The position numbers were made by a program, and so were the translations under genes. From the NCBI GenBank assembly GCA_022447225.1, contig JAKVAZ010000012.1, positions 124,001 through 188,000 of the forward strand: a stretch of 64,000 nucleotides of DNA, read 5' to 3'. Below are positions 1-64,000 of this stretch, one piece after another. The notes below the pieces were generated by a model. It was not told the DNA's origin. It ran no database searches and saw nothing but the letters and a program-made list of their open reading frames with translations. This DNA comes from Fuerstiella sp. (lineage in GTDB: Bacteria; Planctomycetota; Planctomycetia; Planctomycetales; Planctomycetaceae). The number at the start of each line of letters is the position of its first letter. Position 1 is the stretch's first letter.

Positions 1-770
1 CGGAACTGCTTGACTGGCTGGCAGCGGAATTCGTGGCCAGTGGATGGAGCATCAAACATCTGCACCGACTGATCATGAATTCCTCGGTGTACCGGCACAG
101 CAGTCGCTTCAGTTCGTCGCGACACCTGGAAGAAGATCCTGATAATCGGCTGCTGTGGAGAATGAATCGTCGTCGACTGGAGGCGGAAGCATTGTGGGAC
201 GCGGTACATTCAGCAGCCGGAACAATTAACCTCAGCCTGGGTGGCCCGCCTGTTGTTCCTGCCCTGGCCGATGATGAAATCGCTTCACTGCGGGACAAAT
301 GGCACTGGGTCGTGTCTGCAGACACCGCGCAGCACACACGTCGAGGGCTCTATATTCTGGTGCGTCGCAATTTCAAATTTCCCATGTTTCAGGTATTTGA
401 CTCACCCGTCACCTCACAGAGTTGTCCTGTACGCGATGTAACGACAGTGGCTCCCCAGGCATTGTGGGGCCTGAATAATGGTTCTGTGTTTCGACAGGCG
501 ATGCACATGGCAGGAAGAATCGTGCAGGAATCGGGCAGTGATCCGCGAAATCAGGTTATTCGGGCCTGGAAACTGGCACTGAGTCGTCTGCCCGACGAGG
601 ATGAAACAGAATCAGGGCTGCAGCTGCTTCGTTCACTGGAGGCAGAAGAAAGTCAGAGGTTAACGGATCCTCCTGAGTCGCTGTCGACGGCCGTTCCGGA
701 AAGAGCCCGATCGCTTTCCAAGTTATGTCTGGCGTTGTTTAATCTGTCTGAATTCTCATTCGTAGATTGA
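1..770 (+). CDS. DUF1553-domain protein, 3' part only (PSD1/DUF1549-DUF1553 family)
   Basis: Seen: an open frame enters from the left edge (reading frame 3) and ends at TGA 768-770. The first residues read ELLDWLAAEFVASGW and then HLHRLIMNSSVYR, followed by DPDNRLLWRMNRRRLEAEALWD. These are hallmark blocks of the DUF1553 domain that ends the large planctomycete PSCyt1/DUF1549/DUF1553 proteins. Known: such proteins are exported and often carry c-type haem motifs in the N-terminal half, which here lies outside the window; substrate is unknown. The gene sits 6 nt before a DUF1501 gene, the usual two-gene operon. This copy diverges from the three other members in the window (13656, 43234, 47899), so it is not a recent duplicate. 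Internal methionines should not be taken as the start. Confidence 0.9.
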   Translation, partial: ELLDWLAAEFVASGWSIKHLHRLIMNSSVYRHSSRFSSSRHLEEDPDNRLLWRMNRRRLEAEALWDAVHSAAGTINLSLGGPPVVPALADDEIASLRDKWHWVVSADTAQHTRRGLYILVRRNFKFPMFQVFDSPVTSQSCPVRDVTTVAPQALWGLNNGSVFRQAMHMAGRIVQESGSDPRNQVIRAWKLALSRLPDEDETESGLQLLRSLEAEESQRLTDPPESLSTAVPERARSLSKLCLALFNLSEFSFVD

Positions 771-776
771 TCTGTT

Positions 777-2177
777 GTGAATTCACGTCGCGATTTTCTG
801 TTCAACGGTGGTCTCGGCTTTGGCAGCACGGCCCTTGGCAGCATGCTGGCGGATGACGTACAGGCCCAAGCCTCCCGCACTCGCAATCCGCTGGCGCTTC
901 AGTCGCCTGATGCTCCCGGTACAGCCAGGAACGTCATTTTTCTGTTTATGCAGGGTGGCCCCAGTCATCTGGAGACATTCGACGAAAAACCGGCTCTTGC
1001 GAAATATGACGGACAGTTGCTGCCGAAAGAGTTACGAGACTTTGATCTGGCCCAGATCAACACGGCAGATTCTCAGGTCATGGCGACACAATTTCCATTT
1101 CGGCGCCATGGTGAAAGTCGGCTGCCGATCTCAAGTCTGTTTCCGAAACTCAGTCGCCACGCGGATCGTCTGGCCGTTGTTCGATCGATGCACCATGAAC
1201 TGTTCATTCATGGTTCGGCCATGATCATGATGCACTCGGGAACCCGACTGCTGGCGCATCCAACGGTTGGAGCGTGGGTCACCTACGGGCTTGGGTGTGA
1301 GAGTAATAATCTGCCATCCTACATCGCAATGACGGACAGTGTTTTTCGTAATGGCGCATCGATGTACTCGTCCGGTTTTCTGCCGGCCGTTTATCAGGGA
1401 ACTCCCATGCGTGCCGAAGGTGTGCCAATCCAGAACCTGCAGCGTCATCCGAGTGTTGCCGGTCGGGAACAGCGATTACTGCTCGACCAGATCAACGCGT
1501 GGAATCAGCAGCATCTGGCCGGGCGCCCCGGAGACAGTCGACTGGATGCACGCATTGCGAACTACGAGCTGGCGTATCGCATGCAGTCGGCGGCCCCGGA
1601 ACTCATCGATCTTTCCGGTGAAACAAAAGCCACTCGGGATCTTTACGGAATTGAAAACGGCACGGCGGACCGTTTTGGCCGGATGTGCCTCATGGCTCGG
1701 AGGATGGTGGAGCGAGGAGTGCGGTATGTTCAGCTGATCAGTGCCGGTTGGGACGCCCATGGAGACTGTAAGGGCAACCATGAAGGCCAGGCGGCCAAAA
1801 CAGATCAGCCGATCGCCGGATTGATTGAAGATCTTGATCGGCGAGGATTGCTGGACAGTACATTGCTGGTGTGGGTTGGTGAATTCGGCCGCACCCCGAT
1901 TCGTCAGGGATCCGGTGGTCGAGACCATCATCCGTACGGATTCAGCGCCTGGCTGGCCGGCGGGGGAGTGCAGGGTGGTAAAGTGATCGGGGCGACGGAT
2001 GATTTTGGATTTCACGCGATTGAGGATAAGGTCCACGTCAACGACCTGCATGCCACCATTCTGGGACTGCTTGGCATCGATCACGAAGCTCTCACTTATT
2101 ATTTTGAGGGGCGGGTTCGTCGCCTGACTGATGTGGGCGGGCAAAACAATCTTGCCTCGCGACTGGTTGCCTCATGA
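777..2177 (+). CDS. DUF1501 domain protein, exported, sulfatase-like fold
   Basis: Seen: 466 residues from a GTG start only 6 nt after the preceding stop, so translation is probably coupled. The N-terminus SRRDFLFNGGLGFGS is a twin-arginine-type signal, followed by a QGGPSHLETFD block, FMQGGPSH, GEFGRTP and GRDHHPYGFSAWLAGGG. Known: these blocks define DUF1501, a family related to the alkaline phosphatase/sulfatase superfamily and almost always paired with DUF1549/DUF1553 proteins in planctomycetes. Inference: a periplasmic partner of the upstream protein. The enzymatic reaction has not been established, and metal-site residues were not mapped individually. Two further paralogues lie at 46339 and 50262. 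Confidence 0.92.
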   Translation: MNSRRDFLFNGGLGFGSTALGSMLADDVQAQASRTRNPLALQSPDAPGTARNVIFLFMQGGPSHLETFDEKPALAKYDGQLLPKELRDFDLAQINTADSQVMATQFPFRRHGESRLPISSLFPKLSRHADRLAVVRSMHHELFIHGSAMIMMHSGTRLLAHPTVGAWVTYGLGCESNNLPSYIAMTDSVFRNGASMYSSGFLPAVYQGTPMRAEGVPIQNLQRHPSVAGREQRLLLDQINAWNQQHLAGRPGDSRLDARIANYELAYRMQSAAPELIDLSGETKATRDLYGIENGTADRFGRMCLMARRMVERGVRYVQLISAGWDAHGDCKGNHEGQAAKTDQPIAGLIEDLDRRGLLDSTLLVWVGEFGRTPIRQGSGGRDHHPYGFSAWLAGGGVQGGKVIGATDDFGFHAIEDKVHVNDLHATILGLLGIDHEALTYYFEGRVRRLTDVGGQNNLASRLVAS

Positions 2178-2576
2178 CCGCAAAACGGAAGCTACTGTGA
2201 GACGCTGTGGGTTCTGAATCGGGAAACAGCCTGGGGGCCGTGCAGAGCAGGGTGCCGCCATCGGCACTGCTATCGGAGATTCGTGTTGTACGTTGCAGTC
2301 TGCCCCCCCGACTTACAGATCACCGGATCGGTCTCATCGGTTCCGCAGGAACGAACTCGGTGTTGGTTTCCTGAAAGTGATCCTGAAGGGTCTGGGCGCT
2401 AAAAAAATGCATTACAAAATAAACAACGGGTTAAGCATCAACGCGTCACATCGAGCTTTGTTAGTTTTTTGCCTTCGGAAAGCGCCAAAACAACGCTATT
2501 TCCCCGGATGAGTGCCTTGCGTTCGCACCTCCGCGCGAAATAATGTGAGCTGCAGCATCCGACCTTTTGCGGGTAT
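2178..2576. other. Intergenic stretch with a small stem-loop
   Basis: No convincing gene. A stem-loop at 2246-2271 (AGCA-GG-GTGCCG / CGGCAC-TGCT around CCAT) follows the DUF1501 stop by about 70 nt. It has no T-run, so it is at best a weak terminator. The 72-codon open frame at 2293-2511 has no recognisable features and looks like chance. Confidence 0.4.
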
Positions 2577-2681
2577 GCGATGCTGCCTCCAATTGCGGTG
2601 AGTCCAGCCAAACCGGGTCAGGTCAGAAATGAAGCAGCCCTGCGGTATTCGGTTCTCAGGTGCATGCGGAGGTAGCATTGC
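2577..2681 (+). ncRNA. ffs: Signal recognition particle RNA (4.5S / bacterial small SRP RNA)
   Basis: Seen: the core GGGTCAGGTC-AGAAAT-GAAGCAGCCC at 2615-2640 matches the universally conserved SRP RNA domain IV (GGTCAGGTC...GAAGCAGCC), with a GAAA tetraloop closed by A-U. Outer arms pair: 2577-2590 (GCGATGCTGCCTCC) with 2668-2681 (GGAGGTAGCATTGC), using G-T wobbles. The size of about 105 nt fits the short 4.5S type without an Alu domain. A T-run (2691-2697) follows and probably ends transcription. Role: scaffold for Ffh in co-translational targeting of membrane and secreted proteins. It lies about 300 nt before ftsH. Exact ends are estimated from pairing. Confidence 0.9.
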
Positions 2682-2990
2682 GTTCCCGCTTGTTTTTTGA
2701 GACCTGTTGTCAGAATTCCTCTCACTGCCTGAATTCCCGGGGCAGCCAACCTTGGGTTTGTCGATGGGGCGTTCGCTGTTTAAACATGATAACGTGTACT
2801 GAGGTCACCCAATTGCGTGGATTGGCGTGTTGCAGTCCTCCGCGGTAGCTATTGAATTCACGGAGCACCTTGCTTTTACGTTAAACTGTGAACTTCACGA
2901 CCGCAGCCCGACTGAGTCAGGCTCCAGAACTTATCCGGTTCACACGTTGGCTGACTGATGTCAGCGAGCCGACATTGGATACAGAAAGAT
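2682..2990. other. Leader region between SRP RNA and ftsH
   Basis: After the SRP RNA T-run I see no gene. An ORF reading through 2660-2848 overlaps the RNA and is a shadow. The stretch must hold the ftsH promoter, but no clear -35/-10 pair stands out. Confidence 0.4.
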
Positions 2991-5081
2991 ATGACCGCCA
3001 ACGATCAAGACGCCGACGATACACAACAGGATGAATCCGGTTCCGGTCAGTCGGATTCAGATTCAGTCCGCAAGTCAGGCTCTGCCGGCAGGAACAATTC
3101 AGATTCGACCAGCGAATCCCGACCAGGTCGCGGACTTGGCATGATGCCGATGTTGATCATCGCCGGCCTGCTGATGCTGGTGTGGTTCCTGTTCGATTCT
3201 CCGTCGAATCACGGAACCAGTGTTCCACACAACTTCTTCCGCACGCAACTGCTCCAGGGCAATGTGAAGTCACTGAAGGTTTACCATATGGCTCACGGTG
3301 ACGTGTTCACCGGGACGTGGGTGAACCTGCCGAATGAATCTGAAAAACCCGAATCCATTACCGGGAAACTTCAGATTGATTTTAACACGACACCGCTTCC
3401 GGGCTGGGAAGAGGACAGCGAACTGCGCGAAGCGCTTTACCAAATTGAGCCGCTGGCAGTTAAGCACAGTGAAATGACGGTCGGCATGCAGGTGTTGACG
3501 TATCTTGGTTTTAGTATGCTGCTGATGGTGGTCATCTGGTTTGTGCTGCGCCGTTCCAGTGACCCATTTGGTGGTGGCGGAATGATGGGGTCGTTCATTC
3601 GCAGCCCGGCACGAAGATTTGAAAAAGATGACAAAGCGGCCACCTTTGACGATGTTGCCGGACTGAAATCCGCCAAGCAGGATCTCGAAGAAGTTGTACA
3701 GTTTTTAAAAACGCCGGATGATTTTACACGTCTGGGGGCCACGATTCCTCGTGGTGTCCTGCTGGTCGGTCCCCCGGGGACCGGCAAAACACTGCTGGCC
3801 CGGGCAACTGCCGGAGAGGCAGAAGTGCCGTTCTTTGCCGTGAATGGTTCTGAATTTATTCAGATGTTTGTCGGCGTGGGTGCGACGCGTGTGCGTGATC
3901 TGTTTAAGACAGCCCGGGAACAGGCACCGTGTATCATATTCATTGATGAGATCGACGCAGTGGGTCGTGTTCGTGGCGCCGGTGTTGGTGGCGGTCACGA
4001 TGAACGTGAACAAACATTGAACCAAATCCTTAGTGAAATGGACGGGTTCAGCCAGACGGAATCAATCATCGTCGTGGCAGCCACGAATCGTCAGGATGTG
4101 CTGGATCCCGCTCTGCTGCGTCCCGGCAGGTTCGATCGGCATGTGACTGTGGATTTACCTGTCAGGGAAGGCCGACTGGGTATACTGAAAGTGCATACGC
4201 GTAAAGTTCCGCTGGACGAGGATGTCCGTCTGAATGCACTGGCCCAGTCCACGATTGGTTACTCCGGAGCTGAGTTGCAGAAACTTGTCAATGAAGCAGC
4301 ACTGAAAGCGGCACGTGACGGCAAACGAAAAGTTTCCATGGACGAATTCCTGTTTGCTCAGGATCTCGTAATGATGGGAGCGATGCGCGAAGAACAGCTG
4401 GATGATAGTGAAAAGAAACTGACAGCGTGGCATGAAGCAGGACATGCGGTGTTGGCATGGTTCCAGGAAGGAATGGATGTCGTTCACAAAGTTACGATTA
4501 TTCCTCGTGGCCGAGCTCTTGGTGTTACGCAGTTGATGCCGGAGAAAGAAATTTACAACGTGAGTGAAACCATTCTCCGTAAGAGACTGGTGATGATGCT
4601 GGGGGGACGTGCGGCAGAGAAACTGGTTTTCAATGAAGTCTCGGCAGGTGCCGAAAATGACATTGAACGCGCAACCAGTTTGGCTCGAAAGATGGTCGCC
4701 AGCTGGGGAATGTCGGAAACAGTTGGTCCGGTATCGTTTAAGCAGTCTGAAGAACACCCCTTCCTTGGGAAGGAAATGCATACCTACCGGGAATTCAGCG
4801 AAGAAACTGCCCGTATCATCGATATCGAGGTTCAGCGGATCATGAATTCAACTCACGACCGCGCCATTGAGTTGTTGATTCGTCACCGTGCTGAACTGGA
4901 TGCACTGGCAAATGCACTACTGGAACATGAACATATTGAACGTACGCAAATCCGTGAACTCCTGGGTCCCCGGCCTGGTGAAACAGACGATCCGGCGGCA
5001 CTGGAGACAGAAATGTCAGAGGGACAGCCGGCTGAACAAAGTTCAACCACCGAAGACCTGGCAGACCAGGACGTCAAATAG
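2991..5081 (+). CDS. ftsH: ATP-dependent zinc metalloprotease FtsH
   Basis: Seen, numbering from the ATG at 2991 (696 aa): an acidic Ser/Asp-rich N-terminal tail, TM1 about 50-68, a short periplasmic domain, TM2 about 166-186, Walker A GPPGTGKT at 260-267, Walker B IIFIDEID, second region of homology ending in RPGRFDR, and the zinc site HEAGH at 481-485. Role: membrane-anchored AAA+ hexamer degrading misassembled membrane and regulatory proteins. Start choice: an in-frame ATG at 2958 would add 11 residues, but only 2991 is preceded by a GAAAG-type ribosome site. The C-terminus is a low-complexity acidic tail. The low-complexity N-terminal extension is longer than in E. coli FtsH, otherwise this is a standard full-length copy. 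Confidence 0.97.
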
Positions 5082-5223
5082 CAGGTTCGCGAGTGGAACC
5101 ACAGGGCGATTTCCTGCATGTCACTTCCGAATGGTCACGCAGGTGACACCGCACAAGTCTACCTCCGCTGTCATGCTTAAAAAGAAAACGGTGGAGACGA
5201 TGAAACACGAACGGAATTCTGTA

Positions 5224-6087
5224 TCAAACGTTCAGTTCACTGACTTCATCACTGTCTGCACGATAGAACGGGGCGTCACCTCGAATGGTGACACGCAGGC
5301 CACGACGACGATTCGGGTAGTAGTCCCATAAAGCATGATGCTGGGCGCAGCGATTGTCCCAAAACGCCACCGATCCTGGCTGCCAGTGAAAACGGCACTG
5401 AATTTCGGGCTGTTCCACCAGGCGAAACAGCATTTCAAGGATCGCATCACTCTCCTGTCGGGGCAACTGAACGATACGAGTCGTGAATGTGCGGTTAACA
5501 AACAGCGCCTTTCGTCCGCTGACCGGATGTGTTCGTATCACCGGATGTTCACTGCGCGGATAGGTTTCGCTTCGTTGCTGTTCGTTATCGTAGCCGCGGC
5601 GATAGACGTGTTCACCGTCGTGTACCGCTGTTAATCCTGTAAGTAACTGCTGCATACGAACCGAGAGTCTGTCAAAAGCCGCATACATGTTCGAGAACAA
5701 TGTGTCACCGCCTGAAGGTGGCGTTTCAAGCATGTGCAGAATGGTTCCCAGCGGTGGTTCGCGATCACAGGATACGTCCGAGTGCCAGTCCTCTCCGGCA
5801 ATACGTTTGGTGTGTTCGTCAACGAAAATCTCCATGATTTCCGGATGTCCTTCGACGAGTCTCGGCCATGCGGGATGAATGTGCAGTTCACCAAAACAAC
5901 GGCCCATTGTTTTGTGTTGCTCCAGTGTCAAATGCTGATCATGGAAAAACAGCACACAGTGCTCGGCGAGTGCCGTGGTCAGCATGGCGGCCAAGCGTTT
6001 ATCCAGCGGTTGAGACAGGTCAATTCCCCGCACCTCGGCTCCGCAATTTGGCGTGACGTGTCTGAACTCGGGTGTTTGCAACTTCAT
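5224..6087 (-). CDS. TauD/TfdA-family Fe(II)/2-oxoglutarate dioxygenase
   Basis: Seen: 287 aa with the facial triad of the family: H102-x-D104 in GEDWHSDVSC and H250 in WDNRCAQHHA, plus R265 as the likely 2-oxoglutarate-binding arginine in the RRGLRVTIRGD block. Length matches TauD (about 280 aa). Known: the family hydroxylates taurine, aryloxyacetates, alkylsulfates and other small molecules using Fe(II), O2 and 2-oxoglutarate. Substrate here cannot be assigned: no sulfonate transporter or aryloxyacid gene is nearby. It is convergent with ftsH (142 nt between stops) and 277 nt downstream of the ceramidase-like gene, probably a separate transcript. Confidence 0.92.
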   Translation of the reverse strand: MKLQTPEFRHVTPNCGAEVRGIDLSQPLDKRLAAMLTTALAEHCVLFFHDQHLTLEQHKTMGRCFGELHIHPAWPRLVEGHPEIMEIFVDEHTKRIAGEDWHSDVSCDREPPLGTILHMLETPPSGGDTLFSNMYAAFDRLSVRMQQLLTGLTAVHDGEHVYRRGYDNEQQRSETYPRSEHPVIRTHPVSGRKALFVNRTFTTRIVQLPRQESDAILEMLFRLVEQPEIQCRFHWQPGSVAFWDNRCAQHHALWDYYPNRRRGLRVTIRGDAPFYRADSDEVSELNV

Positions 6088-6364
6088 GGGGCTGTTGGCG
6101 GTCCGAAATTTCAGACCGAACTTTGTTGTCCTGATTTCAATGACAACATCAATCCGGAAAAACGCAAGATAATCAGTATAGGTTTATTGTTGTATACCCA
6201 CAAAATCTCAGCCTGAATTTCTGAAGGTATTGATGTGAACAGACTTCGATGTCCAGGAATGCGAATTTGCATTCTGGGTGATGGTGCGTTGAAGCGAAAT
6301 TGCTGTTGGTCTCAATGCTGCGAATGATTTGGATGTCGACACGTTGAACCGGCAGGCCGAGATC

Positions 6365-7798
6365 CTACGTGCAGACTTCCCTCAACGCTGACACCATCGA
6401 ATCTGCCAACAGTGTTGCGGACTGCGGGGTAAACGGCGGATAGTCGAGGATTTTGGGCACGGTGAACGAGCCGTAATCGCCCGTTGCGTAAGCGGTGGGA
6501 TCGGCAAGGTACCCGGTCATGCCGTCGGTGTAGCCGACAACGAGTGTGTCCGCCACCGGGCTTCTGTGTCGTACGGAGAGTCCGTAATAGCTGTAGAGTT
6601 CCGTCGGGTGAAACACCATTGCCAGTGGTCCCAACTTGATGGAGCTGATGGTTCGATCGAGTGTTGTCCGGGTGAGATCGCGGTCAGCATTGTCTTCGTA
6701 CCAGGCTTTGGCGAAGCGGGCATCCACCCAGTGTCCCCGTACGCACTCGGCCGGATCGTCGCTGTATTGCCGGAGCCACTCGGTGAACAGTGGAATATCC
6801 AGTCGAATGCCGTACACGTGGCGATGCGAAACCAGCGCATCGATCTCAAGGGGCTGCGTATTGTCGAGTGCCTGCGTAATTGCTTTGTAGACTGCCGCCG
6901 CGGTTTCGTCGCCGGGGCCGCGTGATGGTCCTGGTCCCGGGTTGACGTCTCCGGCGTGCCCCTGCAGGAACCCGGGGGAAAGGTTGTGATTTTTTTCCAC
7001 CAGTTCGGCCACGATACCCGGGTAATCAGGTCCGGCCAGTTCGTCTGCAAAGCACACCGGATGTGCAGAGAAGTGGTACCACAGCAAATCTCTGTGGCTT
7101 CCACCGCGTTCGAAGTGTAGTACATGCAGCATCCTGTCGAGCCAGCGGTCGTCGTGTGTGCTTTCGGTGCTGAAGACGTCGTCGTTTTTCCATGTCCGGG
7201 TCGTGCGGTTGAAGTTGCCTTCCACCACACGGCTTTTTCCCATGGAAATCTGTGCCGGTGCGAGGTCCTCAACGGCTAAAGCGACGGCGCGGGTGATCTG
7301 CTTCTCTACGTTGGTTACGTATTCCGGCGTAATTGTGCCCCACTGCCTCAGAAAGATGAAACCGGGCGTCGAGTGGGTATGAGTGGCGCATAAACGCACA
7401 TTGTCGGCGGGAACGTTTGTTTGTTTGGCCACACTCTGACGCATGCGCGCTGCCATCACGTGACCGATTCCGAGGACATCCAGCGAAATCAATATGACCC
7501 GTGTTCCGTGGTGTTCCACGAAGAGCACCCGAACGAACGACTTTTGCCGAATTCCCCGAGCGCGGCGTTCGTTTCCCGGAGAGCGATGGAAGCCGCCGAG
7601 TTCGATTCCCACCGGAGGTGTGATGTCTGCGATGCCTTCACCAACTCTCAAGTTGGCCGGTTTGGTGGCAGATGCCGAGGAGGCGGAAGCGAGACCCGAT
7701 GCGGCAGTGCCGGCAGCGAGTGAGGTCATGAATTCTCGACGACGAATACCGGATTTCAGGCCTCGGCTGGGTTGTGTGTTACCGGGACAATGAGTCAT
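6365..7798 (-). CDS. Neutral/alkaline ceramidase-like exported protein
   Basis: Seen: 477 aa. The N-terminus carries IRRREFMTSLAAG, a twin-arginine signal. It is followed by VGEGIADITPPVGIELGGF, then a THTHSTPG block and QGHAGDVNPGPG. These correspond to the N-terminal (catalytic) region of neutral ceramidase (PF04734). Known: true ceramidases use a Ser within GDVSPN; here the equivalent is GDVNPG, so the nucleophile is apparently Asn. The histidines of the zinc site (THTHS) are kept. It is shorter than true ceramidases (about 650 aa), lacking the C-terminal Ig-like domain. Inference: a zinc hydrolase-fold protein with altered chemistry, common in planctomycetes. Start is the first ATG; a later Met would cut into the Tat motif. 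Confidence 0.85.
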   Translation of the reverse strand: MTHCPGNTQPSRGLKSGIRRREFMTSLAAGTAASGLASASSASATKPANLRVGEGIADITPPVGIELGGFHRSPGNERRARGIRQKSFVRVLFVEHHGTRVILISLDVLGIGHVMAARMRQSVAKQTNVPADNVRLCATHTHSTPGFIFLRQWGTITPEYVTNVEKQITRAVALAVEDLAPAQISMGKSRVVEGNFNRTTRTWKNDDVFSTESTHDDRWLDRMLHVLHFERGGSHRDLLWYHFSAHPVCFADELAGPDYPGIVAELVEKNHNLSPGFLQGHAGDVNPGPGPSRGPGDETAAAVYKAITQALDNTQPLEIDALVSHRHVYGIRLDIPLFTEWLRQYSDDPAECVRGHWVDARFAKAWYEDNADRDLTRTTLDRTISSIKLGPLAMVFHPTELYSYYGLSVRHRSPVADTLVVGYTDGMTGYLADPTAYATGDYGSFTVPKILDYPPFTPQSATLLADSMVSALREVCT

Positions 7799-8021
7799 TC
7801 GGGCGTTCCCACTGGTGCGGATTAAAGGAGTTGCAGGTGGCTCGGCGTGTGCGAATTCGAACAGACATCTTCTGCCTGGTTGTCACTTCGGTTCTTCCTG
7901 AGTTTAGACGTCGCGTGAAGTGTTTTTAAGCGTGCTGAGCAGATTTGCCTGGCGGAAATCGCTGTATGGTTGCTGATAAATCTCCCGGCGTCTGATCAGG
8001 AGTTTCGTGTCTGCCGTGCAC

Positions 8022-8255
8022 TCAGGTCCGCAAAATCTCTAATGCCTGATCCAGGTCAAGATCGACAAGTGCCTCCGCGGCGTCAATATGATCGTTGCAG
8101 AACCATGCACAGTTCGGCGGGTGGTCGGGAATCAGACGTGAATCGGCTTCGGCGTACCAGTTTTCCTGCTCTGGAGTTTTGTGAAAGCAGAGCAGTTTGC
8201 ATTCGGCCCCGGTTTCGAGTCCTTTATCACACAGACAGCAGTTGGGAGGCATCAT
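8022..8255 (-). CDS. Small Cys-rich conserved-looking hypothetical protein
   Basis: Seen: 77 aa from the ATG at 8255, which has GGAG seven bases upstream; a longer frame to 8324 lacks a ribosome site and its extra residues look non-coding. Residues NCCLCDKG and CAWFC give two Cys clusters typical of a small zinc-binding fold. The C-terminus is helical and acidic (LVDLDLDQALEIL). I do not recognise a named family. It stands alone, 220 nt upstream of the ceramidase-like gene on the same strand. Confidence 0.6.
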   Translation of the reverse strand: MMPPNCCLCDKGLETGAECKLLCFHKTPEQENWYAEADSRLIPDHPPNCAWFCNDHIDAAEALVDLDLDQALEILRT

Positions 8256-8943
8256 GATTCCACTCCGGCAGCTCTGAAGCCCGCAGCATAGCCCTTCGGT
8301 CGCACTTTTCGAACACCCTGCCATGTTATGACTCAGTTACTATAACCGGTCGGTCGTTTTGCTCGTGTACCGTAATCCGGTTAGGAGGTATCTCCGGCGC
8401 GCCGAGACTTTCCGGGAGGTGGTGGGGACTCTGAGTAACCTCACGGAAATCGGAGGCCGTTCCGGACAGGATCACAGGGTTCCAAACGGGGGTAAACAAA
8501 AACAGAAAAAAATACTGTTTGCTGGGTTCGGATGAGTTCGCTGCTGGACATCTCCCCTGCAGGTCTCGTCCGGCAGCTTTCGTATCCAGACGTTGGATGT
8601 TTCAACGCCGCTCAGGTCCGACGACTGGTGTTCTATGTCTTTCGACAAGCCTGTGTTGGCTGCGGAAGCTTCGCCTTCCGTGTTATGCGGCGAACAGTCG
8701 CAGAGCTGTATCATTCCGCCGTAAAGTCAGGATCAACGGCTGGCTGTCCCCGTTTGCCGTGTTTGTACAACGGTGGCCACCGCGATTAAACATTTCGCGT
8801 CGAATTCGTACTGTTCTTTGAGTCATTCTATTTTTTTAGTCTCCTGTCGAATTCCATTACTTTGCGTTGCTGGTTCATGCCCACTGAGCGTATCATTTGG
8901 ATAATCGGTCAAACTTGGAGCCTTATTACTGCAAATCGTTCGC
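8256..8943. other. Gene-poor region
   Basis: Several overlapping open frames of 80-100 codons occur on both strands (8472-8821), but none has a ribosome site with a plausible protein, and their compositions are rich in Arg, Ser and Cys as in chance frames. A short A-rich tract lies at 8497-8515. No gene supported. Confidence 0.4.
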
Positions 8944-9435
8944 ATGTGCAGGGTTCAAAATTTATTCAGGACGGTGATTGTACTCCTGGCAGCCATTTCT
9001 CAGTTGTTGCTGCCGGCTGCTGAATGGCTGCATCCCGCTTGTGAGCATTCCTCTGACACTGCGTGTCCGACTACCGGATCGTCGCCTCGCGCAGGGAATT
9101 CCACCACAGAGGTTCAGGTGGTCTGCTGCCACCAGTATCATTCTGTGCGCTCAACCAGTTCTGCCTGCAGCGACGATCACCATGCGCGGAAGACAAAGAG
9201 TGATTCCGAGGTCTGTACGGACCGGAACGGTTGCCCTTCCGAGTCTCCAGACCGGCCGCATGATCCTCTTGAATGTCCGATCTGCAGGGTGTTGTTTGCA
9301 GCTCAACTCAACGCTGAAGTTACAAAAACTCCGTTGTGCACCCGTCAAGTTGCCTTTGCGGGGCCGATGACGGCACCGGTGGACCATATTCTCCGCCGCT
9401 TTAGGGTTCCTGTGCGCGGCCCTCCCCGTGGCTGA
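8944..9435 (+). CDS. Exported His/Cys-rich hypothetical protein (DUF2946-like layout)
   Basis: Seen: 163 aa. A signal peptide spans about residues 7-26 (hydrophobic LFRTVIVLLAAISQLLLPAA). The middle is full of His, Cys, Ser and Asp (CCHQYH, SDDHHARK). Near the C-terminus PHDPLECPICRVLFAAQLN is reminiscent of the HxxxCPxC motif of DUF2946-type proteins found near copper or metal-response genes. Inference: a metal-binding secreted protein. No metal transporter sits beside it in this window, so the role is open. Confidence 0.6.
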   Translation: MCRVQNLFRTVIVLLAAISQLLLPAAEWLHPACEHSSDTACPTTGSSPRAGNSTTEVQVVCCHQYHSVRSTSSACSDDHHARKTKSDSEVCTDRNGCPSESPDRPHDPLECPICRVLFAAQLNAEVTKTPLCTRQVAFAGPMTAPVDHILRRFRVPVRGPPRG

Positions 9436-9918
9436 CCAGTCGGTCTCCGTGCTCCGCATTGCGTTGACATCGCTCGTAGGGGAGCGGACCAGGCTGAATG
9501 CGGTGTTTCGCTGGTCGTTCCGAGGAACGCCGGGTCTTCTGTGCTGTCTGTCTTCGACAGTCTGTGCAGGTTGATTTTTCGCGTTGGCCAGTAATTTGAC
9601 TGACCTGCAGTGTGTGCTGACTCTGTATCTGCGTCCGCACCGACAGCAATCATCGAAGAGCCGTGTGCGGTCAGTCCCGTCTTTGATGGCTGACTGTGCG
9701 GCAGCGGAAGAGTACAGCACCCGTCAGGCATCCAGACTGTTCCATACGCAAAAAACAGGCTGCTCCTCATGACTGCCATCATGAGGACTCATTCCAACAG
9801 AACAATAAAAAGTGCGGCTGATGGTATCTGAACATCTGCGCAATCAACGGTGCATACGTTGCTGTCCGCCAAAGATAGTTTCCAGTGACGGGTCTGCCGT
9901 CACTGCAGGAAGCAAATC
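9436..9918. other. Intergenic, no gene supported
   Basis: Minus-strand frames of 82-189 codons here run antisense into the 8944-9435 gene and have shadow-like composition (Arg/Thr/Ser rich, no family motif). AGGA at 9907-9910 is the ribosome site of the next gene. Confidence 0.4.
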
Positions 9919-11496
9919 GTGATGAAGACTTGCTACGTTTATTCAGCAGACCGACCACCCGTGCTGTACTCGGAATATCTCCGGATGCTGGTAATCGTGC
10001 ATGCGGTGTTCATTGCAGTGGCCTGTCTGGCAGCGATCGAACGTCCGAACGTGATGATCATCGGCATCACGACTTCGGCATGGATCACTCTGCGTTCGAT
10101 CAGGGGGGTGACGTGGCGATGGTATTTCCCGTTGGTGAATTTAACGCTACTGGGCCTGGTGACATGGTCCCTTCGGTTCCAGCAACCCATCAACACAACG
10201 TTGTTCAGCGACGGAATTTTTTCCCTTCGCATTACCATGGTTCTGCTGGGACTGTTTGGTTGTGTGGATCTGGCTGAAATCGTGTTTAAGATCAATCGAC
10301 TGCTGCAAACTCCCGACAGCCGCACACATATTCATGCCGGGCTCGTCCGCCATGGGACACGATGTCTTCAGTGGGGAACGACTGGCTTTATTCTTATCTA
10401 TTCCATCATCGTTCCGCTTGTCGAGGAAGCAGCCTATCTGCAGGCTCCCCCGGCTCCCAATCCAAATCTCGAACTGGACCGGCTGTCGCTACTTCAAAAC
10501 ATGCTGTTTCGGTTTTGCGAATCAATGAGCGCCATTTGGTTTTTTGTGATTGGCAGCTGTGTGGGCAGCTTTATGAACGTGGTAATCTACCGCGTTCCAC
10601 TCGGGATTTCGGTACTCGCGAAATCGTCGCACTGTCCGCAGTGCAGTGCGGAGATTTTGAGTAGCGACAATCTGCCACTGATCGGCTGGCTTAAGCTGCA
10701 CGGACAGTGTCGCAACTGCCAAACCATGATTTCGGCGAGATATCCACTGGTAGAACTGACTATCGGCCTGTTGTTTCTGCTGCTGTACTTCGTGGAACTG
10801 ATAACCGGTGGTACCAATCTTCCTGGACGTCCTCCGAACACCTATGCCGGAGTACTCTGGATTTTGTTCTATACCAAATGGGATCTGGTTGGGCTGTATC
10901 TGTTTCACTGTTTTGTGATTTGTGCCACGCTGTGCTGGACAATGATGGAACGCGACGAGAAGTGTGTGCCGAGCCGGGCCATCGTCATTACGTTGACTCT
11001 GGTTACTGTCGTAGTCCTTACGTGTCCACATTTGTTGCCGTTTACCTTCGATATCCATTCGCAGGCCGGCGGTCCTGCGTGGAGATACACGACAAAGGTG
11101 ATCATGCCGTTGTTGAACGGAGCTTTAACCGGTCTGGTGGCCGGATACACGATTCGCAGGCTGGTCGGAGTCCCTCAGCATCTGTTCACATGGGTTCTGG
11201 CCGGGCTGGCACTCGGCTGGCAGGCCATCGTCATGATCAGTGTGCTGTGTGCAACCATGAAACTGATCTTGTATTTAACGATGCTGTTAACTGACGAAGA
11301 TTCGTCTTCGGAAGACACCGGAATGTTAGGCCCCCCCGGAGAGGATAATCTGTCAAACTCAGGTGTTATGCCTGCCTGGTCACTGTCAATGGCAGAACGC
11401 ACCGGGGCGGCGCATTGGTGGCTGTTCCCCACGGTACTGGTGATCCATCAGTGTCTGTGGCGCCAACTGGCGTTTATTTCGGGAGGTATCCTGTGA
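9919..11496 (+). CDS. Prepilin peptidase-like (A24 family) polytopic protein, catalytic Asp apparently lost
   Basis: Seen: 525 aa, many membrane segments. The first about 200 residues form an unusual extra membrane domain. The type IV prepilin peptidase part begins with GSCVGSFMNVVIYRVP and has the two zinc CxxC pairs (C239-x2-C242, C264-x2-C267) and RYPLVELT. Known: catalysis needs two aspartates, one before a LPD-type turn and one in GxGD. Here the first region reads MMERDEKCVP (D346, but the -7 position from Pro is Glu). The second, just before LGWQA, has His421 where GxGD is expected. Inference: a degenerate homologue that may keep only the methyltransferase-associated domain or have another role. 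Start is GTG with AGGA 8 nt upstream; ATG at 9922 is possible. Confidence 0.78.
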   Translation: MMKTCYVYSADRPPVLYSEYLRMLVIVHAVFIAVACLAAIERPNVMIIGITTSAWITLRSIRGVTWRWYFPLVNLTLLGLVTWSLRFQQPINTTLFSDGIFSLRITMVLLGLFGCVDLAEIVFKINRLLQTPDSRTHIHAGLVRHGTRCLQWGTTGFILIYSIIVPLVEEAAYLQAPPAPNPNLELDRLSLLQNMLFRFCESMSAIWFFVIGSCVGSFMNVVIYRVPLGISVLAKSSHCPQCSAEILSSDNLPLIGWLKLHGQCRNCQTMISARYPLVELTIGLLFLLLYFVELITGGTNLPGRPPNTYAGVLWILFYTKWDLVGLYLFHCFVICATLCWTMMERDEKCVPSRAIVITLTLVTVVVLTCPHLLPFTFDIHSQAGGPAWRYTTKVIMPLLNGALTGLVAGYTIRRLVGVPQHLFTWVLAGLALGWQAIVMISVLCATMKLILYLTMLLTDEDSSSEDTGMLGPPGEDNLSNSGVMPAWSLSMAERTGAAHWWLFPTVLVIHQCLWRQLAFISGGIL

Positions 11497-11702
11497 CACG
11501 GTTGTGTGACCATGGGGCCGGACGAGTGGCGAAGCTCCCGCACGGTACAGTGCCCCTGTACAGGACGATGGCCTGTTCCTGCATATCAGTATTTATGTGA
11601 AGCTCGACAACTCGGTACTCTGCCCCGGCAGACTGCGGCCGAAACACTAATATCTGCACTTACTTTCTGATCATTGAACCATACTCTGAAATTGGAGAAA
11701 CC

Positions 11703-12242
11703 ATGCGACGAATCCCACTAACCCTGACGGCGTCTTTGCTGAGCCTGCTGATCCTCGGTTGTTCAGACTCAACATCCGGCACCTCGACATTATCCCCGGA
11801 TCACACAGGCCAGCATGACCACGGTGAAGAGGAGAGTCATTCAGGCCACGACCATCCGGGCACTCTTGAAGAAGGACTTAAGGAACTGACCGAGTTGCGT
11901 GACACAGTACGTGATGCCTTTGCCGCAGACGATATTGATACCGCCCATGGTCCGCTACACGATGTCGGACACCTGCTTGAGGACATCGCCGCACTCGTCG
12001 AACGACAGGAACTCTCGGACGAACAGCGGGACCTCGTCAAAAAAAATATAAAATCACTGTTCGATCTGTTTGGTGCTGTTGATAGTACTCTCCACGGAGA
12101 CGAGGGTAAGACTTACAGTGAAGTTTCCGACCAGATTGACACGGCGCTGTCAGCACTGCGGGAAGCGACTCTGTCCGTTGGGGCACCGAATGAATCCACT
12201 GAATCCGCGGATTCCCTAGGAAACCAGGCGGAGGAGGAATGA
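11703..12242 (+). CDS. Lipoprotein with His/Asp-rich segment
   Basis: Seen: 179 aa with a lipobox LILGC at about residues 16-20 after a hydrophobic signal. A linker rich in His, Asp and Glu (QHDHGEEESHSGHDH) follows. The rest is an all-helical acidic domain (EEGLKELTELRDTVRDAF, EDIAALVERQELSDEQRDL). Ribosome site GGAGAA lies 6 nt before the ATG. Inference: a membrane-anchored periplasmic protein able to bind divalent metal through its His run. No named family recognised. It precedes another lipoprotein gene by 148 nt, separated by an inverted repeat. Confidence 0.75.
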   Translation: MRRIPLTLTASLLSLLILGCSDSTSGTSTLSPDHTGQHDHGEEESHSGHDHPGTLEEGLKELTELRDTVRDAFAADDIDTAHGPLHDVGHLLEDIAALVERQELSDEQRDLVKKNIKSLFDLFGAVDSTLHGDEGKTYSEVSDQIDTALSALREATLSVGAPNESTESADSLGNQAEEE

Positions 12243-12272
12243 TCCTGCACCGCATTCTTAAACATTGTTTAG

Positions 12273-12338
12273 CTGTAACAGCCCAAACGGCGAATCGGCC
12301 CTCTTCCTGCAGGACTGCAGCTGTTCGGGCTGTTACAG
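12273..12338. repeat. 12-bp perfect inverted repeat between two lipoprotein genes
   Basis: CTGTAACAGCCC (12273-12284) and GGGCTGTTACAG (12327-12338) are exact reverse complements, separated by 42 nt that contain further self-complementary pieces (two CTGCAG copies). It starts 31 nt after the upstream stop and ends 52 nt before the next ATG. There is no T-run. It may be an RNA structure affecting the downstream gene or an operator pair. Confidence 0.6.
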
Positions 12339-12390
12339 ATCCCGGAATCGTTGAATTAATCCTCCTGAGCTTCAAGACGAGGACTTCGTC

Positions 12391-12930
12391 ATGAATTTAC
12401 TTCGATCACGGTACGGTGAACGAGTTCCGTTGTTGATACTGTTGTGCATGGCGATCGCTGGCAGTGGATGCAATGTTCCGTTGAGTGATGAAGTAACGTC
12501 TATGCGAGCAGAATGGCTCGTGCAGAAACCTCCAACCGGCGCCACTCCCATTAGTGAAATCAAGGGACGTCTCGCCTCTGGAGAACTTGGAGCGGGCAGC
12601 GTTGTTGTCGTTCGCGCAAGAATCAATGCCGGCGAGATGTCTCCGTGGACCCGGGATCAGGCGGCCTTCGTTGTCACTGATGCCACGGGGCATGACGGAT
12701 CTGAGGATCACAATCCGCATCAGTGTCCGTTTTGCCGACGGGATATTATGGACCATATCGCTCTTGTGCGCTGCATGGCAGGTGATGGACAGCTGGTTCC
12801 GATGGATGCACGAAAACTTCTGGGGGTTGCGGAAGGCGAATTGCTCGTTGTCCAGGGCACCATCTGCGACACGGATACCGACGAGTTGGCGATCGACGCA
12901 CAACGGGTGCATATTGTTGCAATGAAATAG
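12391..12930 (+). CDS. Lipoprotein, OB-fold-like hypothetical
   Basis: Seen: 179 aa. Signal with lipobox AGSGC (Cys27), then a globular domain: VVVVRARINAGEMSPW, AFVVTDATGHDGS, a CPFCRRD motif, and VQGTICDTDTDELAIDAQRVHI. The beta-rich pattern with alternating VxVxAxI and a closing VxGTIxD is like an OB fold. Inference: outer- or inner-membrane-anchored protein with a Cys pair that may bind metal or form a disulfide. No precise family. It follows the His-rich lipoprotein; the two could be one transcript. Confidence 0.72.
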   Translation: MNLLRSRYGERVPLLILLCMAIAGSGCNVPLSDEVTSMRAEWLVQKPPTGATPISEIKGRLASGELGAGSVVVVRARINAGEMSPWTRDQAAFVVTDATGHDGSEDHNPHQCPFCRRDIMDHIALVRCMAGDGQLVPMDARKLLGVAEGELLVVQGTICDTDTDELAIDAQRVHIVAMK

Positions 12931-13193
12931 ATATGCAGTTCCGGAATCAGACCGGTGCGAAACATTGTTTATTAACACAGGAAACAGATAAGCACCCGGG
13001 CGAAAACCGGCAACATGGGGGCTTTGCGGTGTGCTCTCGCTGAGAAGCACGTGTTACCAGGAGTCGGCATCTATTGTTCTGACTTGTGCTTCTCCGCTAC
13101 ACGCGGTCGAATTTCGATGATGGCGGACGTATAACAGCACCACAACCCTGTTGTGGACTGGACAACTGCTCGGCGAGACTTAAAGAGATCCGC

Positions 13194-13550
13194 ATGACCA
13201 TCGAACTCACCACCGACACCAGTACGTTATCAGTCACAGTCAGCGGCAAACTGTCTGCTGCTGATTACCACACTCTGGAGCCGGAAGTCGACAAACGCAT
13301 CAGCAGCGTGGGAAACATTCGAATTCTGTTTGTGATGCACGACTTCCACGGCTGGGAAGCGGGGGCCGTTTGGGAAGACATTAAGTTTGCCACACGACAC
13401 TGCCGAGAAATCCAAAAGATTGCTATGGTTGGTGAAACGTCGTGGGAAAAATGGATGGCAGCGATTTGCAAACCATTCACCATGTCGAGCATCAAATACT
13501 TTGACGCAGAAGACGAAGCGGCTGCACATACCTGGCTGGCAGAAGATTAG
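13194..13550 (+). CDS. SpoIIAA-like / STAS-fold protein
   Basis: Seen: 118 aa from the ATG at 13194, preceded by AAAGAGA; an upstream in-frame start at 13086 lacks support. Pattern: ELTTDTSTLSVTVSGKLSAADYHTLEP, then IRILFVMHDFHGWEAGAVWEDIKFATRHC, then KIAMVGETSWEKWMAAICKPF and KYFDAEDEAAAHTWL. This is the SpoIIAA-like family (PF11964). Known: related folds occur in anti-sigma antagonists, but this family lacks the phosphorylated Ser and its role is unclear; some bind lipids. Gene stands alone between a lipoprotein and a convergent large gene. Confidence 0.88.
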   Translation: MTIELTTDTSTLSVTVSGKLSAADYHTLEPEVDKRISSVGNIRILFVMHDFHGWEAGAVWEDIKFATRHCREIQKIAMVGETSWEKWMAAICKPFTMSSIKYFDAEDEAAAHTWLAED

Positions 13551-13655
13551 AACATCAGCACAGTCCTGATGGCGATAGTTCGGTCAGAAGGAGGCACGTG
13601 CGGTGCGAGTCCCCCCGGCGTCGACTGTCAGTGCGCTGCGTGATTTCATTTATCG

Positions 13656-16130
13656 CTAATGCGTAAACAAAAATTCACGACTGCTCAGCATGCCCCACAG
13701 GATGTCCTCCAGCAGTTGGCGACGGTCCTTTGGCATGGTGGCGTCCAGCATTTTCTCCAGTTCTGCCCGTTCATGGGCCTGCGGAAAACGAGACAGTGCC
13801 GTCAGAAACATCTCGTCAAGCAGTTTGGAGTCGTTGCCTTCAAATTCGGCCTGCCATTTGGTGATCCGATTGTTTTCAGCCGTGAGCTTTTCATTCAGAG
13901 TGTTACCATTTGAGATATGCAGCACCTGCACCATGCTGGGGTCGTTGCTGCGTTCACATTCACATGTAATCCGTCGCTGATTACGTCCAAACGTTTTCAG
14001 AAAATAGGAATCAACCGCAGAATCGTACAGCTGGATCGCCCGAGTTCCTTCAGTGTAGAAATCCGTCGGGCGTACGTTACCACCTGGACCTGTGAGTTCG
14101 GTGAACGGTGTTGCCACCGACGTAACCTGACTCACTGCATCCAGCATGACTTCGGCCATCAGGCGACGCGGAAATGAACGTGAGTAATGCCGAGTATCTC
14201 CCTGATTCGTTACCAGAGTTTCACTGCTTCGTTGATACGTTTCTGACTGAAGAATCCGGCGCATGAGCGATTTGAGATCGTAATCCACACTGACCAGATA
14301 CGCGGCAAGTGCCGCCAGCAGTTCTTCGTTACTGGCCGGATTGGTTCTTCGCATGTCGTCCACCTGCTCCACAAGTCCTATGCCCATGAAGTTTCTCCAG
14401 ACACGATTCGTGATCGAACGTGCGAACATTGTGTTTTCCCTGGACACCAGCCAGTCAGCCAGGTGGTTCCGCCGATCGCGAGTGTCCTCAAAGGAAATCG
14501 GTGTTCCATCGAGTGGTGTGGGTCGTTGTGGTTTTCCGGTGCGGGGTTGTGTCAGTTCCCCGGTTGATACCGTGACCAGTGTGCGTTTACCGTCACCGCC
14601 GGATCCGCTGCCCCAGCCCTTGCCACGTACGCGGGAGAACAGATTGGCAAAGGCGTAATACTGATCGTTGGTCCATTTTTCGAGTGGATGGTTGTGGCAG
14701 CGGGCACAACCAATCGAAAGCCCCATGAAGGCCTGGCTCACGTTCTCCGCCATGTCTTCGGGTTTTTGGTGCAGGGCATAGAAATTGGTAGCCCCGTATT
14801 GAAGACCTGATCCTTTTGACGTCACCAGCTCACGGACGATTTCATCCCAGTGTGTGTTTTTTTCCACATGACCGCGCAGCCAGCTGTAGTAGGCTTTCAC
14901 CTGCTGCTGGTGAAGCAGGTTGCCGTTGATCATCAGCACATCAGACCACTGATATGTCCAGTAGTCGACAAACTCGGGACGAGCAAGCAGTCGTTCAATC
15001 AGATCGTCACGTTTCACCGGACTTTGGTCCATCAGAAAATCACGGACGTCCTGAGCCGTCGGGAGTGTGCCAATTGTATTGAGATGGACCCGACGAATAA
15101 ATGCCTCATCGGTTGTTTGTGCGGATGGTTCCAGGTTCAGGCGTCGTAACTGCCGCAACACAAGCTCGTCAATAAAGTTTCGCCGACCGGCCGTTTCATA
15201 AACTCCGGGATCAACCGTCTGTTCGAAGGGGACTGTGATCCGGGAAATCACGACTTCACTGCCAAAGTATGCGGTCACCGCCCCTTTACCGGGGCCAACG
15301 ATCGTGGTGACACCGTCGGCATCCACATGAGCAACGGCCTCGTCGGAAGACGCGAATCGAGCCCAGTGGGTTACGTCTTCTGAATGGCCATCTGAATAAT
15401 GAGCAATCACCAGCAGTTGTTGTGAATCTTCGTTTCTCAGAATCACCTGTTTGGGCAGAATTTCAAGCTGTTGCAGAGTCGGGTCAGACGGCTGTGGTCC
15501 GCGATATCCCCTGGCGATCCAGTCAGAAATCACACGGTAATTCAGGGAATCTGTTTCCATTCGACGCCCCCCCTTGTGGGCGACCGCTGCGGTTGGTTTG
15601 ACAAGAATGAGACTCATCCCGGGATTCGTCGGATCGACGCGACGCCCCAGGTGCTGTCGGGTCATGTTGAAGTAATCCTCTTCCGGATCGTAGCCGCGCA
15701 GGGACAGGCGAAATCCTCCTTTGCCGGCCAGAGCTCCGTGGCAGGCTCCGCTGTTACATCCAAGTCGGGTGAGGACCGGCTGCACATGGTTGCGAAATGA
15801 CCAGTCACGGTCCGACGCCGTGTCAGTAACGGTGATGCGGACAGTGGCTCGTAATTCATTGTTGACGAATGCCTGTAGATCCGTAACGCCTTTCGACACA
15901 GGCAGCACGATTCCGTTTTCTACCACTGCAATGGTCGCGTCGCGGGTTTTTAGTCGACAGTTACTGGCAGAACCGTATGCGATGGTCCCGTCAAACCACT
16001 CAGCGATCACTCGCTGTCGTGCATTGAGGCCGCTGAGGTGAATTTCTGAAGGAAGCAGCTGAAGTTCATTCGCTGTGACACCTGAGGTTGAAATAACAGT
16101 TGAAAGTACGACAAGGCAGGCAGCTCGCAT
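13656..16130 (-). CDS. Ig-like (Big_2) + DUF1549 + DUF1553 exported protein with CX4CH motif
   Basis: Seen: 824 aa. Signal peptide about 1-20; an Ig-like domain about 25-105 (LLPSEIHLSGLNARQRV ... VRITVTD), then RNHVQPVLTRLGCNSGACHGALAGKGGF with C125-x4-C130-H131 in place of the CxxCH of PSCyt1. A second Ig-like segment follows near residue 230-310, then DUF1549 including GCARCHNHPLEKW (canonical CxxCH) and DUF1553 to the end. Known: in these families the N-terminal motif is a variant of a haem-binding site. Inference: periplasmic, haem-containing, substrate unknown. Unlike the other copies here it has no DUF1501 partner beside it. A palindrome precedes its start. Confidence 0.9.
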   Translation of the reverse strand: MRAACLVVLSTVISTSGVTANELQLLPSEIHLSGLNARQRVIAEWFDGTIAYGSASNCRLKTRDATIAVVENGIVLPVSKGVTDLQAFVNNELRATVRITVTDTASDRDWSFRNHVQPVLTRLGCNSGACHGALAGKGGFRLSLRGYDPEEDYFNMTRQHLGRRVDPTNPGMSLILVKPTAAVAHKGGRRMETDSLNYRVISDWIARGYRGPQPSDPTLQQLEILPKQVILRNEDSQQLLVIAHYSDGHSEDVTHWARFASSDEAVAHVDADGVTTIVGPGKGAVTAYFGSEVVISRITVPFEQTVDPGVYETAGRRNFIDELVLRQLRRLNLEPSAQTTDEAFIRRVHLNTIGTLPTAQDVRDFLMDQSPVKRDDLIERLLARPEFVDYWTYQWSDVLMINGNLLHQQQVKAYYSWLRGHVEKNTHWDEIVRELVTSKGSGLQYGATNFYALHQKPEDMAENVSQAFMGLSIGCARCHNHPLEKWTNDQYYAFANLFSRVRGKGWGSGSGGDGKRTLVTVSTGELTQPRTGKPQRPTPLDGTPISFEDTRDRRNHLADWLVSRENTMFARSITNRVWRNFMGIGLVEQVDDMRRTNPASNEELLAALAAYLVSVDYDLKSLMRRILQSETYQRSSETLVTNQGDTRHYSRSFPRRLMAEVMLDAVSQVTSVATPFTELTGPGGNVRPTDFYTEGTRAIQLYDSAVDSYFLKTFGRNQRRITCECERSNDPSMVQVLHISNGNTLNEKLTAENNRITKWQAEFEGNDSKLLDEMFLTALSRFPQAHERAELEKMLDATMPKDRRQLLEDILWGMLSSREFLFTH

Positions 16131-16152
16131 TGGAGGCAGCTCCGATTAGCCA

Positions 16153-16175
16153 ATAAATTGATATCACCAATTTAT
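16153..16175. promoter_or_regulatory. Inverted repeat upstream of the DUF1549/DUF1553 gene
   Basis: ATAAATTG (16153-16160) and CAATTTAT (16168-16175) are perfect inverted copies around a 7-nt spacer, 22 nt upstream of the start of the minus-strand gene at 16130. The position and AT content suit an operator or the -10 area. Only one copy seen. Confidence 0.35.
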
Positions 16176-17058
16176 CACTGATTTCAGCTCGATTCGACCC
16201 CGAACGCAAAGTCATAGGAAAGCATATATTGAGTTTGTCGGGATCAGGAGGGCGAAGAGGCACGGCGATGGTGTTGTCGTTATTCAGGGAGACTCTCAGG
16301 TTTCGCAGGCAGGAAGACTGATCCGAGTGGCTCAATGAATCCCTGCCAGCCATCATTTCAGCACCTGGCTTCCGCTGTCCCCGCATTTCATCAACCCGTT
16401 TTTAAGAGGATTCCAGTTTGACAGCTGTCGACCGCTTAACCGTTCAGGGAATGTTATGGTAAGCCTGACAGTGACGTCACACGGATTCGATTCGGCGGAT
16501 TGACACTGACCAGTCTGGTTTGGGAATTGTTGCTCCTGTGTTCTCAGACGAGGATTGCGTTCGCACCAGGACAAGCGACTGTTTTTCACAATAGGGATCA
16601 CGGACGTAAGTCGGCATTTCCGGAACCACGCTGTTGAGTACTCCGCAAGCACAGTGTTCCAATAATATTATTCTGCCGGAAGTTCGGCAGGTGTTTCAGT
16701 ATTAACCTGTTTGGGAATCAGGCATCAGAAATATATGACATGTCGCCTGACACCATCGACAGACAATTGCATTGGGTCGTATGCCGGACCTGTGTGTCCT
16801 GGTGAGTCGTTTACATTACTCGGTCTGGTTTAAGCACCGCAGGGAAGGTTTGTCGAACAGACTGGCTCAAAATTGAATTAATGCATCAACATTTGATTCA
16901 TGGAGAACTTCAATCATAAGCTTGCGGGCCGTCTCGCAGGCTGATTTGATGAACCCAGAGAGTGCAGGGATAATTAAGCTTGCCGATACACCTGGCTTTG
17001 TTCAGAAAATGCCCCAGTGTCTTTTTTATGCTACCGGTATGAAGACAGGACGAAATCA
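16176..17058. other. Long intergenic region between divergent genes
   Basis: About 880 nt without a supported gene. Minus-strand frames at 16066-16386 and 16353-16662 have no family-like features. The region is more AT-rich than the coding neighbours toward 16660-16740 and 16860-16990 and probably contains promoters for both flanking genes. Confidence 0.4.
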
Positions 17059-18723
17059 ATGACAGAGTCGGACCTGAACATCGCAGACCGACTGACCATA
17101 TCGGCGCGGCTGGTCCCTGACCGACAGGCTGTTCTGGTTCCTCAGCGCAGAGATGCTTCCGGGCGCAGCGTTTACGATCAGATAACGTTTGAACAACTGG
17201 ACTGCACGGTAAGTCAGATTGCCCGTGGGCTGATCCGGCTGGGGATCAGGCCTGGAATGCGTCTGGTGCTGATGGTTCCTCCCTCTCTGGAGTTCATTGC
17301 TCTTACGTTTGGGATATTCCGCAGTGGTGCAATTTGTACATTGATTGACCCTGGTATGGGGCGTTCCCGGATCTTTGACTGTCTCGATGAAATCGAGCCG
17401 GATGGATTCTGTGGAATTCCAATTGTTCAGGTGATTCGGCGGATCATGTTCCGACGATTCCGTGCATCAAGGGTCAATGTTTGTGTTGGACGGGCAGCCG
17501 GACTGCTGGGGTGTACCAGTTACAGTGATCTGCTGAGACTGGGGGCGGATGATTCCGTACCACTGCCGGAGACAACGTCCACGGATCCTGCGGCTATTAT
17601 ATTTACCAGCGGAAGCACGGGGCCCCCGAAAGGGGTGCTGTATGAACACGGTATGTTCGACGCACAGGTGGATCTGATTCGGGATCGCTTCGCTATTCAA
17701 CCCGGGGAAGTGGATCTGCCTGGCTTTCCACTATTTGCTCTGTTCAACCTGGCAATGCAGGTGACGACCGTTGTGCCCGAGATGAATCCGGCACGACCTG
17801 CTCACGTTGATCCGGTGAAGATTCTTACCGCGATGCAGGAGCAGACAGTGACTCAGGCATTCGGTTCACCGGCGATGTGGAATCGGATCGGGCGACATTG
17901 CAGTGAACACGGAATTCGACTCCCGACGGTGCGTCGCATTTTGTCGGCAGGGGCCCCGGTGCCAAACCATGTCCTGCAACGAATGACGAATGCATTACCT
18001 GAGTCGGCCGATATCCACACCCCGTACGGAGCCACGGAATGTCTGCCGGTCGCAGCTATCGGGGGCAGGGAGGTGCTGGAATCCACCGCAGGACCCACAT
18101 CGCAGGGAGCAGGTACCTGTGTTGGTTACGTCTTCGAACAAATGACCGTCCGGATCGTGCGAATCACGTTTGATCCGATTGCGTCGATCGAGGACGCAGA
18201 CGAATTATCTGTTGGTGACATCGGTGAGATTATCGTCCGCGGTCCCGTGGCGACTCGCGAATACTATCGTCGACCGGATGCCACCCGGCTTGCCAAAATA
18301 CAGGACGGAGACACATTCTGGCATCGAATGGGGGATGTGGGATATTTCGACGAAATCGGACGACTCTGGTTCTGTGGTCGAAAAGCTCATGTGGTCTTTA
18401 CCTCCGTCGGTCCGATGTATTCCGTGCGCTGTGAAGCCATCTTCAACCAGCACGATCACGTTTACCGATGTGCCCTGGTAGGGATTGGAGAGAGAGGCAG
18501 GCAGATCCCCGTTATTGTAGTGGAGCCGGAACAGGGAGATTTTCCGGGGGACGCATCTGAGATTGCAGTATTTGAGCAGGAACTGCGGGAACTTGGGGCG
18601 CTGAGCCCTCTGACGGCGGAAATTCACAGGATCCTGTTTCGTGCAGCGCTGCCGGTGGACACGCGTCACAATGTCAAAATTAACCGTGAACAGCTGGCCG
18701 TATGGGCAGCGGGCCGGATATGA
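17059..18723 (+). CDS. AMP-forming ligase, OleC-like (olefin beta-lactone synthetase family)
   Basis: Seen: 554 aa from the ATG at 17059, with AGGA about 8 nt upstream; a start at 17017 is less likely. The adenylate-forming core motif TSGSTGPPKGVLYEHG begins at T183, followed by PYGATE and the hinge block (GDVGYFDEIGRLWFCGRK). The sequence around YEHGMFDAQ and the GTCVGYVFEQMTVRIVRI block resembles OleC, which turns a beta-hydroxy acid into a beta-lactone using ATP in long-chain olefin synthesis. It is also annotated in planctomycetes as fatty acid CoA ligase. No oleA or oleD was found in the window; an Asp-nucleophile alpha/beta hydrolase lies 15 kb away. Substrate class is inferred. Confidence 0.82.
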   Translation: MTESDLNIADRLTISARLVPDRQAVLVPQRRDASGRSVYDQITFEQLDCTVSQIARGLIRLGIRPGMRLVLMVPPSLEFIALTFGIFRSGAICTLIDPGMGRSRIFDCLDEIEPDGFCGIPIVQVIRRIMFRRFRASRVNVCVGRAAGLLGCTSYSDLLRLGADDSVPLPETTSTDPAAIIFTSGSTGPPKGVLYEHGMFDAQVDLIRDRFAIQPGEVDLPGFPLFALFNLAMQVTTVVPEMNPARPAHVDPVKILTAMQEQTVTQAFGSPAMWNRIGRHCSEHGIRLPTVRRILSAGAPVPNHVLQRMTNALPESADIHTPYGATECLPVAAIGGREVLESTAGPTSQGAGTCVGYVFEQMTVRIVRITFDPIASIEDADELSVGDIGEIIVRGPVATREYYRRPDATRLAKIQDGDTFWHRMGDVGYFDEIGRLWFCGRKAHVVFTSVGPMYSVRCEAIFNQHDHVYRCALVGIGERGRQIPVIVVEPEQGDFPGDASEIAVFEQELRELGALSPLTAEIHRILFRAALPVDTRHNVKINREQLAVWAAGRI

Positions 18724-19076
18724 AAGTTTTGTGTCTTCTCCCCAACGAACATCGAGCCTGGAATTCACGGCCGGCCAGACGTTGATCAACAACACCTCAG
18801 GTGGAAACGTTAACCCCGTCCCACCGGTCGTTCCTGACCACTCCTGTGACCCGGGAAACCTCTTTACGAATTCTTCAGGAATTTTACGGCGGATATTGAA
18901 CAGTCGGTCAGACAACAGATGGTACGGGTAACTGTCACCAATACACGATGCGGATCGGGAATCGTGTGCTAAGTGTCTCATCTGCAGGCTTTCGCGACGG
19001 GACAAACACGATAAACTTACTCAACTTCAACAACAGTCGTCACTGTTGTTTTGCTTCTGCAGCGTCCGAGTGCTCT
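18724..19076. other. Intergenic, no gene supported
   Basis: The frame at 18641-18931 overlaps the ligase gene and lacks family features. The frame at 18948 is only the 5' extension of the next gene before its likely ATG at 19077. Confidence 0.4.
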
Positions 19077-19382
19077 ATGGTCCAGACAACAGTCGAACAG
19101 TTTCAGGCTTCTATCGAACTTGCGGATCAACCTCCGCTGAATTTGACACTCGAGCTTCAGGCAATGTGGTACGCCAAATCCGGACACTGGGAGGAGGCTC
19201 ACAATATCGCACAGGAAATCCACACACCTGTGGGCTCGTGGATTCATGCACTCCTGCATCTGATTGAAGGGGACGTGGGAAATGCCGGATACTGGTTTCG
19301 CAAGGCAGGTCGCCCCACCAGAGCAATCTCAGAGATTGACTCGCTGTGGACAGAGATAACGGGAAAACTGCTGCAAGACTGA
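19077..19382 (+). CDS. Small helical hypothetical protein
   Basis: Seen: 101 aa from the ATG at 19077 (MVQTTVEQFQASIEL). The body is helical with TPR-like pairs: LELQAMWYAKSGHWEEAHNIAQEI and HALLHLIEGDVGNAGYWFRKAGRP. Coding-like codon use and an ordered protein argue it is real. The frame extends upstream to 18948 but that part is Ser/Cys/Asn rich and unlike protein. Similar short proteins are found in planctomycetes; no role known. Downstream of the OleC-like gene by 353 nt, so not clearly in its operon. Confidence 0.7.
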   Translation: MVQTTVEQFQASIELADQPPLNLTLELQAMWYAKSGHWEEAHNIAQEIHTPVGSWIHALLHLIEGDVGNAGYWFRKAGRPTRAISEIDSLWTEITGKLLQD

Positions 19383-19490
19383 CGGTCGTCAATCCCTGGT
19401 TTTCTGACCGCGTGTATCTGTGTGTTCGCGGCGACCAGGTTTGCCAAGCCTGCCGGATGAGGCAATTTGTTCGGAACGAGCGTTGGTAAT

Positions 19491-20489
19491 TCAGGCTGGT
19501 CGACCATGAATCAGCGCCGGGAACTCGACAAGGACCTTAATTGCCCCGTCTTTGCGGTCACGAAACAGGTCAAAGGCCTGCTGAATGTCGGCCAGAGGAA
19601 ATCGATGGGTCAGCAGGGGTGACAAATCCACTCGCCCTTCACCCAGCCACTGCATGGCCAGCGGAAACGATCGTTCAAATGTGGGATGAATTGACGTGAG
19701 GACCCGTACGTTCTTCCACATCGCAGCCCGCAGATTAATTTGCGTGGAAAGTGGGGGAACACCGAAAACAAGAACATCACCATGATCGCAGCATAGTTGA
19801 ACGGCGGCGTCGAAAGCGTGGACCTGGTGCCCGACGGCTTCGATGACGACCTGTGGCAATTCACCATTCAGAATTGCTTTGACCTGTTCGATCGCATCTT
19901 TACCGTGACTGCTGATCACTTCTGTGGCACCCATTTGCGTGGCAATTTCGGCGCGATCCGAAAGGGGATCGATACCGATGATGTGTCGGGCACCCATGTT
20001 TCTGAGTCCGGTGACAAACATCTGTCCGATTGGCCCCAGTCCCAGAACTACCACATCGCGATCGATCATATTGGGCAATTTCTGCAGTGCCCAGATCACC
20101 GTACCAAAGGGCTGGGCCATCAACGCAATTTCATCGGACAATCGCGGATCAAGCGCTATAGAACGCGATTCATCAAGAACATATCGCTCCACCAGTCCTT
20201 TTTGTTCAACGGGAACCGCCAGCACTCGCGTGCCTGGAGTCCAGCGTTTTCCGTTAGTGTCAACAACGGTACCCACCATTTCGTGTAGTGACATACCAAC
20301 CGGCTGAGGATACGGGATATCGTGGCCTTCGAAATCCCCGTCAAAGAACGGCAGATCAGATCCACACAGACACGTCAATTCCGGCTGGAAGATTATTTGT
20401 CCGGGCTGTTCGGAAGCAGACGGAAGTTGCGGCTCATCGACTTCAATGAGTTTTACAGTTCGACGTTCGGTGAAATGACCTGCGAGCAT
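19491..20489 (-). CDS. Zinc-containing alcohol dehydrogenase (MDR superfamily)
   Basis: Seen: 332 aa from the ATG at 20489 (MLAGHFTERRTVKLIEV), the expected N-terminus for the family; a frame to 20582 adds 31 unlikely residues. Catalytic zinc ligands C42 (CGSD) and H69-E70 (SLHEMVG), nucleotide-binding GLGPIG at 150-155 and a following acidic ID...D region for NAD(H). The four-Cys structural zinc loop is absent. Known: MDR enzymes oxidise alcohols, polyols or threonine-like substrates; the substrate here is not predictable. It is convergent with the 19077 gene, with stops about 110 nt apart. Confidence 0.9.
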   Translation of the reverse strand: MLAGHFTERRTVKLIEVDEPQLPSASEQPGQIIFQPELTCLCGSDLPFFDGDFEGHDIPYPQPVGMSLHEMVGTVVDTNGKRWTPGTRVLAVPVEQKGLVERYVLDESRSIALDPRLSDEIALMAQPFGTVIWALQKLPNMIDRDVVVLGLGPIGQMFVTGLRNMGARHIIGIDPLSDRAEIATQMGATEVISSHGKDAIEQVKAILNGELPQVVIEAVGHQVHAFDAAVQLCCDHGDVLVFGVPPLSTQINLRAAMWKNVRVLTSIHPTFERSFPLAMQWLGEGRVDLSPLLTHRFPLADIQQAFDLFRDRKDGAIKVLVEFPALIHGRPA

Positions 20490-20983
20490 GACGTCAGAAT
20501 TATCTATAAAGAAGTTGTTCGAAGTCAGACGTGGTTTTATGGCGTTTCCGGCTACGGAAGTCCAATGAAGATCGGATTGCACACACTGCTAACTCGCAAC
20601 TCATCAGGAAAATGGGGTGATGTGCAATCTGTTAATTCCTGGCTTGCGTGATGGATAACAACATGTCAGAGCGGGACAATAACGTCGGTACAGACCGGAT
20701 CCGAAAGAAATTAAATGTTCCACTGTGCTCTGACAGGTGCCGCCAACTTCAGCTTGAATCCTTCGGGTAGCATTAGTTCATTTCAATTGACAATACGCCA
20801 CAGTTTTACACGTTTGCTGTGTTCGGTTTGAATGGATGCGTTCCGACCGATTGTTTGCGGAATCAATCAATGGGGGTCACGACGGCTGTTCCATAAACCG
20901 AAGTTACGCAGACCGGCCATCAGGGATAACTCAATTCAAAAGATTTGAAATCATGAGTGAAAACAGCTACATTTCAGTATCGC
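20490..20983. other. Intergenic between divergent adh and tRNA-Val
   Basis: No gene supported; frames here are antisense or lack features. Contains an AT-rich patch at 20700-20720 and 20930-20980 that presumably includes the tRNA promoter. Confidence 0.4.
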
Positions 20984-21057
20984 GGACCTATAGCTCAGTT
21001 GGCTAGAGCGCCACGTTGACATCGTGGAAGTCACTGGTTCAAGTCCAGTTAGGTCCA
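20984..21057 (+). tRNA. tRNA-Val (anticodon GAC)
   Basis: Seen: acceptor arms GGACCTA (20984-20990) and TAGGTCC (21050-21056) pair fully, discriminator A at 21057. Anticodon stem CCACG/CGTGG encloses the loop TTGACAT with anticodon GAC at 21018-21020. T arm CTGG-TTCAAGT-CCAG is present. CCA is not encoded (ACCT follows). Decodes GUC/GUU valine codons. Confidence 0.96.
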
Positions 21058-21088
21058 CCTTGTTCCTCCGAACCGGAGCGAAACCCTG

Positions 21089-21118
21089 AAAAAACACCGG
21101 AATTCCCCGGTGTTTTTT
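21089..21118 (+). terminator. Strong intrinsic terminator after tRNA-Val
   Basis: AAAAAACACCGG (21089-21100) and CCGGTGTTTTTT (21107-21118) are exact reverse complements with a 6-nt loop. The arm ends in a T6 run and begins with A6, so it would work in both directions. Confidence 0.92.
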
Positions 21119-21502
21119 CATTGGTGGATTCGCCGTTTTCGACCATTTCAGTGGCCCTGGCGGACAAATCTTGGGCAAAATCATTTTTGTTCATCGACGC
21201 CAGGTCTCGACCTTCGCCTTCGGTCGCCGCTTCCACGTGCTCGGCCAGTGGGCTTCTGTCGCGTCTTCTCAGAGTTTCCAAACCGGCCTGAGGTATTCAT
21301 GCCGGTGAACGTCGGATGTTGCGAGGCGGCATTGACTGCTGACTCAGTCATCGTCTGTCAGAAGCCCTGAAAAACAGGCGCAGTTGCAGATTCCGCCGGA
21401 GAACTTCGGGGTTGTGCGGACTGAAATCTTCATTCATAGCAGATGATTACTGGTCGAAGATCTCCGGTGACGATAAAGAGTGTCGATTCAGGGAGGATCA
21501 CC
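21119..21502. other. Intergenic, leader of the DUF2490 gene
   Basis: Frames on both strands are short and of shadow composition. GGGAGG at 21491-21496 is the ribosome site for the gene at 21503. Confidence 0.4.
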
Positions 21503-22219
21503 ATGTTGCGTCGAAGTCATATTTTGGTGCTGTTGGCCCTTTTGATTCATGGATTGCTGTCGTCGCCCGTGCGTGCTCAGACGATTGAAGATGAGGGCTG
21601 GTGGACGGCCGTGTTTTCTCAGGGCGATATTTACTCGGATTCGGACATTCCGTCACGCTGGCGGTGGTGGTTCGACGGACATGCCCGCTTTCAGGACGAT
21701 TCGGACGGCTTCGACGTCAGCATTGTCCGGCCAGGAATCGGTTATAAACTCACTGACAGTACCACAGCGTGGATGGGCTATGGCTGGATCCGCACCGATC
21801 CAATCGGTGGTGGGCCAACCTTCGATGAAAACCGTATTTGGCAACAACTAACGTGGTCGCACCAGATGGGTGACTTCCGTATTGGATTGCGTCCACGCTT
21901 CGAGCAGCGGTTTCTAACAACAGGTGAAGATACCGGACTTCGCTTTCGGCAGTTTGCAGCTGCGCGGGCACCGATTTCCGTGGACAAACGATTGACCATG
22001 GTGCTTTGGGATGAAGTCTTCATTCATCTGAATGATACCGATTTCGGTACACGGGCCGGTTTCAACCAGAACCGTGTATTTTTCGGCTTCGGATGGAATC
22101 GCTGTCCGGAACAGACCAAATCCCGCGTTGAGATCGGTTATCTGAATCAATTCATCGATCGCCGATCACTCCCGAACCGGATGAATCACCTGCTGGCTGT
22201 GAATTTCTTTTTGCAATAG
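21503..22219 (+). CDS. DUF2490 outer-membrane-type protein
   Basis: Seen: 238 aa from the ATG at 21503 with GGGAGG about 7 nt upstream; a longer frame from 21443 lacks this. Signal peptide 1-25 ending SSPVRAQ. Mature part has alternating aromatic beta-strands (WRWWFDGHARF, GIGYKLTDSTTAWMGYGWIR, RFEQRFLTT...FRQFAAARAP) and a closing LLAVNFFLQ with terminal aromatic residue, as in small beta-barrels. Known: DUF2490 proteins are predicted outer-membrane barrels of unknown function. The start of a run of envelope genes. Confidence 0.88.
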   Translation: MLRRSHILVLLALLIHGLLSSPVRAQTIEDEGWWTAVFSQGDIYSDSDIPSRWRWWFDGHARFQDDSDGFDVSIVRPGIGYKLTDSTTAWMGYGWIRTDPIGGGPTFDENRIWQQLTWSHQMGDFRIGLRPRFEQRFLTTGEDTGLRFRQFAAARAPISVDKRLTMVLWDEVFIHLNDTDFGTRAGFNQNRVFFGFGWNRCPEQTKSRVEIGYLNQFIDRRSLPNRMNHLLAVNFFLQ

Positions 22220-22950
22220 CCAGCAGGAATGCTCCGGAGATTGGTCACGGAGCCGGCAGCCGTTGCGACATAGGCAACAGCACGGCGTGTTTATCGCATT
22301 CACCGAAGAATGAAATTCGGTATATCCGGCTCCGCTCCGATTCTTCATCCGTGCCAAACACGTCGCAAACAGACGAGAAATTCGTCGATGGCATGAAAGT
22401 TGTTGCCGTTTACCGGCGGCCTGAAACCAGCGACTGTCGATTCAGGAATATTATTCCCTGACGTGACCTGGATGATTGTTTTGGAGACGGGAGGAGTGCC
22501 CCGGATCGCTGAATTGTCGCCATCCACGCGAGGGGATTGGCTTTGCCCCACTTCAGTGACAGGTCTGTTGAAGCCGATCGTCGCTGACGTGTCGTTACCG
22601 ACGTTCTGGCACGATTTCTCGCAGAACGACGGTTGCCGAAGTCCGAAATCCCCCTGGCACGGCAGTCGATCTCGTAGAAACGTCCTGCGTTCGGATGATG
22701 TGATTACCCCATATTAATGGTGTTCATTGAAGTTGGTATTCACTGATGACGTTCCTGGCGTGAAACGCATCAACCGGAGTGACCGGACTGGAAGTGTCAA
22801 TCGAACAATTTCACAAATTCAATCGTTGACACAGGGTCAGTCCCAGACCCAAGCTGGCCCATATTGGACAACTGCGATTGCAGTCGATGGAGCGGGCCGG
22901 CCCGGAACGGATATTCCGGAATACATATGTTTTACTTAGGGGTACGAGAG
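22220..22950. other. Gene-poor leader before the small secreted protein
   Basis: A 105-codon plus-strand frame (22400-22717) shows no signal peptide or family motif and is not called. No terminator-like hairpin is evident after the DUF2490 stop. Probably contains the promoter of the gene at 22951. Confidence 0.4.
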
Positions 22951-23358
22951 ATGAGCAAGATAGTTACAGGTCTGGCTATGGTCCTGGCCGTTACAGCAAC
23001 TCAGGCGTTTGCCGCCGATGGTCAGATTTCAGAGACGATGCTTAGTGCATTTGGACTTTCCGACGTCCAGGTCGTTTCAGACGTCGATGGAATGAATGTT
23101 CGCGGTCAGGGTTCATTCACTTACGTCAGCGGCGGAAGCGCTTCCGGCGTGGGCATTCCGTTTGGCGGTAGCGGAACAATCAACCGCTACAAGGCGGGTT
23201 CATTGAATCGGGGCACATCGGATTCTGCCGGTGGATCAGAATCCGTATCTTACGGCGTTCTTGTGCGAGAACGAGTGGCCGCTAATGGCGACGTTTCTTC
23301 ACTGACCCGATCCGTGGAAGTTGGCAGTGCCGGCGGAGCATGGGCAAGCAGTCGTTAA
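22951..23358 (+). CDS. Small secreted Gly/Ser-rich protein
   Basis: Seen: 135 aa. Signal peptide 1-20 (MSKIVTGLAMVLAVTATQAFA), then ISETMLSAFGLSDVQVVSD and DGMNVRGQG, followed by a Gly/Ser/Val-rich segment (YVSGGSASGVGIPFGGSG, DSAGGSESVSYG) ending in GGAWASSR. The N-terminal FGL-x3-Q-VVSD-x2-GM-x-VRG block looks like a conserved leader motif found in exported planctomycete proteins. No Cys. Inference: secreted structural or signalling peptide; it lies 0.5-1.4 kb upstream of a porin-like protein and beta-barrel, and might be cargo of the C39 peptidase/barrel pair at 25281-27566. Start chosen because the ATG follows AGGGGTACGAGAG. Confidence 0.72.
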   Translation: MSKIVTGLAMVLAVTATQAFAADGQISETMLSAFGLSDVQVVSDVDGMNVRGQGSFTYVSGGSASGVGIPFGGSGTINRYKAGSLNRGTSDSAGGSESVSYGVLVRERVAANGDVSSLTRSVEVGSAGGAWASSR

Positions 23359-23464
23359 TCGATTGCGGCACGATAGAGACACATCGAAGGTTTCGGATTT
23401 CGTCCTGATTATCCGGATTTGTCCTGTTTGTGTCGCGGTTTGATTGAGAAACTGTCGATACCAA

Positions 23465-23500
23465 AAAGCCACAGTCGGCACCGCTGCTGACTGTGGCTTT
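23465..23500. terminator. Bidirectional intrinsic terminator
   Basis: AAAGCCACAGTC (23465-23476) and GACTGTGGCTTT (23489-23500) are exact inverted copies with a 12-nt loop. Read on the minus strand the stem is followed by TTTTT, so it best serves the minus-strand porin gene ending at 23550; on the plus strand it could end the 22951 gene. Confidence 0.85.
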
Positions 23501-23549
23501 CTGTGTGTCTGTTGGTGACTGACCTGTGCCGTTGATTGCGATTTTGCGA

Positions 23550-24806
23550 TCAGTACGTGAAGCCCGCACTTGCAGCCAGACCGACTAAATTCAGAGTTTG
23601 GTCTCCCGCATTGGCGAAGGCATTAATCTCCGGTCCAGGATTGGCGAACGATCTTCCGAAGCTGCCTGTACGCACGTCGGAATTCCCGGCCCAGTGTTGC
23701 CACTCGAGGCCAAGTCGCATAAAGGCGATGGCGCAGGAACACTCGAGTTGATGTGTCCATTGGAGACCAACCTGTATCTCAGCAATGGACATTTCAGCTT
23801 CGTCCGTCCCGGCAACAGCGAAGTCGTTACTGTTGCTGGCCGATAGGGGCGTTTGGGTTGAAATGCTGGTCGAGGTTGCGGACGTTGCCCGTGCGTTGCC
23901 CCAGAGGTAGGACCCTCTGCCCAGGAAGAAACAGCTCAGGCCATGACATGGATCGCCGATCGGTTTGTTGCCTTCTATACCCATCACGATGCCGTTACCG
24001 TCAAAACTTCGGTCGGTATCTGCGGTGGCCGACAAATCATAAGCATCGCCCTGGACCGTAGCAGGATTAACAGTGGTTCGAAGGAGCACACCGGTCTGTG
24101 AGTTGATGGATGCCCGTCGCGCACCGAACGAAAAGCGGCCTGTGACGATCGGAGTGCAAAATTTTCGAGTGAGCTCGATGTCGCCCATATAGGCGCGTAG
24201 ATGGCTGCTGATACCAATCAGGTCAGGCAACGCACTCGGGGTGCCAAGATGTCCATCTCCTGCACGGTAGTCAAACCATCGTCCCCTGATTCCCCAGCAG
24301 CCTCGCTCGGCTCCGAGCCAGATTCGTGGTGCACCATTTAGTTCCGCGTTGTCCCCAACATTGGCAGACATATTCTGGATCGAGTCCCCAAGTTCATCAA
24401 AAGTTCGGATTGAGCTTGTGGCATCATTGAGTTCCGCATGCAGGAACGTTGCATCGATCCCAAAACTGAACAGATGGTCGGGTTCACAGGTGCGGTAACA
24501 ACTTGCTGTGCAACAGTCGCTGCAGCAGTCGGTCCCACATTCTACATCACTACAGCCCTTACCACACGAACCGCACCGAGTTCGATCACTCGGTGTTGTG
24601 TGCTTGGTTAAGGTGATCACAGGAGTGGACAACCCCGATTTCTGAATCTTCGTGTCCGATAAAACGTTACTTTCTGCGTTCCACCAGCGAGGTAGTTCGG
24701 ATACAGCAGACAATGGGGTGTCAGCATGGAGCCTTGCCTGCATTTGAACGGCAGAAACTGCGGCAATAATTGTCATTGTTGCTGCGCAGAATTGACGTAC
24801 ATTCAT
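23550..24806 (-). CDS. BBP7 / Lpg1974-type outer-membrane beta-barrel protein
   Basis: Seen: 418 aa from the ATG at 24806, preceded by GGAGAATCAAA; an upstream ATG at 24830 is less likely. Signal peptide about 1-28. A Cys-rich knot follows (RCGSCGKGCSDVECG, CCSDCCTASCYRTC), then a barrel with alternating strands and blocks such as FSFGIDATFLHAELND, RIWLGAERGCWGIRGRWFDY, SCFFLGRGSYLWGNAR, ending in AASAGFTY. Known: the Legionella major OMP-like/BBP7 barrels are porins common in planctomycetes. The Cys knot is a planctomycete-style addition of unknown role. It is divergent from the beta-barrel at 25281. Confidence 0.85.
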   Translation of the reverse strand: MNVRQFCAATMTIIAAVSAVQMQARLHADTPLSAVSELPRWWNAESNVLSDTKIQKSGLSTPVITLTKHTTPSDRTRCGSCGKGCSDVECGTDCCSDCCTASCYRTCEPDHLFSFGIDATFLHAELNDATSSIRTFDELGDSIQNMSANVGDNAELNGAPRIWLGAERGCWGIRGRWFDYRAGDGHLGTPSALPDLIGISSHLRAYMGDIELTRKFCTPIVTGRFSFGARRASINSQTGVLLRTTVNPATVQGDAYDLSATADTDRSFDGNGIVMGIEGNKPIGDPCHGLSCFFLGRGSYLWGNARATSATSTSISTQTPLSASNSNDFAVAGTDEAEMSIAEIQVGLQWTHQLECSCAIAFMRLGLEWQHWAGNSDVRTGSFGRSFANPGPEINAFANAGDQTLNLVGLAASAGFTY

Positions 24807-25280
24807 TTTGATTCTCCGTTTTCCACTCACCCGAAAGCCTGTAGATGTGGCAGTGAGTCTCGCGATAACACCAGGTCATTTCATGAACCGGATTATTTCT
24901 TCAACGAAACTGAGAACAGGCGTCAAAGTCAGTCTGCCGTTGCGAACAATCGACTTGCGCGATCGTGACCATTAAGCCGATTATTAAGCGCCGGAATAAC
25001 CGTTCGGATCAATAAAATCGCCCCTAAACCTCCTAACGTATTATTTCTCCATGCGTTGACAGGTGGCCATTTACTTTGCATGTCTGTCGTCTCGGTTAGA
25101 TAGCTAGTTTAGGAAGAGGTTGCCGATTTTGCTGCAGTTGTCAGTAAAAACGAATTCCCCGTATCTCATGAGTCTAAGGGATTCTCGCAATCCGGGCCGA
25201 TCAGTGGTGCTAGTAGATCAAACTGGTGTCATGGATGCGTAAGTGAAGCCCTGACGCGATTTGTTGGCGGAAAGTCAATA
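24807..25280. other. Divergent promoter region
   Basis: About 470 nt, AT-rich around 24960-25110, between the porin (minus) and barrel (plus). TTGACA at 25055-25060 is a possible -35 element, but no good -10 is at the right distance. No gene seen. Confidence 0.4.
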
Positions 25281-26651
25281 ATGACCACATGTGTCGACAA
25301 CCGATGCAGCAAATTGAGTTCACGTATCCGACGATACGGTGAATGTTTGGTTGGAGTTTTCGGTCTCGTTTGGTGCGTTGCTTGTAGTGGAGCGGAAATT
25401 CCTCCGAGATTCACCTGGCTGAGCCAGGCAGAGATCGAAGCATCGTTGTCCCAGACGGTTCCAATAGGCGGCCACGATGTCGTCGTCCAGTCACTCCGGA
25501 CAGAGATTGGGGAGGAGACAAAAACTCGCCTGGGTGGTCACAGTTTGTTCGTTCAGTCGATCCGGTCAAAAAGTCTCTTTAAGTTCCTGTCAGATAGAGG
25601 TGAGCAGGACGTACCGGGGCCGGTTCCAGTGCAGAATTCACCGGCGTCGGAACCACCACCAGTGCCACCACCAGTGCCACCACCAGTGCCACCACCAGTG
25701 CCACCACCAGTGCCACCACCAGTGCCACCACCAGTGCCCCATCAGATCCAGGGTGTTCAGAACAACGCGCCCCCAACCGCTGATACAGATAATGAAAAGT
25801 ACGGTGAGGCGCCGGAAGACAGAAGTTATGCGTTTCTGCGACGCATCAGTCCGCTACTTCCACCTGGTAAATCACAGTTTGATACTGGGTTTGTTTATTC
25901 GCTGTACGAAAACCGACGACCCGTTTATCTTGACTACGTGTCCGGACCGGATGATGTCGTGGACGCGCGGCTGTTAAGACGGACTCTGTACGTGCCATTC
26001 GCATTGCGTTACGGGGTCGCCGATGGTGTACAACTTTTCGCCAACCTTCCAGTAGGATGGAGCAAGAATGAGGTGGCATTTCCGGGATATGATGCCGTCG
26101 ACAATGTTGGGTGGATAGGCGATGTAACCGTTGGAGCGACATGCGTGCTGGGTGATCCGGGTCCTGGTGAGCCGGATACCATTGGCTCGCTTGCGTTGAC
26201 AGCTCCAACCGGCAATACGACTTTGCTGACCAATTTTCTGGAACCCGAAGCGCAAATGGGCCTTGGCCATTTTGCATTGTCAGCGAGTCTTACGTCTATT
26301 CGTACGATTGATCCATTGATTGTGTTTCACGGTTTTGGCCTGGTTTACCAGTTTGATGATAGATTCCATGGCCGAACGATCCATGTGGAGCCAGGAATGG
26401 AATTCAACTATCGATTCGGTGTGGGGTTTGCGGTAAATAACAAAGTTACTCTGAGTAGTGCAGTACTGGGAGCCTACGTTCTGTCATCGAAGGTTAATAA
26501 CGAGCGCCTGCCGGAGTCGACGCTTGAACCGATCACGATGCGTTTTGCAGTAACCATTGCGGATGGCGATTGTTTGCAGGAACCATTTATTCAGATTGGC
26601 GTGACTGATGATGCCAGTACCGCGACATTGGGCTGGGTCGTGACCTATTAA
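25281..26651 (+). CDS. Outer-membrane beta-barrel (transporter-like) with PPPV-repeat linker
   Basis: Seen: 456 aa. N-terminal basic stretch and hydrophobic signal ending about residue 37 (VWCVACSGA). A 60-residue N-domain with a duplicated pattern (GGHDVVVQSLRTE, GGHSLFVQSIRSK) is followed by a Pro-rich linker at 125-152 of seven PPVP repeats, then a beta-barrel of about 280 residues (FDTGFVYSLYENRRPVYL, DGVQLFANLPVGWSKN, IGDVTVGATCVLGD) ending in ATLGWVVTY. Known: such barrels fall near the Phenol_MetA_deg/transporter group, as does FapF of the Fap amyloid pathway. The adjacent C39 peptidase gene adds weight. Function as secretion pore is inferred; start could be internal. Confidence 0.75.
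   Translation: MTTCVDNRCSKLSSRIRRYGECLVGVFGLVWCVACSGAEIPPRFTWLSQAEIEASLSQTVPIGGHDVVVQSLRTEIGEETKTRLGGHSLFVQSIRSKSLFKFLSDRGEQDVPGPVPVQNSPASEPPPVPPPVPPPVPPPVPPPVPPPVPPPVPHQIQGVQNNAPPTADTDNEKYGEAPEDRSYAFLRRISPLLPPGKSQFDTGFVYSLYENRRPVYLDYVSGPDDVVDARLLRRTLYVPFALRYGVADGVQLFANLPVGWSKNEVAFPGYDAVDNVGWIGDVTVGATCVLGDPGPGEPDTIGSLALTAPTGNTTLLTNFLEPEAQMGLGHFALSASLTSIRTIDPLIVFHGFGLVYQFDDRFHGRTIHVEPGMEFNYRFGVGFAVNNKVTLSSAVLGAYVLSSKVNNERLPESTLEPITMRFAVTIADGDCLQEPFIQIGVTDDASTATLGWVVTY
25653..25736 (+). repeat. Seven identical 12-bp tandem repeats inside a coding region
   Basis: CCACCACCAGTG occurs seven times in a row without a mismatch, encoding PPPV-type repeats in the linker of the barrel protein. Perfect identity means recent expansion or slippage; copy number changes in steps of 4 residues keep the frame. 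Confidence 0.97.
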
Positions 26652-26828
26652 TCCCGTATTTGTCGTACTGCGTCTGAAGGACTCGGACCTCGCAGACAGC
26701 AGAAGCAGCACAGGCGGGAAAGAATGGCGGAGGCGGTTCCACACGGATTCGGACAATCGGATTTGTTACGGGATGCTTCCCGCATGTTATTGAAACATGG
26801 GAATAAGGCGGACTGGGCTATGGGACCC

Positions 26829-27566
26829 ATGCAGAACATGATTGCTCCAAAGACGTCAATACCGGCATTGCGAGTCAGGTGTTGTCTGTCGATAGTGGTT
26901 CTGCTGCTGACAGTCCTCTGCCGTCCGACACTGGCCCAGTATGACGGTGCACCAGTACGGGACGGAAACCGTTCTTTTCAGAAGCCGGTGCAAAACTGGA
27001 TAGAACGACGAAACCGTAACATTCTCATGCAGCAACGGGATTTTTCGTGTGGTGCGGCGATTCTCGGTACCATGATGCGCTATTACTGGGAGGACCGGGT
27101 CACCGAAGAAATCCTGATCGAAGATCTGCGTCAAATGCTGCCGCAGGAAGAACTTTTTGAACGTGTTGAAAACGGCCTGGCAATCACAGACCTGCGTCGT
27201 CTGGCAGTAAGGCGGGGTTACCTGTCAACGATCGGACGGGTTAGTTTTGATCAACTGACGAAGTCAAAAATTCCGCTGATCGTGGGTATCGTAACGAATG
27301 GTTACGATCATTTTGTGCTCTTCCGTGGGTTCGACGGCGAATGGGTGTACTTGGCAGATCCTTCTCGCGGCAATATACGAGTGCCGTCGTGGCAATTCGT
27401 CCGAGAATGGCAGGAGAATGCGGTTCTCATCGTGATTAAGAAGGGTGGAAAACCCCAACTGGATTCGCCTTTACATGTAAGAGACGAGGAACGGGGTGTC
27501 GGACGAACAAACTTGCAACTGATCCGAAATCTACCGACAGGGGCAATCCGCGCAGGATTCAGATAA
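26829..27566 (+). CDS. Exported C39-family cysteine peptidase
   Basis: Seen: 245 aa from the ATG at 26829; the frame runs upstream to 26724 without support. Signal or anchor 16-36 (VRCCLSIVVLLLTVLCRPTLAQ). Catalytic C74 in QQRDFSCGAAILGTMMRYYW (Q69 likely oxyanion), H161 in NGYDHFVLFRGF and D177 in YLADPSRGN: a full C39 triad. Known: C39 peptidases are often N-terminal to bacteriocin ABC exporters, but free exported ones occur in Fap amyloid operons (FapD). No ABC gene is nearby. It lies 177 nt after the beta-barrel gene. Inference: processes a protein passing the barrel. Confidence 0.88.
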   Translation: MQNMIAPKTSIPALRVRCCLSIVVLLLTVLCRPTLAQYDGAPVRDGNRSFQKPVQNWIERRNRNILMQQRDFSCGAAILGTMMRYYWEDRVTEEILIEDLRQMLPQEELFERVENGLAITDLRRLAVRRGYLSTIGRVSFDQLTKSKIPLIVGIVTNGYDHFVLFRGFDGEWVYLADPSRGNIRVPSWQFVREWQENAVLIVIKKGGKPQLDSPLHVRDEERGVGRTNLQLIRNLPTGAIRAGFR

Positions 27567-27917
27567 GTGACTCACTCGAGAAGGTAATGTTTTGTGTTAG
27601 CCGGCCGTAAAGAAACTGCCGTCTGCCAGGGGTTTCAATTATGCTGTTACTGTTCTTTGGCGTCTTGTCGATCTGTACGAAAGATTCGGTTGTCAGGTGA
27701 ATCGACTACTACGGACAAACCCGGGGTCACCAATTCAGCAGCAGTGGCCCGGCATGTACTCGGTTTCCTCGGCCAACGGATTCGAGGGAACACACACACA
27801 GCCCGACGGACCAGAGCTGTCCGTGATGACCTTTTCGGGAGATCCGACCGCACACAGGCAGACCTTCGATGCCGGAGTTTGGTCAGAGTGTTTCAGCACA
27901 GGATCAATAATCGTCGG
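27567..27917. other. Intergenic between convergent genes
   Basis: Frames at 27594-28223 overlap the glycosyltransferase gene on the other strand and are shadows. No hairpin with T-run was found. Confidence 0.4.
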
Positions 27918-28664
27918 TTACTGTTTACCACACTCTGCGGTAAAACGCTGAGTCATTCCGCGTCGTTCCAGTTCACTGTTCAGCACTGCACGGTAGTAGG
28001 ACATGCGTTGTTCTGCCTGATCCAGGGTTCCGCCGAAACTTCGATTTTCGTCGGTGTACACCAGCGGAACAGGGAACTCTCTGATGTTCCAGCCAAGATC
28101 GGCTATTTGAACCCACAACTGCAGTGGCATTGCATAACCAGTTACAGTGATTTCCAGATCAACCAGAGAAGAGACACGATAAGCTTTAAAACCGCAAAAC
28201 GCGTCTGTAATGGAGAGATTTAGCTCCTTGTTGAGGCAGGCTGTGATCTGACGATTGATTTCTCGGCGTTCCGTCGGAACAAACGTATTTTCGGAGAATG
28301 GCTGCAGATATCTTGATCCGGACACCATGTCACAGGGATCTCCATCTGCATATACCTGTTCAGCAATCCGCTGCACCAGCTGCGGCTGGTGCTGTCCGTC
28401 GCAGTCCATTGTGACCAGTACGTCGAACCCACCTGACACCGCGTGTTCAAACGACGTTGCCAGAGCAGCACCATAACCGAGGTTTTCCGGGTGGTCTACA
28501 ACTGTGATTCCGTCGATTGCGGTCAGTAACTCAGCGGTTCCATCGTCGGAACCATCATTGACCACAAGAACCCGATCCGCATGATATTTGACCTGGTCAA
28601 GAACCGCTACAACATGTGCAACTTCGTTGTAGACTGGAATCGCGATGAGCGTTCGATGAGACAT
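27918..28664 (-). CDS. Glycosyltransferase family 2 (dolichyl-phosphate-type)
   Basis: Seen: 248 aa from the ATG at 28664 (MSHRTLIAIPVYNE). GT2 signatures: AIPVYNE near the start, VVNDGSDDGT, HPENLGYGAAL, and the metal DxD as MDCDGQHQP. Followed by GSRYL and a DAFCGFKAYR block. No transmembrane segments, so it is a cytoplasmic-side enzyme. Known: this group includes polyprenyl/dolichyl-phosphate sugar transferases. Acceptor and sugar not predictable. Overlap-free; gap of 30 nt to the small gene upstream on the same strand. Confidence 0.92.
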   Translation of the reverse strand: MSHRTLIAIPVYNEVAHVVAVLDQVKYHADRVLVVNDGSDDGTAELLTAIDGITVVDHPENLGYGAALATSFEHAVSGGFDVLVTMDCDGQHQPQLVQRIAEQVYADGDPCDMVSGSRYLQPFSENTFVPTERREINRQITACLNKELNLSITDAFCGFKAYRVSSLVDLEITVTGYAMPLQLWVQIADLGWNIREFPVPLVYTDENRSFGGTLDQAEQRMSYYRAVLNSELERRGMTQRFTAECGKQ

Positions 28665-28694
28665 GGGCACATTCTACGAAGCAGAAGAGTCGAG

Positions 28695-28937
28695 TCAATT
28701 GCCTAACGGGCAGTGAACACGTGAGTCCGGACAGCATTGACACGCCTCGGCATGCTGTTCTGACGGAACTAATCGATTATGTGCAGCATTCAGGTTCAGT
28801 AAATGGTCAGTACGGAAGAACATCACAAACGCCGCGGTTACTCGCTGACGAATCGGGACCTGAAACAGGTTCGGCCGATCGTTTGTGGTGACGACGAAGG
28901 TATACGGAGTGCGGGCGAACTTAATGATCGATTGCAT
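28695..28937 (-). CDS. Small conserved-looking protein overlapping the HD gene
   Basis: Seen: 80 aa starting MQSIIKFARTPYTFVV at 28937. It overlaps the last 17 nt of the HD-domain gene in another frame and reads FQVPIRQRVTAAFVMFFRTDHLL, then HAEACQCCPDS near the C-terminus. Coding-like order and the terminal overlap suggest translational coupling with the HD gene. No family name known to me. A longer start at 28982 would lie deep in the HD gene. Confidence 0.6.
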   Translation of the reverse strand: MQSIIKFARTPYTFVVTTNDRPNLFQVPIRQRVTAAFVMFFRTDHLLNLNAAHNRLVPSEQHAEACQCCPDSRVHCPLGN

Positions 28938-30249
28938 CCTGAACCAGACGCTCCAGATCCGGAAGTTTTCTGAGTCGTTCAATCAAAGGCTCTGCCACAA
29001 AAACACGTACGCGTTTCACACAGTCGTCGAACGCGGTGTTCGACATGGCGCTGACGATCGGCGACACATCAACCAGTTTCTGCCAAGTTTGAGACCGAGA
29101 GTCGTAAACGTCTACCTTGAATTCAACCTCCCGATGAATTGGAGGCGCGTCGATCAATACGTCTGTTTCAGAAACCGGCTCATTAATCGCGGAACCCAGG
29201 AGTTCGGCCAGCCGGTTGGAACACCGGACCAGATCTTCGTAGGGCATCCGTCGCAATGACTGATACAGATGATTCTGGCTATAGACACTGTATTCGGCCA
29301 GTCGTTTGTGCAGGCGTCGATGTGAACCAAAGAGTCCGGTCATGAGCCGTTCTGTGTTGGTGTCGGCTGCATCAAACAGTGAACGAATCATCTCCGGTTC
29401 ATTCATCATAAACAATTGTGACAGATCGAGACGATGACGGATTTCGAAGAAAGCACGCGCAAACATTGCGGTTGCTGATCTGACCGCGTGATGCCAGTAA
29501 ACTTCACTGAACATGACGTAACGGGCAAACACCATCATTTCTGCTGCCGTGCGACCTTTTGTGGTAATTGCCAATCCGTCTCCTTTCTCATTAACAATCA
29601 GTGATGCCATGAGGCGATTGCGGTCAAAATTTCTTCCGTATGGCACCCCACAATGCTGGCTGTCCCGCTGCAGGTAATCCATTTTGTCAATATCAACCGG
29701 TCCGGAAAGAATGGAACGGCGCAGACGGCTGCTGTGTTCAGGTGACTGACTGGTCAGCAAGTCCAGAATCTCAGATGGTTCGACATTCCAGTGTTGCTGC
29801 AGAACCCGAGTCAGCTCACTGTCTTTACCAAGAAACCGGCCGGCGAATTTCTCATGCGGCGGCATATCAGGCAAAGCCAGATCTTCAATCGGATGGCAGA
29901 ACGGCCAATGTCCGATGTCATGAAGCAAAGCCGCCACAATCAATACTTCGGCGTCATGATCCGATACCGTCGCTGCAAATCGCTCGTCCTTACCCAGTTG
30001 CCAGAGGTAAGCCAGCGAGTTGTGATACACTCCCAAGGCATGTTCGAACCGGGTATGAGTGGCCCCGGGATAAATTCGAGAGGTGAGAGCCAGTTGACTG
30101 ATCTGTGCCAGTCTTCGAAATTCAGCCGTGTCCACAATCGCGCGGACACGTGCGGACAGCGGCACGTCCTGTTCGATCGGAATGCGCACCACACCAAGGT
30201 GGTTACTGTCACGTGAAATCTCTTCGATGTGAGAGTAGGGGTTTGTCAT
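28921..30249 (-). CDS. HD-superfamily phosphohydrolase (dGTPase-like)
   Basis: Seen: 442 aa with the HD metal signature: H in ATHTRFEHALGVYH, HD in LLHDIGHWPFCHPIED, plus GPVDIDKMDYLQRDSQHCG for the last ligand, and a FARYVMFSEVYWHHAVRSAT block shared with SAMHD1/YwfO-type dNTP triphosphohydrolases. Role: hydrolysis of (d)NTPs or related phosphodiesters, cytoplasmic. Standard length of the family. Its 3' end overlaps the small gene at 28937 by 17 nt, so the two form an operon with the GT2 gene possibly following. Confidence 0.93.
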   Translation of the reverse strand: MTNPYSHIEEISRDSNHLGVVRIPIEQDVPLSARVRAIVDTAEFRRLAQISQLALTSRIYPGATHTRFEHALGVYHNSLAYLWQLGKDERFAATVSDHDAEVLIVAALLHDIGHWPFCHPIEDLALPDMPPHEKFAGRFLGKDSELTRVLQQHWNVEPSEILDLLTSQSPEHSSRLRRSILSGPVDIDKMDYLQRDSQHCGVPYGRNFDRNRLMASLIVNEKGDGLAITTKGRTAAEMMVFARYVMFSEVYWHHAVRSATAMFARAFFEIRHRLDLSQLFMMNEPEMIRSLFDAADTNTERLMTGLFGSHRRLHKRLAEYSVYSQNHLYQSLRRMPYEDLVRCSNRLAELLGSAINEPVSETDVLIDAPPIHREVEFKVDVYDSRSQTWQKLVDVSPIVSAMSNTAFDDCVKRVRVFVAEPLIERLRKLPDLERLVQDAIDH

Positions 30250-30684
30250 CGGTGTTGAAGGTGAACTCCTTTGATGAGTACCGGCGATACCGGCCGAAAT
30301 CAGGCGTCGCAGTACTGAGAACCCGAATCAGACATGTATTCCGTATTCTGATCTGCCAGTAAATCAAAATCCGGCTTGAGTTTCCGGCGAGAGACTGCGA
30401 CCATACGACAGTTCAGAAATTTTTCATTCTGTCAGAATCACTGCCGCTTGCCAGAGATGACGGATTGCATTACCGGATGTTCACGGGTTGCAGTCGAATT
30501 CCGGTCCGGCTCGCGACTGTTCGGGATGTTTTGATTCGGCCGAGGTTACTGCTGTTTCGCAGATTACCATGGCCGCGAATTTCTGCCACTCAACAGCTAT
30601 TGATGGCGTGGACCCTGCCCGGTTTTGCGCACCGAGCATGTCTTTGACTCGCCGCTGACATATACTCAGAATTATCGGAATAAC
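30250..30684. other. Divergent intergenic region upstream of infA
   Basis: Between the HD gene (minus) and infA (plus). No gene supported: the 60- and 234-codon frames are antisense shadows. Short AT-rich patch at 30410-30440. Confidence 0.4.
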
Positions 30685-30903
30685 ATGGCAAAGGAAGAAG
30701 CAATCCAGGTTGAAGGCAGTGTGGTCGAAGCGCTGGCGAATACTCAGTTTCGTGTGGAACTGGAAAATGGCCATATAGTAATGGCCCACGTTGCCGGAAA
30801 AATGCGGAAGCATTTTATTCGCATCGTGCCTGGTGACCGTGTTGTTGTTGAAGTGTCGCCCTACGACCTGAATCGCGGCCGCATTGTTTTTCGCGAACGT
30901 TAA
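30685..30903 (+). CDS. infA: Translation initiation factor IF-1
   Basis: Seen: 72 aa, [20 protein letters not shown] ..., with [21 protein letters not shown] and [20 protein letters not shown], ending IVFRER: full-length OB-fold IF-1. Role: binds the 30S A site and helps IF-2/IF-3 in initiation. The ATG at 30685 is fixed by the family N-terminus; the longer upstream frame is not needed. Stands alone, not in the usual ribosomal protein operon. Confidence 0.97.
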
Positions 30904-31027
30904 GACCAGCAGCGCTGATCGCTTCTGTGAACTGGTTGGGCTGTGCAGTAACTGATCACGTTCTGCCAGGTCTCGCGGAATGAATCCGGGAGCATTCATT
31001 GGTTTCGATGTTGTCGAGTACTGATCA

Positions 31028-31507
31028 ATGTCTGATGTTGACGTCCCGCTGTCATTTGTGCGTTTGTTCACAGACGGCGCCTGTAAAGGCAATCCCGGTC
31101 CCGGCGGCTGGGGATGTATCCTCAGACATCCGGCCAGTGAAAGTGAAAAAGAATTCAGTGGAGGCGAACTGGATACCACCAACAATCAAATGGAACTGCA
31201 GGCTGTGATCGAAGGCCTTAGTCGTTTGAGTCGTCGATCCAGGGTCGAGGTGGTTACCGACAGCAAATATGTTGCCGACGGATGTCGGTCCTGGATTGCA
31301 GGCTGGAAACATCATGGGTGGAAACGGAAAAGTGGTAACAAATTTCTACCGGTCAGAAACGTGGAACGCTGGAAGACGCTGGATGCACTGATTCAGAAGC
31401 ATGAAGTCCAGTTCACCGTTGTCAGGGGCCACACCGGTCATCCCGAAAACGAACGGTGTGATGAACTGGCGGTTGCTGCTGCAGAGAAGGCTCGACGTGT
31501 TTTGTAG
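31028..31507 (+). CDS. rnhA: Ribonuclease HI
   Basis: Seen: 159 aa with all four acidic residues: D16 (FTDGACKGNPGPGG), E56 (NNQMELQAV), D78 (VTDSKYVADG) and D145 (ERCDELA), and H135 (RGHTGHPENE). Length equals E. coli RNase HI. Role: cleaves RNA in RNA-DNA hybrids, e.g. primer and R-loop removal. It follows infA by 124 nt on the same strand. Confidence 0.97.
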   Translation: MSDVDVPLSFVRLFTDGACKGNPGPGGWGCILRHPASESEKEFSGGELDTTNNQMELQAVIEGLSRLSRRSRVEVVTDSKYVADGCRSWIAGWKHHGWKRKSGNKFLPVRNVERWKTLDALIQKHEVQFTVVRGHTGHPENERCDELAVAAAEKARRVL

Positions 31508-31545
31508 AGATTCGGTGCTGTTTCTTCTGCCGCAGATGTGTTCCG

Positions 31546-32210
31546 GTGACAGGTCCTCGTCTGAGTCAAATTGAAACGTTGTGGGCTGATGTTCGTCAGA
31601 ACCCTCCGGAAGACGGTCCCGAAATGTCAGTGGCGCGAGTTCGGCTGACCGAACGCTGCAGACATTTGATTCTGCAGTATCTGATGGCCTGCCATCGGGA
31701 TCGCGATGCTGCTCAGCAGGTTTCACTGCAGTTCCTACGAGTCGACTTCTCCGTTGTTTCTGCTGAAAAAGCGGTTTTCGCAACGACATTAAGACTGTAA
31801 TTGATCACCTTCTGCTGAGTTTAGATGCGGCTGACGAAAAAACTGTGCAACTATCCTTCTAAATCAAAGTGCGTCTGCCTCAACCGAGGATCTTCGTGTT
31901 GCGCTGGACATCCGGTTGCCGGTTAGCTGGTGTGATTCCCTGCTTTGCGGATGTTGTTAACAACTCAGGCAGGATGAAGTACAGTCGGACAGGGCGTGGT
32001 ATACTTTGATGCAGATGCGACTGAAAAATCGCTCGGTGCGTTCTCCGGAACCGGCAGAATTTGTGATTAACCGACCTGGAAAAGAAATTACTTCCTGACA
32101 ATGTGCATGATGTGAGTCTTCGTACCCCGGAACGTTTTGCGAAGATCCTGATCGATCTGGTCAATGACTCACTAACGAGAACGGACAAAGAAACTTCGGA
32201 ACACGAGTGA
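31546..32210 (+). pseudogene. Decayed ECF-type sigma factor gene (several frameshifts and stops)
   Basis: Seen: the frame starting 31546 gives IETLWADVRQNPPED..., then CRHLILQYLMACHRDRDAAQQVSLQFLRVDF and stops at 31800. The next frame carries GFRNDIKTVIDHLLLSLDAADE (31790-31863). Further on DLRVALDIRLPVSWCDSLL (about 31890-31940) is cut by TAA, then RAWYTLMQMRLKNRSVRSPE, then LTDLEKKLLPDNVHDV and SLRTPERFAKILIDLVNDSL (to TGA 32208-32210) in a third frame. In order these match the N-terminal region, the F-R-D-x-L-K-T block and the C-terminal helix-turn-helix region of planctomycete sigma-70-like factors. Known: such genes abound in planctomycetes. Inference: a once intact regulator, now dead. 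Confidence 0.72.
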
Positions 32211-32265
32211 ATAGACCTGAACTTGTAGCAGTACTGCAGACCTGTCCTGCGTTCCGGTGATGACA

Positions 32266-32691
32266 ATGAATGAGTCAGCGAAATTCAATTGTTCTGATGT
32301 GTCCTCTAATGACGTGGCACTGAATTCAGTGCAGCGCCGACAGTTCGTCCTCCTTGAACACGATCATCCTTTCTTACACTGGGATTTTCTGATTGAAGAT
32401 GGTGCAGGCCTGGCGTCCTGGAGGCTTCACGAAATGCCTCGGGGCGGAAAACTCATTCCGGCGACTGCGCTGACCGTTCACCGTCGGCACTACCTCACGT
32501 GGGAAGGTCCTGTCTCCGGAGATCGAGGTCACGTATCACGTCTGTTTTCGGGATTTCTGGAACTGCGCGGGCAGTGGCCCGATGTCAGCGCGTGGCCCGG
32601 TGTCACACTGAGGATGCTCGACTGTTCACTTGCTGAACAGTGCCGGCTGATGCGAAACCAAGATGAGACGCTGTACTGGGAATTCGTTTGA
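32266..32691 (+). CDS. LigD-type 3'-phosphoesterase domain protein (stand-alone)
   Basis: Seen: 141 aa from ATG 32266 (alternatives: ATG 32260, GTG 32257). Reads QRRQFVLLEHDHPFLHWDFLIEDG with the His-x6-His-x-Asp pattern of the LigD N-terminal phosphoesterase domain (PF13298), then GLASWRLHEMPRGGK and RRHYLTWEGPVSGDRG. Known: in LigD this domain trims 3' phosphates or ribonucleotides at breaks during non-homologous end joining. As a lone domain its job is uncertain; no ligase, polymerase or Ku gene is in the window. It overlaps bioF by one nucleotide (TGATG). Confidence 0.85.
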   Translation: MNESAKFNCSDVSSNDVALNSVQRRQFVLLEHDHPFLHWDFLIEDGAGLASWRLHEMPRGGKLIPATALTVHRRHYLTWEGPVSGDRGHVSRLFSGFLELRGQWPDVSAWPGVTLRMLDCSLAEQCRLMRNQDETLYWEFV

Positions 32692-33860
32692 TGGGAGGTT
32701 CGCTGGAAACTGCACTGCAGCAGCGTTTGCAGGTCCTTGAAAGATCAGGACGCAGACGTTTTGTCAAGCAGGTTGAATGTCTGGCACACGGACGATGTGT
32801 CATTGAAGGTCAGGAACTCGTCAATTTCGGATCCAACGACTATTTGAGTCTTGCCCATGATCCACGTGTTTGCGCCGCTTTTGCAGAAGCAGCGGGCCGT
32901 CAGGCGGGAGCGACCGCCAGTGCCCTGATTGCAGGACGATCCCGCCTGCATGCCGAGCTGGAGGACCAACTGGCGGACTTTGAAGAATGTGAAGCGGCTC
33001 TGCTGTTTCCCACGGGATTCGCTGCCAATCTGGGTACCATTCAGGGAATTGTACGACCTCAGGATGTGATATTCAGTGAACAGGAAAATCATGCGAGTCT
33101 GATTGATGCCATGCGAGCCACAAAGGCAGCGGTTTCGGTTTATAGTCGTCACGACCTTCGAGATCTGGTGTCTCAGATCAGTAAGATACGGTCCGACTAT
33201 CAGTTCGGATTTTTGATCACTGACGGTGTGTTTAGTATGGATGGTAGTGTGGCACCGTTGAGGGAACTGTGTGACATTGCGGATGAGTTCCGGCTTTCTG
33301 TCATTGTTGATGATGCTCACGGAACCGGTGTCGTCGGGCCCGGCGGGCGTGGAGCGTGTGATTTAGCCGACGTTCAGGTGCGTCCATATGTTCATATCGG
33401 GACGCTCAGTAAGGCACTAGGATGTCTGGGCGGATTTGCAGCCGGCAGTCGGGTCACAATTGAATGGCTGCGAAATCGTGCGAGAACTCAATTTTTTTCA
33501 ACTGCTCTTCCGCCAGCTGTGTGTGCGGCCGCTCTTGAAAGTTTGAAGATCGTCCGCTCAGAACCGGAGCGGCGATTGAAACTGATGGAACGAAACCGAT
33601 TTGCACGGTCGTGCGCCCGTTCTGCAGGTTTAAACGTCCTCGGCCCCGCTGAAGCCCCTATTCTTGCGGTGACGGTTCCCGGGGAGCAGGACATCATGGC
33701 GATCTCAATGCAGTTACAGCACGACGGCTGGTTCGTACCTGCGATTCGACCTCCAACGGTCCCCAGCGGCTCCAGTCGCTTTAGACTTTCACTCACCGTT
33801 GATCACGAACCTGATGACATCGTTGCAGTACTGAATCAAATTGCTGAATTAATCAGTTAA
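32691..33860 (+). CDS. bioF: 8-amino-7-oxononanoate synthase-like PLP enzyme
   Basis: Seen: 389 aa from the ATG at 32691, overlapping the upstream stop. Motifs: FGSNDYLSLAHDPRV, TASALIAGRSRLHAELED, VDDAHGTGVVG, and the PLP lysine K241 in TLSKALGCLGGF. Role: condenses pimeloyl-thioester with alanine in biotin synthesis; sister enzymes (KBL, ALAS, SPT) differ mainly in substrate. No other bio gene is next to it, so an oxoamine synthase with another substrate is possible. Close co-directional genes around it suggest an operon 32266-35749. Confidence 0.86.
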   Translation: MGGSLETALQQRLQVLERSGRRRFVKQVECLAHGRCVIEGQELVNFGSNDYLSLAHDPRVCAAFAEAAGRQAGATASALIAGRSRLHAELEDQLADFEECEAALLFPTGFAANLGTIQGIVRPQDVIFSEQENHASLIDAMRATKAAVSVYSRHDLRDLVSQISKIRSDYQFGFLITDGVFSMDGSVAPLRELCDIADEFRLSVIVDDAHGTGVVGPGGRGACDLADVQVRPYVHIGTLSKALGCLGGFAAGSRVTIEWLRNRARTQFFSTALPPAVCAAALESLKIVRSEPERRLKLMERNRFARSCARSAGLNVLGPAEAPILAVTVPGEQDIMAISMQLQHDGWFVPAIRPPTVPSGSSRFRLSLTVDHEPDDIVAVLNQIAELIS

Positions 33861-33892
33861 TGTGTGCCGTCACATCAGACGCGGACTGAGTC

Positions 33893-34831
33893 ATGCCACC
33901 AATCGTGTTATTAGACGACACAGACGTTCCCGATGACCTGCTGAACCTTTCTCAGAGTCGGGATGGTTTTACGGAAGAGTTTCCGTTTACGTCCCGCTGG
34001 ATTCGGATCGGCGCATCGATTCAGCATTTTGTTGACGAGGGCAGTGGTCCGGTATTGTTGATGGTCCACGGAAATCCAACATGGAGTTTTGCCTGGCGGC
34101 ATTTGATTCGAAACCTGAGTGTGGATTATCGCGTGATCGCGATTGATCATCTTGGCTGCGGCTTTTCAGAGAAACCGCAGACAGATGTTTACACACTGGA
34201 GCAGCACATCAAAAGGCTGGAGCAGCTGATACTTGCTCTCGATCTGAGAAACGTCACCTTGTTTGCGCATGACTGGGGAGGAGCTATTGGCATGGGATGC
34301 GCCGGACGGCAACCTGATCTGTTTTCCCGTTTCGTTCTGTTGAACACGGCTGCATTTCGAAGTCGCCGAATTCCGCTAAGAATCTCTGCCTGTCGGATTC
34401 CCCTGCTGGGACCATTCGGTGTTCAGCGAATGAATTTGTTTTCGCTGGCGGCCGTGCAAATGGCGGTGACTCGACCGCTAACATCATCTGCCAAAGCGGG
34501 TCTGCTGGCACCCTATGATTCTGTCGAGAACCGTATTGCCGTGAGGGAATTTGTTCTGGATATTCCCATGAAACCCACTCATCGCAGCTATCAGACGCTG
34601 GTCAGGGTTGAGGAATCTTTGTCGAAACTGGCAAACAGACCAATGCAGCTCATCTGGGGTATGAGAGACTGGTGTTTTACACCTGAGTTCCTTTACGAGT
34701 TCGAACGGCGTTTTCCGAATGCAGCAGTTCACAGGATTTCTAGTGCCGGTCACTATGTATTTGAAGACGCGGCTGATGACGTGCTGGAGACGAGTCAACG
34801 GTTTTTGAAGCTGACAGCTGACTATTCGTAG
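33893..34831 (+). CDS. Alpha/beta hydrolase, haloalkane dehalogenase/OleB-like
   Basis: Seen: 312 aa. Oxyanion motif HGNPTW (59-64), nucleophile D127 in HDWGG (126-130), and terminal H287 in SAGHYVFED: the layout of haloalkane dehalogenases and OleB beta-lactone decarboxylases, not of BioH-type serine esterases. Starts at an ATG 33 nt after bioF; operon likely. Substrate uncertain: an OleB role would pair with the OleC-like ligase 15 kb upstream, but without oleA/oleD in the window this stays a guess. Confidence 0.85.
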   Translation: MPPIVLLDDTDVPDDLLNLSQSRDGFTEEFPFTSRWIRIGASIQHFVDEGSGPVLLMVHGNPTWSFAWRHLIRNLSVDYRVIAIDHLGCGFSEKPQTDVYTLEQHIKRLEQLILALDLRNVTLFAHDWGGAIGMGCAGRQPDLFSRFVLLNTAAFRSRRIPLRISACRIPLLGPFGVQRMNLFSLAAVQMAVTRPLTSSAKAGLLAPYDSVENRIAVREFVLDIPMKPTHRSYQTLVRVEESLSKLANRPMQLIWGMRDWCFTPEFLYEFERRFPNAAVHRISSAGHYVFEDAADDVLETSQRFLKLTADYS

Positions 34832-34867
34832 CCCCGTCACGGTGTTCCGGTTGAGTAGGTACAAAAC

Positions 34868-35749
34868 GTGAAACATGCACTGCTGCAAAACAGTCAGGGT
34901 ACTTTTCCAGAGGTCGTACTCGACGATGTGTTTCCTGAAGGTATCGTCGACATCGCTTACGGTGCAGAAGCCGCGTCTCTGATCCTGGCCACGGCAGCCG
35001 GCTCACTGACACTACTGCACCGGAATGGATCTCTTCTGAAAACGAATCGTAATTTTGAAGGTGTGAGGTCTGTTGTTTGGGCCGATACAGGAAATTTTGG
35101 CGCGGCGATCGTCGGAAACAACAAAATCATTTGCTTCGATTCCGGTTTGCAGACGTTGTGGGATGTCAGGATTACAGGACAGGTGCGTTCAATCGCAATC
35201 ACTCCGCATGGTAGTCATTTGGCGATTTGTGATAATTCGGCCCGGGCGCATATCGTGACAACGGACCGACAGCAGATAGCAAAATTCAATACGACACAGA
35301 CTCTAGACTTTGTACAGTTCGTCGCCGAACGCCCCCGGCTGATCGGTGCCGCGGAATTCGGTCATCTCTGCTGCTATTCTCTCACTGGTGAAGCATTGTG
35401 GAGCCAGCAACTTTCCTGCAACGTTGGAGCACTAGCCGTGTCCGGTTGTGGGCGACGAATTTTGCTGGCCGGATTTAACCACGGTATTCAGATGTTGAAT
35501 GGTCGCGGACATCAGCGGGGATCTTTCATGCTGGATGGCATACCGGCGACCGTCAGTGTCTCCGCCAGCCGGCGACGAATGGCCGTCTTAACACTCGAGT
35601 CAAGAGTCTACTGGATGAATTTTGAAGGAGACATGCTGTGGGCTGGCGATCTGTCGATGGATCCACCCACTCGCATCGCCGCAGGTCCACTCGGTGAACG
35701 TCTGTTTCTGGTCACTCAGTCGGGGCGTCTGCTACAACTGCAGTGGTGA
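34868..35749 (+). CDS. Beta-propeller (WD40/PQQ-like) protein
   Basis: Seen: 293 aa with a repeated pattern of about 40 residues: IVDIAYGAEAASLILATAAGSL, VRSVVWADTGNFGAAIVGNNK, VRSIAITPHGSHLAICDNSA, VGALAVSGCGRRILLAGFNHG, each ending in a Leu/Trp strand. This is a WD40- or quinoprotein-like propeller of about 6-7 blades. No signal peptide, so probably cytoplasmic. GTG start at 34868. 36 nt after the hydrolase stop; likely same operon. Confidence 0.78.
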   Translation: MKHALLQNSQGTFPEVVLDDVFPEGIVDIAYGAEAASLILATAAGSLTLLHRNGSLLKTNRNFEGVRSVVWADTGNFGAAIVGNNKIICFDSGLQTLWDVRITGQVRSIAITPHGSHLAICDNSARAHIVTTDRQQIAKFNTTQTLDFVQFVAERPRLIGAAEFGHLCCYSLTGEALWSQQLSCNVGALAVSGCGRRILLAGFNHGIQMLNGRGHQRGSFMLDGIPATVSVSASRRRMAVLTLESRVYWMNFEGDMLWAGDLSMDPPTRIAAGPLGERLFLVTQSGRLLQLQW

Positions 35750-35823
35750 CGGTTCCGATTGGCGGAAGTGACCGGCCGGAGAGTTCCGACAGTACTAATC
35801 TGTAATAATTCAACGCCGGGGAA

Positions 35824-35961
35824 ATGAAACCGGACAACGACGGTCGCCGCTGTGATGATGTGAGGCAAACCGAAATCCAGTTGCGTATTCGTCTGTCACA
35901 CATGGACAGTCACAGCACACTGTTGACGGAGTTTTTAAAGCATCCGACACACAACGATTAA
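35824..35961 (+). CDS. Possible 45-residue peptide
   Basis: ATG at 35824 preceded by GGGG; reads MKPDNDGRRCDDVRQTE, then IRLSHMDSHSTLLTEFL. It fits the gap between the propeller and beta-CASP genes and has an ordered amphipathic end. No family; may be chance. Confidence 0.3.
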   Translation: MKPDNDGRRCDDVRQTEIQLRIRLSHMDSHSTLLTEFLKHPTHND

Positions 35962-35984
35962 ATCGTTACACAGACACACATCGA

Positions 35985-37379
35985 ATGCGAATTACTTTCC
36001 TGGGAGCTGCGGGTGAAGTCACCGGCAGCCAGCATCTGATCGAAACTGATACCAAGCGGGTTCTGCTCGACTGCGGGCTGTTTCAGGGACCGGAAAGCGA
36101 AACAAGACTCAAGAACGAGAAATTCCACTGCGATCCTCCACATGTCGACTGCGTGATTCTTTCTCATGCCCACATCGACCACTCAGGACGTCTTCCCGCA
36201 CTATACGCTGCCGGATTTCGCGGACCGGTGTACTGTACTCGCGCAACTGCAGATATTGCGGCAGTGATGCTGCGGGACACCGCCAGAATTCACCTGGAAG
36301 ATGCACGATACGCGAACAGAAGGCGGGAACGCGGTGCTTCTGAAATCAAGCCTCTGTATGACGAAAACGATGTGAGAAAAGTCTGCCGGTCGTTTGAGTA
36401 CCTGACAATGGGAAACTGGGACGTACCCGCCGAAGACATGAGATTGAGATTTCGCCATGCCGGTCACATCCTCGGCTCCGTGATTTGTGAACTCGAACTG
36501 ATGGAAAACGGAGAATGGAAGCGAATCGTGTTCACGGGGGATCTGGGACGTCGGGACAAACCGCTACTGATTGATCCCGAAACCGTCGACCGTTGCGACG
36601 TGGTGATTACCGAATCCACCTACGGTAACCGGATCCACCCGCATTCCGGTGACGTCAAAGCCGAATTGCAGCGTGTGGTCAGTGAGACGGCTTTGCGGGG
36701 GGGACGAGTCGTTATTCCGGCATTTAGTCTTGGAAGAACCCAGTTGATTGTCTATCTGCTGAATGAACTGCGGAACGAACAGTCACTGTGTCGTATCCCG
36801 GTCTATATCGACAGTCCTCTGGCCACACGGTTGACCGACATCTACCGCGGGCATCAGCAACACGTGGACGACGATGTGCGTGCGACCCTGCGATTCGATG
36901 ATGACATGTTTGACTTTGACGGGCTGACGTATATTCAGTCACGCAGCGAAAGCGTTGCACTGAACCGTTCTTCCGAACCATTTGTGGTGATTTCCGCCAG
37001 CGGCATGTGTGAGCATGGTCGAGTCGTTCACCACATAAAACATGCTGTCGGAAACGACTTAAATACGATTCTGATTATCGGGTTTCAGGCACGCGGGACT
37101 TTGGGTCGTCAGCTTGTCGAACAGCGGGACACCGTCCGGATTTTCGGCCGTCCTTATTCACGCCGCTGTCGCGTGGAAACCATTAACGGACTTTCGGCCC
37201 ACGGCGATGCCGAAGATCTCAAATGGTGGTTCGAGTGTCTGCGTAGAAACGGTGGCACTGGCCGGGCGTTTATCGTCCACGGGGAACAGCAGGCTGCTGA
37301 ATCACTCGGTAAGCTCATTTATGACTGCTGCGATCAAGCCCCCCTGGTGCCCGGGCCGGGCGACATGTACGACATCTAG
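35985..37379 (+). CDS. Metallo-beta-lactamase-fold RNA hydrolase (beta-CASP, RMMBL)
   Basis: Seen: 464 aa. MBL fold: FLGAAGEVTGSQHLIE, zinc site HAHIDHSG at 61-68, RHAGHILGS, FTGDLGR; then the beta-CASP insert (VVIPAFSLGRTQLIVYLLNEL, IYIDSPLA) and C-terminal RMMBL domain (GLSAHGDAEDL). Known: Zn-dependent exo/endoribonuclease family (YsH1/CPSF-73-like bacterial homologues). Typical length. Cytoplasmic RNA processing; target unknown. Confidence 0.94.
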   Translation: MRITFLGAAGEVTGSQHLIETDTKRVLLDCGLFQGPESETRLKNEKFHCDPPHVDCVILSHAHIDHSGRLPALYAAGFRGPVYCTRATADIAAVMLRDTARIHLEDARYANRRRERGASEIKPLYDENDVRKVCRSFEYLTMGNWDVPAEDMRLRFRHAGHILGSVICELELMENGEWKRIVFTGDLGRRDKPLLIDPETVDRCDVVITESTYGNRIHPHSGDVKAELQRVVSETALRGGRVVIPAFSLGRTQLIVYLLNELRNEQSLCRIPVYIDSPLATRLTDIYRGHQQHVDDDVRATLRFDDDMFDFDGLTYIQSRSESVALNRSSEPFVVISASGMCEHGRVVHHIKHAVGNDLNTILIIGFQARGTLGRQLVEQRDTVRIFGRPYSRRCRVETINGLSAHGDAEDLKWWFECLRRNGGTGRAFIVHGEQQAAESLGKLIYDCCDQAPLVPGPGDMYDI

Positions 37380-37745
37380 GCCAGACACCGGATGTAAGGA
37401 CTCATGTTGGTGTTCCATTTCCATAGCCGACATTGACGCCCGGGCTGCGTCGCCATGTGCATCACGGATGCCTGTTCCCATCGCGACTACGCACCGGAAA
37501 TGACATTGTTGTCCTCGCTCAGGCACTTCGCTAATCTGTATCAGCGGTTGTGAGTCAGGCATAGAACAGACAAAACGGCCGGCTGTCAGGGGGAAGGTTT
37601 GCTTTTTATTTGCGGCGTTGAGTGTATGTTTTGCATGCCGTGCCCGTGAATATCTGTGCCCACGGTGTGACGGAGTTTATTGGTCTTAATTTTGATGCAG
37701 TAAAAGAAGACGGGACATTGAGTGTGTCCTGGCTGAGGAATTCTC
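37380..37745. other. Intergenic upstream of trxB
   Basis: A minus-strand 86-codon frame (37302-37562) is a shadow of the preceding gene end. No RNA or hairpin recognised. GAGG at 37735-37738 is the trxB ribosome site. Confidence 0.4.
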
Positions 37746-38798
37746 ATGACGGAACGTGTCACAATCATCGGATCCGGGCCGGCCGGCTGGACGGCAGCAA
37801 TTTACGCGGCACGGGCAAATTTGAAACCTGTGGTCTACGAGGGGGCGTTTAACGAAGACAATCGCCAGAAAGGAACATTGCCGCTCGGACAACTGGCCCT
37901 TACTACTGAAGTCGAGAATTTTCCCGGGTTTCCGTCCGGTGATATGACAGGATACCTTGACTCGTCAATTGACGACAGCAAACGCCGGTACATGGCTCCA
38001 CACGAAAAACAGGGAGTGTCCGGTCCTGAGCTGATGGAACTCATGCGTCAGCAGGCCACCAACTTTGGTGCCGAGGTTGTCACCGATGACATCGCTGAAC
38101 TCAATCTGTCAGATCGTCCGTTTAAGGTTCGAAGCCTGAGCGGAACCGAATTTGACACTCATACGGTGATCATTGCTACTGGCGCCCGAGCCAATTATCT
38201 CGGCCTGGAGTCCGAAGACCGTTTCAAAAATATGGGAGTTTCAGCCTGCGCCGTGTGTGATGGAGCATTGCCCCGATTTCGGAACAGCCCGCTCGTCGTT
38301 GTCGGAGGTGGTGACAGTGCCATGGAAGAATCAACGTTTCTTGCCAAGTATGCGTCTGCAGTTTACATCGTTCATCGTCGCGACGAATTTAGAGCGAGTA
38401 AAATCATGGCCGACCGGGCACTCAACAATGAAAAGATTCACGTCAAGTGGAATTCCGTGATCGATGAAGTACTCGGCGATGATGAAAATGGTGTTACCGG
38501 AGTACGCATTCGAAACGTCAATGACGAGGGTCAGACAGAACAGCTGAGCGTATCCGGCTATTTTTCCGCAATCGGGCACACTCCTAACACGGACTTCCTT
38601 GATGGTCAGCTGGACACAAATGAAAGTGGTTATCTGACATGGACTCAGCCTCCACGCACCAACACAAGTGTGGACGGCGTATTTGCAGCCGGTGATGTGG
38701 CTGACGACCGATACAAGCAGGCGATTACTGCAGCCGGTACGGGCTGTGCCGCAGCGCTCGATGCCGAACGCTGGCTTGCCGATCAGGGGCTGGAATAA
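37746..38798 (+). CDS. trxB: Thioredoxin-disulfide reductase
   Basis: Seen: 350 aa. FAD motif GSGPAG at 9-14, active-site CxxC C168-AVC171 (CAVCDGA), NADPH motif [11 protein letters not shown], and the closing [20 protein letters not shown] block. Role: NADPH-dependent reduction of thioredoxin in the cytoplasm. About 30 residues longer than E. coli TrxB because of an insert near 75-90. No thioredoxin gene is next to it. Confidence 0.94.
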
Positions 38799-39199
38799 AC
38801 ATTGGTAATCTGGCTGACACCGGTAATCGGCTCGGCATTGATTTCTGGTGAGCGAGCGACGGACCTTGGAACAACGCAGTCCATTTCATGATTAAACAGT
38901 AAACTGACTCTGTATCATCATGATCCCGGTATCCGTTTCAAAGGCACCTTCCCGACGGCGTCCCCTCAAATTCACACTGCGGTTATGTACTGAGCCTGAT
39001 GATGTACCCGGTGTCCGGAACGAACAGTGTGCTTCCCGGAGTTGGGCCATTTCCAAACGGGACGGAACCAACCCGTAGCCTCAGAAACGGCAGTGTTCCG
39101 CAGACGTTACTGAATCCTGCTGCAGCGCCACAGTTTTTCTGTTGGCTTGTAGTCTCGAAAGAATCGATGATTCCCGAATGGACTCTACCGTCGTGACGT
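38799..39199. other. Intergenic, no gene supported
   Basis: Small frames on both strands (38999-39228) have no family features. The area lies between trxB and thiG, which converge. Confidence 0.4.
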
Positions 39200-40051
39200 T
39201 TAGTCAATTCCGGGTGGTCGAATGGCAATTACACCCTCGTCCGGACTGGATGCAGTGGCATACAGTTTTCGAGCGATACGTCCAGCCAGCCACGCCTGCC
39301 TCCCCGCCAGACAGGCGTTTTGCATAGCTACGGCCATTCGTGGTGGGTCAGCGGCTCCGGCAATCCCGGTATTAAGCAGTACACCGTCACATCCAAGTTC
39401 CATAGCCACCGCAACATCACTGGCCGTTCCGACTCCGGCATCGACAATTACAGGATACGCTGCATCGTCTTCTTTGAGATATTCCAGGCAGATTTTGAGA
39501 TTTCCGGGATTCAAAATTCCTTGACCGCTGCCGATCGGACTTCCGGCAGGCATCACCGACACCGCTCCCGCCTCCTTGAGCCGCATGGAGCTGATTGGAT
39601 CATCAGACGTATAACAAAGCACCTGAAATCCGTCATCAACCAGTTGGCGGCAGGCTTCAATTGTTGCCACCGGATCCGGCAGAAGTGTGCGGGTATCGCC
39701 GAGGACTTCGAGTTTTACCCAGTCGGCACCGCAATTTTCGAGTCCTCGGAGAATCTCACGTCCCAGTCTGGCAACTCGTACAGCATCTTCCGCAGTAAAA
39801 CAGCCGGCTGTATTAGGCAGAATTGTATATTTTTTGAGATCAATAAAGTCCAGAATATTACGGCCGTCCGCGTCGACCAGACGCTCACGCCGAACGGCCA
39901 CCGTGACGACCTCGGCGCCGCTGAGCGCGAGACATTCCTGCATTTGCTCATACGAGCTATATTTTCCTGTACCGACGAAAAGACGTGAATTCAGCTGATG
40001 AGTTCCCAGCTGGATATCAGTGTCTGATGTCGCGGTGTCTACGGCCGTCAT
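39200..40051 (-). CDS. thiG: Thiazole synthase
   Basis: Seen: 283 aa. Signature blocks [28 protein letters not shown] (Schiff-base Lys), [11 protein letters not shown], and [28 protein letters not shown]. Role: forms the thiazole phosphate of thiamine from DXP, dehydroglycine or Tyr-derived glycine imine, and ThiS thiocarboxylate. Immediately follows thiS (55 nt) on the same strand. Slightly longer N-terminus than E. coli ThiG. Confidence 0.95.
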
Positions 40052-40106
40052 TTGAGTTCGCCCTGGTCTGTCCTGAGATTAAATTCAATAGTCATTCGAA
40101 CTACGG

Positions 40107-40310
40107 TCAGCCACCGCCCACCAGCGTGACAATCTCCAGTGTGTCACCGTCAGCTAGACGTGTGTCAGAGTGATTCTCTCTGGGAATTACTTCGTGATTT
40201 TGCTCGACGGCACAATATCGATTATTGATCCCCAGCCGCTCCAGAAGTTCGGCCATTGTGAAATTGTCGGGCAGCGTGTGATGTTCACCGTTTACGAACA
40301 CACGAAGCAT
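40107..40310 (-). CDS. thiS: Sulfur-carrier protein ThiS
   Basis: Seen: 67 aa from the second ATG at 40310, with GGAGG five nt before it; the upstream frame to 40331 is unlikely. Reads RVFVNGEHHTLPD...LLERLG and ends TLVGGG, the Gly-Gly tail that is adenylated and thiocarboxylated. Role: sulfur donor to ThiG. Operon with thiG. Confidence 0.93.
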   Translation of the reverse strand: MLRVFVNGEHHTLPDNFTMAELLERLGINNRYCAVEQNHEVIPRENHSDTRLADGDTLEIVTLVGGG

Positions 40311-40838
40311 CATTTCCTCCAGATCGAACAAACCGCAGTAAAGTGAGCGCCACTCAGACCAATTCTAGCGGAATCCCGACGTGGTTGAAGGATCATTCGT
40401 TTGCACTCATATGATCTTTCGCCGGTAATCCCTCTGAGACCAGAGGACCAGAGCGCAACGGTATGTGCGATCAGGCAATTCAACCGATACAGAATCTGAG
40501 TACCCGAATGGCGTCCTATCCACGATGACGGGCCAAATGCCTGATGCGCGGTATCAGCCTGTTACAGAGTCGGGTAATCGAGGACATTTAACGACTCACA
40601 GCAGAACCGCACGACCGGCAGGCCTTGCCGAAGCCTGTGCCGCATCCGCAAAAACGGCACAGCAGCCACGCCTCGTGGAAACATCCGCTAAATCTACTGC
40701 GTAGACTGCTGTATTTGACTGGTTTTGCTCGGTGCGAATCAATTGTGCTGTCGATTAACAAAATGGAGAAGTGCAGTTCGGATTTTAATCCTTTGACTTC
40801 CCTGACTTAATTTGTGATCCGTCACCACGGAGGGTGAT
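40311..40838. other. Upstream region of thiS, possible tiny zinc-ribbon frame
   Basis: Region looked at for a TPP riboswitch; none matched. A 57-codon minus frame (40588-40761, TTG start) has CRFCGC and KACRSCG, two CxxC pairs, as in a zinc ribbon, but no good ribosome site. Confidence 0.35.
40588..40761 (-). CDS. Possible small zinc-ribbon protein
   Basis: Minus-strand frame of 57 codons starting TTG, ending TAA at 40588-40590. The end reads EAWLLCRFCGCGTGFGKAC and RSCGSAVSR, so C-x2-C-x9-C-x2-C. Pattern typical of zinc ribbons, but no strong ribosome site and no neighbours on this strand. Could be chance. Confidence 0.25.
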   Translation of the reverse strand: MLIDSTIDSHRAKPVKYSSLRSRFSGCFHEAWLLCRFCGCGTGFGKACRSCGSAVSR

Positions 40839-41567
40839 GTGCGAGTTTCCGGTCAATTGACAAATGGAGATGCCGTGGCCTGGATCGGTGTGGCGTCACC
40901 ATCCTGCCCGCATCGACTGGAGTCCCTGCTGGAGGGCAGGTTCAATATCGGCCGCGGCAGGACTTGTCACTTGAGGCTCGGGCATGACTCGATTCCCGAG
41001 CTGCTGGCTGTGATTGTTGCAGACCGCATCAACGCCCGGATTTTATGCCAGTGCAGTTCGCCTCCCGTGTTGCTTAACGGCGAGCCTGTACAGGATTCGC
41101 CACTGAGTGACGGAGACCTGCTGGAGATGGGCCCGTATACTCTGGTGTTCCAGCGGTTGCGTAGTGAAGCGGCTTCGTCGAACTTAACTGGTGATGATAC
41201 CGTTGATGCCTCAAAAGCCACTGCGGAAGAAATCGTTGATGCTCTGGAAGAAGAACTTACGGTTGTCGAAGAGCTGGACCATTCGCCGTTGGAGGGGTGG
41301 CGGGAACTGGCCGCACGTCTGCTGTACGATGATTCCGACGCATCTGAACGACGCGATGTCATTCCGATTGACGACGTGCATTCGCTGATGCTGAAACTGG
41401 AAGAAGGGCAACAGAATCTGCAGCTGCAGCAGGAATCAATCCTTCAGCAGTTGACCGAGCTAAGGCGACAACAGAGTCTTCTGACAGAATCGCTTCTTCC
41501 TTCGTCTGACTCGGACTCCGTCGTGCCACTTCGCTCAGTGTCTCCGCCCCGTCGAGTCAGCGCCTAG
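40839..41567 (+). CDS. FHA-domain protein
   Basis: Seen: 242 aa. An FHA fold at about 20-110 (EGRFNIGRGRTCHLRLGHDSIPE, VLLNGEPVQDSPLSDGDLLEMG), an acidic middle segment and a coiled-coil-like C-terminal part (LEEGQQNLQLQQESILQQLTELRRQQ). Known: FHA domains bind phosphothreonine and mark kinase signalling proteins. The usual Ser-x-x-His after the Gly-Arg is here less clear (DSIPELL). Starts with GTG at 40839. No kinase in the window. Confidence 0.84.
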   Translation: MRVSGQLTNGDAVAWIGVASPSCPHRLESLLEGRFNIGRGRTCHLRLGHDSIPELLAVIVADRINARILCQCSSPPVLLNGEPVQDSPLSDGDLLEMGPYTLVFQRLRSEAASSNLTGDDTVDASKATAEEIVDALEEELTVVEELDHSPLEGWRELAARLLYDDSDASERRDVIPIDDVHSLMLKLEEGQQNLQLQQESILQQLTELRRQQSLLTESLLPSSDSDSVVPLRSVSPPRRVSA

Positions 41568-41911
41568 GACAGAGTGCACGAAGCAACTCCGTTCGCGTTT
41601 TGACAGGTCTCCGATCATACATCCAGGATGCAGGAAGCGGGTTCAGTATGTTTCCTGTTCCTGTTTTACAGCGATGTCGGACGATTCTTTGGTGCACGGC
41701 TCAGGCCGGTAACTGCAGCGATCCTGTACGCTAACCAGCCCTGCAACCCGCTTTGGCTGTTCATTCAGTCAACGACTGAAAACCAGATTTATCAGTGAAT
41801 GACGTATGGTCCGTCTTCAATCAGCTGGTGGACAGATTAAACTTGTGAAGGTGCTGCTTCTTCAGAGAAAACTCGCAGAAGCCTGATCTTAGTGATTCAG
41901 GAGTTTAAACA
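41568..41911. other. Intergenic before the cyclase-fold gene
   Basis: No gene. A GGAG site lies just ahead of the ATG at 41912. No terminator-like hairpin recognised. Confidence 0.4.
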
Positions 41912-43048
41912 ATGAAACGATGTGCGGTTTGTGCAGTGTTACTGATGGTGATGTCTATATGTCACGCCGAGGATGATTCCGTCACTCCGGACAAACCCAA
42001 GCCACCGGAACCTCAATATGAGTCGGAAGGGATCAGTATCCCGCCGGCCCATTCCGATGAGCCCATCGCGGAACTATCGATTGACCGGGCAGGTGCGTAT
42101 CTTGATCACGGAGCCGTAGCCTGGACAAGGGAGAAACAGTGCATCACTTGCCACACCAACGGTACGTATCTGTTCATGCGACCGTCACTGACATCCACAC
42201 TGGGGCCACCTTCCGACGAGGTTCGGGAATTCTTTGTTGAACAATTAGCGGAACTGCAGCAGACAGAAGCAGACGAACTCAGGGATGGAGTTGGCCCCGC
42301 ACAGTTGATTTACCTGGCTGCCGGCCTTGCTGAGTGGGACGCTCATGTCTCTGAAGCCGTTTCCGATGAAACGGATGCTGCTCTGAAACTAATGCTGGAG
42401 ATTCAGGATGACAATGGTGCGTGGGGAGCGGTCTCCTGCTGGCCTCCACTGGAATCTAGTGCTTATCAGCAGGCAACCATGGCAGCCATGGCGCTGACGG
42501 CGTGCCCGGACTGGCTGGCTGACGTCGTGAACGAATCAGTCACGGAACGAATTGAACGTCTGAAAACCTATCTGCGGGATACGCCTCCGCCACACGATTA
42601 TGGAAAAGTGCTCAAACTGTGGACATCAACACGCATGGACGGAATTGTGTCATCGGAGGAGCAGGAGCAAATCCTTTCTGTCATTCTGCAGAACCAACGT
42701 TCCGATGGTGGGTGGAATATGAGAGATTTCGCATTACCGGAAGAATGGGGGGATGGAAGCCGGGCAGAGAAACTGCGAAGCGAATTACTGGATACCAGTA
42801 CTGGTGCGGCGTCATCGGCAGCAATGAGCGACGGGCATATGACCGGGCTTGTTTTGATTGTTCTGCAGCAACTGAAGGTGCCAGGCACCTCAGAAGCTGT
42901 TCACCGCGGCGTCGTCTGGCTTAAACAGCATCAGCGTGAATCCGGTCGCTGGTGGACACGTTCGCTGAATACAGATCGGCTGCATTTCATCACATTCAGC
43001 GGGACGGCCTATCCCTTGCTGGCATTACAGCTGTTCGAAGAACAATAA
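41912..43048 (+). CDS. Exported terpene-cyclase-fold protein with CxxCH haem motif
   Basis: Seen: 378 aa. Signal peptide 1-19 ending ICHA. C77-I-T-C80-H81 in REKQCITCHTNGTYL is a c-type haem site. The rest has the alpha/alpha-barrel QW-type repeats of squalene-hopene cyclase/prenyltransferase folds: DNGAWGAVSCWPP, RSDGGWNMRDF, LKQHQRESGRWW. Known: similar planctomycete proteins sit in operons with PSCyt1/DUF1549 genes. Lack of the DxDD catalytic motif argues against real cyclase activity. Heads the cluster 41912-51719. Confidence 0.85.
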   Translation: MKRCAVCAVLLMVMSICHAEDDSVTPDKPKPPEPQYESEGISIPPAHSDEPIAELSIDRAGAYLDHGAVAWTREKQCITCHTNGTYLFMRPSLTSTLGPPSDEVREFFVEQLAELQQTEADELRDGVGPAQLIYLAAGLAEWDAHVSEAVSDETDAALKLMLEIQDDNGAWGAVSCWPPLESSAYQQATMAAMALTACPDWLADVVNESVTERIERLKTYLRDTPPPHDYGKVLKLWTSTRMDGIVSSEEQEQILSVILQNQRSDGGWNMRDFALPEEWGDGSRAEKLRSELLDTSTGAASSAAMSDGHMTGLVLIVLQQLKVPGTSEAVHRGVVWLKQHQRESGRWWTRSLNTDRLHFITFSGTAYPLLALQLFEEQ

Positions 43049-43233
43049 AACAAAAAGCATGAATCCGGACGGCCCTGTATGTATCGCCTGATACCGCAGT
43101 GCGGTGACACCGGGCAGATGTGTTCGGGACTCTATTTGTCAACACGAGAAAGCCCGCGGCTGGAGCGGTTCGTTCGGGTGATCGGTGTCAGCTTATCGAT
43201 CGGACACAGATTGCTCGAACTTCTGCGGATGAA

Positions 43234-46200
43234 GTGAGGGTAAAACTCTTGAGAATCAGAGTACTTCATGTGCTGGTACCATCAGTGGGATGGTTTATGA
43301 TTTCCGCCGTGTCGCTGTTTGCGGAAGAGACGGTAAGCTTTTCTCGCGATATTCGTCCGGTCCTCTCAGACAATTGTTTTTTCTGTCATGGACCGAATCG
43401 CCAGGAAGCTGACCTCAGACTCGATATTTCTGCACTTGCTTACGAATCGGGAGCGGTTGTGCCTCACGACACGACCGCGAGTGAATTGATTCAGCGAATC
43501 ACTGCTGTTAACCCCGATTCGCGCATGCCACCGCCTCATACCAATCGGCAACTTGACGCGGATGAGATTGCGGCCTTGCAGACATGGATTAAAGAAGGCG
43601 CACCGTACGAACAACACTGGGCCTTTCGGTCTGTACCGCCATTAAAACTGCCCGTCGTCAGCGACCCCGAGCGATGGACCCGGAATCCTGTCGATTGCTT
43701 TGTGCTCAGGCGTCTACAGCAGGAGAATGTTGCTCCAAATCCGCAGGCAGATCGTGAACGTCTATTGCGAAGACTCACCCTGGATCTCACCGGACTGACT
43801 CCGACAATTGATGAAATCGATGCGTACCTTTCCGATACATCAGAGTCTGCCTGGGACAAAGTCATCAGTCGTCTGCTGGAATCTCCTGCCTTTGGTGAAC
43901 AGATGGCTCAACAGTGGGTTGATGTGGCACGCTACGCAGATACTTTTGGCTACGACAACGACAACGAAAACCATTTATGGCCCTGGCGAGACTGGGTGAT
44001 CAGAGCTTTCAATCAAAACCTGCCGTACAGTGACTTCATTCGCTGGCAACTGGCGGGTGATCTGCTTCCGAATCCGTCTCAGGATCAAATGGTTGCTACG
44101 GCGTTCAATCGTCTGCATCGTCAAAACGCTGAGGGTGGCGTACTGCCGGAAGAATTTGTTGTTGAATACGTTGTGGACCGTACGCAGACCTTTGGAACCG
44201 CCTTTCTGGGCCTGACGATCGAATGTGCACGCTGTCATGACCACAAATTTGACCCGATTTCACAGAAGGATTTCTATCGACTGTATGCCATGTTCGCCAA
44301 CATTGACGAACTGGGAACTTATGCGGAAAAGACGACATCAACGCCCACACCCAACACCTTTGTGTACACTGACCGTCAGCAGATACAGCACCGAGCTTTG
44401 AAGGCAAACATTTCCCGGGCAGAGGTGGGGCTGGCTAAAGAAGAGTCCCTCGCCGAATCACGATTTCGGAAATGGCAGGAAACAAACACATCCTTTTCTC
44501 CCGTCATTCCGGAGCCGGTCCTTCAACTGTCGTTTGATACACGCGATCAACTGCCGGAAACAGCAGTTCTGGTTAATGGAATCATTAACCAGGCCGTACG
44601 TTTTTCCGGTGATGCCGGAGTGCAACTTAAAGATCACAGCCAGTTCGAACGAACGGATCCATTTTCAATAACGATGTGGCTTCGACCGGAACAATTCGGT
44701 GACCGCATGGTGGTCTGTCATAATACGAAACCGGTGTGGGAGGTCGGGCATCGCGGGATCGAACTGGCCATCGATCCCGTTGGGCGAATCGAATTCAGTC
44801 TGTGTCACTTCTGGCCCGGAAACGCGTTGCGTGTGACCACCCGGTCATCTCTTGTGCGTCGTGAATGGACGCATGTCAGCATCACCTACGACGGCTCAAG
44901 TCGTTCCGCCGGCATCAATATCCATCTGAACGGGACGCTGACTCCACTGCATATTGTTCGCGACAATTTGTACGACACAACGCTCCTGCCGCCGGACAGA
45001 ACCGCACCACTTGAAGTTGGTGCTCGTATGTCAGAGCCCGGTTTTAAGCAGGGCGCGGTCGACGAATTTCGTCTTTACGACCTGTGTCTGACGAATGCCG
45101 AACTGACAGGAATTGCACACCGAAAATTCCAGCCTGCTGATCGTAATGATGTTTGGGAATGTTATCGAGAGCGCATAGACGAACACTACCGGCATGCCAG
45201 GCACAGGCTTCAAAGTGCCCGAGTGGCTGAAAACAAATTCGTCGGAACGCTTCGCTCGATTATGGTCATGCGTGAAAAATCAGAGACGGCAATCGCACGA
45301 GTGTTAAACCGGGGGGTTTATGACCAGCCCGGTGAAGAAGTCGTCGCAGGCGTGCCTTCCGCAGTTCTTGATCCTGGCCGCCGGTCCCCCCGTAACCGTC
45401 AGGAACTTGTCGACTGGATGCTTCGCCGTGATCATCCTCTGGTGGCTCGAGTTGCCGTTAACCGGGTCTGGAAAATGTTCTTTGGACACGGACTGGTATC
45501 TACGCCTGAGGACTTTGGCAACCAGGGTGTGCCCCCTGAACATCCGGAAATGCTGGACTATCTGGCTGCACAGTTCATGGACAGTGGCTGGGACGTGAAA
45601 GTTTTATGTCGTCTGATTGCCGGTTCAGCCACTTATCGCCAGTCGTCACGACCGCGAAAAACGCTTTCAGAACGGGATCCGGAGAATCGGCTTCTGGCGT
45701 GCGGGCCGCGACATCGACTGAGTGCGGAACAGATCAGGGATGCGGCCCTCAGGGCCAGTGATCTGCTTGTACATCGCGTGGGTGGCCCCAGTGTAAAGCC
45801 AACCCAGCCTGAAGGACTCTGGAAGGAGGTCAGTCAGAGTACCTTTGCACCGGATGATGGAGACGGACAGTACCGTCGGAGCCTGTACACATTCTGGAAA
45901 CGCACGATTCCACCTCCCAACATGATGGCGTTTGATGCGGTCAGTCGTGAAGTGTGTGTGGCACGGCGTGAAACCACCGTTACTCCCAATCAGGTACTTG
46001 TCCTCCTGAACGATCCTCAGTTCGTGGAAGCAGCCCGAGTACTGGCTGCCCGCGTGCTCCAGGAAAAACGGCACACTAAACCGGCTGTTGTCGAAGCGTT
46101 TCGCAGAATCACCGGTCGTTTTCCCCGAGATGAGGAGCTCCGGGAATTGTTGGCTGCCCATGCCGCTCAGCGGCTTATCTACCGGAAAAATCCGGATGAC

Positions 46201-46326
46201 GCTGCCAAACTTGTCAACGTCGGAACACAAGCAACCGATGAAACACTTCTTCCTCAGGAACTCGCCGGCATGACAGCCGTCGTCCAGCTCATGATGGGTT
46301 TTCTGGAGTTTCAGATCAAGCAATGA
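43234..46326 (+). CDS. PSCyt1-DUF1549-LamG-DUF1553 exported protein
   Basis: Seen: about 1030 aa from the GTG at 43234 (frame open from 43120; start uncertain). Signal peptide about 8-30 (LHVLVPSVGWFMISAVSLFA). PSCyt1 haem motif C48-FF-C51-H52 (NCFFCHGPNRQEADLRLD), DUF1549 with ECARCHDHKFDP, a LamG-like insert in the middle (FSITMWLRPEQFGDRMV ... GAVDEFRLYDLCLTNAEL) and DUF1553 to the end (NRVWKMFFGHGLV). Known: LamG-carrying members are a subgroup. Inference: haem protein acting with its DUF1501 partner (12 nt downstream) on large substrates, possibly polysaccharides. Confidence 0.9.
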   Translation: MRVKLLRIRVLHVLVPSVGWFMISAVSLFAEETVSFSRDIRPVLSDNCFFCHGPNRQEADLRLDISALAYESGAVVPHDTTASELIQRITAVNPDSRMPPPHTNRQLDADEIAALQTWIKEGAPYEQHWAFRSVPPLKLPVVSDPERWTRNPVDCFVLRRLQQENVAPNPQADRERLLRRLTLDLTGLTPTIDEIDAYLSDTSESAWDKVISRLLESPAFGEQMAQQWVDVARYADTFGYDNDNENHLWPWRDWVIRAFNQNLPYSDFIRWQLAGDLLPNPSQDQMVATAFNRLHRQNAEGGVLPEEFVVEYVVDRTQTFGTAFLGLTIECARCHDHKFDPISQKDFYRLYAMFANIDELGTYAEKTTSTPTPNTFVYTDRQQIQHRALKANISRAEVGLAKEESLAESRFRKWQETNTSFSPVIPEPVLQLSFDTRDQLPETAVLVNGIINQAVRFSGDAGVQLKDHSQFERTDPFSITMWLRPEQFGDRMVVCHNTKPVWEVGHRGIELAIDPVGRIEFSLCHFWPGNALRVTTRSSLVRREWTHVSITYDGSSRSAGINIHLNGTLTPLHIVRDNLYDTTLLPPDRTAPLEVGARMSEPGFKQGAVDEFRLYDLCLTNAELTGIAHRKFQPADRNDVWECYRERIDEHYRHARHRLQSARVAENKFVGTLRSIMVMREKSETAIARVLNRGVYDQPGEEVVAGVPSAVLDPGRRSPRNRQELVDWMLRRDHPLVARVAVNRVWKMFFGHGLVSTPEDFGNQGVPPEHPEMLDYLAAQFMDSGWDVKVLCRLIAGSATYRQSSRPRKTLSERDPENRLLACGPRHRLSAEQIRDAALRASDLLVHRVGGPSVKPTQPEGLWKEVSQSTFAPDDGDGQYRRSLYTFWKRTIPPPNMMAFDAVSREVCVARRETTVTPNQVLVLLNDPQFVEAARVLAARVLQEKRHTKPAVVEAFRRITGRFPRDEELRELLAAHAAQRLIYRKNPDDAAKLVNVGTQATDETLLPQELAGMTAVVQLMMGFLEFQIKQ

Positions 46327-46338
46327 TGCGTCCGGGTA

Positions 46339-47880
46339 ATGGACAGGACCGAATCAATGAATCGAAATATTGAGGTCACCGCTCAGCTGAATCCAAAGTT
46401 CGCACTGTCAACGACCGGCCGCTCGCTTTCCGGCCAGCCATTGATTCCACGTGATTCGCTTTTGAACCATGTCACACGACGACATTTGCTGCAACGGACC
46501 GGATACGGCGTCGGCGCATTGGCGTTGTCTGAACTTATGTTGTCGGGAGCTGCCCGTGGTGAAACCGGCGTTTCATTGGCGAAGGGTGCCCATTTTTTGC
46601 CACGTGCCAGGCGAATGATCTGTTTGTTTCAGAGCGGTGCTCCCTCACAGCTGGATCTGTTTGATCATAAACCAACGCTCCACGCGCTCCATGGAAGTGA
46701 TCTGCCGGAATCGGTTCGCCAGGGACAGCGTCTGACGAGCATGTCAGCCGGTCAGGCACACTGGCCACTGGCGGGTTCCCGTTTCAGGTTCCGGCAGCAT
46801 GGCGAATCCGGAGCATGGCTCAGTGAACTCCTGCCCTGTACGGCTGCGATTGCAGACCAGTTGTGTTTTGTGAAGTCACTGCACACTGATGCGATCAATC
46901 ACGATCCGGCAATCACATTGTTACAGACGGGAACTCAGTTATCAGGACGTCCTTCCGTTGGTGCGTGGCTGAGCTACGGCCTGGGCACTGCAGATCACAA
47001 TCTCCCGGCATTCGTAGTCATGACCACGCGAGGACAGGGCGGTCAGCCCGTGTACTCACGTCTTTGGGGCAGTGGTTTTCTGCCGGCCAGCCATCAGGGT
47101 GTTCGCTTTCGGTCCGGAAGAGACCCGATTCTGTTCCTGAACAACCCGAAGGGTATCACGGCTGCAGCTCGCCGAAATCAGCTAGATCACTTGCGACGAC
47201 TTCATGAATTGAACGAACATGAATTCGGCAATTCTGAGACGGAGGCGCGCATTCGTCAGTATGAGATGGCGTATCGAATGCAGACATCAGTTCCGGAAGT
47301 GACCGAAATGGCAGACGAAACCGAAGCCACGTTTGAAATGTATGGTCCCCGGTCACGACAGCCCGGCAGCTACGCAGCCAACTGTATTCTGGCGCGGCGG
47401 CTTGTTGAACGAGGTGTCCGATGTGTGCAGTTGTTTCATCGGGGGTGGGACCAGCACGGAGATTTGCCGAAACAGATTCGCGGTCAGTGTGAGGAAACCG
47501 ATCAGCCATCAGCCGCTCTTGTTCGCGATCTTCAGGCACGTGGTCTGCTGGATGATACTCTTGTAATTTGGGGCGGTGAATTTGGCCGTACCAGTTATTC
47601 TCAGGGAAAATTAACAGCCGTTAACTATGGTCGCGACCATCATCCCCGCTGTTTTTCGATCTGGTTGGCGGGTGGAGGTATTCAGCCGGGAATCACCTAC
47701 GGTGAGACCGACGAATTCGGCTACAACGTCATTCGTGATCCGGTCCACGTTCACGACCTTCAGGCTACCATGCTGCATCTGTTTGGGATTGACCACGAAC
47801 GCCTGACTTATAAGCATCAGGGACGCAGATTTCGGTTGACTGATGTCTATGGAAACGTGATCCACCCTATTCTTGGTTGA
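46339..47880 (+). CDS. DUF1501 domain protein (first of tandem pair)
   Basis: Seen: 513 aa, 12 nt after the DUF1553 stop. Tat-like RRHLLQRTGYGVG at about 45-60; LFQSGAPSQLDLFDHKP, GEFGRTSYS, GRDHHPRCFSIWLAGGG. Start ATG 46339, with an alternative Met at 46357. Close in sequence to the gene at 50262 (LFQSGxPSQxDLFDHKP, SGRPSxGxW), showing tandem duplication. Confidence 0.93.
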   Translation: MDRTESMNRNIEVTAQLNPKFALSTTGRSLSGQPLIPRDSLLNHVTRRHLLQRTGYGVGALALSELMLSGAARGETGVSLAKGAHFLPRARRMICLFQSGAPSQLDLFDHKPTLHALHGSDLPESVRQGQRLTSMSAGQAHWPLAGSRFRFRQHGESGAWLSELLPCTAAIADQLCFVKSLHTDAINHDPAITLLQTGTQLSGRPSVGAWLSYGLGTADHNLPAFVVMTTRGQGGQPVYSRLWGSGFLPASHQGVRFRSGRDPILFLNNPKGITAAARRNQLDHLRRLHELNEHEFGNSETEARIRQYEMAYRMQTSVPEVTEMADETEATFEMYGPRSRQPGSYAANCILARRLVERGVRCVQLFHRGWDQHGDLPKQIRGQCEETDQPSAALVRDLQARGLLDDTLVIWGGEFGRTSYSQGKLTAVNYGRDHHPRCFSIWLAGGGIQPGITYGETDEFGYNVIRDPVHVHDLQATMLHLFGIDHERLTYKHQGRRFRLTDVYGNVIHPILG

Positions 47881-47898
47881 CACTACTCAATTGAACTC

Positions 47899-50265
47899 AT
47901 GCGATTAATCAACGTTAATCTTTCTACGAATGTCTTCACCGTTCCTGGTGTGTATTGCCTGTTGGCAACCCTAGTTCACGGGGCCACTCCGCCGGATTTC
48001 AACCGGGACGTTCTGCCGATTCTGGCAAATCATTGTCTGGAGTGTCACGGTCCCGACAGCCAGCAGCGCAAAGCCGACCTTCGTTTCGATACACCAGCCA
48101 GCCTGTTCGTTGACAGAGGAGGGTATCGTGTCATCAATCGGAAGCATCCGGAACACAGCGAATTTCTGGTTCGGATCAGCAGCCACGATCACGAATTACA
48201 AATGCCGCCCCGGGATTCACCGAACCAGCCCACACCTGAGGAAATCGATGTGCTTCGGCGGTGGGTACTCAGCGGTGCGAACTGGACAGCTCACTGGTCT
48301 TTTGTAGCACCTCGACAGCCGCCTGTACCGCAGGTACAGCCAAATCCTGGAAATCAAATCGATGCCTTTATTATTGCAAAGCTCCGGCAGGAGGGACTCA
48401 GGCCTTCGATGAAGGCTGACCGCTTCACATTAATACGTCGTGTGACACTGGCGCTGACCGGACTACCCCCCACTCCGGAAAACGTCGATGCGTTTGTGCG
48501 GGACGAATCTCCCAACGCTTATGAACGTGTTGTTGATCGACTGCTGGGCTCTGCTGCCTATGGCGAGCACATGGCGCTTGGATGGCTGGATGCAGCACGT
48601 TATGCGGATAGTGCCGGTTACCAGGCCGACTGGGAACGGTTTATGTGGCCGTGGCGAGACTGGGTCATTCACGCTTTCAACGACAACATGCCGTTTGATC
48701 AGTTCACCATCGAACAACTGGCCGGGGACATGTTGCCGAACGCGACAATATCTCAGCAGCTGGCCACCGGTTTCAACCGCAACCATCGAATCAACGACGA
48801 AGGCGGTAGTCTGGATGCTGAGTTCGAAGTGGAATATGTCGTTGATCGGGTAGATACGACTGCGACTGTCTGGCTCGGACTGACCGCCGGTTGTGCACGC
48901 TGTCACGATCACAAGTATGATCCGCTGTCGCAGCGGGAATTTTACCAGCTTTACGCCTATTTCAACAATGTGCCGGAGAAGGGAATTGATGGACGCAGGG
49001 GCGCAGCTCGTCCCTTCATCAACGTCACAAACAGGTACGCTCAGCGTCAACTACGAGAGTTAACCGCCAAAATTAACCGTTTAAAGGATCAACTCTCGGG
49101 TGATACGGAACACCTCCGACGAGTCCAGGAACAGGCTCAGTTACTGCGTAAGAAAATGACAACACCGGTGATGGTGATGCAGGAACAGCAACCGCGGAAA
49201 CCGGCGTACCTGCTGAAGCGAGGGGCATACGATCATCCTGATAAAAGCGAAATTATCCCACCCGCACTGCCGATGGTATTTCAGTCTTTAACCGCTGCAA
49301 CTCCCGATGATCGCCTGCAATTCGCAAACTGGATTGTCAGTCGAGACAATCCATTGACAGCTCGCGTGATCGTCAATCGGTTATGGCAGCATCATTTTGG
49401 TTCAGGAATCGTCAAAACGTCGGAAAATTTCGGCACGCGGGGGGAACCGGCTTCACATCCGAATCTGCTGGACTGGCTGGCCATTGAGTTTGTGCGAACC
49501 GGCTGGGATATCAAAGCCATGCACCGGCTGATTGTTACTAGTTCCACATTCCGTCAAACATCAACACTGACACCCGACCAGCTGGAACAGGATCCTCATA
49601 ATCGTCTGCTGGGCCGCGCCCCGCGGCGACGGCTCAGCGGAGCCGCCATACGCGACCAGGCAATGGCGATCAGTGGTTTGTTGAACTCCGTGATCGGCGG
49701 CCCGCCGGTCAAGCCGTATCAACCCGAAGGATTGTGGAAAGAGCTTTCTTTCGGGACAGGTAAGACCACCATTGATTTTTATGTACAGGATCACGGTTCG
49801 GATCTCTACCGCCGCAGCCTTTACACCTTTTGGAAACGAACCGCAGCACCGCCAAGACTGGCCGTGTTCGATGGTGGCTCACGTGCGATGTGTCGTGTCC
49901 GCCGTGAATCCACAAACACACCACTCCAGGCGCTAACACTTCAAAACGACGTCACTTTTGTGGAGGCAGCCAGACATCTGGGCGAACGCATGCTCACCGT
50001 CGGGTTCGACAATTCTTCGAAAGGACTCGCACACGGCTGGCGACTGGCTGTGACACGGTGGCCTTCGCCGAATGAACTGCAACAGCTCGAGCGTGCTCTC
50101 AAGCGTAATCTCAGTTTATTTCGGGCCAATCCGACACAGGCGGATCAGCTGCTTGCCAACGGTGAATCTGAACTTAACCAGGAACTCGATCGACCAGTCC
50201 ATGCCGCATGGACGATCGTGGCTCTGTCGATTCTCAATCTGGACGAAACGATCACACGAGAATGA
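47899..50265 (+). CDS. PSCyt1-DUF1549-DUF1553 exported protein (second copy)
   Basis: Seen: 788 aa. Signal 1-30; haem motif C46-LE-C49-H50 (CLECHGPDSQQRKADLRFD), DUF1549 including GCARCHDHKYDP, a short coiled linker (LREL..KINRLKDQLSGD) instead of LamG, and DUF1553 (NRLWQHHFGSGIV). Lacks the LamG insert that the upstream paralogue has. 18 nt after the preceding DUF1501 gene and overlapped by the next one. Confidence 0.93.
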   Translation: MRLINVNLSTNVFTVPGVYCLLATLVHGATPPDFNRDVLPILANHCLECHGPDSQQRKADLRFDTPASLFVDRGGYRVINRKHPEHSEFLVRISSHDHELQMPPRDSPNQPTPEEIDVLRRWVLSGANWTAHWSFVAPRQPPVPQVQPNPGNQIDAFIIAKLRQEGLRPSMKADRFTLIRRVTLALTGLPPTPENVDAFVRDESPNAYERVVDRLLGSAAYGEHMALGWLDAARYADSAGYQADWERFMWPWRDWVIHAFNDNMPFDQFTIEQLAGDMLPNATISQQLATGFNRNHRINDEGGSLDAEFEVEYVVDRVDTTATVWLGLTAGCARCHDHKYDPLSQREFYQLYAYFNNVPEKGIDGRRGAARPFINVTNRYAQRQLRELTAKINRLKDQLSGDTEHLRRVQEQAQLLRKKMTTPVMVMQEQQPRKPAYLLKRGAYDHPDKSEIIPPALPMVFQSLTAATPDDRLQFANWIVSRDNPLTARVIVNRLWQHHFGSGIVKTSENFGTRGEPASHPNLLDWLAIEFVRTGWDIKAMHRLIVTSSTFRQTSTLTPDQLEQDPHNRLLGRAPRRRLSGAAIRDQAMAISGLLNSVIGGPPVKPYQPEGLWKELSFGTGKTTIDFYVQDHGSDLYRRSLYTFWKRTAAPPRLAVFDGGSRAMCRVRRESTNTPLQALTLQNDVTFVEAARHLGERMLTVGFDNSSKGLAHGWRLAVTRWPSPNELQQLERALKRNLSLFRANPTQADQLLANGESELNQELDRPVHAAWTIVALSILNLDETITRE

Positions 50266-51719
50266 ATCACCAAATTCAGGCAATCACCGGTAATCGACTG
50301 CTGCAACTTACTCGCCGGTATTTTTTCGGACGCGGAGCCACCGGAATTGGTTCGGCCGCGTTAGCATCCATGTTTTCAAAGGAACTCAGAGCGGGAGACC
50401 GCGTTCCTGCGGTTGTTCCGTCATTGGCTCCGAAAGCTAAACGAGTCATCTATCTGTTTCAAAGTGGCGGGCCGTCACAGATGGATCTGTTCGATCACAA
50501 ACCCCGGATGCAGAATTATTTCGACAGCGATCTGCCGGACAGCGTTCGCCAGGGGCAGCGGATCACCACAATGACCTCGCGGCAGGAGAGATTTCCTATT
50601 GCGCCCTCAGTGTTCCGTTTTCGTCGCCACGGTCACAGCAATGCTTTGATCAGCGAATTGTTACCGTATACGGCAACAGTGGCCGATGACTTGTGCTTCG
50701 TAAAATCTATGGTCACTGAGGCTATTAATCACGATCCCGCCATCACGTTCCTGCAGACCGGGTCTCAGTTGTCGGGGCGCCCCAGCATCGGATCCTGGTT
50801 CAGTTACGGACTGGGGTCAGAAAATGCGAATTTGCCGGATTTTATTGCGATGACCTCCCAGGGCACCGGTGTCAGGAGTGCTCAGCCACTGTACGACCGT
50901 CTTTGGGGCAGCGGTTTTCTGCCAACAACCCATCAGGGAGTCAAACTGAGAGGCAGTAAAGATCCTGTGCTGTATCTGAACAATCCGGCGGGCGTCTCAT
51001 CCGCCGTGAAACGCGGTATGCTGGACGACATAGCAGAGTTAAATCGAGAGCGTCTCGACGTGACCGGCGATCCTGAAATCGCCACGAGGATTGCTCAATA
51101 TGAAATGGCGTTCCGTATGCAGGCCTCAATTCCTGGCCTGGTTGATTTTTCGGACGAACCACGGCATGTCACAGAAATGTATGGACCGGAGGTCCATAGT
51201 CGTGGCAGCTATGCTTCGAACTGCCTTCTCGCGCGTCGATTGTCAGAAAGAGGAGTACGATTCATCCAGCTGTTTCATAAGGGATGGGATCAGCACGGCA
51301 ATCTTCCAAAAGCAATTCGTGCCCAATGCCAAGACACGGATCAACCTTCGGCAGCACTCGTACGGGACCTCAAACAGCAGGGACTGCTCGATGAAACGCT
51401 GGTCGTCTGGGGGGGAGAATTTGGTCGCACCACCTATTGCCAGGGCGATCTGTCACGAGAAAAATACGGACGAGATCATCACCCGCGTTGTTTCACGATA
51501 TGGATGGCAGGTGGTGGAATCAGGCCGGGCATGACCTGGGGGGAAACAGACGATTTTTCCTACAATATAACCGCAAATCCGGTCCAGGTTCACGATCTCC
51601 ACGCAACGATGCTGCACCTGATGGGCATCGATCATCGGAAGCTGACATATCGGTTTCAGGGTCGGGACCATCGTCTGACCGACGTTCATGGCAACGTTGT
51701 TCAATCCCTGCTGGCTTGA
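50262..51719 (+). CDS. DUF1501 domain protein (second of tandem pair)
   Basis: Seen: 485 aa from the ATG at 50262, which shares ATGA with the upstream stop, so coupled translation. Tat-type TRRYFFGRGATGIGSAALAS, LFQSGGPSQMDLFDHKP, GGEFGRTTYCQGD, GRDHHPRCFTIWMAGGG. A longer frame to 50208 lies inside the previous gene. Confidence 0.94.
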   Translation: MNHQIQAITGNRLLQLTRRYFFGRGATGIGSAALASMFSKELRAGDRVPAVVPSLAPKAKRVIYLFQSGGPSQMDLFDHKPRMQNYFDSDLPDSVRQGQRITTMTSRQERFPIAPSVFRFRRHGHSNALISELLPYTATVADDLCFVKSMVTEAINHDPAITFLQTGSQLSGRPSIGSWFSYGLGSENANLPDFIAMTSQGTGVRSAQPLYDRLWGSGFLPTTHQGVKLRGSKDPVLYLNNPAGVSSAVKRGMLDDIAELNRERLDVTGDPEIATRIAQYEMAFRMQASIPGLVDFSDEPRHVTEMYGPEVHSRGSYASNCLLARRLSERGVRFIQLFHKGWDQHGNLPKAIRAQCQDTDQPSAALVRDLKQQGLLDETLVVWGGEFGRTTYCQGDLSREKYGRDHHPRCFTIWMAGGGIRPGMTWGETDDFSYNITANPVQVHDLHATMLHLMGIDHRKLTYRFQGRDHRLTDVHGNVVQSLLA

Positions 51720-51967
51720 AAATATCTGAATAAAATGTGTATTGGACTCTCTTGTGGGGACCGAAATTACGGAATGAGGAGAGCCAACCGGGTTGTGGCC
51801 GCATAGGTTTTTGTTCATGAGACCAGGCTGCTGTTCAACCTGCCGGTTTGGTCTGAAGCAGCGTTACCGGGCAGCAGACCGATTCCCGAATTGACATTTG
51901 TGACTTCATCGATATGCTTTCGCACCATCAGAACTGCTGACAGAGAGCTCAAAGGCAATCAATCCAA

Positions 51968-52144
51968 ATGGGACGAATCGAACGAACACGAGAAATCGCA
52001 CGTCGCCGGAAACGCAGAGTCCAGCTCAAAAAACTTCGAACTCGTTTCGCAGCAGCGAATTCGGAGTCCGAAAAGGCAGAGATTCTCGCCAAAGCACGAC
52101 GTATGAGTCCGTTTGTGACTCTTGAAGAAACAACCAACGCTTAA
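51968..52144 (+). CDS. DUF6800-like mini-protein
   Basis: Seen: 58 aa, very basic N-terminus (MGRIERTREIARRRKRRVQL) and helical body with KKLRTRFAAANSESEKAEIL, ending SPFVTLEETTNA. The RREIRRRR...KL...A...EKA.I..K.R.xSP pattern matches a small planctomycete-specific family. Likely RNA- or ribosome-associated; role unknown. Ends 50 nt before the SDR gene. Confidence 0.7.
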   Translation: MGRIERTREIARRRKRRVQLKKLRTRFAAANSESEKAEILAKARRMSPFVTLEETTNA

Positions 52145-52194
52145 CTTCACCAGCGTACCAGCACGCCTCACGCACGTCATGGAAGGACGACTGT

Positions 52195-53106
52195 ATGCGC
52201 GAATTGCGTGGCAAAACCGTTTTCTTGACGGGTGCAGCCTCAGGAATTGGTCGAGAACTTGCACTTCAGCTGGCTGATGCTGGCTGCAATCTGATTCTTG
52301 TTGACTGCAATCAGACGGGCCTTGATGACGTCGCCAGGCTAACTGCCGCCTGCGGTGTGAAAGTACACAGTTACCGCTGTGACCTGATGGACAGAACCGC
52401 CGTCGAACGTACAGTGAATTCGGCCGTCAGGGACGCAGAACCGATTGATGTGCTGATTAATAATGCCGGTGTTGCCTGGTACGGTTCCACTCACGAAATG
52501 ACTCAGGAACAGTGGGACCGATTGATGTCGATCAACCTGCAGGCACCGATTCAAGTCACGCGTCTGCTGCTGCCAGGTCTTCTGCAGCGGCCTGACGCTC
52601 ACATCGTCAATATGTGCAGCATTGCCGGACTCGTCGCCGGAGGACGATTCACGGCGTATCATACCACAAAGTTCGGGCTGGTCGGTTTCACAGAAGCAAT
52701 TCGGTCCGAATATGCTCGAGCCGGAATCGGAGTAACGGCTGTGTGTTCCGGTCCCGTACGGACTCAACTTTATCAGTCTGCCGGTGGAGCAACCGGCGGA
52801 AGCCAGATACCACAACCACCGGCAATCGTTTGTGCTTCAGCCCAACGGGTTGCGAAACTCACAATCACGGCCATTCAGCGAAATCGTCGCATGGTGCTGG
52901 TGACACCTCTGGCACATGGATTGTTTCAAATTAAGCGTTTCCTGCCGGGTTTGCTGGATGCGGTGAGTGGATTCAGTCGCAGCAAAAGACGTCGACGTCA
53001 GGAAAGACTGTTTCGAGAACAGCAACGACTTGCCAACCTGCACGACTCATCAGATTCCGACGTCCGTGCGGACAGCGAAAACCGGAATCCGGTCCCCCTG
53101 AATTGA
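52195..53106 (+). CDS. Short-chain dehydrogenase/reductase
   Basis: Seen: 303 aa, classical SDR: TGAASGIG cofactor motif (13-20), DVLINNAGVA, Ser of NMCSIAGLVAG, and Y-H-T-T-K (catalytic Tyr/Lys). C-terminus has a basic tail (RSKRRRRQERLFREQQRL). NADP- or NAD-dependent oxidoreductase of unknown substrate. Not of the extended type expected for OleD. Confidence 0.94.
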   Translation: MRELRGKTVFLTGAASGIGRELALQLADAGCNLILVDCNQTGLDDVARLTAACGVKVHSYRCDLMDRTAVERTVNSAVRDAEPIDVLINNAGVAWYGSTHEMTQEQWDRLMSINLQAPIQVTRLLLPGLLQRPDAHIVNMCSIAGLVAGGRFTAYHTTKFGLVGFTEAIRSEYARAGIGVTAVCSGPVRTQLYQSAGGATGGSQIPQPPAIVCASAQRVAKLTITAIQRNRRMVLVTPLAHGLFQIKRFLPGLLDAVSGFSRSKRRRRQERLFREQQRLANLHDSSDSDVRADSENRNPVPLN

Positions 53107-54027
53107 CTGTGACCAGACAGCAGCACTGCAATGAATATTGCTGAATTGGCAGAACGCGCTGCTGCACTTTGTCGACGAACGCGATGATTGTAAATGGAGG
53201 TGCCGCCCATCGATGACATCCCCGTTTTTTTTTCTGGTTGGAATGGACCGCCCGCACCGTGTCGAAAATTCGCAGATCATCATTAACTGGTGCGCCAACA
53301 CGTTCTGTCCGCAGCCCGACAGACCAGTCGATTGTCCGGACTACGGGAATTCTGTTGCCCAAGGCGTGTCCGGACGAGAGCGGCCCCGCCAGATATTCTG
53401 ACATTCTGGCCAGTCTATCGATCGACGTCATTTTGAAAACAAAGCTAACTGATCGGCAGCCGATGCGTGGTCGCAGTGCTTATCCGGGGTCATCGCCGTG
53501 ACTCCAGTCAAATGCGGTTTACAGATCTCAACCCCAGTCAACCTGACGACTGCGAACCTGAAGGGCAGTGATCTGTATTCAATGTAGATAATCACAGGCT
53601 TACCTTAAGCTGAGCGGCACGAGTTTGGGTAAAATCTGTGACTACAGGCACGACATAAAATTCGGCCACGAACCGGTGGTGTGCCGAAAGACACCACTGA
53701 GCGGTTAATCCGGACCATCAGGTCGGAGACCGTCAGTAACGGGCTGTCGATACTGAGTCAAAACCATGCTCGTTGGTACAATTGTCAATGCTGTCGCAGT
53801 TGTCGCCGAATTTTGGGAACCACAGACAACAGATGGCGTGGTCAATGGTGTTGCAGCAACAGCAGTATTATTATCGCGCTCCTCTGTCTTGCTGGTTTTA
53901 CCGAACTGAATATGATCTGCTCTTACAGAGGACCGTTAACTCATCGCAGGAAACCAGAAATCTGGCTGTCCGGACAGTCGGTCAGATAAATACGTTCGAC
54001 TTGTCAACAGACATTGAATCACCTGCC
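53107..54027. other. Long intergenic region upstream of purF
   Basis: About 920 nt. The frame reaching purF from 53773 reads non-protein-like up to the ATG at 54028. Frames on both strands at 53138-53501 have no family features. Possibly holds the purF promoter and leader; no known riboswitch recognised. Confidence 0.4.
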
Positions 54028-55584
54028 ATGGACGAAATGCAGCACGAATGTGGAATCGCGGCGGTCTATCATCTGACCACCGACCGCACCAGTGAACTGG
54101 TGCCTGCTGACGATTACCGTGCAACCTCACAACTGATGCCACGCATGTTACTGGACATGCAGAATCGAGGTCAGCTGGCGGCCGGATTTACAACCTACGA
54201 TCCTGATCGCAGTCAGCTCATCGATACTCACAAGGATGTTGGTGGTGTCGCGGAAGTGTTTCGCATGAACCACTCCGGCCGTTTCAGAAAATTGATGGAG
54301 GAATATGCAGGGCGGGCAGCGATTGGTCATGTCCGTTACGCTACCTGCGGGTCTGACGATCGCAGTTATGCACAACCGTTCGAGCGTCATCACATTGCAC
54401 GTTCCAAATGGTTCAGTTTTGTTTTTAACGGTCAGTTGGCAAATTATCAGGATCTTCGCAGTGAGATTCTTGCTACCACGGATTTTCACCTCACTCGCGA
54501 AACCGACACAGAGGTTCTCAATCACCTGATTTCTCGCAAACTTTCGGATTCTCCTGGTATTTCCGGCATGGAAATTCTGCGGGAACTGGCCGATGAAGTG
54601 GACGGAGCCTGGAACCTGGCGTTTTTGAACGCAAACGGTGACATGTTTGTATCAAGGGATCCGACGGGCATTCGTCCATTGTGCTATGCCGTGAACGACT
54701 CACTCTTCGCCGCAGCCAGTGAAAGCGTCGCACTGACACATCTTGGCTTCGAAGAAGACACGATTCAGAATATTCCTCCCGGACATGCCGCGATCATTGA
54801 CAGCAAAAACGGAGTCCGTCTGGAGAAATATGCAAACACCGGCAAACCGGCGCACTGTTTCTTCGAATGGATCTATTTTGCGAATGCAGCAAGCAGATTT
54901 GACGACGCGGGCGTGTATCAGTCCCGGAAACGACTGGGAGAACAACTGGCTCTGAAAGAAGACCTTGTTCCAGGTGATGACACCGTTGTTGTCCCCGTTC
55001 CGGATACGGCTAAAGCGGCCGCGGACAGCATGGCCTACAAACTAGGTGTCCCCTCCCAGGAAGGTCTCCTGCGAAATCGTTATATCGGCAGAACCTTTAT
55101 CGAAGGCTCAAACCGCGCCGACAAAGTTCGCGCAAAGTACACAGCTCTGCCGGAGATTCTGGAAGGAAAACAAGTTCTTCTGGTTGACGATTCCATCGTC
55201 CGTGCAACCACCCTCAGGGAATTGCTGACTCTGCTGCGACACACTGGTAAGGCCAGAGAAATTCACGTTCGAATCGCATGTCCGCCCATCATCGCTCCAT
55301 GTTTCTATGGCATTGACATGTCCACCGTGCAGGAACTGTTTGCGCCAGGACATATGGCCGGAGATGTGTTGACGGAAGCTGATGAACGATGCATGGCGAA
55401 AGCGATCGGTGCGGACAGCCTGCGATATCTGCCCGTTGAGTCGCTGGCAGAATGTGTGGGATTGCCGGAAGACCATCTTTGCCGTGCGTGCGTAACCCGT
55501 GAATATCCCACAGCTGCCGGCAGGCAGCAGTATCAATTAGCTCAGAATTCGAATGCCTGCGGACGCACCTACGACATTGACTAA
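54028..55584 (+). CDS. purF: Amidophosphoribosyltransferase
   Basis: Seen: 518 aa from the ATG at 54028 ([15 protein letters not shown]). Cys8 is the glutaminase nucleophile after a short propeptide. PRPP-binding [13 protein letters not shown]. Four Fe-S-type cysteines as in Bacillus PurF: C277 (HCFFEWIYF), C425 (APCFYGID), C485 and C488 ([10 protein letters not shown]). Role: first committed step of purine synthesis, PRPP + Gln to phosphoribosylamine. The upstream frame extension (53773-54027) is not protein-like. Confidence 0.95.
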
Positions 55585-55662
55585 AACGGTACGTTCTCTG
55601 TCAACTGCCGATGAACTGTGACACTCACCTCAGCCAGCATAAGGGGCTGTTGCGGAGTATTG

Positions 55663-56097
55663 TCATGAGGTCATCTGTCGCTGGGACGACATGATTCGCG
55701 TCCACTGCCCTGTCGCCATAATTGCCAGTCCAATTCCCAAACAATTAGCAAGCATATCGATGGGGTCACATACGCGACGGGGGATCATTGTCTGCAGTAA
55801 TTCTGTAATCACAGCGTGAACCATCAGCAAAGCGAGACACACTCGCCGAACATCGGACCGACAGTGTGAAATCGGAAGCATTAAACTCAGAGTAATTACT
55901 GCGTATACACTCAGATGAATCACAAAATCACCGATTGAACGAATGAAAACTGTCGACGTGCGGCCAAATCTGCTCAGCGGATCTGTCGACAGCAGGATCC
56001 ATGTCGCAAGGACTAATGATGACACCGCAAGGGCCGCATTCGCGGTATGCAGCCTTATATCCGCCTGGAAGAGTCTCGGTGGCATGGAACTTCGCAT
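55663..56097 (-). CDS. VanZ-like membrane protein
   Basis: Seen: 144 aa, four membrane segments. The block ELLQTMIPRRVCDPIDMLANCLG is the VanZ signature (ExxQxxxPxRxxDxxDxxANxxG). Role unknown; VanZ proteins affect cell-wall antibiotic resistance in firmicutes. Start at ATG 56097; a Met at residue 5 is possible. Convergent with purF (78 nt apart). Confidence 0.85.
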   Translation of the reverse strand: MRSSMPPRLFQADIRLHTANAALAVSSLVLATWILLSTDPLSRFGRTSTVFIRSIGDFVIHLSVYAVITLSLMLPISHCRSDVRRVCLALLMVHAVITELLQTMIPRRVCDPIDMLANCLGIGLAIMATGQWTRIMSSQRQMTS

Positions 56098-57085
56098 TAC
56101 CGACGTATGGACAGGGAACGAAACGGCCGGGTATTCGCTGATGACTCTGAAGATTTCTGAGTCACTAACGGTATCTATACCTCACTGAGGTGCCGTTGTT
56201 GCTCGGCTCCGATGCATTGTCCGGCATCCAGGGTTTGAACAGAGTCATCTTCGATACAGTTTGCATGAACGGCGTAACCGGTTCTGAAAGCCCTGAGTTT
56301 CTTTGATTAGCAGTGTGGTGTTCAGAACTCAGGGCAGTTGCTCATAAGAAGCCTCAACATCAGCACCATGTCCGGTTTCCCGCATTCGACTGCAGGAGCC
56401 AACAGCAGAGACTTCGTCCGTCTATGATGTTGCGACTAAACACAATCGAGGTGCACCGATTTTCTTTTCCGGACACACGTTTAACCAGACACCGTTCACA
56501 GAACGGAACACCTGCTCAACCATATTGTGGATGACTGTTTTGAGCGCAGGAAAAAAGAGGGTGTGATCGTCCAGACAGTAACAAACCCGACACCATACAG
56601 TGTTTCGAATGTTGCATTAGACCTGGTGTAACCACCGTCCACCGATGTAATACACGATTTGTCAGCGAGTCCACGGCGGTTAGTGAATCACTGCGTTGAC
56701 GTGTCATACCCACCTCCGCGATGATCATGGCCAGATCGGGGCACAGAAGCGGCAGGAGCCTTCAGAGGGATGCAGTTATCCCCAACTGACACGCCGCACG
56801 AAACCCTGTCGCGGAGTCCTCACATATCTCCGCCGTTCAGTGAAAGACGATCGCAAATCCAGTCAAAGATCGACAACTGATTTTGGCCGGTGCATGAATG
56901 TATTCGTCGGTCCCTGGCGAGACGCCTGTCAGACAACGTCACAAAGTAATCCGACAGCAAACAAACAATGACAGCAGGTGCAGGGTGCACGGCAGGTGTC
57001 TGCTCCTGCCAGTCAATGTGAATGGTCGTCATGCGGTACATCCATTAACCACTCGTCATGGTATGGCGAGGCTACGGATTGAAGA
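56098..57085. other. Long region without a supported gene
   Basis: Nearly 1 kb. Frames at 56313-56534, 56516-56728 and 56696-57041 on both strands lack family motifs and ribosome sites. No inverted repeats bounding an insertion sequence were found. Could contain a decayed gene I cannot recognise. Confidence 0.4.
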
Positions 57086-57571
57086 CTATTTTTGAAACGG
57101 CCGGAGTTCTGCTCCCGCTAATTGGGCCGAATCCCGCTTCTCCCATGTGTCAATCTGACGGAAGAATGTTTTCTGACTGATCGCATGTTCTTCCTGAAGC
57201 CGGTAAAGATGAAGTGCCAGCACTTGGTAGTTAACCAGAACTCCCAGAGTTGAACTCAGCGACCGCAGCCTTTTCAGGCGACTCTCAATCTTTGATAGAG
57301 TCGCCTGAGAGTTACTCCGGGGATCAAAGTCTGTCTTCAGTACGACCAGCAGGACAGATTCGTCCGATTTCCTGAGTGTCCCTCCGCTTGCATACGGTTT
57401 AGACTTCGGGAATTCACGCTCCAACGCCTGTTGCAGCGGCATAAACGGTGTCATCCGAACTGTCCAGTAGGCCCAAAGAAACGCAGTTGCCAAAGAGCCA
57501 AAAGTAAACAGCGTGATTACAACAGCGCGTCCCGAAACGGTTCGATGACTTCGATTCGGGTTTTGGTTCAT
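57086..57571 (-). CDS. Membrane-anchored hypothetical protein
   Basis: Seen: 161 aa from ATG 57571 (MNQNPNRSHRT). One membrane segment about 17-38 (VVITLFTFGSLATAFLWAYW), then a globular domain with LVVLKTDFDPRSNSQATLSKIESRLKRLRSL and helical end. Looks like a small inner-membrane protein with soluble C-terminal domain, similar to planctomycete hypotheticals. No function known. Start alternatives within 6 residues. Confidence 0.7.
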   Translation of the reverse strand: MNQNPNRSHRTVSGRAVVITLFTFGSLATAFLWAYWTVRMTPFMPLQQALEREFPKSKPYASGGTLRKSDESVLLVVLKTDFDPRSNSQATLSKIESRLKRLRSLSSTLGVLVNYQVLALHLYRLQEEHAISQKTFFRQIDTWEKRDSAQLAGAELRPFQK

Positions 57572-57856
57572 GTTCTGTTTCCACGTCACGAATCGGCAGC
57601 CCTCTCATCGCAATTACGGCTGCCCTGGCTTGGGACGAGACAAGTTTCCGGATAATCTACTGTCTCTGTTCATTCATCAGTCGTTCGAATTCAACAAGTT
57701 CCTGAGTTTTAGTCCAGATGAGAACACTGTTTGTCAACACGCCTGTTCGGGGGCTTTGTGCCTTTCAGTGCGAATTGACAACATGAACAAAGATGACTGT
57801 CAGTACACAGTTGACAACATTACCTACTCAACTGCTAACACGAAATTTGCCGGTCT

Positions 57857-58975
57857 ATGTCTGCTGTTAATCTACTGAAACAACTGATCGAGTTTCCATC
57901 TGTAAGCACGGCCACGAATGAACCGGTCAGCGCATTCGCTGAGTCGCAGCTGCAGCGACTCGGATTCGAAACCGAGCGGCTGACATATACAGACCCGGCA
58001 GGGGTTGTGAAAGTCTGCATCTGTGGGCGACGTGGTCCGGCGGGCAGAGGGCTGGCATACTTTTGCCATACTGATGTCGTGCCCGCTGACAGCTGGTCAT
58101 TTTCGGAAAGTGGACCCTGGACGGCATTTCAGTCGAATGGCAGGATCTATGGTCGGGGATCCTGTGATATGAAGGGATCTCTGGCATGTGTGCTCAACGC
58201 TATCGAAAGAGTTGAAACTACGTCTTTACCTGTGTTTGTCGTCTGCACTGCAGACGAGGAAATTGGTTATCACGGTGCTGCCAAAGTCGCTGCTGAATCG
58301 AAAATTTATCGTGAAATTGTCGATAGCCGATCCTGTGGTCTGATTGGCGAGCCCACACGACTGGGTGTTGTCCACGGACACAAGGGGGGGCGGGTCGGAC
58401 GAATAGTGTCGCGAGGAGTTGCCGCTCATTCCTCGACCTCCCGCGGACTCAATGCCAATATGGCGATGATTCCGTTTCTACACGATCTGCGGTTACTGAG
58501 TCTGGAATGTGAAAATGCTCCGGAGTGGCGAGATGAGCGATTTGATCCGCCGGTGATTTCCATGAATATAGGTGTCAATGACCATACGCGTGCCGTGAAT
58601 ATCACACCGCCGCAGAGCGTCTGCACTTTCTACTTTCGTCCGATGCCGGGCCAGGACGGTGATCGTCTGATCGATGAGATTCGTGGCCTTGTTGATCGTC
58701 ACGGCCTGGAATTTGAAGTCGTGATGTCAGCCAATGGTCTGTTCACTGACCCGGATTCTGCGTTTATTCGTGAACTGTGTGACCTGACTGGAAGTAACAC
58801 CACCACAGTGACGTATGGCACCGATGGATCGTTGTTCGGAGAAATACAAAATTTGGCGGTACTGGGACCAGGTGATATCCATCAGGCACATACGGACGAC
58901 GAGTGGATTTCGCTGGACCAGCTTGCCCAGGGAGTTGACGTTTACGAGAAACTGATTCGGCACTGGTGCGTCTGA
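57857..58975 (+). CDS. M20-family deacylase (ArgE/DapE-like)
   Basis: Seen: 372 aa. Metal ligands: H71 and D73 (CHTDVVP), D104 (RGSCDMKGS), E134/E135 (TADEEIG), E in GEPTRLG and H in AHTDDEW. Dimerisation domain GHKGGRVGRIVSRGVAAHSS in the middle. Role: zinc hydrolase releasing an acyl group from acetylornithine, succinyl-DAP or similar; which one is not decided by sequence. ATG at 57857; no clear neighbour in arginine or lysine synthesis. Confidence 0.93.
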   Translation: MSAVNLLKQLIEFPSVSTATNEPVSAFAESQLQRLGFETERLTYTDPAGVVKVCICGRRGPAGRGLAYFCHTDVVPADSWSFSESGPWTAFQSNGRIYGRGSCDMKGSLACVLNAIERVETTSLPVFVVCTADEEIGYHGAAKVAAESKIYREIVDSRSCGLIGEPTRLGVVHGHKGGRVGRIVSRGVAAHSSTSRGLNANMAMIPFLHDLRLLSLECENAPEWRDERFDPPVISMNIGVNDHTRAVNITPPQSVCTFYFRPMPGQDGDRLIDEIRGLVDRHGLEFEVVMSANGLFTDPDSAFIRELCDLTGSNTTTVTYGTDGSLFGEIQNLAVLGPGDIHQAHTDDEWISLDQLAQGVDVYEKLIRHWCV

Positions 58976-59011
58976 TTGATCGAAGATCGCAGAAAATTAC
59001 AAAGCGTGCGA

Positions 59012-59962
59012 CTACCGGGACATTGTATCGCCGTCACGTTTGTCGCTTAAAGTTATGCCGCGCCAGCCTCGTACGTCGATCACTCGTGCGTACGGAGCGT
59101 TGTCGAATCCTCCGTCGTCCCTGAAATCTTCATAGTATTCGCTCAAACGCTGCAACTTTCGGTCCGCTGATAATTCGCCTGGATGCTGTGTCTCAGGTGA
59201 ACGTCCCCAGATAATAATCGATCCTCCCGCTGTTCTGAGCAGGTATTGCAGACCGGATCCTTCGTCCGGACTTCCAGCGTCTGACGGTGCCTGAATTGCT
59301 TTCAGATCCCAGATCTCCCATCGCGAACTGCCGGATTCCTCAGGTTTTGTGAGCAGCGCTGCAAGTTGTGCTGCCCCTGTGACAACCGAATCCCCCCAGG
59401 CTCCCCCCTGACCACCCTGCGGCACGCTGCTGACGTTTTCAATAATCGGATAACGTGCGATATCGGAACGACTGAAATCACTCCCAGGCAGCACACAACC
59501 CGATTCGTCAATCGCATAATATCCTCCGGCCCCGTCGACAATTGCAACCGGCCTGCGATAGGTAACATCAACATGAACCCTTGGCGGAAACGACTTCGTG
59601 ACACGATGAACCTGTCTGATCCACGGGTGTGTAACAAATGCGGCTGCGATTTGCTCACTCAAATTTGGGTTCTGAAGTGACATCGGAAGATCCAAATCCA
59701 CTCGATGCAGAATTTCAGCAACCAGATTTTCCGGAATCCATCGCGGTGGCGGTGTGACCGAAATCTCCGCAATTTCCACTTGGTACTCCGGCAGCAATTT
59801 TACCTCAGAAAAGGTTTGCCGAAAATGAGGCCACACAACAAATCCCAGCGAGACGGCAGCAGCTATTACCAGTCGCCGAGGTTGAAAACCCCAGCGAATG
59901 AATCGCCGGGCTGTCGTCAGCTGACCAGGGCCTGATGTTTTTCGGGAAGACGAACGGCTCAT
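59012..59962 (-). CDS. FtsQ/DivIB-like POTRA-domain cell-division protein
   Basis: Seen: 316 aa from the ATG at 59962 (MSRSSSRKTSG); a frame up to 60082 is unsupported. One TM segment about 31-47 (LVIAAAVSLGFVVWPHF), a POTRA domain (IAEISVTPPPRWIPENLVAEIL), and the beta domain with FPPRVHVDVTYRRPVAIVDG and GYYAIDESGCVLPG, the FtsQ hallmark. C-terminal part is diverged. Known: FtsQ links FtsB/L to the divisome. Planctomycetes lacking FtsZ still keep some divisome genes. Function here inferred. Confidence 0.82.
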   Translation of the reverse strand: MSRSSSRKTSGPGQLTTARRFIRWGFQPRRLVIAAAVSLGFVVWPHFRQTFSEVKLLPEYQVEIAEISVTPPPRWIPENLVAEILHRVDLDLPMSLQNPNLSEQIAAAFVTHPWIRQVHRVTKSFPPRVHVDVTYRRPVAIVDGAGGYYAIDESGCVLPGSDFSRSDIARYPIIENVSSVPQGGQGGAWGDSVVTGAAQLAALLTKPEESGSSRWEIWDLKAIQAPSDAGSPDEGSGLQYLLRTAGGSIIIWGRSPETQHPGELSADRKLQRLSEYYEDFRDDGGFDNAPYARVIDVRGWRGITLSDKRDGDTMSR

Positions 59963-60159
59963 GGAATCATGTGTAAACAGAAGAGGGCGGATAAGTACGA
60001 GTTGCTGTGATCTCAGGCACAGACGATAAATCTGTCCTGTACAGGAAGGTAAGTTCCAACACGTGAAAACTTTGCCGCGCAATTCATAAAGTCAATTCTG
60101 ATCGTCTCAGCTGCCGGGAGATACGTCTAATTCCGCGACTCTCAAGTGTAATAGTTGGA

Positions 60160-60387
60160 TCAGTTCATCCCGCGTCGCTGTATCAACTGGGCAAATTGGG
60201 TGGAGATGCCGGATTGCAAGCCCGTCATGGATGTCGAGTGGCTGTCTCCTCGACTGGTAACGGCGAAAAAGACACTGCAGAAGAAAATCGCCAATAGATA
60301 AACATGGCGCGTCAGCGATTTTTCCGTCGCCTTCGGTTCATGAAGTAATGTTTTTGACTGATTCTGTGAGTTGAACAGAAATATCAA
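60160..60387 (-). CDS. Possible small exported protein
   Basis: 75 codons from a TTG. Middle is hydrophobic (VYLLAIFFCSVFFAVTS), as in a signal or single TM segment, with a polar tail (STQFAQLIQRRGMN). No ribosome site and no known family. Kept only as a possibility. Confidence 0.25.
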   Translation of the reverse strand: MIFLFNSQNQSKTLLHEPKATEKSLTRHVYLLAIFFCSVFFAVTSRGDSHSTSMTGLQSGISTQFAQLIQRRGMN

Positions 60388-60573
60388 TTAGCGAATGCGA
60401 TCGTTAGCGATGAAACGATCCATGCCTCGAATGCACACCAGGCAGAGAAGGGCCGGTTATCTGAACTGACTAACGCCGGAGCCCCGATAACAAATCAACA
60501 CAGCCAACAGGAATTTCAGGATGCAAACCGATCAACGATGTTGCGCGGCCTGCGCGGCAGGGCGACCACGGTA

Positions 60574-60600
60574 TTGTTTAATTAAACAAACCTTTTTTTT
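60574..60600. promoter_or_regulatory. Palindrome with T-run
   Basis: TTGTTTAATTAAACAA is its own reverse complement (16 bp); CC then T8 follows. Might be an AT-rich operator or a weak terminator for an unseen transcript. Confidence 0.45.
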
Positions 60601-60916
60601 CGGACGTTCATTCCTATCGATATCTGTGCCACCTGAAACATAATCCAACCATATGTGTGGTCGGATCTTTTGTGGTGAACGGCATCGGTTCCTGAACGTT
60701 CACATTTAACGCCCCGGAGACAGGCTTCGTTGTGAATCAAGCACGTATATGAGCGCCGTGAAAGTCCTTGCACAGTTCGCAGGGATTTGTTTGCTGAATA
60801 TAATAGGGGATTGCTTCAGTCGTCGTGCTTTGTTGAAGGTTCACTGGAAGTCCCTTCGAAGCCGTTCGACAATCAAGGTCTGCATTAGTTTCGAATGACG
60901 TGAGACACTCAGAATC

Positions 60917-61600
60917 ATGAGTAAACGAATTTCATACAGCCTCCTGGACCCGTGGCTGGGACCTCCCCTGAAAAGCCTTTACAAAATTCTGCCGATCCCC
61001 CGTCGCTTTCCGCCCGAAGGAATTGTTTTGATCGGACATCTTTTGGCAATTCTGGCGGCAGTGGGATTTGCTTATTCAACCCGGTGCTGGTGGGGCGGGC
61101 TCCTGGCCGGACTGGGCGTCCTCGGAAATCACACGGCAGACTGTCTCGACGGAACCCACGCCCGCGTTACCGGACAGTGTCGAAATGGTGGTGAACTTCT
61201 GGACCACTTTACAGATCCACTTTCATTTGCCTACTGGCTTGTTGGAATCAGTGTCTCATGTTCCCGCCTGGACCTGGGACTGGCGGCTGTGATCTGTCTG
61301 TATGCCACCGCTGTGCTGACAAATATTAAAGCAAAAATCATCGGAGAGTTTGCATTGGCGAGATTTGGACCAACTGAGTTTAAGACATTACTGATCCTGT
61401 ACGGAATGTTTATGACAGCCCTGGTGAGTTCTGCGTCTCCGTCTGTTACTCCTGAGAACTGGGCTCAGGGATTTTTTGTCATTCTTATTCTGTGTGGTGT
61501 CCTGCAGTTGCTCGTCGCACTTTGGGTCAGTGTGCAGGAAGTAAACAAACATGCAACTCCACCGGACACCACAGAATGGATTACAAAACGTGATAATTAG
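60917..61600 (+). CDS. CDP-alcohol phosphatidyltransferase
   Basis: Seen: 227 aa, polytopic. The full family motif is present: D75-x2-D78-G79-x2-A82-R83-x8-G92-x3-D96-x3-D100 (DCLDGTHAR ... GGELLDHFTD). Role: transfer of a phosphoalcohol from CDP-activated substrate in the inner membrane; alcohol not predicted. N-terminus MSKRISYSLLDPWLGPP contacts the membrane. Stop lies 85 nt before the convergent FGGY kinase end. Confidence 0.93.
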   Translation: MSKRISYSLLDPWLGPPLKSLYKILPIPRRFPPEGIVLIGHLLAILAAVGFAYSTRCWWGGLLAGLGVLGNHTADCLDGTHARVTGQCRNGGELLDHFTDPLSFAYWLVGISVSCSRLDLGLAAVICLYATAVLTNIKAKIIGEFALARFGPTEFKTLLILYGMFMTALVSSASPSVTPENWAQGFFVILILCGVLQLLVALWVSVQEVNKHATPPDTTEWITKRDN

Positions 61601-61685
61601 GCAGCACCAAGCGTGTTAAGTGAACATTCCTGTACCAAGTTCAGACCGGCACCAGCGATAGATACTGTGTCTGGCAGTATTCGGC

Positions 61686-63053
61686 CTATGACACAGCCGG
61701 ATTATGGAGACGCAGAGATGCTGATGCCGAAGCAAGCTCTGAGTGTCTGCCACTGGCGACGAGCGCCAGAAGCAGCAGGCCAACCATTGTCTCTTCTTCA
61801 GCTTCTGCAATCCGAATTGGATATGCGAGTCGCCGGAGAATCTTCTCCTGCAGCAGAGGGCTTCGCCGCACCAGACCACCGGAGACAACCAGGTTTTTGA
61901 TCTTCTCAAGCCCCAGACGACAGGCGGCTGTCTCGAAATTTTCAGCCATGTTGTCAAAAGCTGCCCGAAATAGATGCCCGATCGTTAGATTTTCGAGGGA
62001 CATGTTCTGAATGCTGCCACGATCACCTAAAGGCCCTGTGAAAAATGTCAGCTTCACGTCGAGGTCTGTTTTGACTTTCTCTGCCTCCGAAAGAATATAT
62101 GTCCAGGGGTCGTCGAGTTTCCTTCCCTGCGATTCGGCAAGTTCGCTCAGCAGATTTACCAGGACGTTTAGCGATCGACCGGCGGGCAGGTGAGTCAGCG
62201 TATTCAAGTACTGTTTTTCGAAATAGGGACGAACCTGATAGTCACCAGGACTGTAGTCACCGCTCAGGATGCTGACCTGAGAACCGGTCGAAGCATTGAT
62301 TGAAAGTTCATTTTCTCCAAGCTGGGTGCCGACCAGGGCACACTGGTGGTCCCCGACAGATGGAAACCACGGAACCTTTTTGCCTCGTAGCATAATATGT
62401 CCAACAGGACTGTACGGATCGCAAAGCCGGGGCCAGCGCAAATCATTGATGCCCAGTTCACAAAACGCCTCTCTGTGCCACTGCCGTGTTTCCAGGTTCA
62501 TCGCGCCCAGGGCATTAGTATATTCAGTAACCGGCTCTGCCTGAGCCAGTTGCATTCCGACGAAATCACCCAGTGACATTGGAATTGCTTCGGTTGGAAG
62601 CTGACCGTTCTGCCGGAGCCAGAACAGGAGTGCCGGAGACGATCCAACTTTGCACTCCTGTCCAAGTTGTCTGAGTACGTCCTCACCAAGCCGGCCGCAC
62701 AGACGTTCGTAACAGCTTTCGCCTGCATCGAGGTGTTCCGTCTGCAGACGCTGGTCACGCCAGGAAAGGTAGTTGGTCCGCGGTGTTCCTTGTGTGTCAG
62801 CGAGCACGACTCCGGACATCTGAGTACAACTCACGATTCCGTCACAATCACATGCTGCCGACAGCGTCTCCACAACCTTACCAACCCGCCTGGTGACCTC
62901 TCGCGGATCAAGCTCGAAATAACCGGCCGGCAAACCTGTCAGTGCAGACGGGCTGGCGACTCGAACCGATTCACCCACGACCTGCATCCGATCCAGATCC
63001 CAGACCACTCCCTTAATCGATGTCGAACCGATATCGAGAGTGACAAATTTCAT
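61686..63053 (-). CDS. FGGY-family sugar kinase (sedoheptulokinase-like)
   Basis: Seen: 455 aa from ATG 63053 (MKFVTLDIGSTSIKG). Phosphate 1 motif DIGSTSIKG, QMSG, SWRDQR, and FPSVGDHQCALVG. A GG in VVSGGLVRRSPLL. Role: ATP-dependent phosphorylation of a sugar; the GDHQC block and size point to sedoheptulokinase-type members, but xylulo- or other kinases are possible. An upstream start at 63068 is less likely. Confidence 0.86.
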   Translation of the reverse strand: MKFVTLDIGSTSIKGVVWDLDRMQVVGESVRVASPSALTGLPAGYFELDPREVTRRVGKVVETLSAACDCDGIVSCTQMSGVVLADTQGTPRTNYLSWRDQRLQTEHLDAGESCYERLCGRLGEDVLRQLGQECKVGSSPALLFWLRQNGQLPTEAIPMSLGDFVGMQLAQAEPVTEYTNALGAMNLETRQWHREAFCELGINDLRWPRLCDPYSPVGHIMLRGKKVPWFPSVGDHQCALVGTQLGENELSINASTGSQVSILSGDYSPGDYQVRPYFEKQYLNTLTHLPAGRSLNVLVNLLSELAESQGRKLDDPWTYILSEAEKVKTDLDVKLTFFTGPLGDRGSIQNMSLENLTIGHLFRAAFDNMAENFETAACRLGLEKIKNLVVSGGLVRRSPLLQEKILRRLAYPIRIAEAEEETMVGLLLLALVASGRHSELASASASLRLHNPAVS

Positions 63054-63538
63054 TCCAGAGGTTCTCATGATCTGTCGGCGCTGGACCGTTGCCAGGGAAT
63101 TTTTAATATGGGAATACAGTCACTCGTCGGCGTCCCCTGAATGGATAACGTCAGCATGTACAAAATTTAATTTTGGTGGCTTAGTCTCAACGGAGTCGCA
63201 GATGGACCGGAAACACCACTTCCTGTCTCTCATCTGCAGGCACTGCCCAGGTAAACGTAATGAATACAAGATCACGACTCAAACCGTTTAGCACACGATG
63301 CTGACCAACAGCATCAGCCATTGTGCCTGCCCCAATCTTTGGTATGCGCTTCTGCCTGTCGTCTGTCATTCCACTTGGCAGCCATGATTCCAAATCACAC
63401 TTTCACCCACACAGAATTATCGGACGTCCCCTCACTTTGAAATCGTCCGCAGTTCGTTGTCATCGAACTCTACTGCGTTACCTGAAATCAGTTCCTGACA
63501 GGCCCACATCAGAATTGATTCCGGTTAAGGGATACAGA
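63054..63538. other. Intergenic with a weak small frame
   Basis: A minus frame of 68 codons (63187-63393) reads GQHRVLNGLSRDLVFITF and EVVFPVHLRLR at its end, oddly protein-like, between two minus-strand genes. No strong ribosome site. May be a remnant. Confidence 0.35.
63187..63393 (-). CDS. Possible small hypothetical protein
   Basis: 68 codons from a TTG; an in-frame stop lies just upstream. Middle and end (RVLNGLSRDLVFITFTW, QEVVFPVHLRLR) look like beta strands. No family known; could be the leftover 3' end of a larger gene. Confidence 0.22.
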   Translation of the reverse strand: MESWLPSGMTDDRQKRIPKIGAGTMADAVGQHRVLNGLSRDLVFITFTWAVPADERQEVVFPVHLRLR

Positions 63539-64000
63539 TTATTTAGCACTATCTTCTGCCTGGGCGTCGACCTTGATTTCCGGTTTCTTGTCGGTATCCC
63601 TGGCCAATTTAAAAGGCGCACTCACTCGGCGGCCCTGTGGTGATACGAGCGGCCTGACCCAAATGTTGCGATACCGTACCGCATCGTGATGATCCTGCAA
63701 CATAACAGGGCCGGTCTCTGCGTGCGCAACATAGTGCGGTGCCTCCAGGTACGCTGTCGGGCCCAGCAGTTCGAAATGATGCTGCACCAGTATTCCGTTG
63801 TGCACTACTGTCACGTAGGCGGGCGTTTCAAGTTCGCCATTTGTACGAAACGTTGGCGCCTTGAAATAAATGTCATACGTATTCCATTCTCCCGGTCGGC
63901 GCATAGCATTCACCATCGGTGGTGTCTGTTTGTATACAGACGCCGCCTGGCCGTCGAAGTAGGTTACATTCCTGTAGGAATCCAGAACCTGCACTTCATA
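63539..64000 (-). CDS. DUF1080 domain protein (3-keto-disaccharide hydrolase type), 5' end outside window
   Basis: Seen: the frame runs off the right edge (first residues YEVQVLDSYRN). Blocks AMRRPGEWNTYDIYFKAPTF, AYVTVVHNGILVQ and GPVMLQDHHDAVRYRNIWV are classic for DUF1080, a LamG/jelly-roll fold. C-terminus ends with a charged tail DTDKKPEIKVDAQAEDSAK. Known: family includes 3-keto-disaccharide hydrolases in Bacteroidetes/planctomycetes. Signal peptide lies outside. Confidence 0.9.
   Translation of the reverse strand, partial: YEVQVLDSYRNVTYFDGQAASVYKQTPPMVNAMRRPGEWNTYDIYFKAPTFRTNGELETPAYVTVVHNGILVQHHFELLGPTAYLEAPHYVAHAETGPVMLQDHHDAVRYRNIWVRPLVSPQGRRVSAPFKLARDTDKKPEIKVDAQAEDSAK

Follow-up and report, generated by a model that had tools for sequence, protein, structure and literature searches.

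A probable Fap-like secretion cassette in Planctomycetota combines a FapF-like barrel, a FapD-like C39 peptidase and a small secreted protein with a second leader

Introduction

In the Fap system of Pseudomonas (fapABCDEF), amyloid secretion requires FapD. A 2017 paper calls the target of this enzyme unclear (PMC5557850). A 2018 paper describes the target as yet to be determined and reports co-localisation of fapD and fapF in five additional phyla (PMC6173800), which may include Planctomycetota, and a 2025 review states that FapD is thought to process the N-terminus of FapE and the periplasmic region of FapF (PMC12822426). In the open-licence literature we found no precedent for a planctomycete Fap-like system or for the cargo leader described below, and no paper on the Fil 'putative pilus' system, whose peptidase and barrel models also match proteins of this study.

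Here we analyse a locus in a stretch of 64,000 nucleotides of Fuerstiella sp. DNA (the window). Its genes, their adjacency and co-occurrence, a common cargo leader, the FapF fold of the barrel and the C39 triad of the peptidase make it likely, in our judgement, that planctomycetes possess a secretion cassette on the Fap plan, in which the cargo is exported by Sec, loses its leader to a FapD-like peptidase in the periplasm and leaves through the barrel. Such a cassette would extend the Fap plan to Planctomycetota with a different cargo, and the tagged cargo suggests what the long-studied FapD-type protease cuts.

Results

The preliminary description of this DNA had identified a small secreted protein, an outer-membrane barrel and a C39 peptidase, and the positions it gave for all three are correct (Table 1). 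Between the small protein and the barrel lies a second barrel gene, whose Legionella_OMP match scores 23.5 bits against a Pfam cut-off of 25.4.

Table 1 Features of the candidate secretion locus, in positions of the window
Feature	Position	Strand	Details or basis
Small secreted protein, proposed cargo	22951..23358	+	135 aa; family A5
Proposed Sec signal peptide of cargo (MSK...QAFA)	22951..23013	+	sequence pattern and home-made score
Second leader of cargo, LSAFGLSDVQVVSDVDGMNVRG, candidate C39 recognition/cleavage region	23041..23106	+	39-protein alignment
Legionella_OMP-like gene for a second outer-membrane barrel, a recurrent accessory	23550..24830	-	PF05150 E 3e-5
FapF-like outer-membrane barrel with N-terminal extension	25281..26651	+	456 aa; NCBIfam FapF; FapF 5o65 fold
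12-bp perfect tandem repeat, Pro/Val-rich linker in barrel extension	25653..25738	+	7.2 copies
Barrel residues 178-456, aligned with FapF 88-404	25812..26648	+	model and alignment
FapD-like C39 peptidase, predicted exported	26724..27566	+	start probably at 26829 or 26838; Cys codon at 27048-27050

In its predicted model, the window barrel is FapF-like. The preliminary description had proposed searches with FapF and PF13557, and both gave matches under their cut-offs: E 7e-10 and 38 bits for NCBIfam FapF (NF058560; equivalog cut-off 700), and a weak E 0.0021 for PF13557, the sole Pfam match of the barrel. Across the family, the FapF HMM matches 25 of 28 aligned homologues. FapF entries 5o65 and 5o67 are the top PDB fold matches of the model, the best being 5o65 (Z 26.8, 2.2 A over 247 residues, 25% identity), followed by the COG4313 channel 4rl8 (Z 23.9, 10% identity). 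The preliminary description had stated that its idea would fail if the barrel matched a plain porin with no conserved periplasmic domain; since FapF tops the fold matches, with the COG4313 channel behind it, and the barrel co-occurs with the peptidase, a plain porin without a partner was rejected. With the COG4313/Phenol_MetA_deg channels (PF13557) the barrel shares a superfamily and the conserved PTG residues (across 28 barrels, P309 and G311 do not vary and T310 hardly does), but it is closer in fold to FapF and is paired with a C39 peptidase. The 'periplasmic extension' noted earlier exists as an N-terminal extension, although what the predicted model offers there is a low-confidence, proline-rich tandem-repeat stretch (pLDDT <50 over residues 65-125 and 154-176) with no visible coiled coil, and no plug helix is predicted at residues 181-197.

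By its sequence, the peptidase is FapD-like, a free C39 enzyme whose triad is intact. It matches Pfam C39 (E 2e-13), NCBIfam FapD (NF058616; E 8e-25) and NCBIfam FilB (E 2e-22); the FapD match, another comparison proposed at the outset, reaches 87 bits against an equivalog cut-off of 330, so the protein is a homologue of FapD and not an equivalog. The FapD and FilB models both match all 32 planctomycete peptidases, in which the catalytic C71, H158 and D174 (counted from the start at 26838) are invariant; these are the C74, H161 and D177 of the preliminary description, whose numbering fits the start at 26829. One branch (100/97) separates the planctomycete enzymes from 51 relatives in other phyla, FapD included. 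Its fold matches those of ComA (3k8u, Z 18.4) and PCAT1 (9azl, Z 18.0; leader-bound 6mpz, Z 17.2). Pfam found no ABC domain in the 304-aa open frame, which bears out the earlier view of a free enzyme and led us to reject a C39 domain that forms part of an ABC exporter. C39/PCAT exporters thus share the peptidase fold with this system, whereas here the enzyme is free of an ABC transporter and the cargo also bears a signal peptide. Export of the peptidase is proposed from a sequence pattern.

The Fil system offers a further comparison: besides the matches of FilB to 32 of 32 peptidases, FilC matches 18 of 28 barrels at E 0.001. The window proteins differ from it, however, as the peptidase scores 80 bits against a FilB cut-off of 475 and the barrel has no FilC match at E 0.001.

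We surveyed 397 genomes of the class, scoring 6, 10 or 4 candidates per genome in the peptidase, cargo and barrel searches, respectively. Strong peptidase matches occur in 28 genomes (32 matches with E no higher than 2.9e-42, followed by a gap to 2.9e-8), and the cargo family occurs in exactly these 28, which strengthens the earlier suggestion that the small Gly/Ser-rich protein is the substrate. The barrel is present in 27 of the 28, the remaining contig stopping inside the peptidase gene, and one weak barrel match was found besides these (G344, 3e-9). Lack of co-occurrence of barrel and peptidase had been set beforehand as the result that would count against the idea; instead, at 30 of 31 loci the barrel gene adjoins the peptidase gene on its 5' side and shares its strand, and a cargo gene is near the pair in 30 of 31. 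As these loci supplied the sequences for the cargo and barrel profiles, presence in the 28 genomes is partly by construction; the independent part comprises the absences elsewhere, a cargo in genome G433 (on other contigs and outside the profile) and 20 further planctomycete loci outside profile building, of which 19 have the barrel and 14 a cargo. No cargo was seen in the other six: in five of them the contig ends no more than about 3.2 kb from the peptidase, and one (L114) has no such end. The locus is also carried by a cultured planctomycete, Bythopirellula polymerisocia Pla144 (L106). Many cargo genes are on the opposite strand and some are on other contigs, including remote cargo loci (L203-L209), where the stretch examined contains neither peptidase nor barrel. 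The arrangement is beyond chance and recurs in 28 of the 397 genomes. The divergent porin gene had been thought to weaken the link of the cargo to the pair; it does not, because a homologue recurs at 24 of 31 loci, though the family is broad. With homologues in 132 of 397 genomes, the Legionella_OMP-like gene was rejected as a marker specific to this system.

The window small protein, the sole copy that a profile search found in its own genome, has a signal peptide-like start followed by a Gly/Ser-rich region (signal peptides were called throughout by sequence pattern and a home-made score). Aligning 39 cargo proteins revealed a leader behind the signal peptide with the consensus xGLsgx.vxSDxE[GA]xxVRGxG, in which V/I at -4 (39/39), S/T at -11 (38/39), R at -3 and G at -2 (37/39 each) are most conserved, with E at -8 in 23 of 39. 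Double-glycine leaders have a hydrophobic residue at -12, serine or another polar residue at -11, E at -8, V/I at -4 and G at -2, and the 39 cargo leaders, taken together, follow this layout. The L/M at -7 and G/A/S at -1 of double-glycine leaders are absent from the planctomycete leader, in which -7 is G/A in 38 of 39 cargos and -1 is usually T, K, M or Q and not G; together with R at -3, this sets it apart from the substrates of C39/PCAT exporters, and a stricter textbook double-glycine pattern matched 0 of 40 cargo genes. The planctomycete leader pattern itself occurs in 34 of 40 cargo genes, and none of the 54 other secreted ORFs at the same loci has it. The shared leader is probably a tag removed by the machine's own protease.

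Behind the leader, cargo bodies are short and highly diverse, with a median of 77 aa and 58% G+S+A+N+T. Pfam gave no match for the window cargo and, across the 39 cargo proteins, two unrelated matches, each in a single member. One cargo (L080:6930-7535) carries five curlin-like Q-x-G-x-x-N/S repeats; this is its likeness to curli (CsgA/CsgB), from which it differs in that Pfam recognises nothing in it, and a search of the PDB returned one match, a ribonuclease, at E 0.099.

Compared with Fap, then, the planctomycete system shares a FapF-type barrel, a free C39 peptidase with its triad and a putative export signal, and a cargo leader whose layout recurs on the FapE-position protein. It differs in having no recognisable FapE, only the leader resembling FapE; in its order, barrel-peptidase here and D-E-F in Pseudomonas; in the extra Legionella_OMP-like barrel; and in a window barrel without an evident FapF coiled coil, with both proteins far under the equivalog cut-offs. 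The strict FapB/FapC repeat (GN-X-G-N-X2-AG-X2-NQQ) was found in 0 of 60 planctomycete stretches, and in a loose form once (L073), whereas 9 of 51 loci from other phyla, serving as positive control, contain it, so the planctomycete locus is not the fap operon. The Fap-like reading of the preliminary description is nevertheless largely right.

GG-type leaders also occur beside peptidases of this kind in other phyla. Since 10 of 51 loci had been read before the pattern (R1) was framed, it was counted on the other 41 as held-out loci. Of 73 secreted ORFs lying no more than 3.5 kb from the peptidase there, it matched 17, against 1.54 expected from shuffles; in other phyla it matched 0 of 31 secreted ORFs more than 5 kb away. 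At a stricter signal score the held-out count was 12 of 54 (1.02 expected). The held-out hits span 13 loci, with near-copies (L143, L145) counted more than once, and at least two look like chance (L148 and one of two in L160). A stricter pattern (R2), framed after the R1 hits and FapE had been seen and so not a clean test, matched 20 of 73 held-out ORFs (1.17 expected). ORFs near the pair without a signal-peptide score also showed an excess (9/219 against 2.4 expected), which perhaps reflects missed signal peptides. The planctomycete leader HMM had no match at E 0.05 in the 51 other-phyla loci and scored no higher on FapE than on shuffles.

In FapE-position genes the signal peptide is soon followed by a leader laid out in the same way, xx[DN]x[EAQ]Lxx[LMQ]RG[RK][YFW], in 15 of 15 cases overall, including one by eye. 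The first FapE pattern, which fits 11 of 11 genes, was written from those same 11; the four later genes (L158, L159, L163, L164) gave 0 of 4 for the strict pattern, three fitting a looser form and L163 by eye. As an earlier FapE alignment had used windows cut around the motif, we relied on the unselected FapE N-terminus, which hhalign aligned with the cargo leader on the motif, with 1 of 200 column-shuffled decoys as good.

With somewhat better than even confidence, we propose that FapD-type peptidases generally, FapD of Pseudomonas among them, cleave double-glycine-type leaders in the periplasm, and that their Sec-exported substrates retain, close behind the signal peptide, a second leader of C39 type (VRGxG in the cargo, [LM]RG[RK][YFW] in FapE, and LSxxE[LM]xx[VIT]xG-like in neighbours from Nitrospirales, Omnitrophota, Methylococcales and Campylobacterota). 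That a conserved leader occurs on FapE-position proteins, and on proteins encoded next to FapD/FapF pairs both in planctomycetes and elsewhere, amounts to a one-site prediction for the FapD target. If true, this general reading would name the substrate and site of FapD and define a Sec-plus-C39-plus-barrel secretion class across many phyla.

Discussion

In the route that we favour for planctomycetes, Sec would export the small Gly/Ser-rich protein and its signal peptide would be removed, leaving a periplasmic cargo with a second leader of about 25-30 residues that ends in VRGxG. The FapD-like C39 enzyme would read this leader as cytosolic C39 domains read double-glycine leaders and cut at or next to the RG, and the mature body, some 80 residues long in the window cargo, would exit through the FapF-like barrel. 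Mature cargo probably then assembles on the cell surface, possibly as amyloid or another fibre, which is the weakest step of the scheme; the Legionella_OMP-like barrel, a frequent partner, might at a guess be a surface anchor. The same machinery could serve a cargo that forms no amyloid fibres and acts as a signal, a toxin or an adhesin outside the cell or on its surface, so that the locus is Fap-like for its route only, an alternative to which we give slightly less than an even chance. The missing strict FapB/FapC repeats and the short, very diverse cargo bodies favour it, and gly-zipper surface bacteriocins, reportedly described in Caulobacter, were counted on the same side. Against it stand the five curlin-like repeats of one cargo, though not recognised by Pfam, and a general clustering of the 31 loci in which, beyond the four genes, no family occurs at more than 7, so that no constant immunity partner was seen.

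We consider it unlikely that the peptidase cuts the periplasmic linker of the barrel to open or close the pore, as proposed for Pseudomonas, with the conserved N-terminus of the small protein acting only as a targeting or chaperone-binding segment. The 2017 paper does suggest that FapD may cleave FapF ahead of its barrel, close to GG/GA motifs (PMC5557850), and barrel and peptidase are the tightest pair among the genes; yet the conserved leader sits on the cargo in planctomycetes, GG-type leaders sit on secreted neighbours in other phyla, and the linker of the window barrel, the one barrel examined for this feature, is a proline-rich repeat. Already disfavoured, and very improbable in our estimate, is a COG4313-type uptake channel with the peptidase and small protein as neighbours that have no joint function. 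The sole Pfam match and the next-best fold match (4rl8) point that way, but FapF is closer to the barrel in both Z score and identity, and the barrel, peptidase and cargo genes are present or absent together across genomes.

A barrel–peptidase cassette with a proposed cargo in planctomycetes

The preliminary description proposed a Fap-like secretion locus with a barrel in the FapF role, a free C39 peptidase in the FapD role and a small secreted protein, here the cargo, as possible substrate. This idea stands, with the cargo now better supported and a concrete cleavage hypothesis added. Both Foldseek (5o67, E 3e-17) and VIA-align (5o65, Z 26.8, 2.2 A, 247 aligned, 25% identity) ranked FapF first among the PDB matches of the barrel model (built from 28 homologues; mean pLDDT 72.7, 75-96 over most of the barrel); VIA-align gave the COG4313 channel 4rl8 Z 23.9 and 10% identity. 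In the model, barrel residues 178-456 align with FapF 88-404 and no plug helix is predicted at residues 181-197; the N-terminal extension is proline-rich and of low model confidence, with a perfect 12-bp tandem repeat in its coding sequence. For the peptidase, a model with pLDDT 86.9 resembles the C39 domains of ComA, PCAT1 and the leader-bound structure 6mpz (Z 17-18), and C71, H158 and D174 are invariant across 32 homologues. Because both proteins score far below the NCBIfam equivalog cut-offs, we regard them as homologues, not proven equivalents, of FapF and FapD.

Features of the window locus and of related loci (L) and genomes (G)
Feature	Position	Strand	Remarks
tRNA-Val(gac)	20984-21059	+	~1.9 kb upstream of cargo gene
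DUF2490 outer-membrane protein	21443-22219	+	PF10677, E 5e-51; second small one, upstream; not among families recurring across locus neighbourhoods (clustering)
Small secreted protein (cargo)	22951-23358	+	135 aa
Divergent Legionella_OMP-like barrel	23550-24830	-	
FapF-like barrel	25281-26651	+	NCBIfam FapF E 7e-10
C39 peptidase, signal peptide-like start	26724-27566	+	likely start 26829 or 26838; NCBIfam FapD E 8e-25
Curlin-like repeat protein	L080:6930-7535	+	
Tandem FapD-like peptidase genes	L072:7973-9755	-	behind single barrel
Second FapF-like barrel of G489	L202:9746-12007	-	753 aa; no peptidase or cargo in 19 kb fetched
Nine cargo matches, G545 contig	227,284-249,243		peptidase at 219,403, same contig

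A single peptidase sequence matched 36 of 294 genomes of a phylum sample at E 0.001, strongly in only two, and a two-row peptidase profile matched 54 of 397 genomes of the class. Strong matches (32, E 2.9e-42 or better; next best 2.9e-8) fell in 28 of the 397, and the weak ones sit mostly in long frames, as expected of ABC exporters. With 6, 10 and 4 candidates scored per genome for peptidase, cargo and barrel, the cargo profile matched exactly these 28 genomes, and the barrel profile matched 27 of them plus, weakly, G344; the contig of the remaining peptidase genome, G592, stops inside the peptidase gene. Presence of cargo and barrel in the 28 is partly built in, since the profiles were made from those same loci; independent of profile making are the 369 absences and the G433 cargo, detected on different contigs although this genome's locus supplied no row to the cargo profile. 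For G358, a genome of the same genus, there was no match to any of the four profiles (peptidase, cargo, barrel, divergent barrel). The window's own genome returned one peptidase and one cargo, and a single-sequence query found no second divergent-barrel-like gene there.

Of the 31 loci, which come from 28 genomes, 30 have the barrel 5' of a co-oriented peptidase gene, and in 28 of these 30 the two genes overlap or are within 100 bases of each other; the exception is a cut contig. Forty cargo genes occur across 30 of the 31 loci, with 40 to 7463 bases separating the peptidase from the nearest of them. The intervening 'porin' gene, thought to weaken the cargo link, proved to be a recurrent neighbour, with homologues in 24 of 31 loci (17 of which, after clustering, built its profile), though its family occurs in 132 of 397 class genomes and we therefore consider it an accessory from a broad family. 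Leader-bearing proteins are also encoded away from the machine, either in separate clusters or on different contigs (L203-L209, G545; table), which suggests that one machine serves many cargos. L203 and L206 also contain pieces of a Legionella_OMP-like barrel.

Scanning 84,980 species genomes gave 566 peptidase relatives, of which the best 80 were used: 29 belong to the planctomycete clade (27 by name, and two labelled 'bacterium' by their place within it) and 51 to other phyla. Nine of the 29 were contigs already used; the 20 further loci held a barrel in 19 and a cargo in 14, and a FapF-like barrel lay inside 46 of the 51 other-phylum loci. Planctomycete peptidases form one side of a branch (support 100/97) that parts them from the 51 relatives of other phyla.

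A second leader behind the signal peptide

Alignment of 39 cargo proteins revealed, with few exceptions, a leader consensus behind the signal peptide, xGLsgx.vxSDxE[GA]xxVRGxG, followed by short, variable bodies (median 77 aa; median 58% Gly+Ser+Ala+Asn+Thr). Double-glycine leaders are conserved at -12, -11, -8, -4 and -2. With its V set at -4, the cargo leader places M/V, S, E and G at -12, -11, -8 and -2, but differs in having G/A at -7 (38/39) and no G at -1; R occupies -3 in 37/39. The L080 protein joins the same leader to five curlin-like repeats, which Pfam did not recognize, and is possibly a curli-type amyloid routed through a Fap-type machine. Amyloid formation by the cargo itself is a guess.

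Secreted proteins beside the pair in 10 non-planctomycete loci carry a signal peptide and then an LSxxE[LM]xx[VIT]xG-like stretch. A pattern framed from these 10 was applied to the other 41 of the 51 loci (best 80 of 566), which had played no part in framing it: among secreted ORFs it matched 17 of 73 lying no more than 3.5 kb from the peptidase (1.54 expected from shuffles; 13 loci) and 0/31 beyond 5 kb. Over all 51 loci the counts were 24/92 near (1.9 expected) and 1/38 far, and among secreted non-cargo ORFs of planctomycete loci 0/54. Examples from other phyla are Nitrospirales L138 (three copies), Methylomirabilota L141, Sulfurovum L143 and Methylocaldum L145. ORFs without a signal-peptide score showed a smaller excess (near, 9/219 versus 2.4 expected; far, 3/181 versus 2.2). 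A stricter pattern, framed after the first one's matches were known, gave 20/73 versus 1.17 expected.

Relation to Fap

The motif [IVLA]xDx[EA]Lxx[LMQ]RG[RK][YF] follows soon after the signal peptide in 11/11 FapE genes, assigned here by position directly after the peptidase rather than by curated model, the pattern deriving from the same 11. Four FapE-position genes outside that set (L158, L159, L163, L164) fit the strict pattern in 0/4 cases and keep the same layout (IGDEELSQMRGRW, LSDPQLAEMRGRF, LTNPELAEMRGRF, LSDPQLAQMRGRF), as judged by a looser pattern for three and by eye for L163. A profile of unselected FapE N-termini aligned with the planctomycete leader on this motif, equalled by 1 of 200 column-shuffled decoys. 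As a plain HMM search between the two leaders gave no match, we claim no common descent. Published mass spectrometry showed complete N-terminal processing for FapE alone among the Fap proteins, with no peptides detected within its first ~70 residues, and left the FapD target open (PMC5557850; PMC6173800); a 2025 review states that the FapE N-terminus is thought to be processed by FapD (PMC12822426).

The planctomycete cassette resembles Fap in two predicted machine parts, the barrel and peptidase homologues. It is not a fap operon, because the strict FapB/FapC repeat occurs in 0/60 planctomycete stretches; 9 of the 51 other-phylum loci (best 80 of 566) contain it. Nor is the fapD-fapF pair as such new, since a 2018 paper reports co-localization in five further phyla, which its text leaves unnamed (PMC6173800); Pseudomonadota, Desulfobacterota, Nitrospirota and Bacillota are among the phyla that the 2025 survey mentions (PMC12822426). 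Our search of openly licensed literature found no published account of the planctomycete cassette, cargo family or leader. FapD-like peptidases also occur in Helicobacter species (L150, L167, L169); in L150, where no FapF-like barrel was found, a short secreted protein bears the GG-type leader LSENEMKETKGE.
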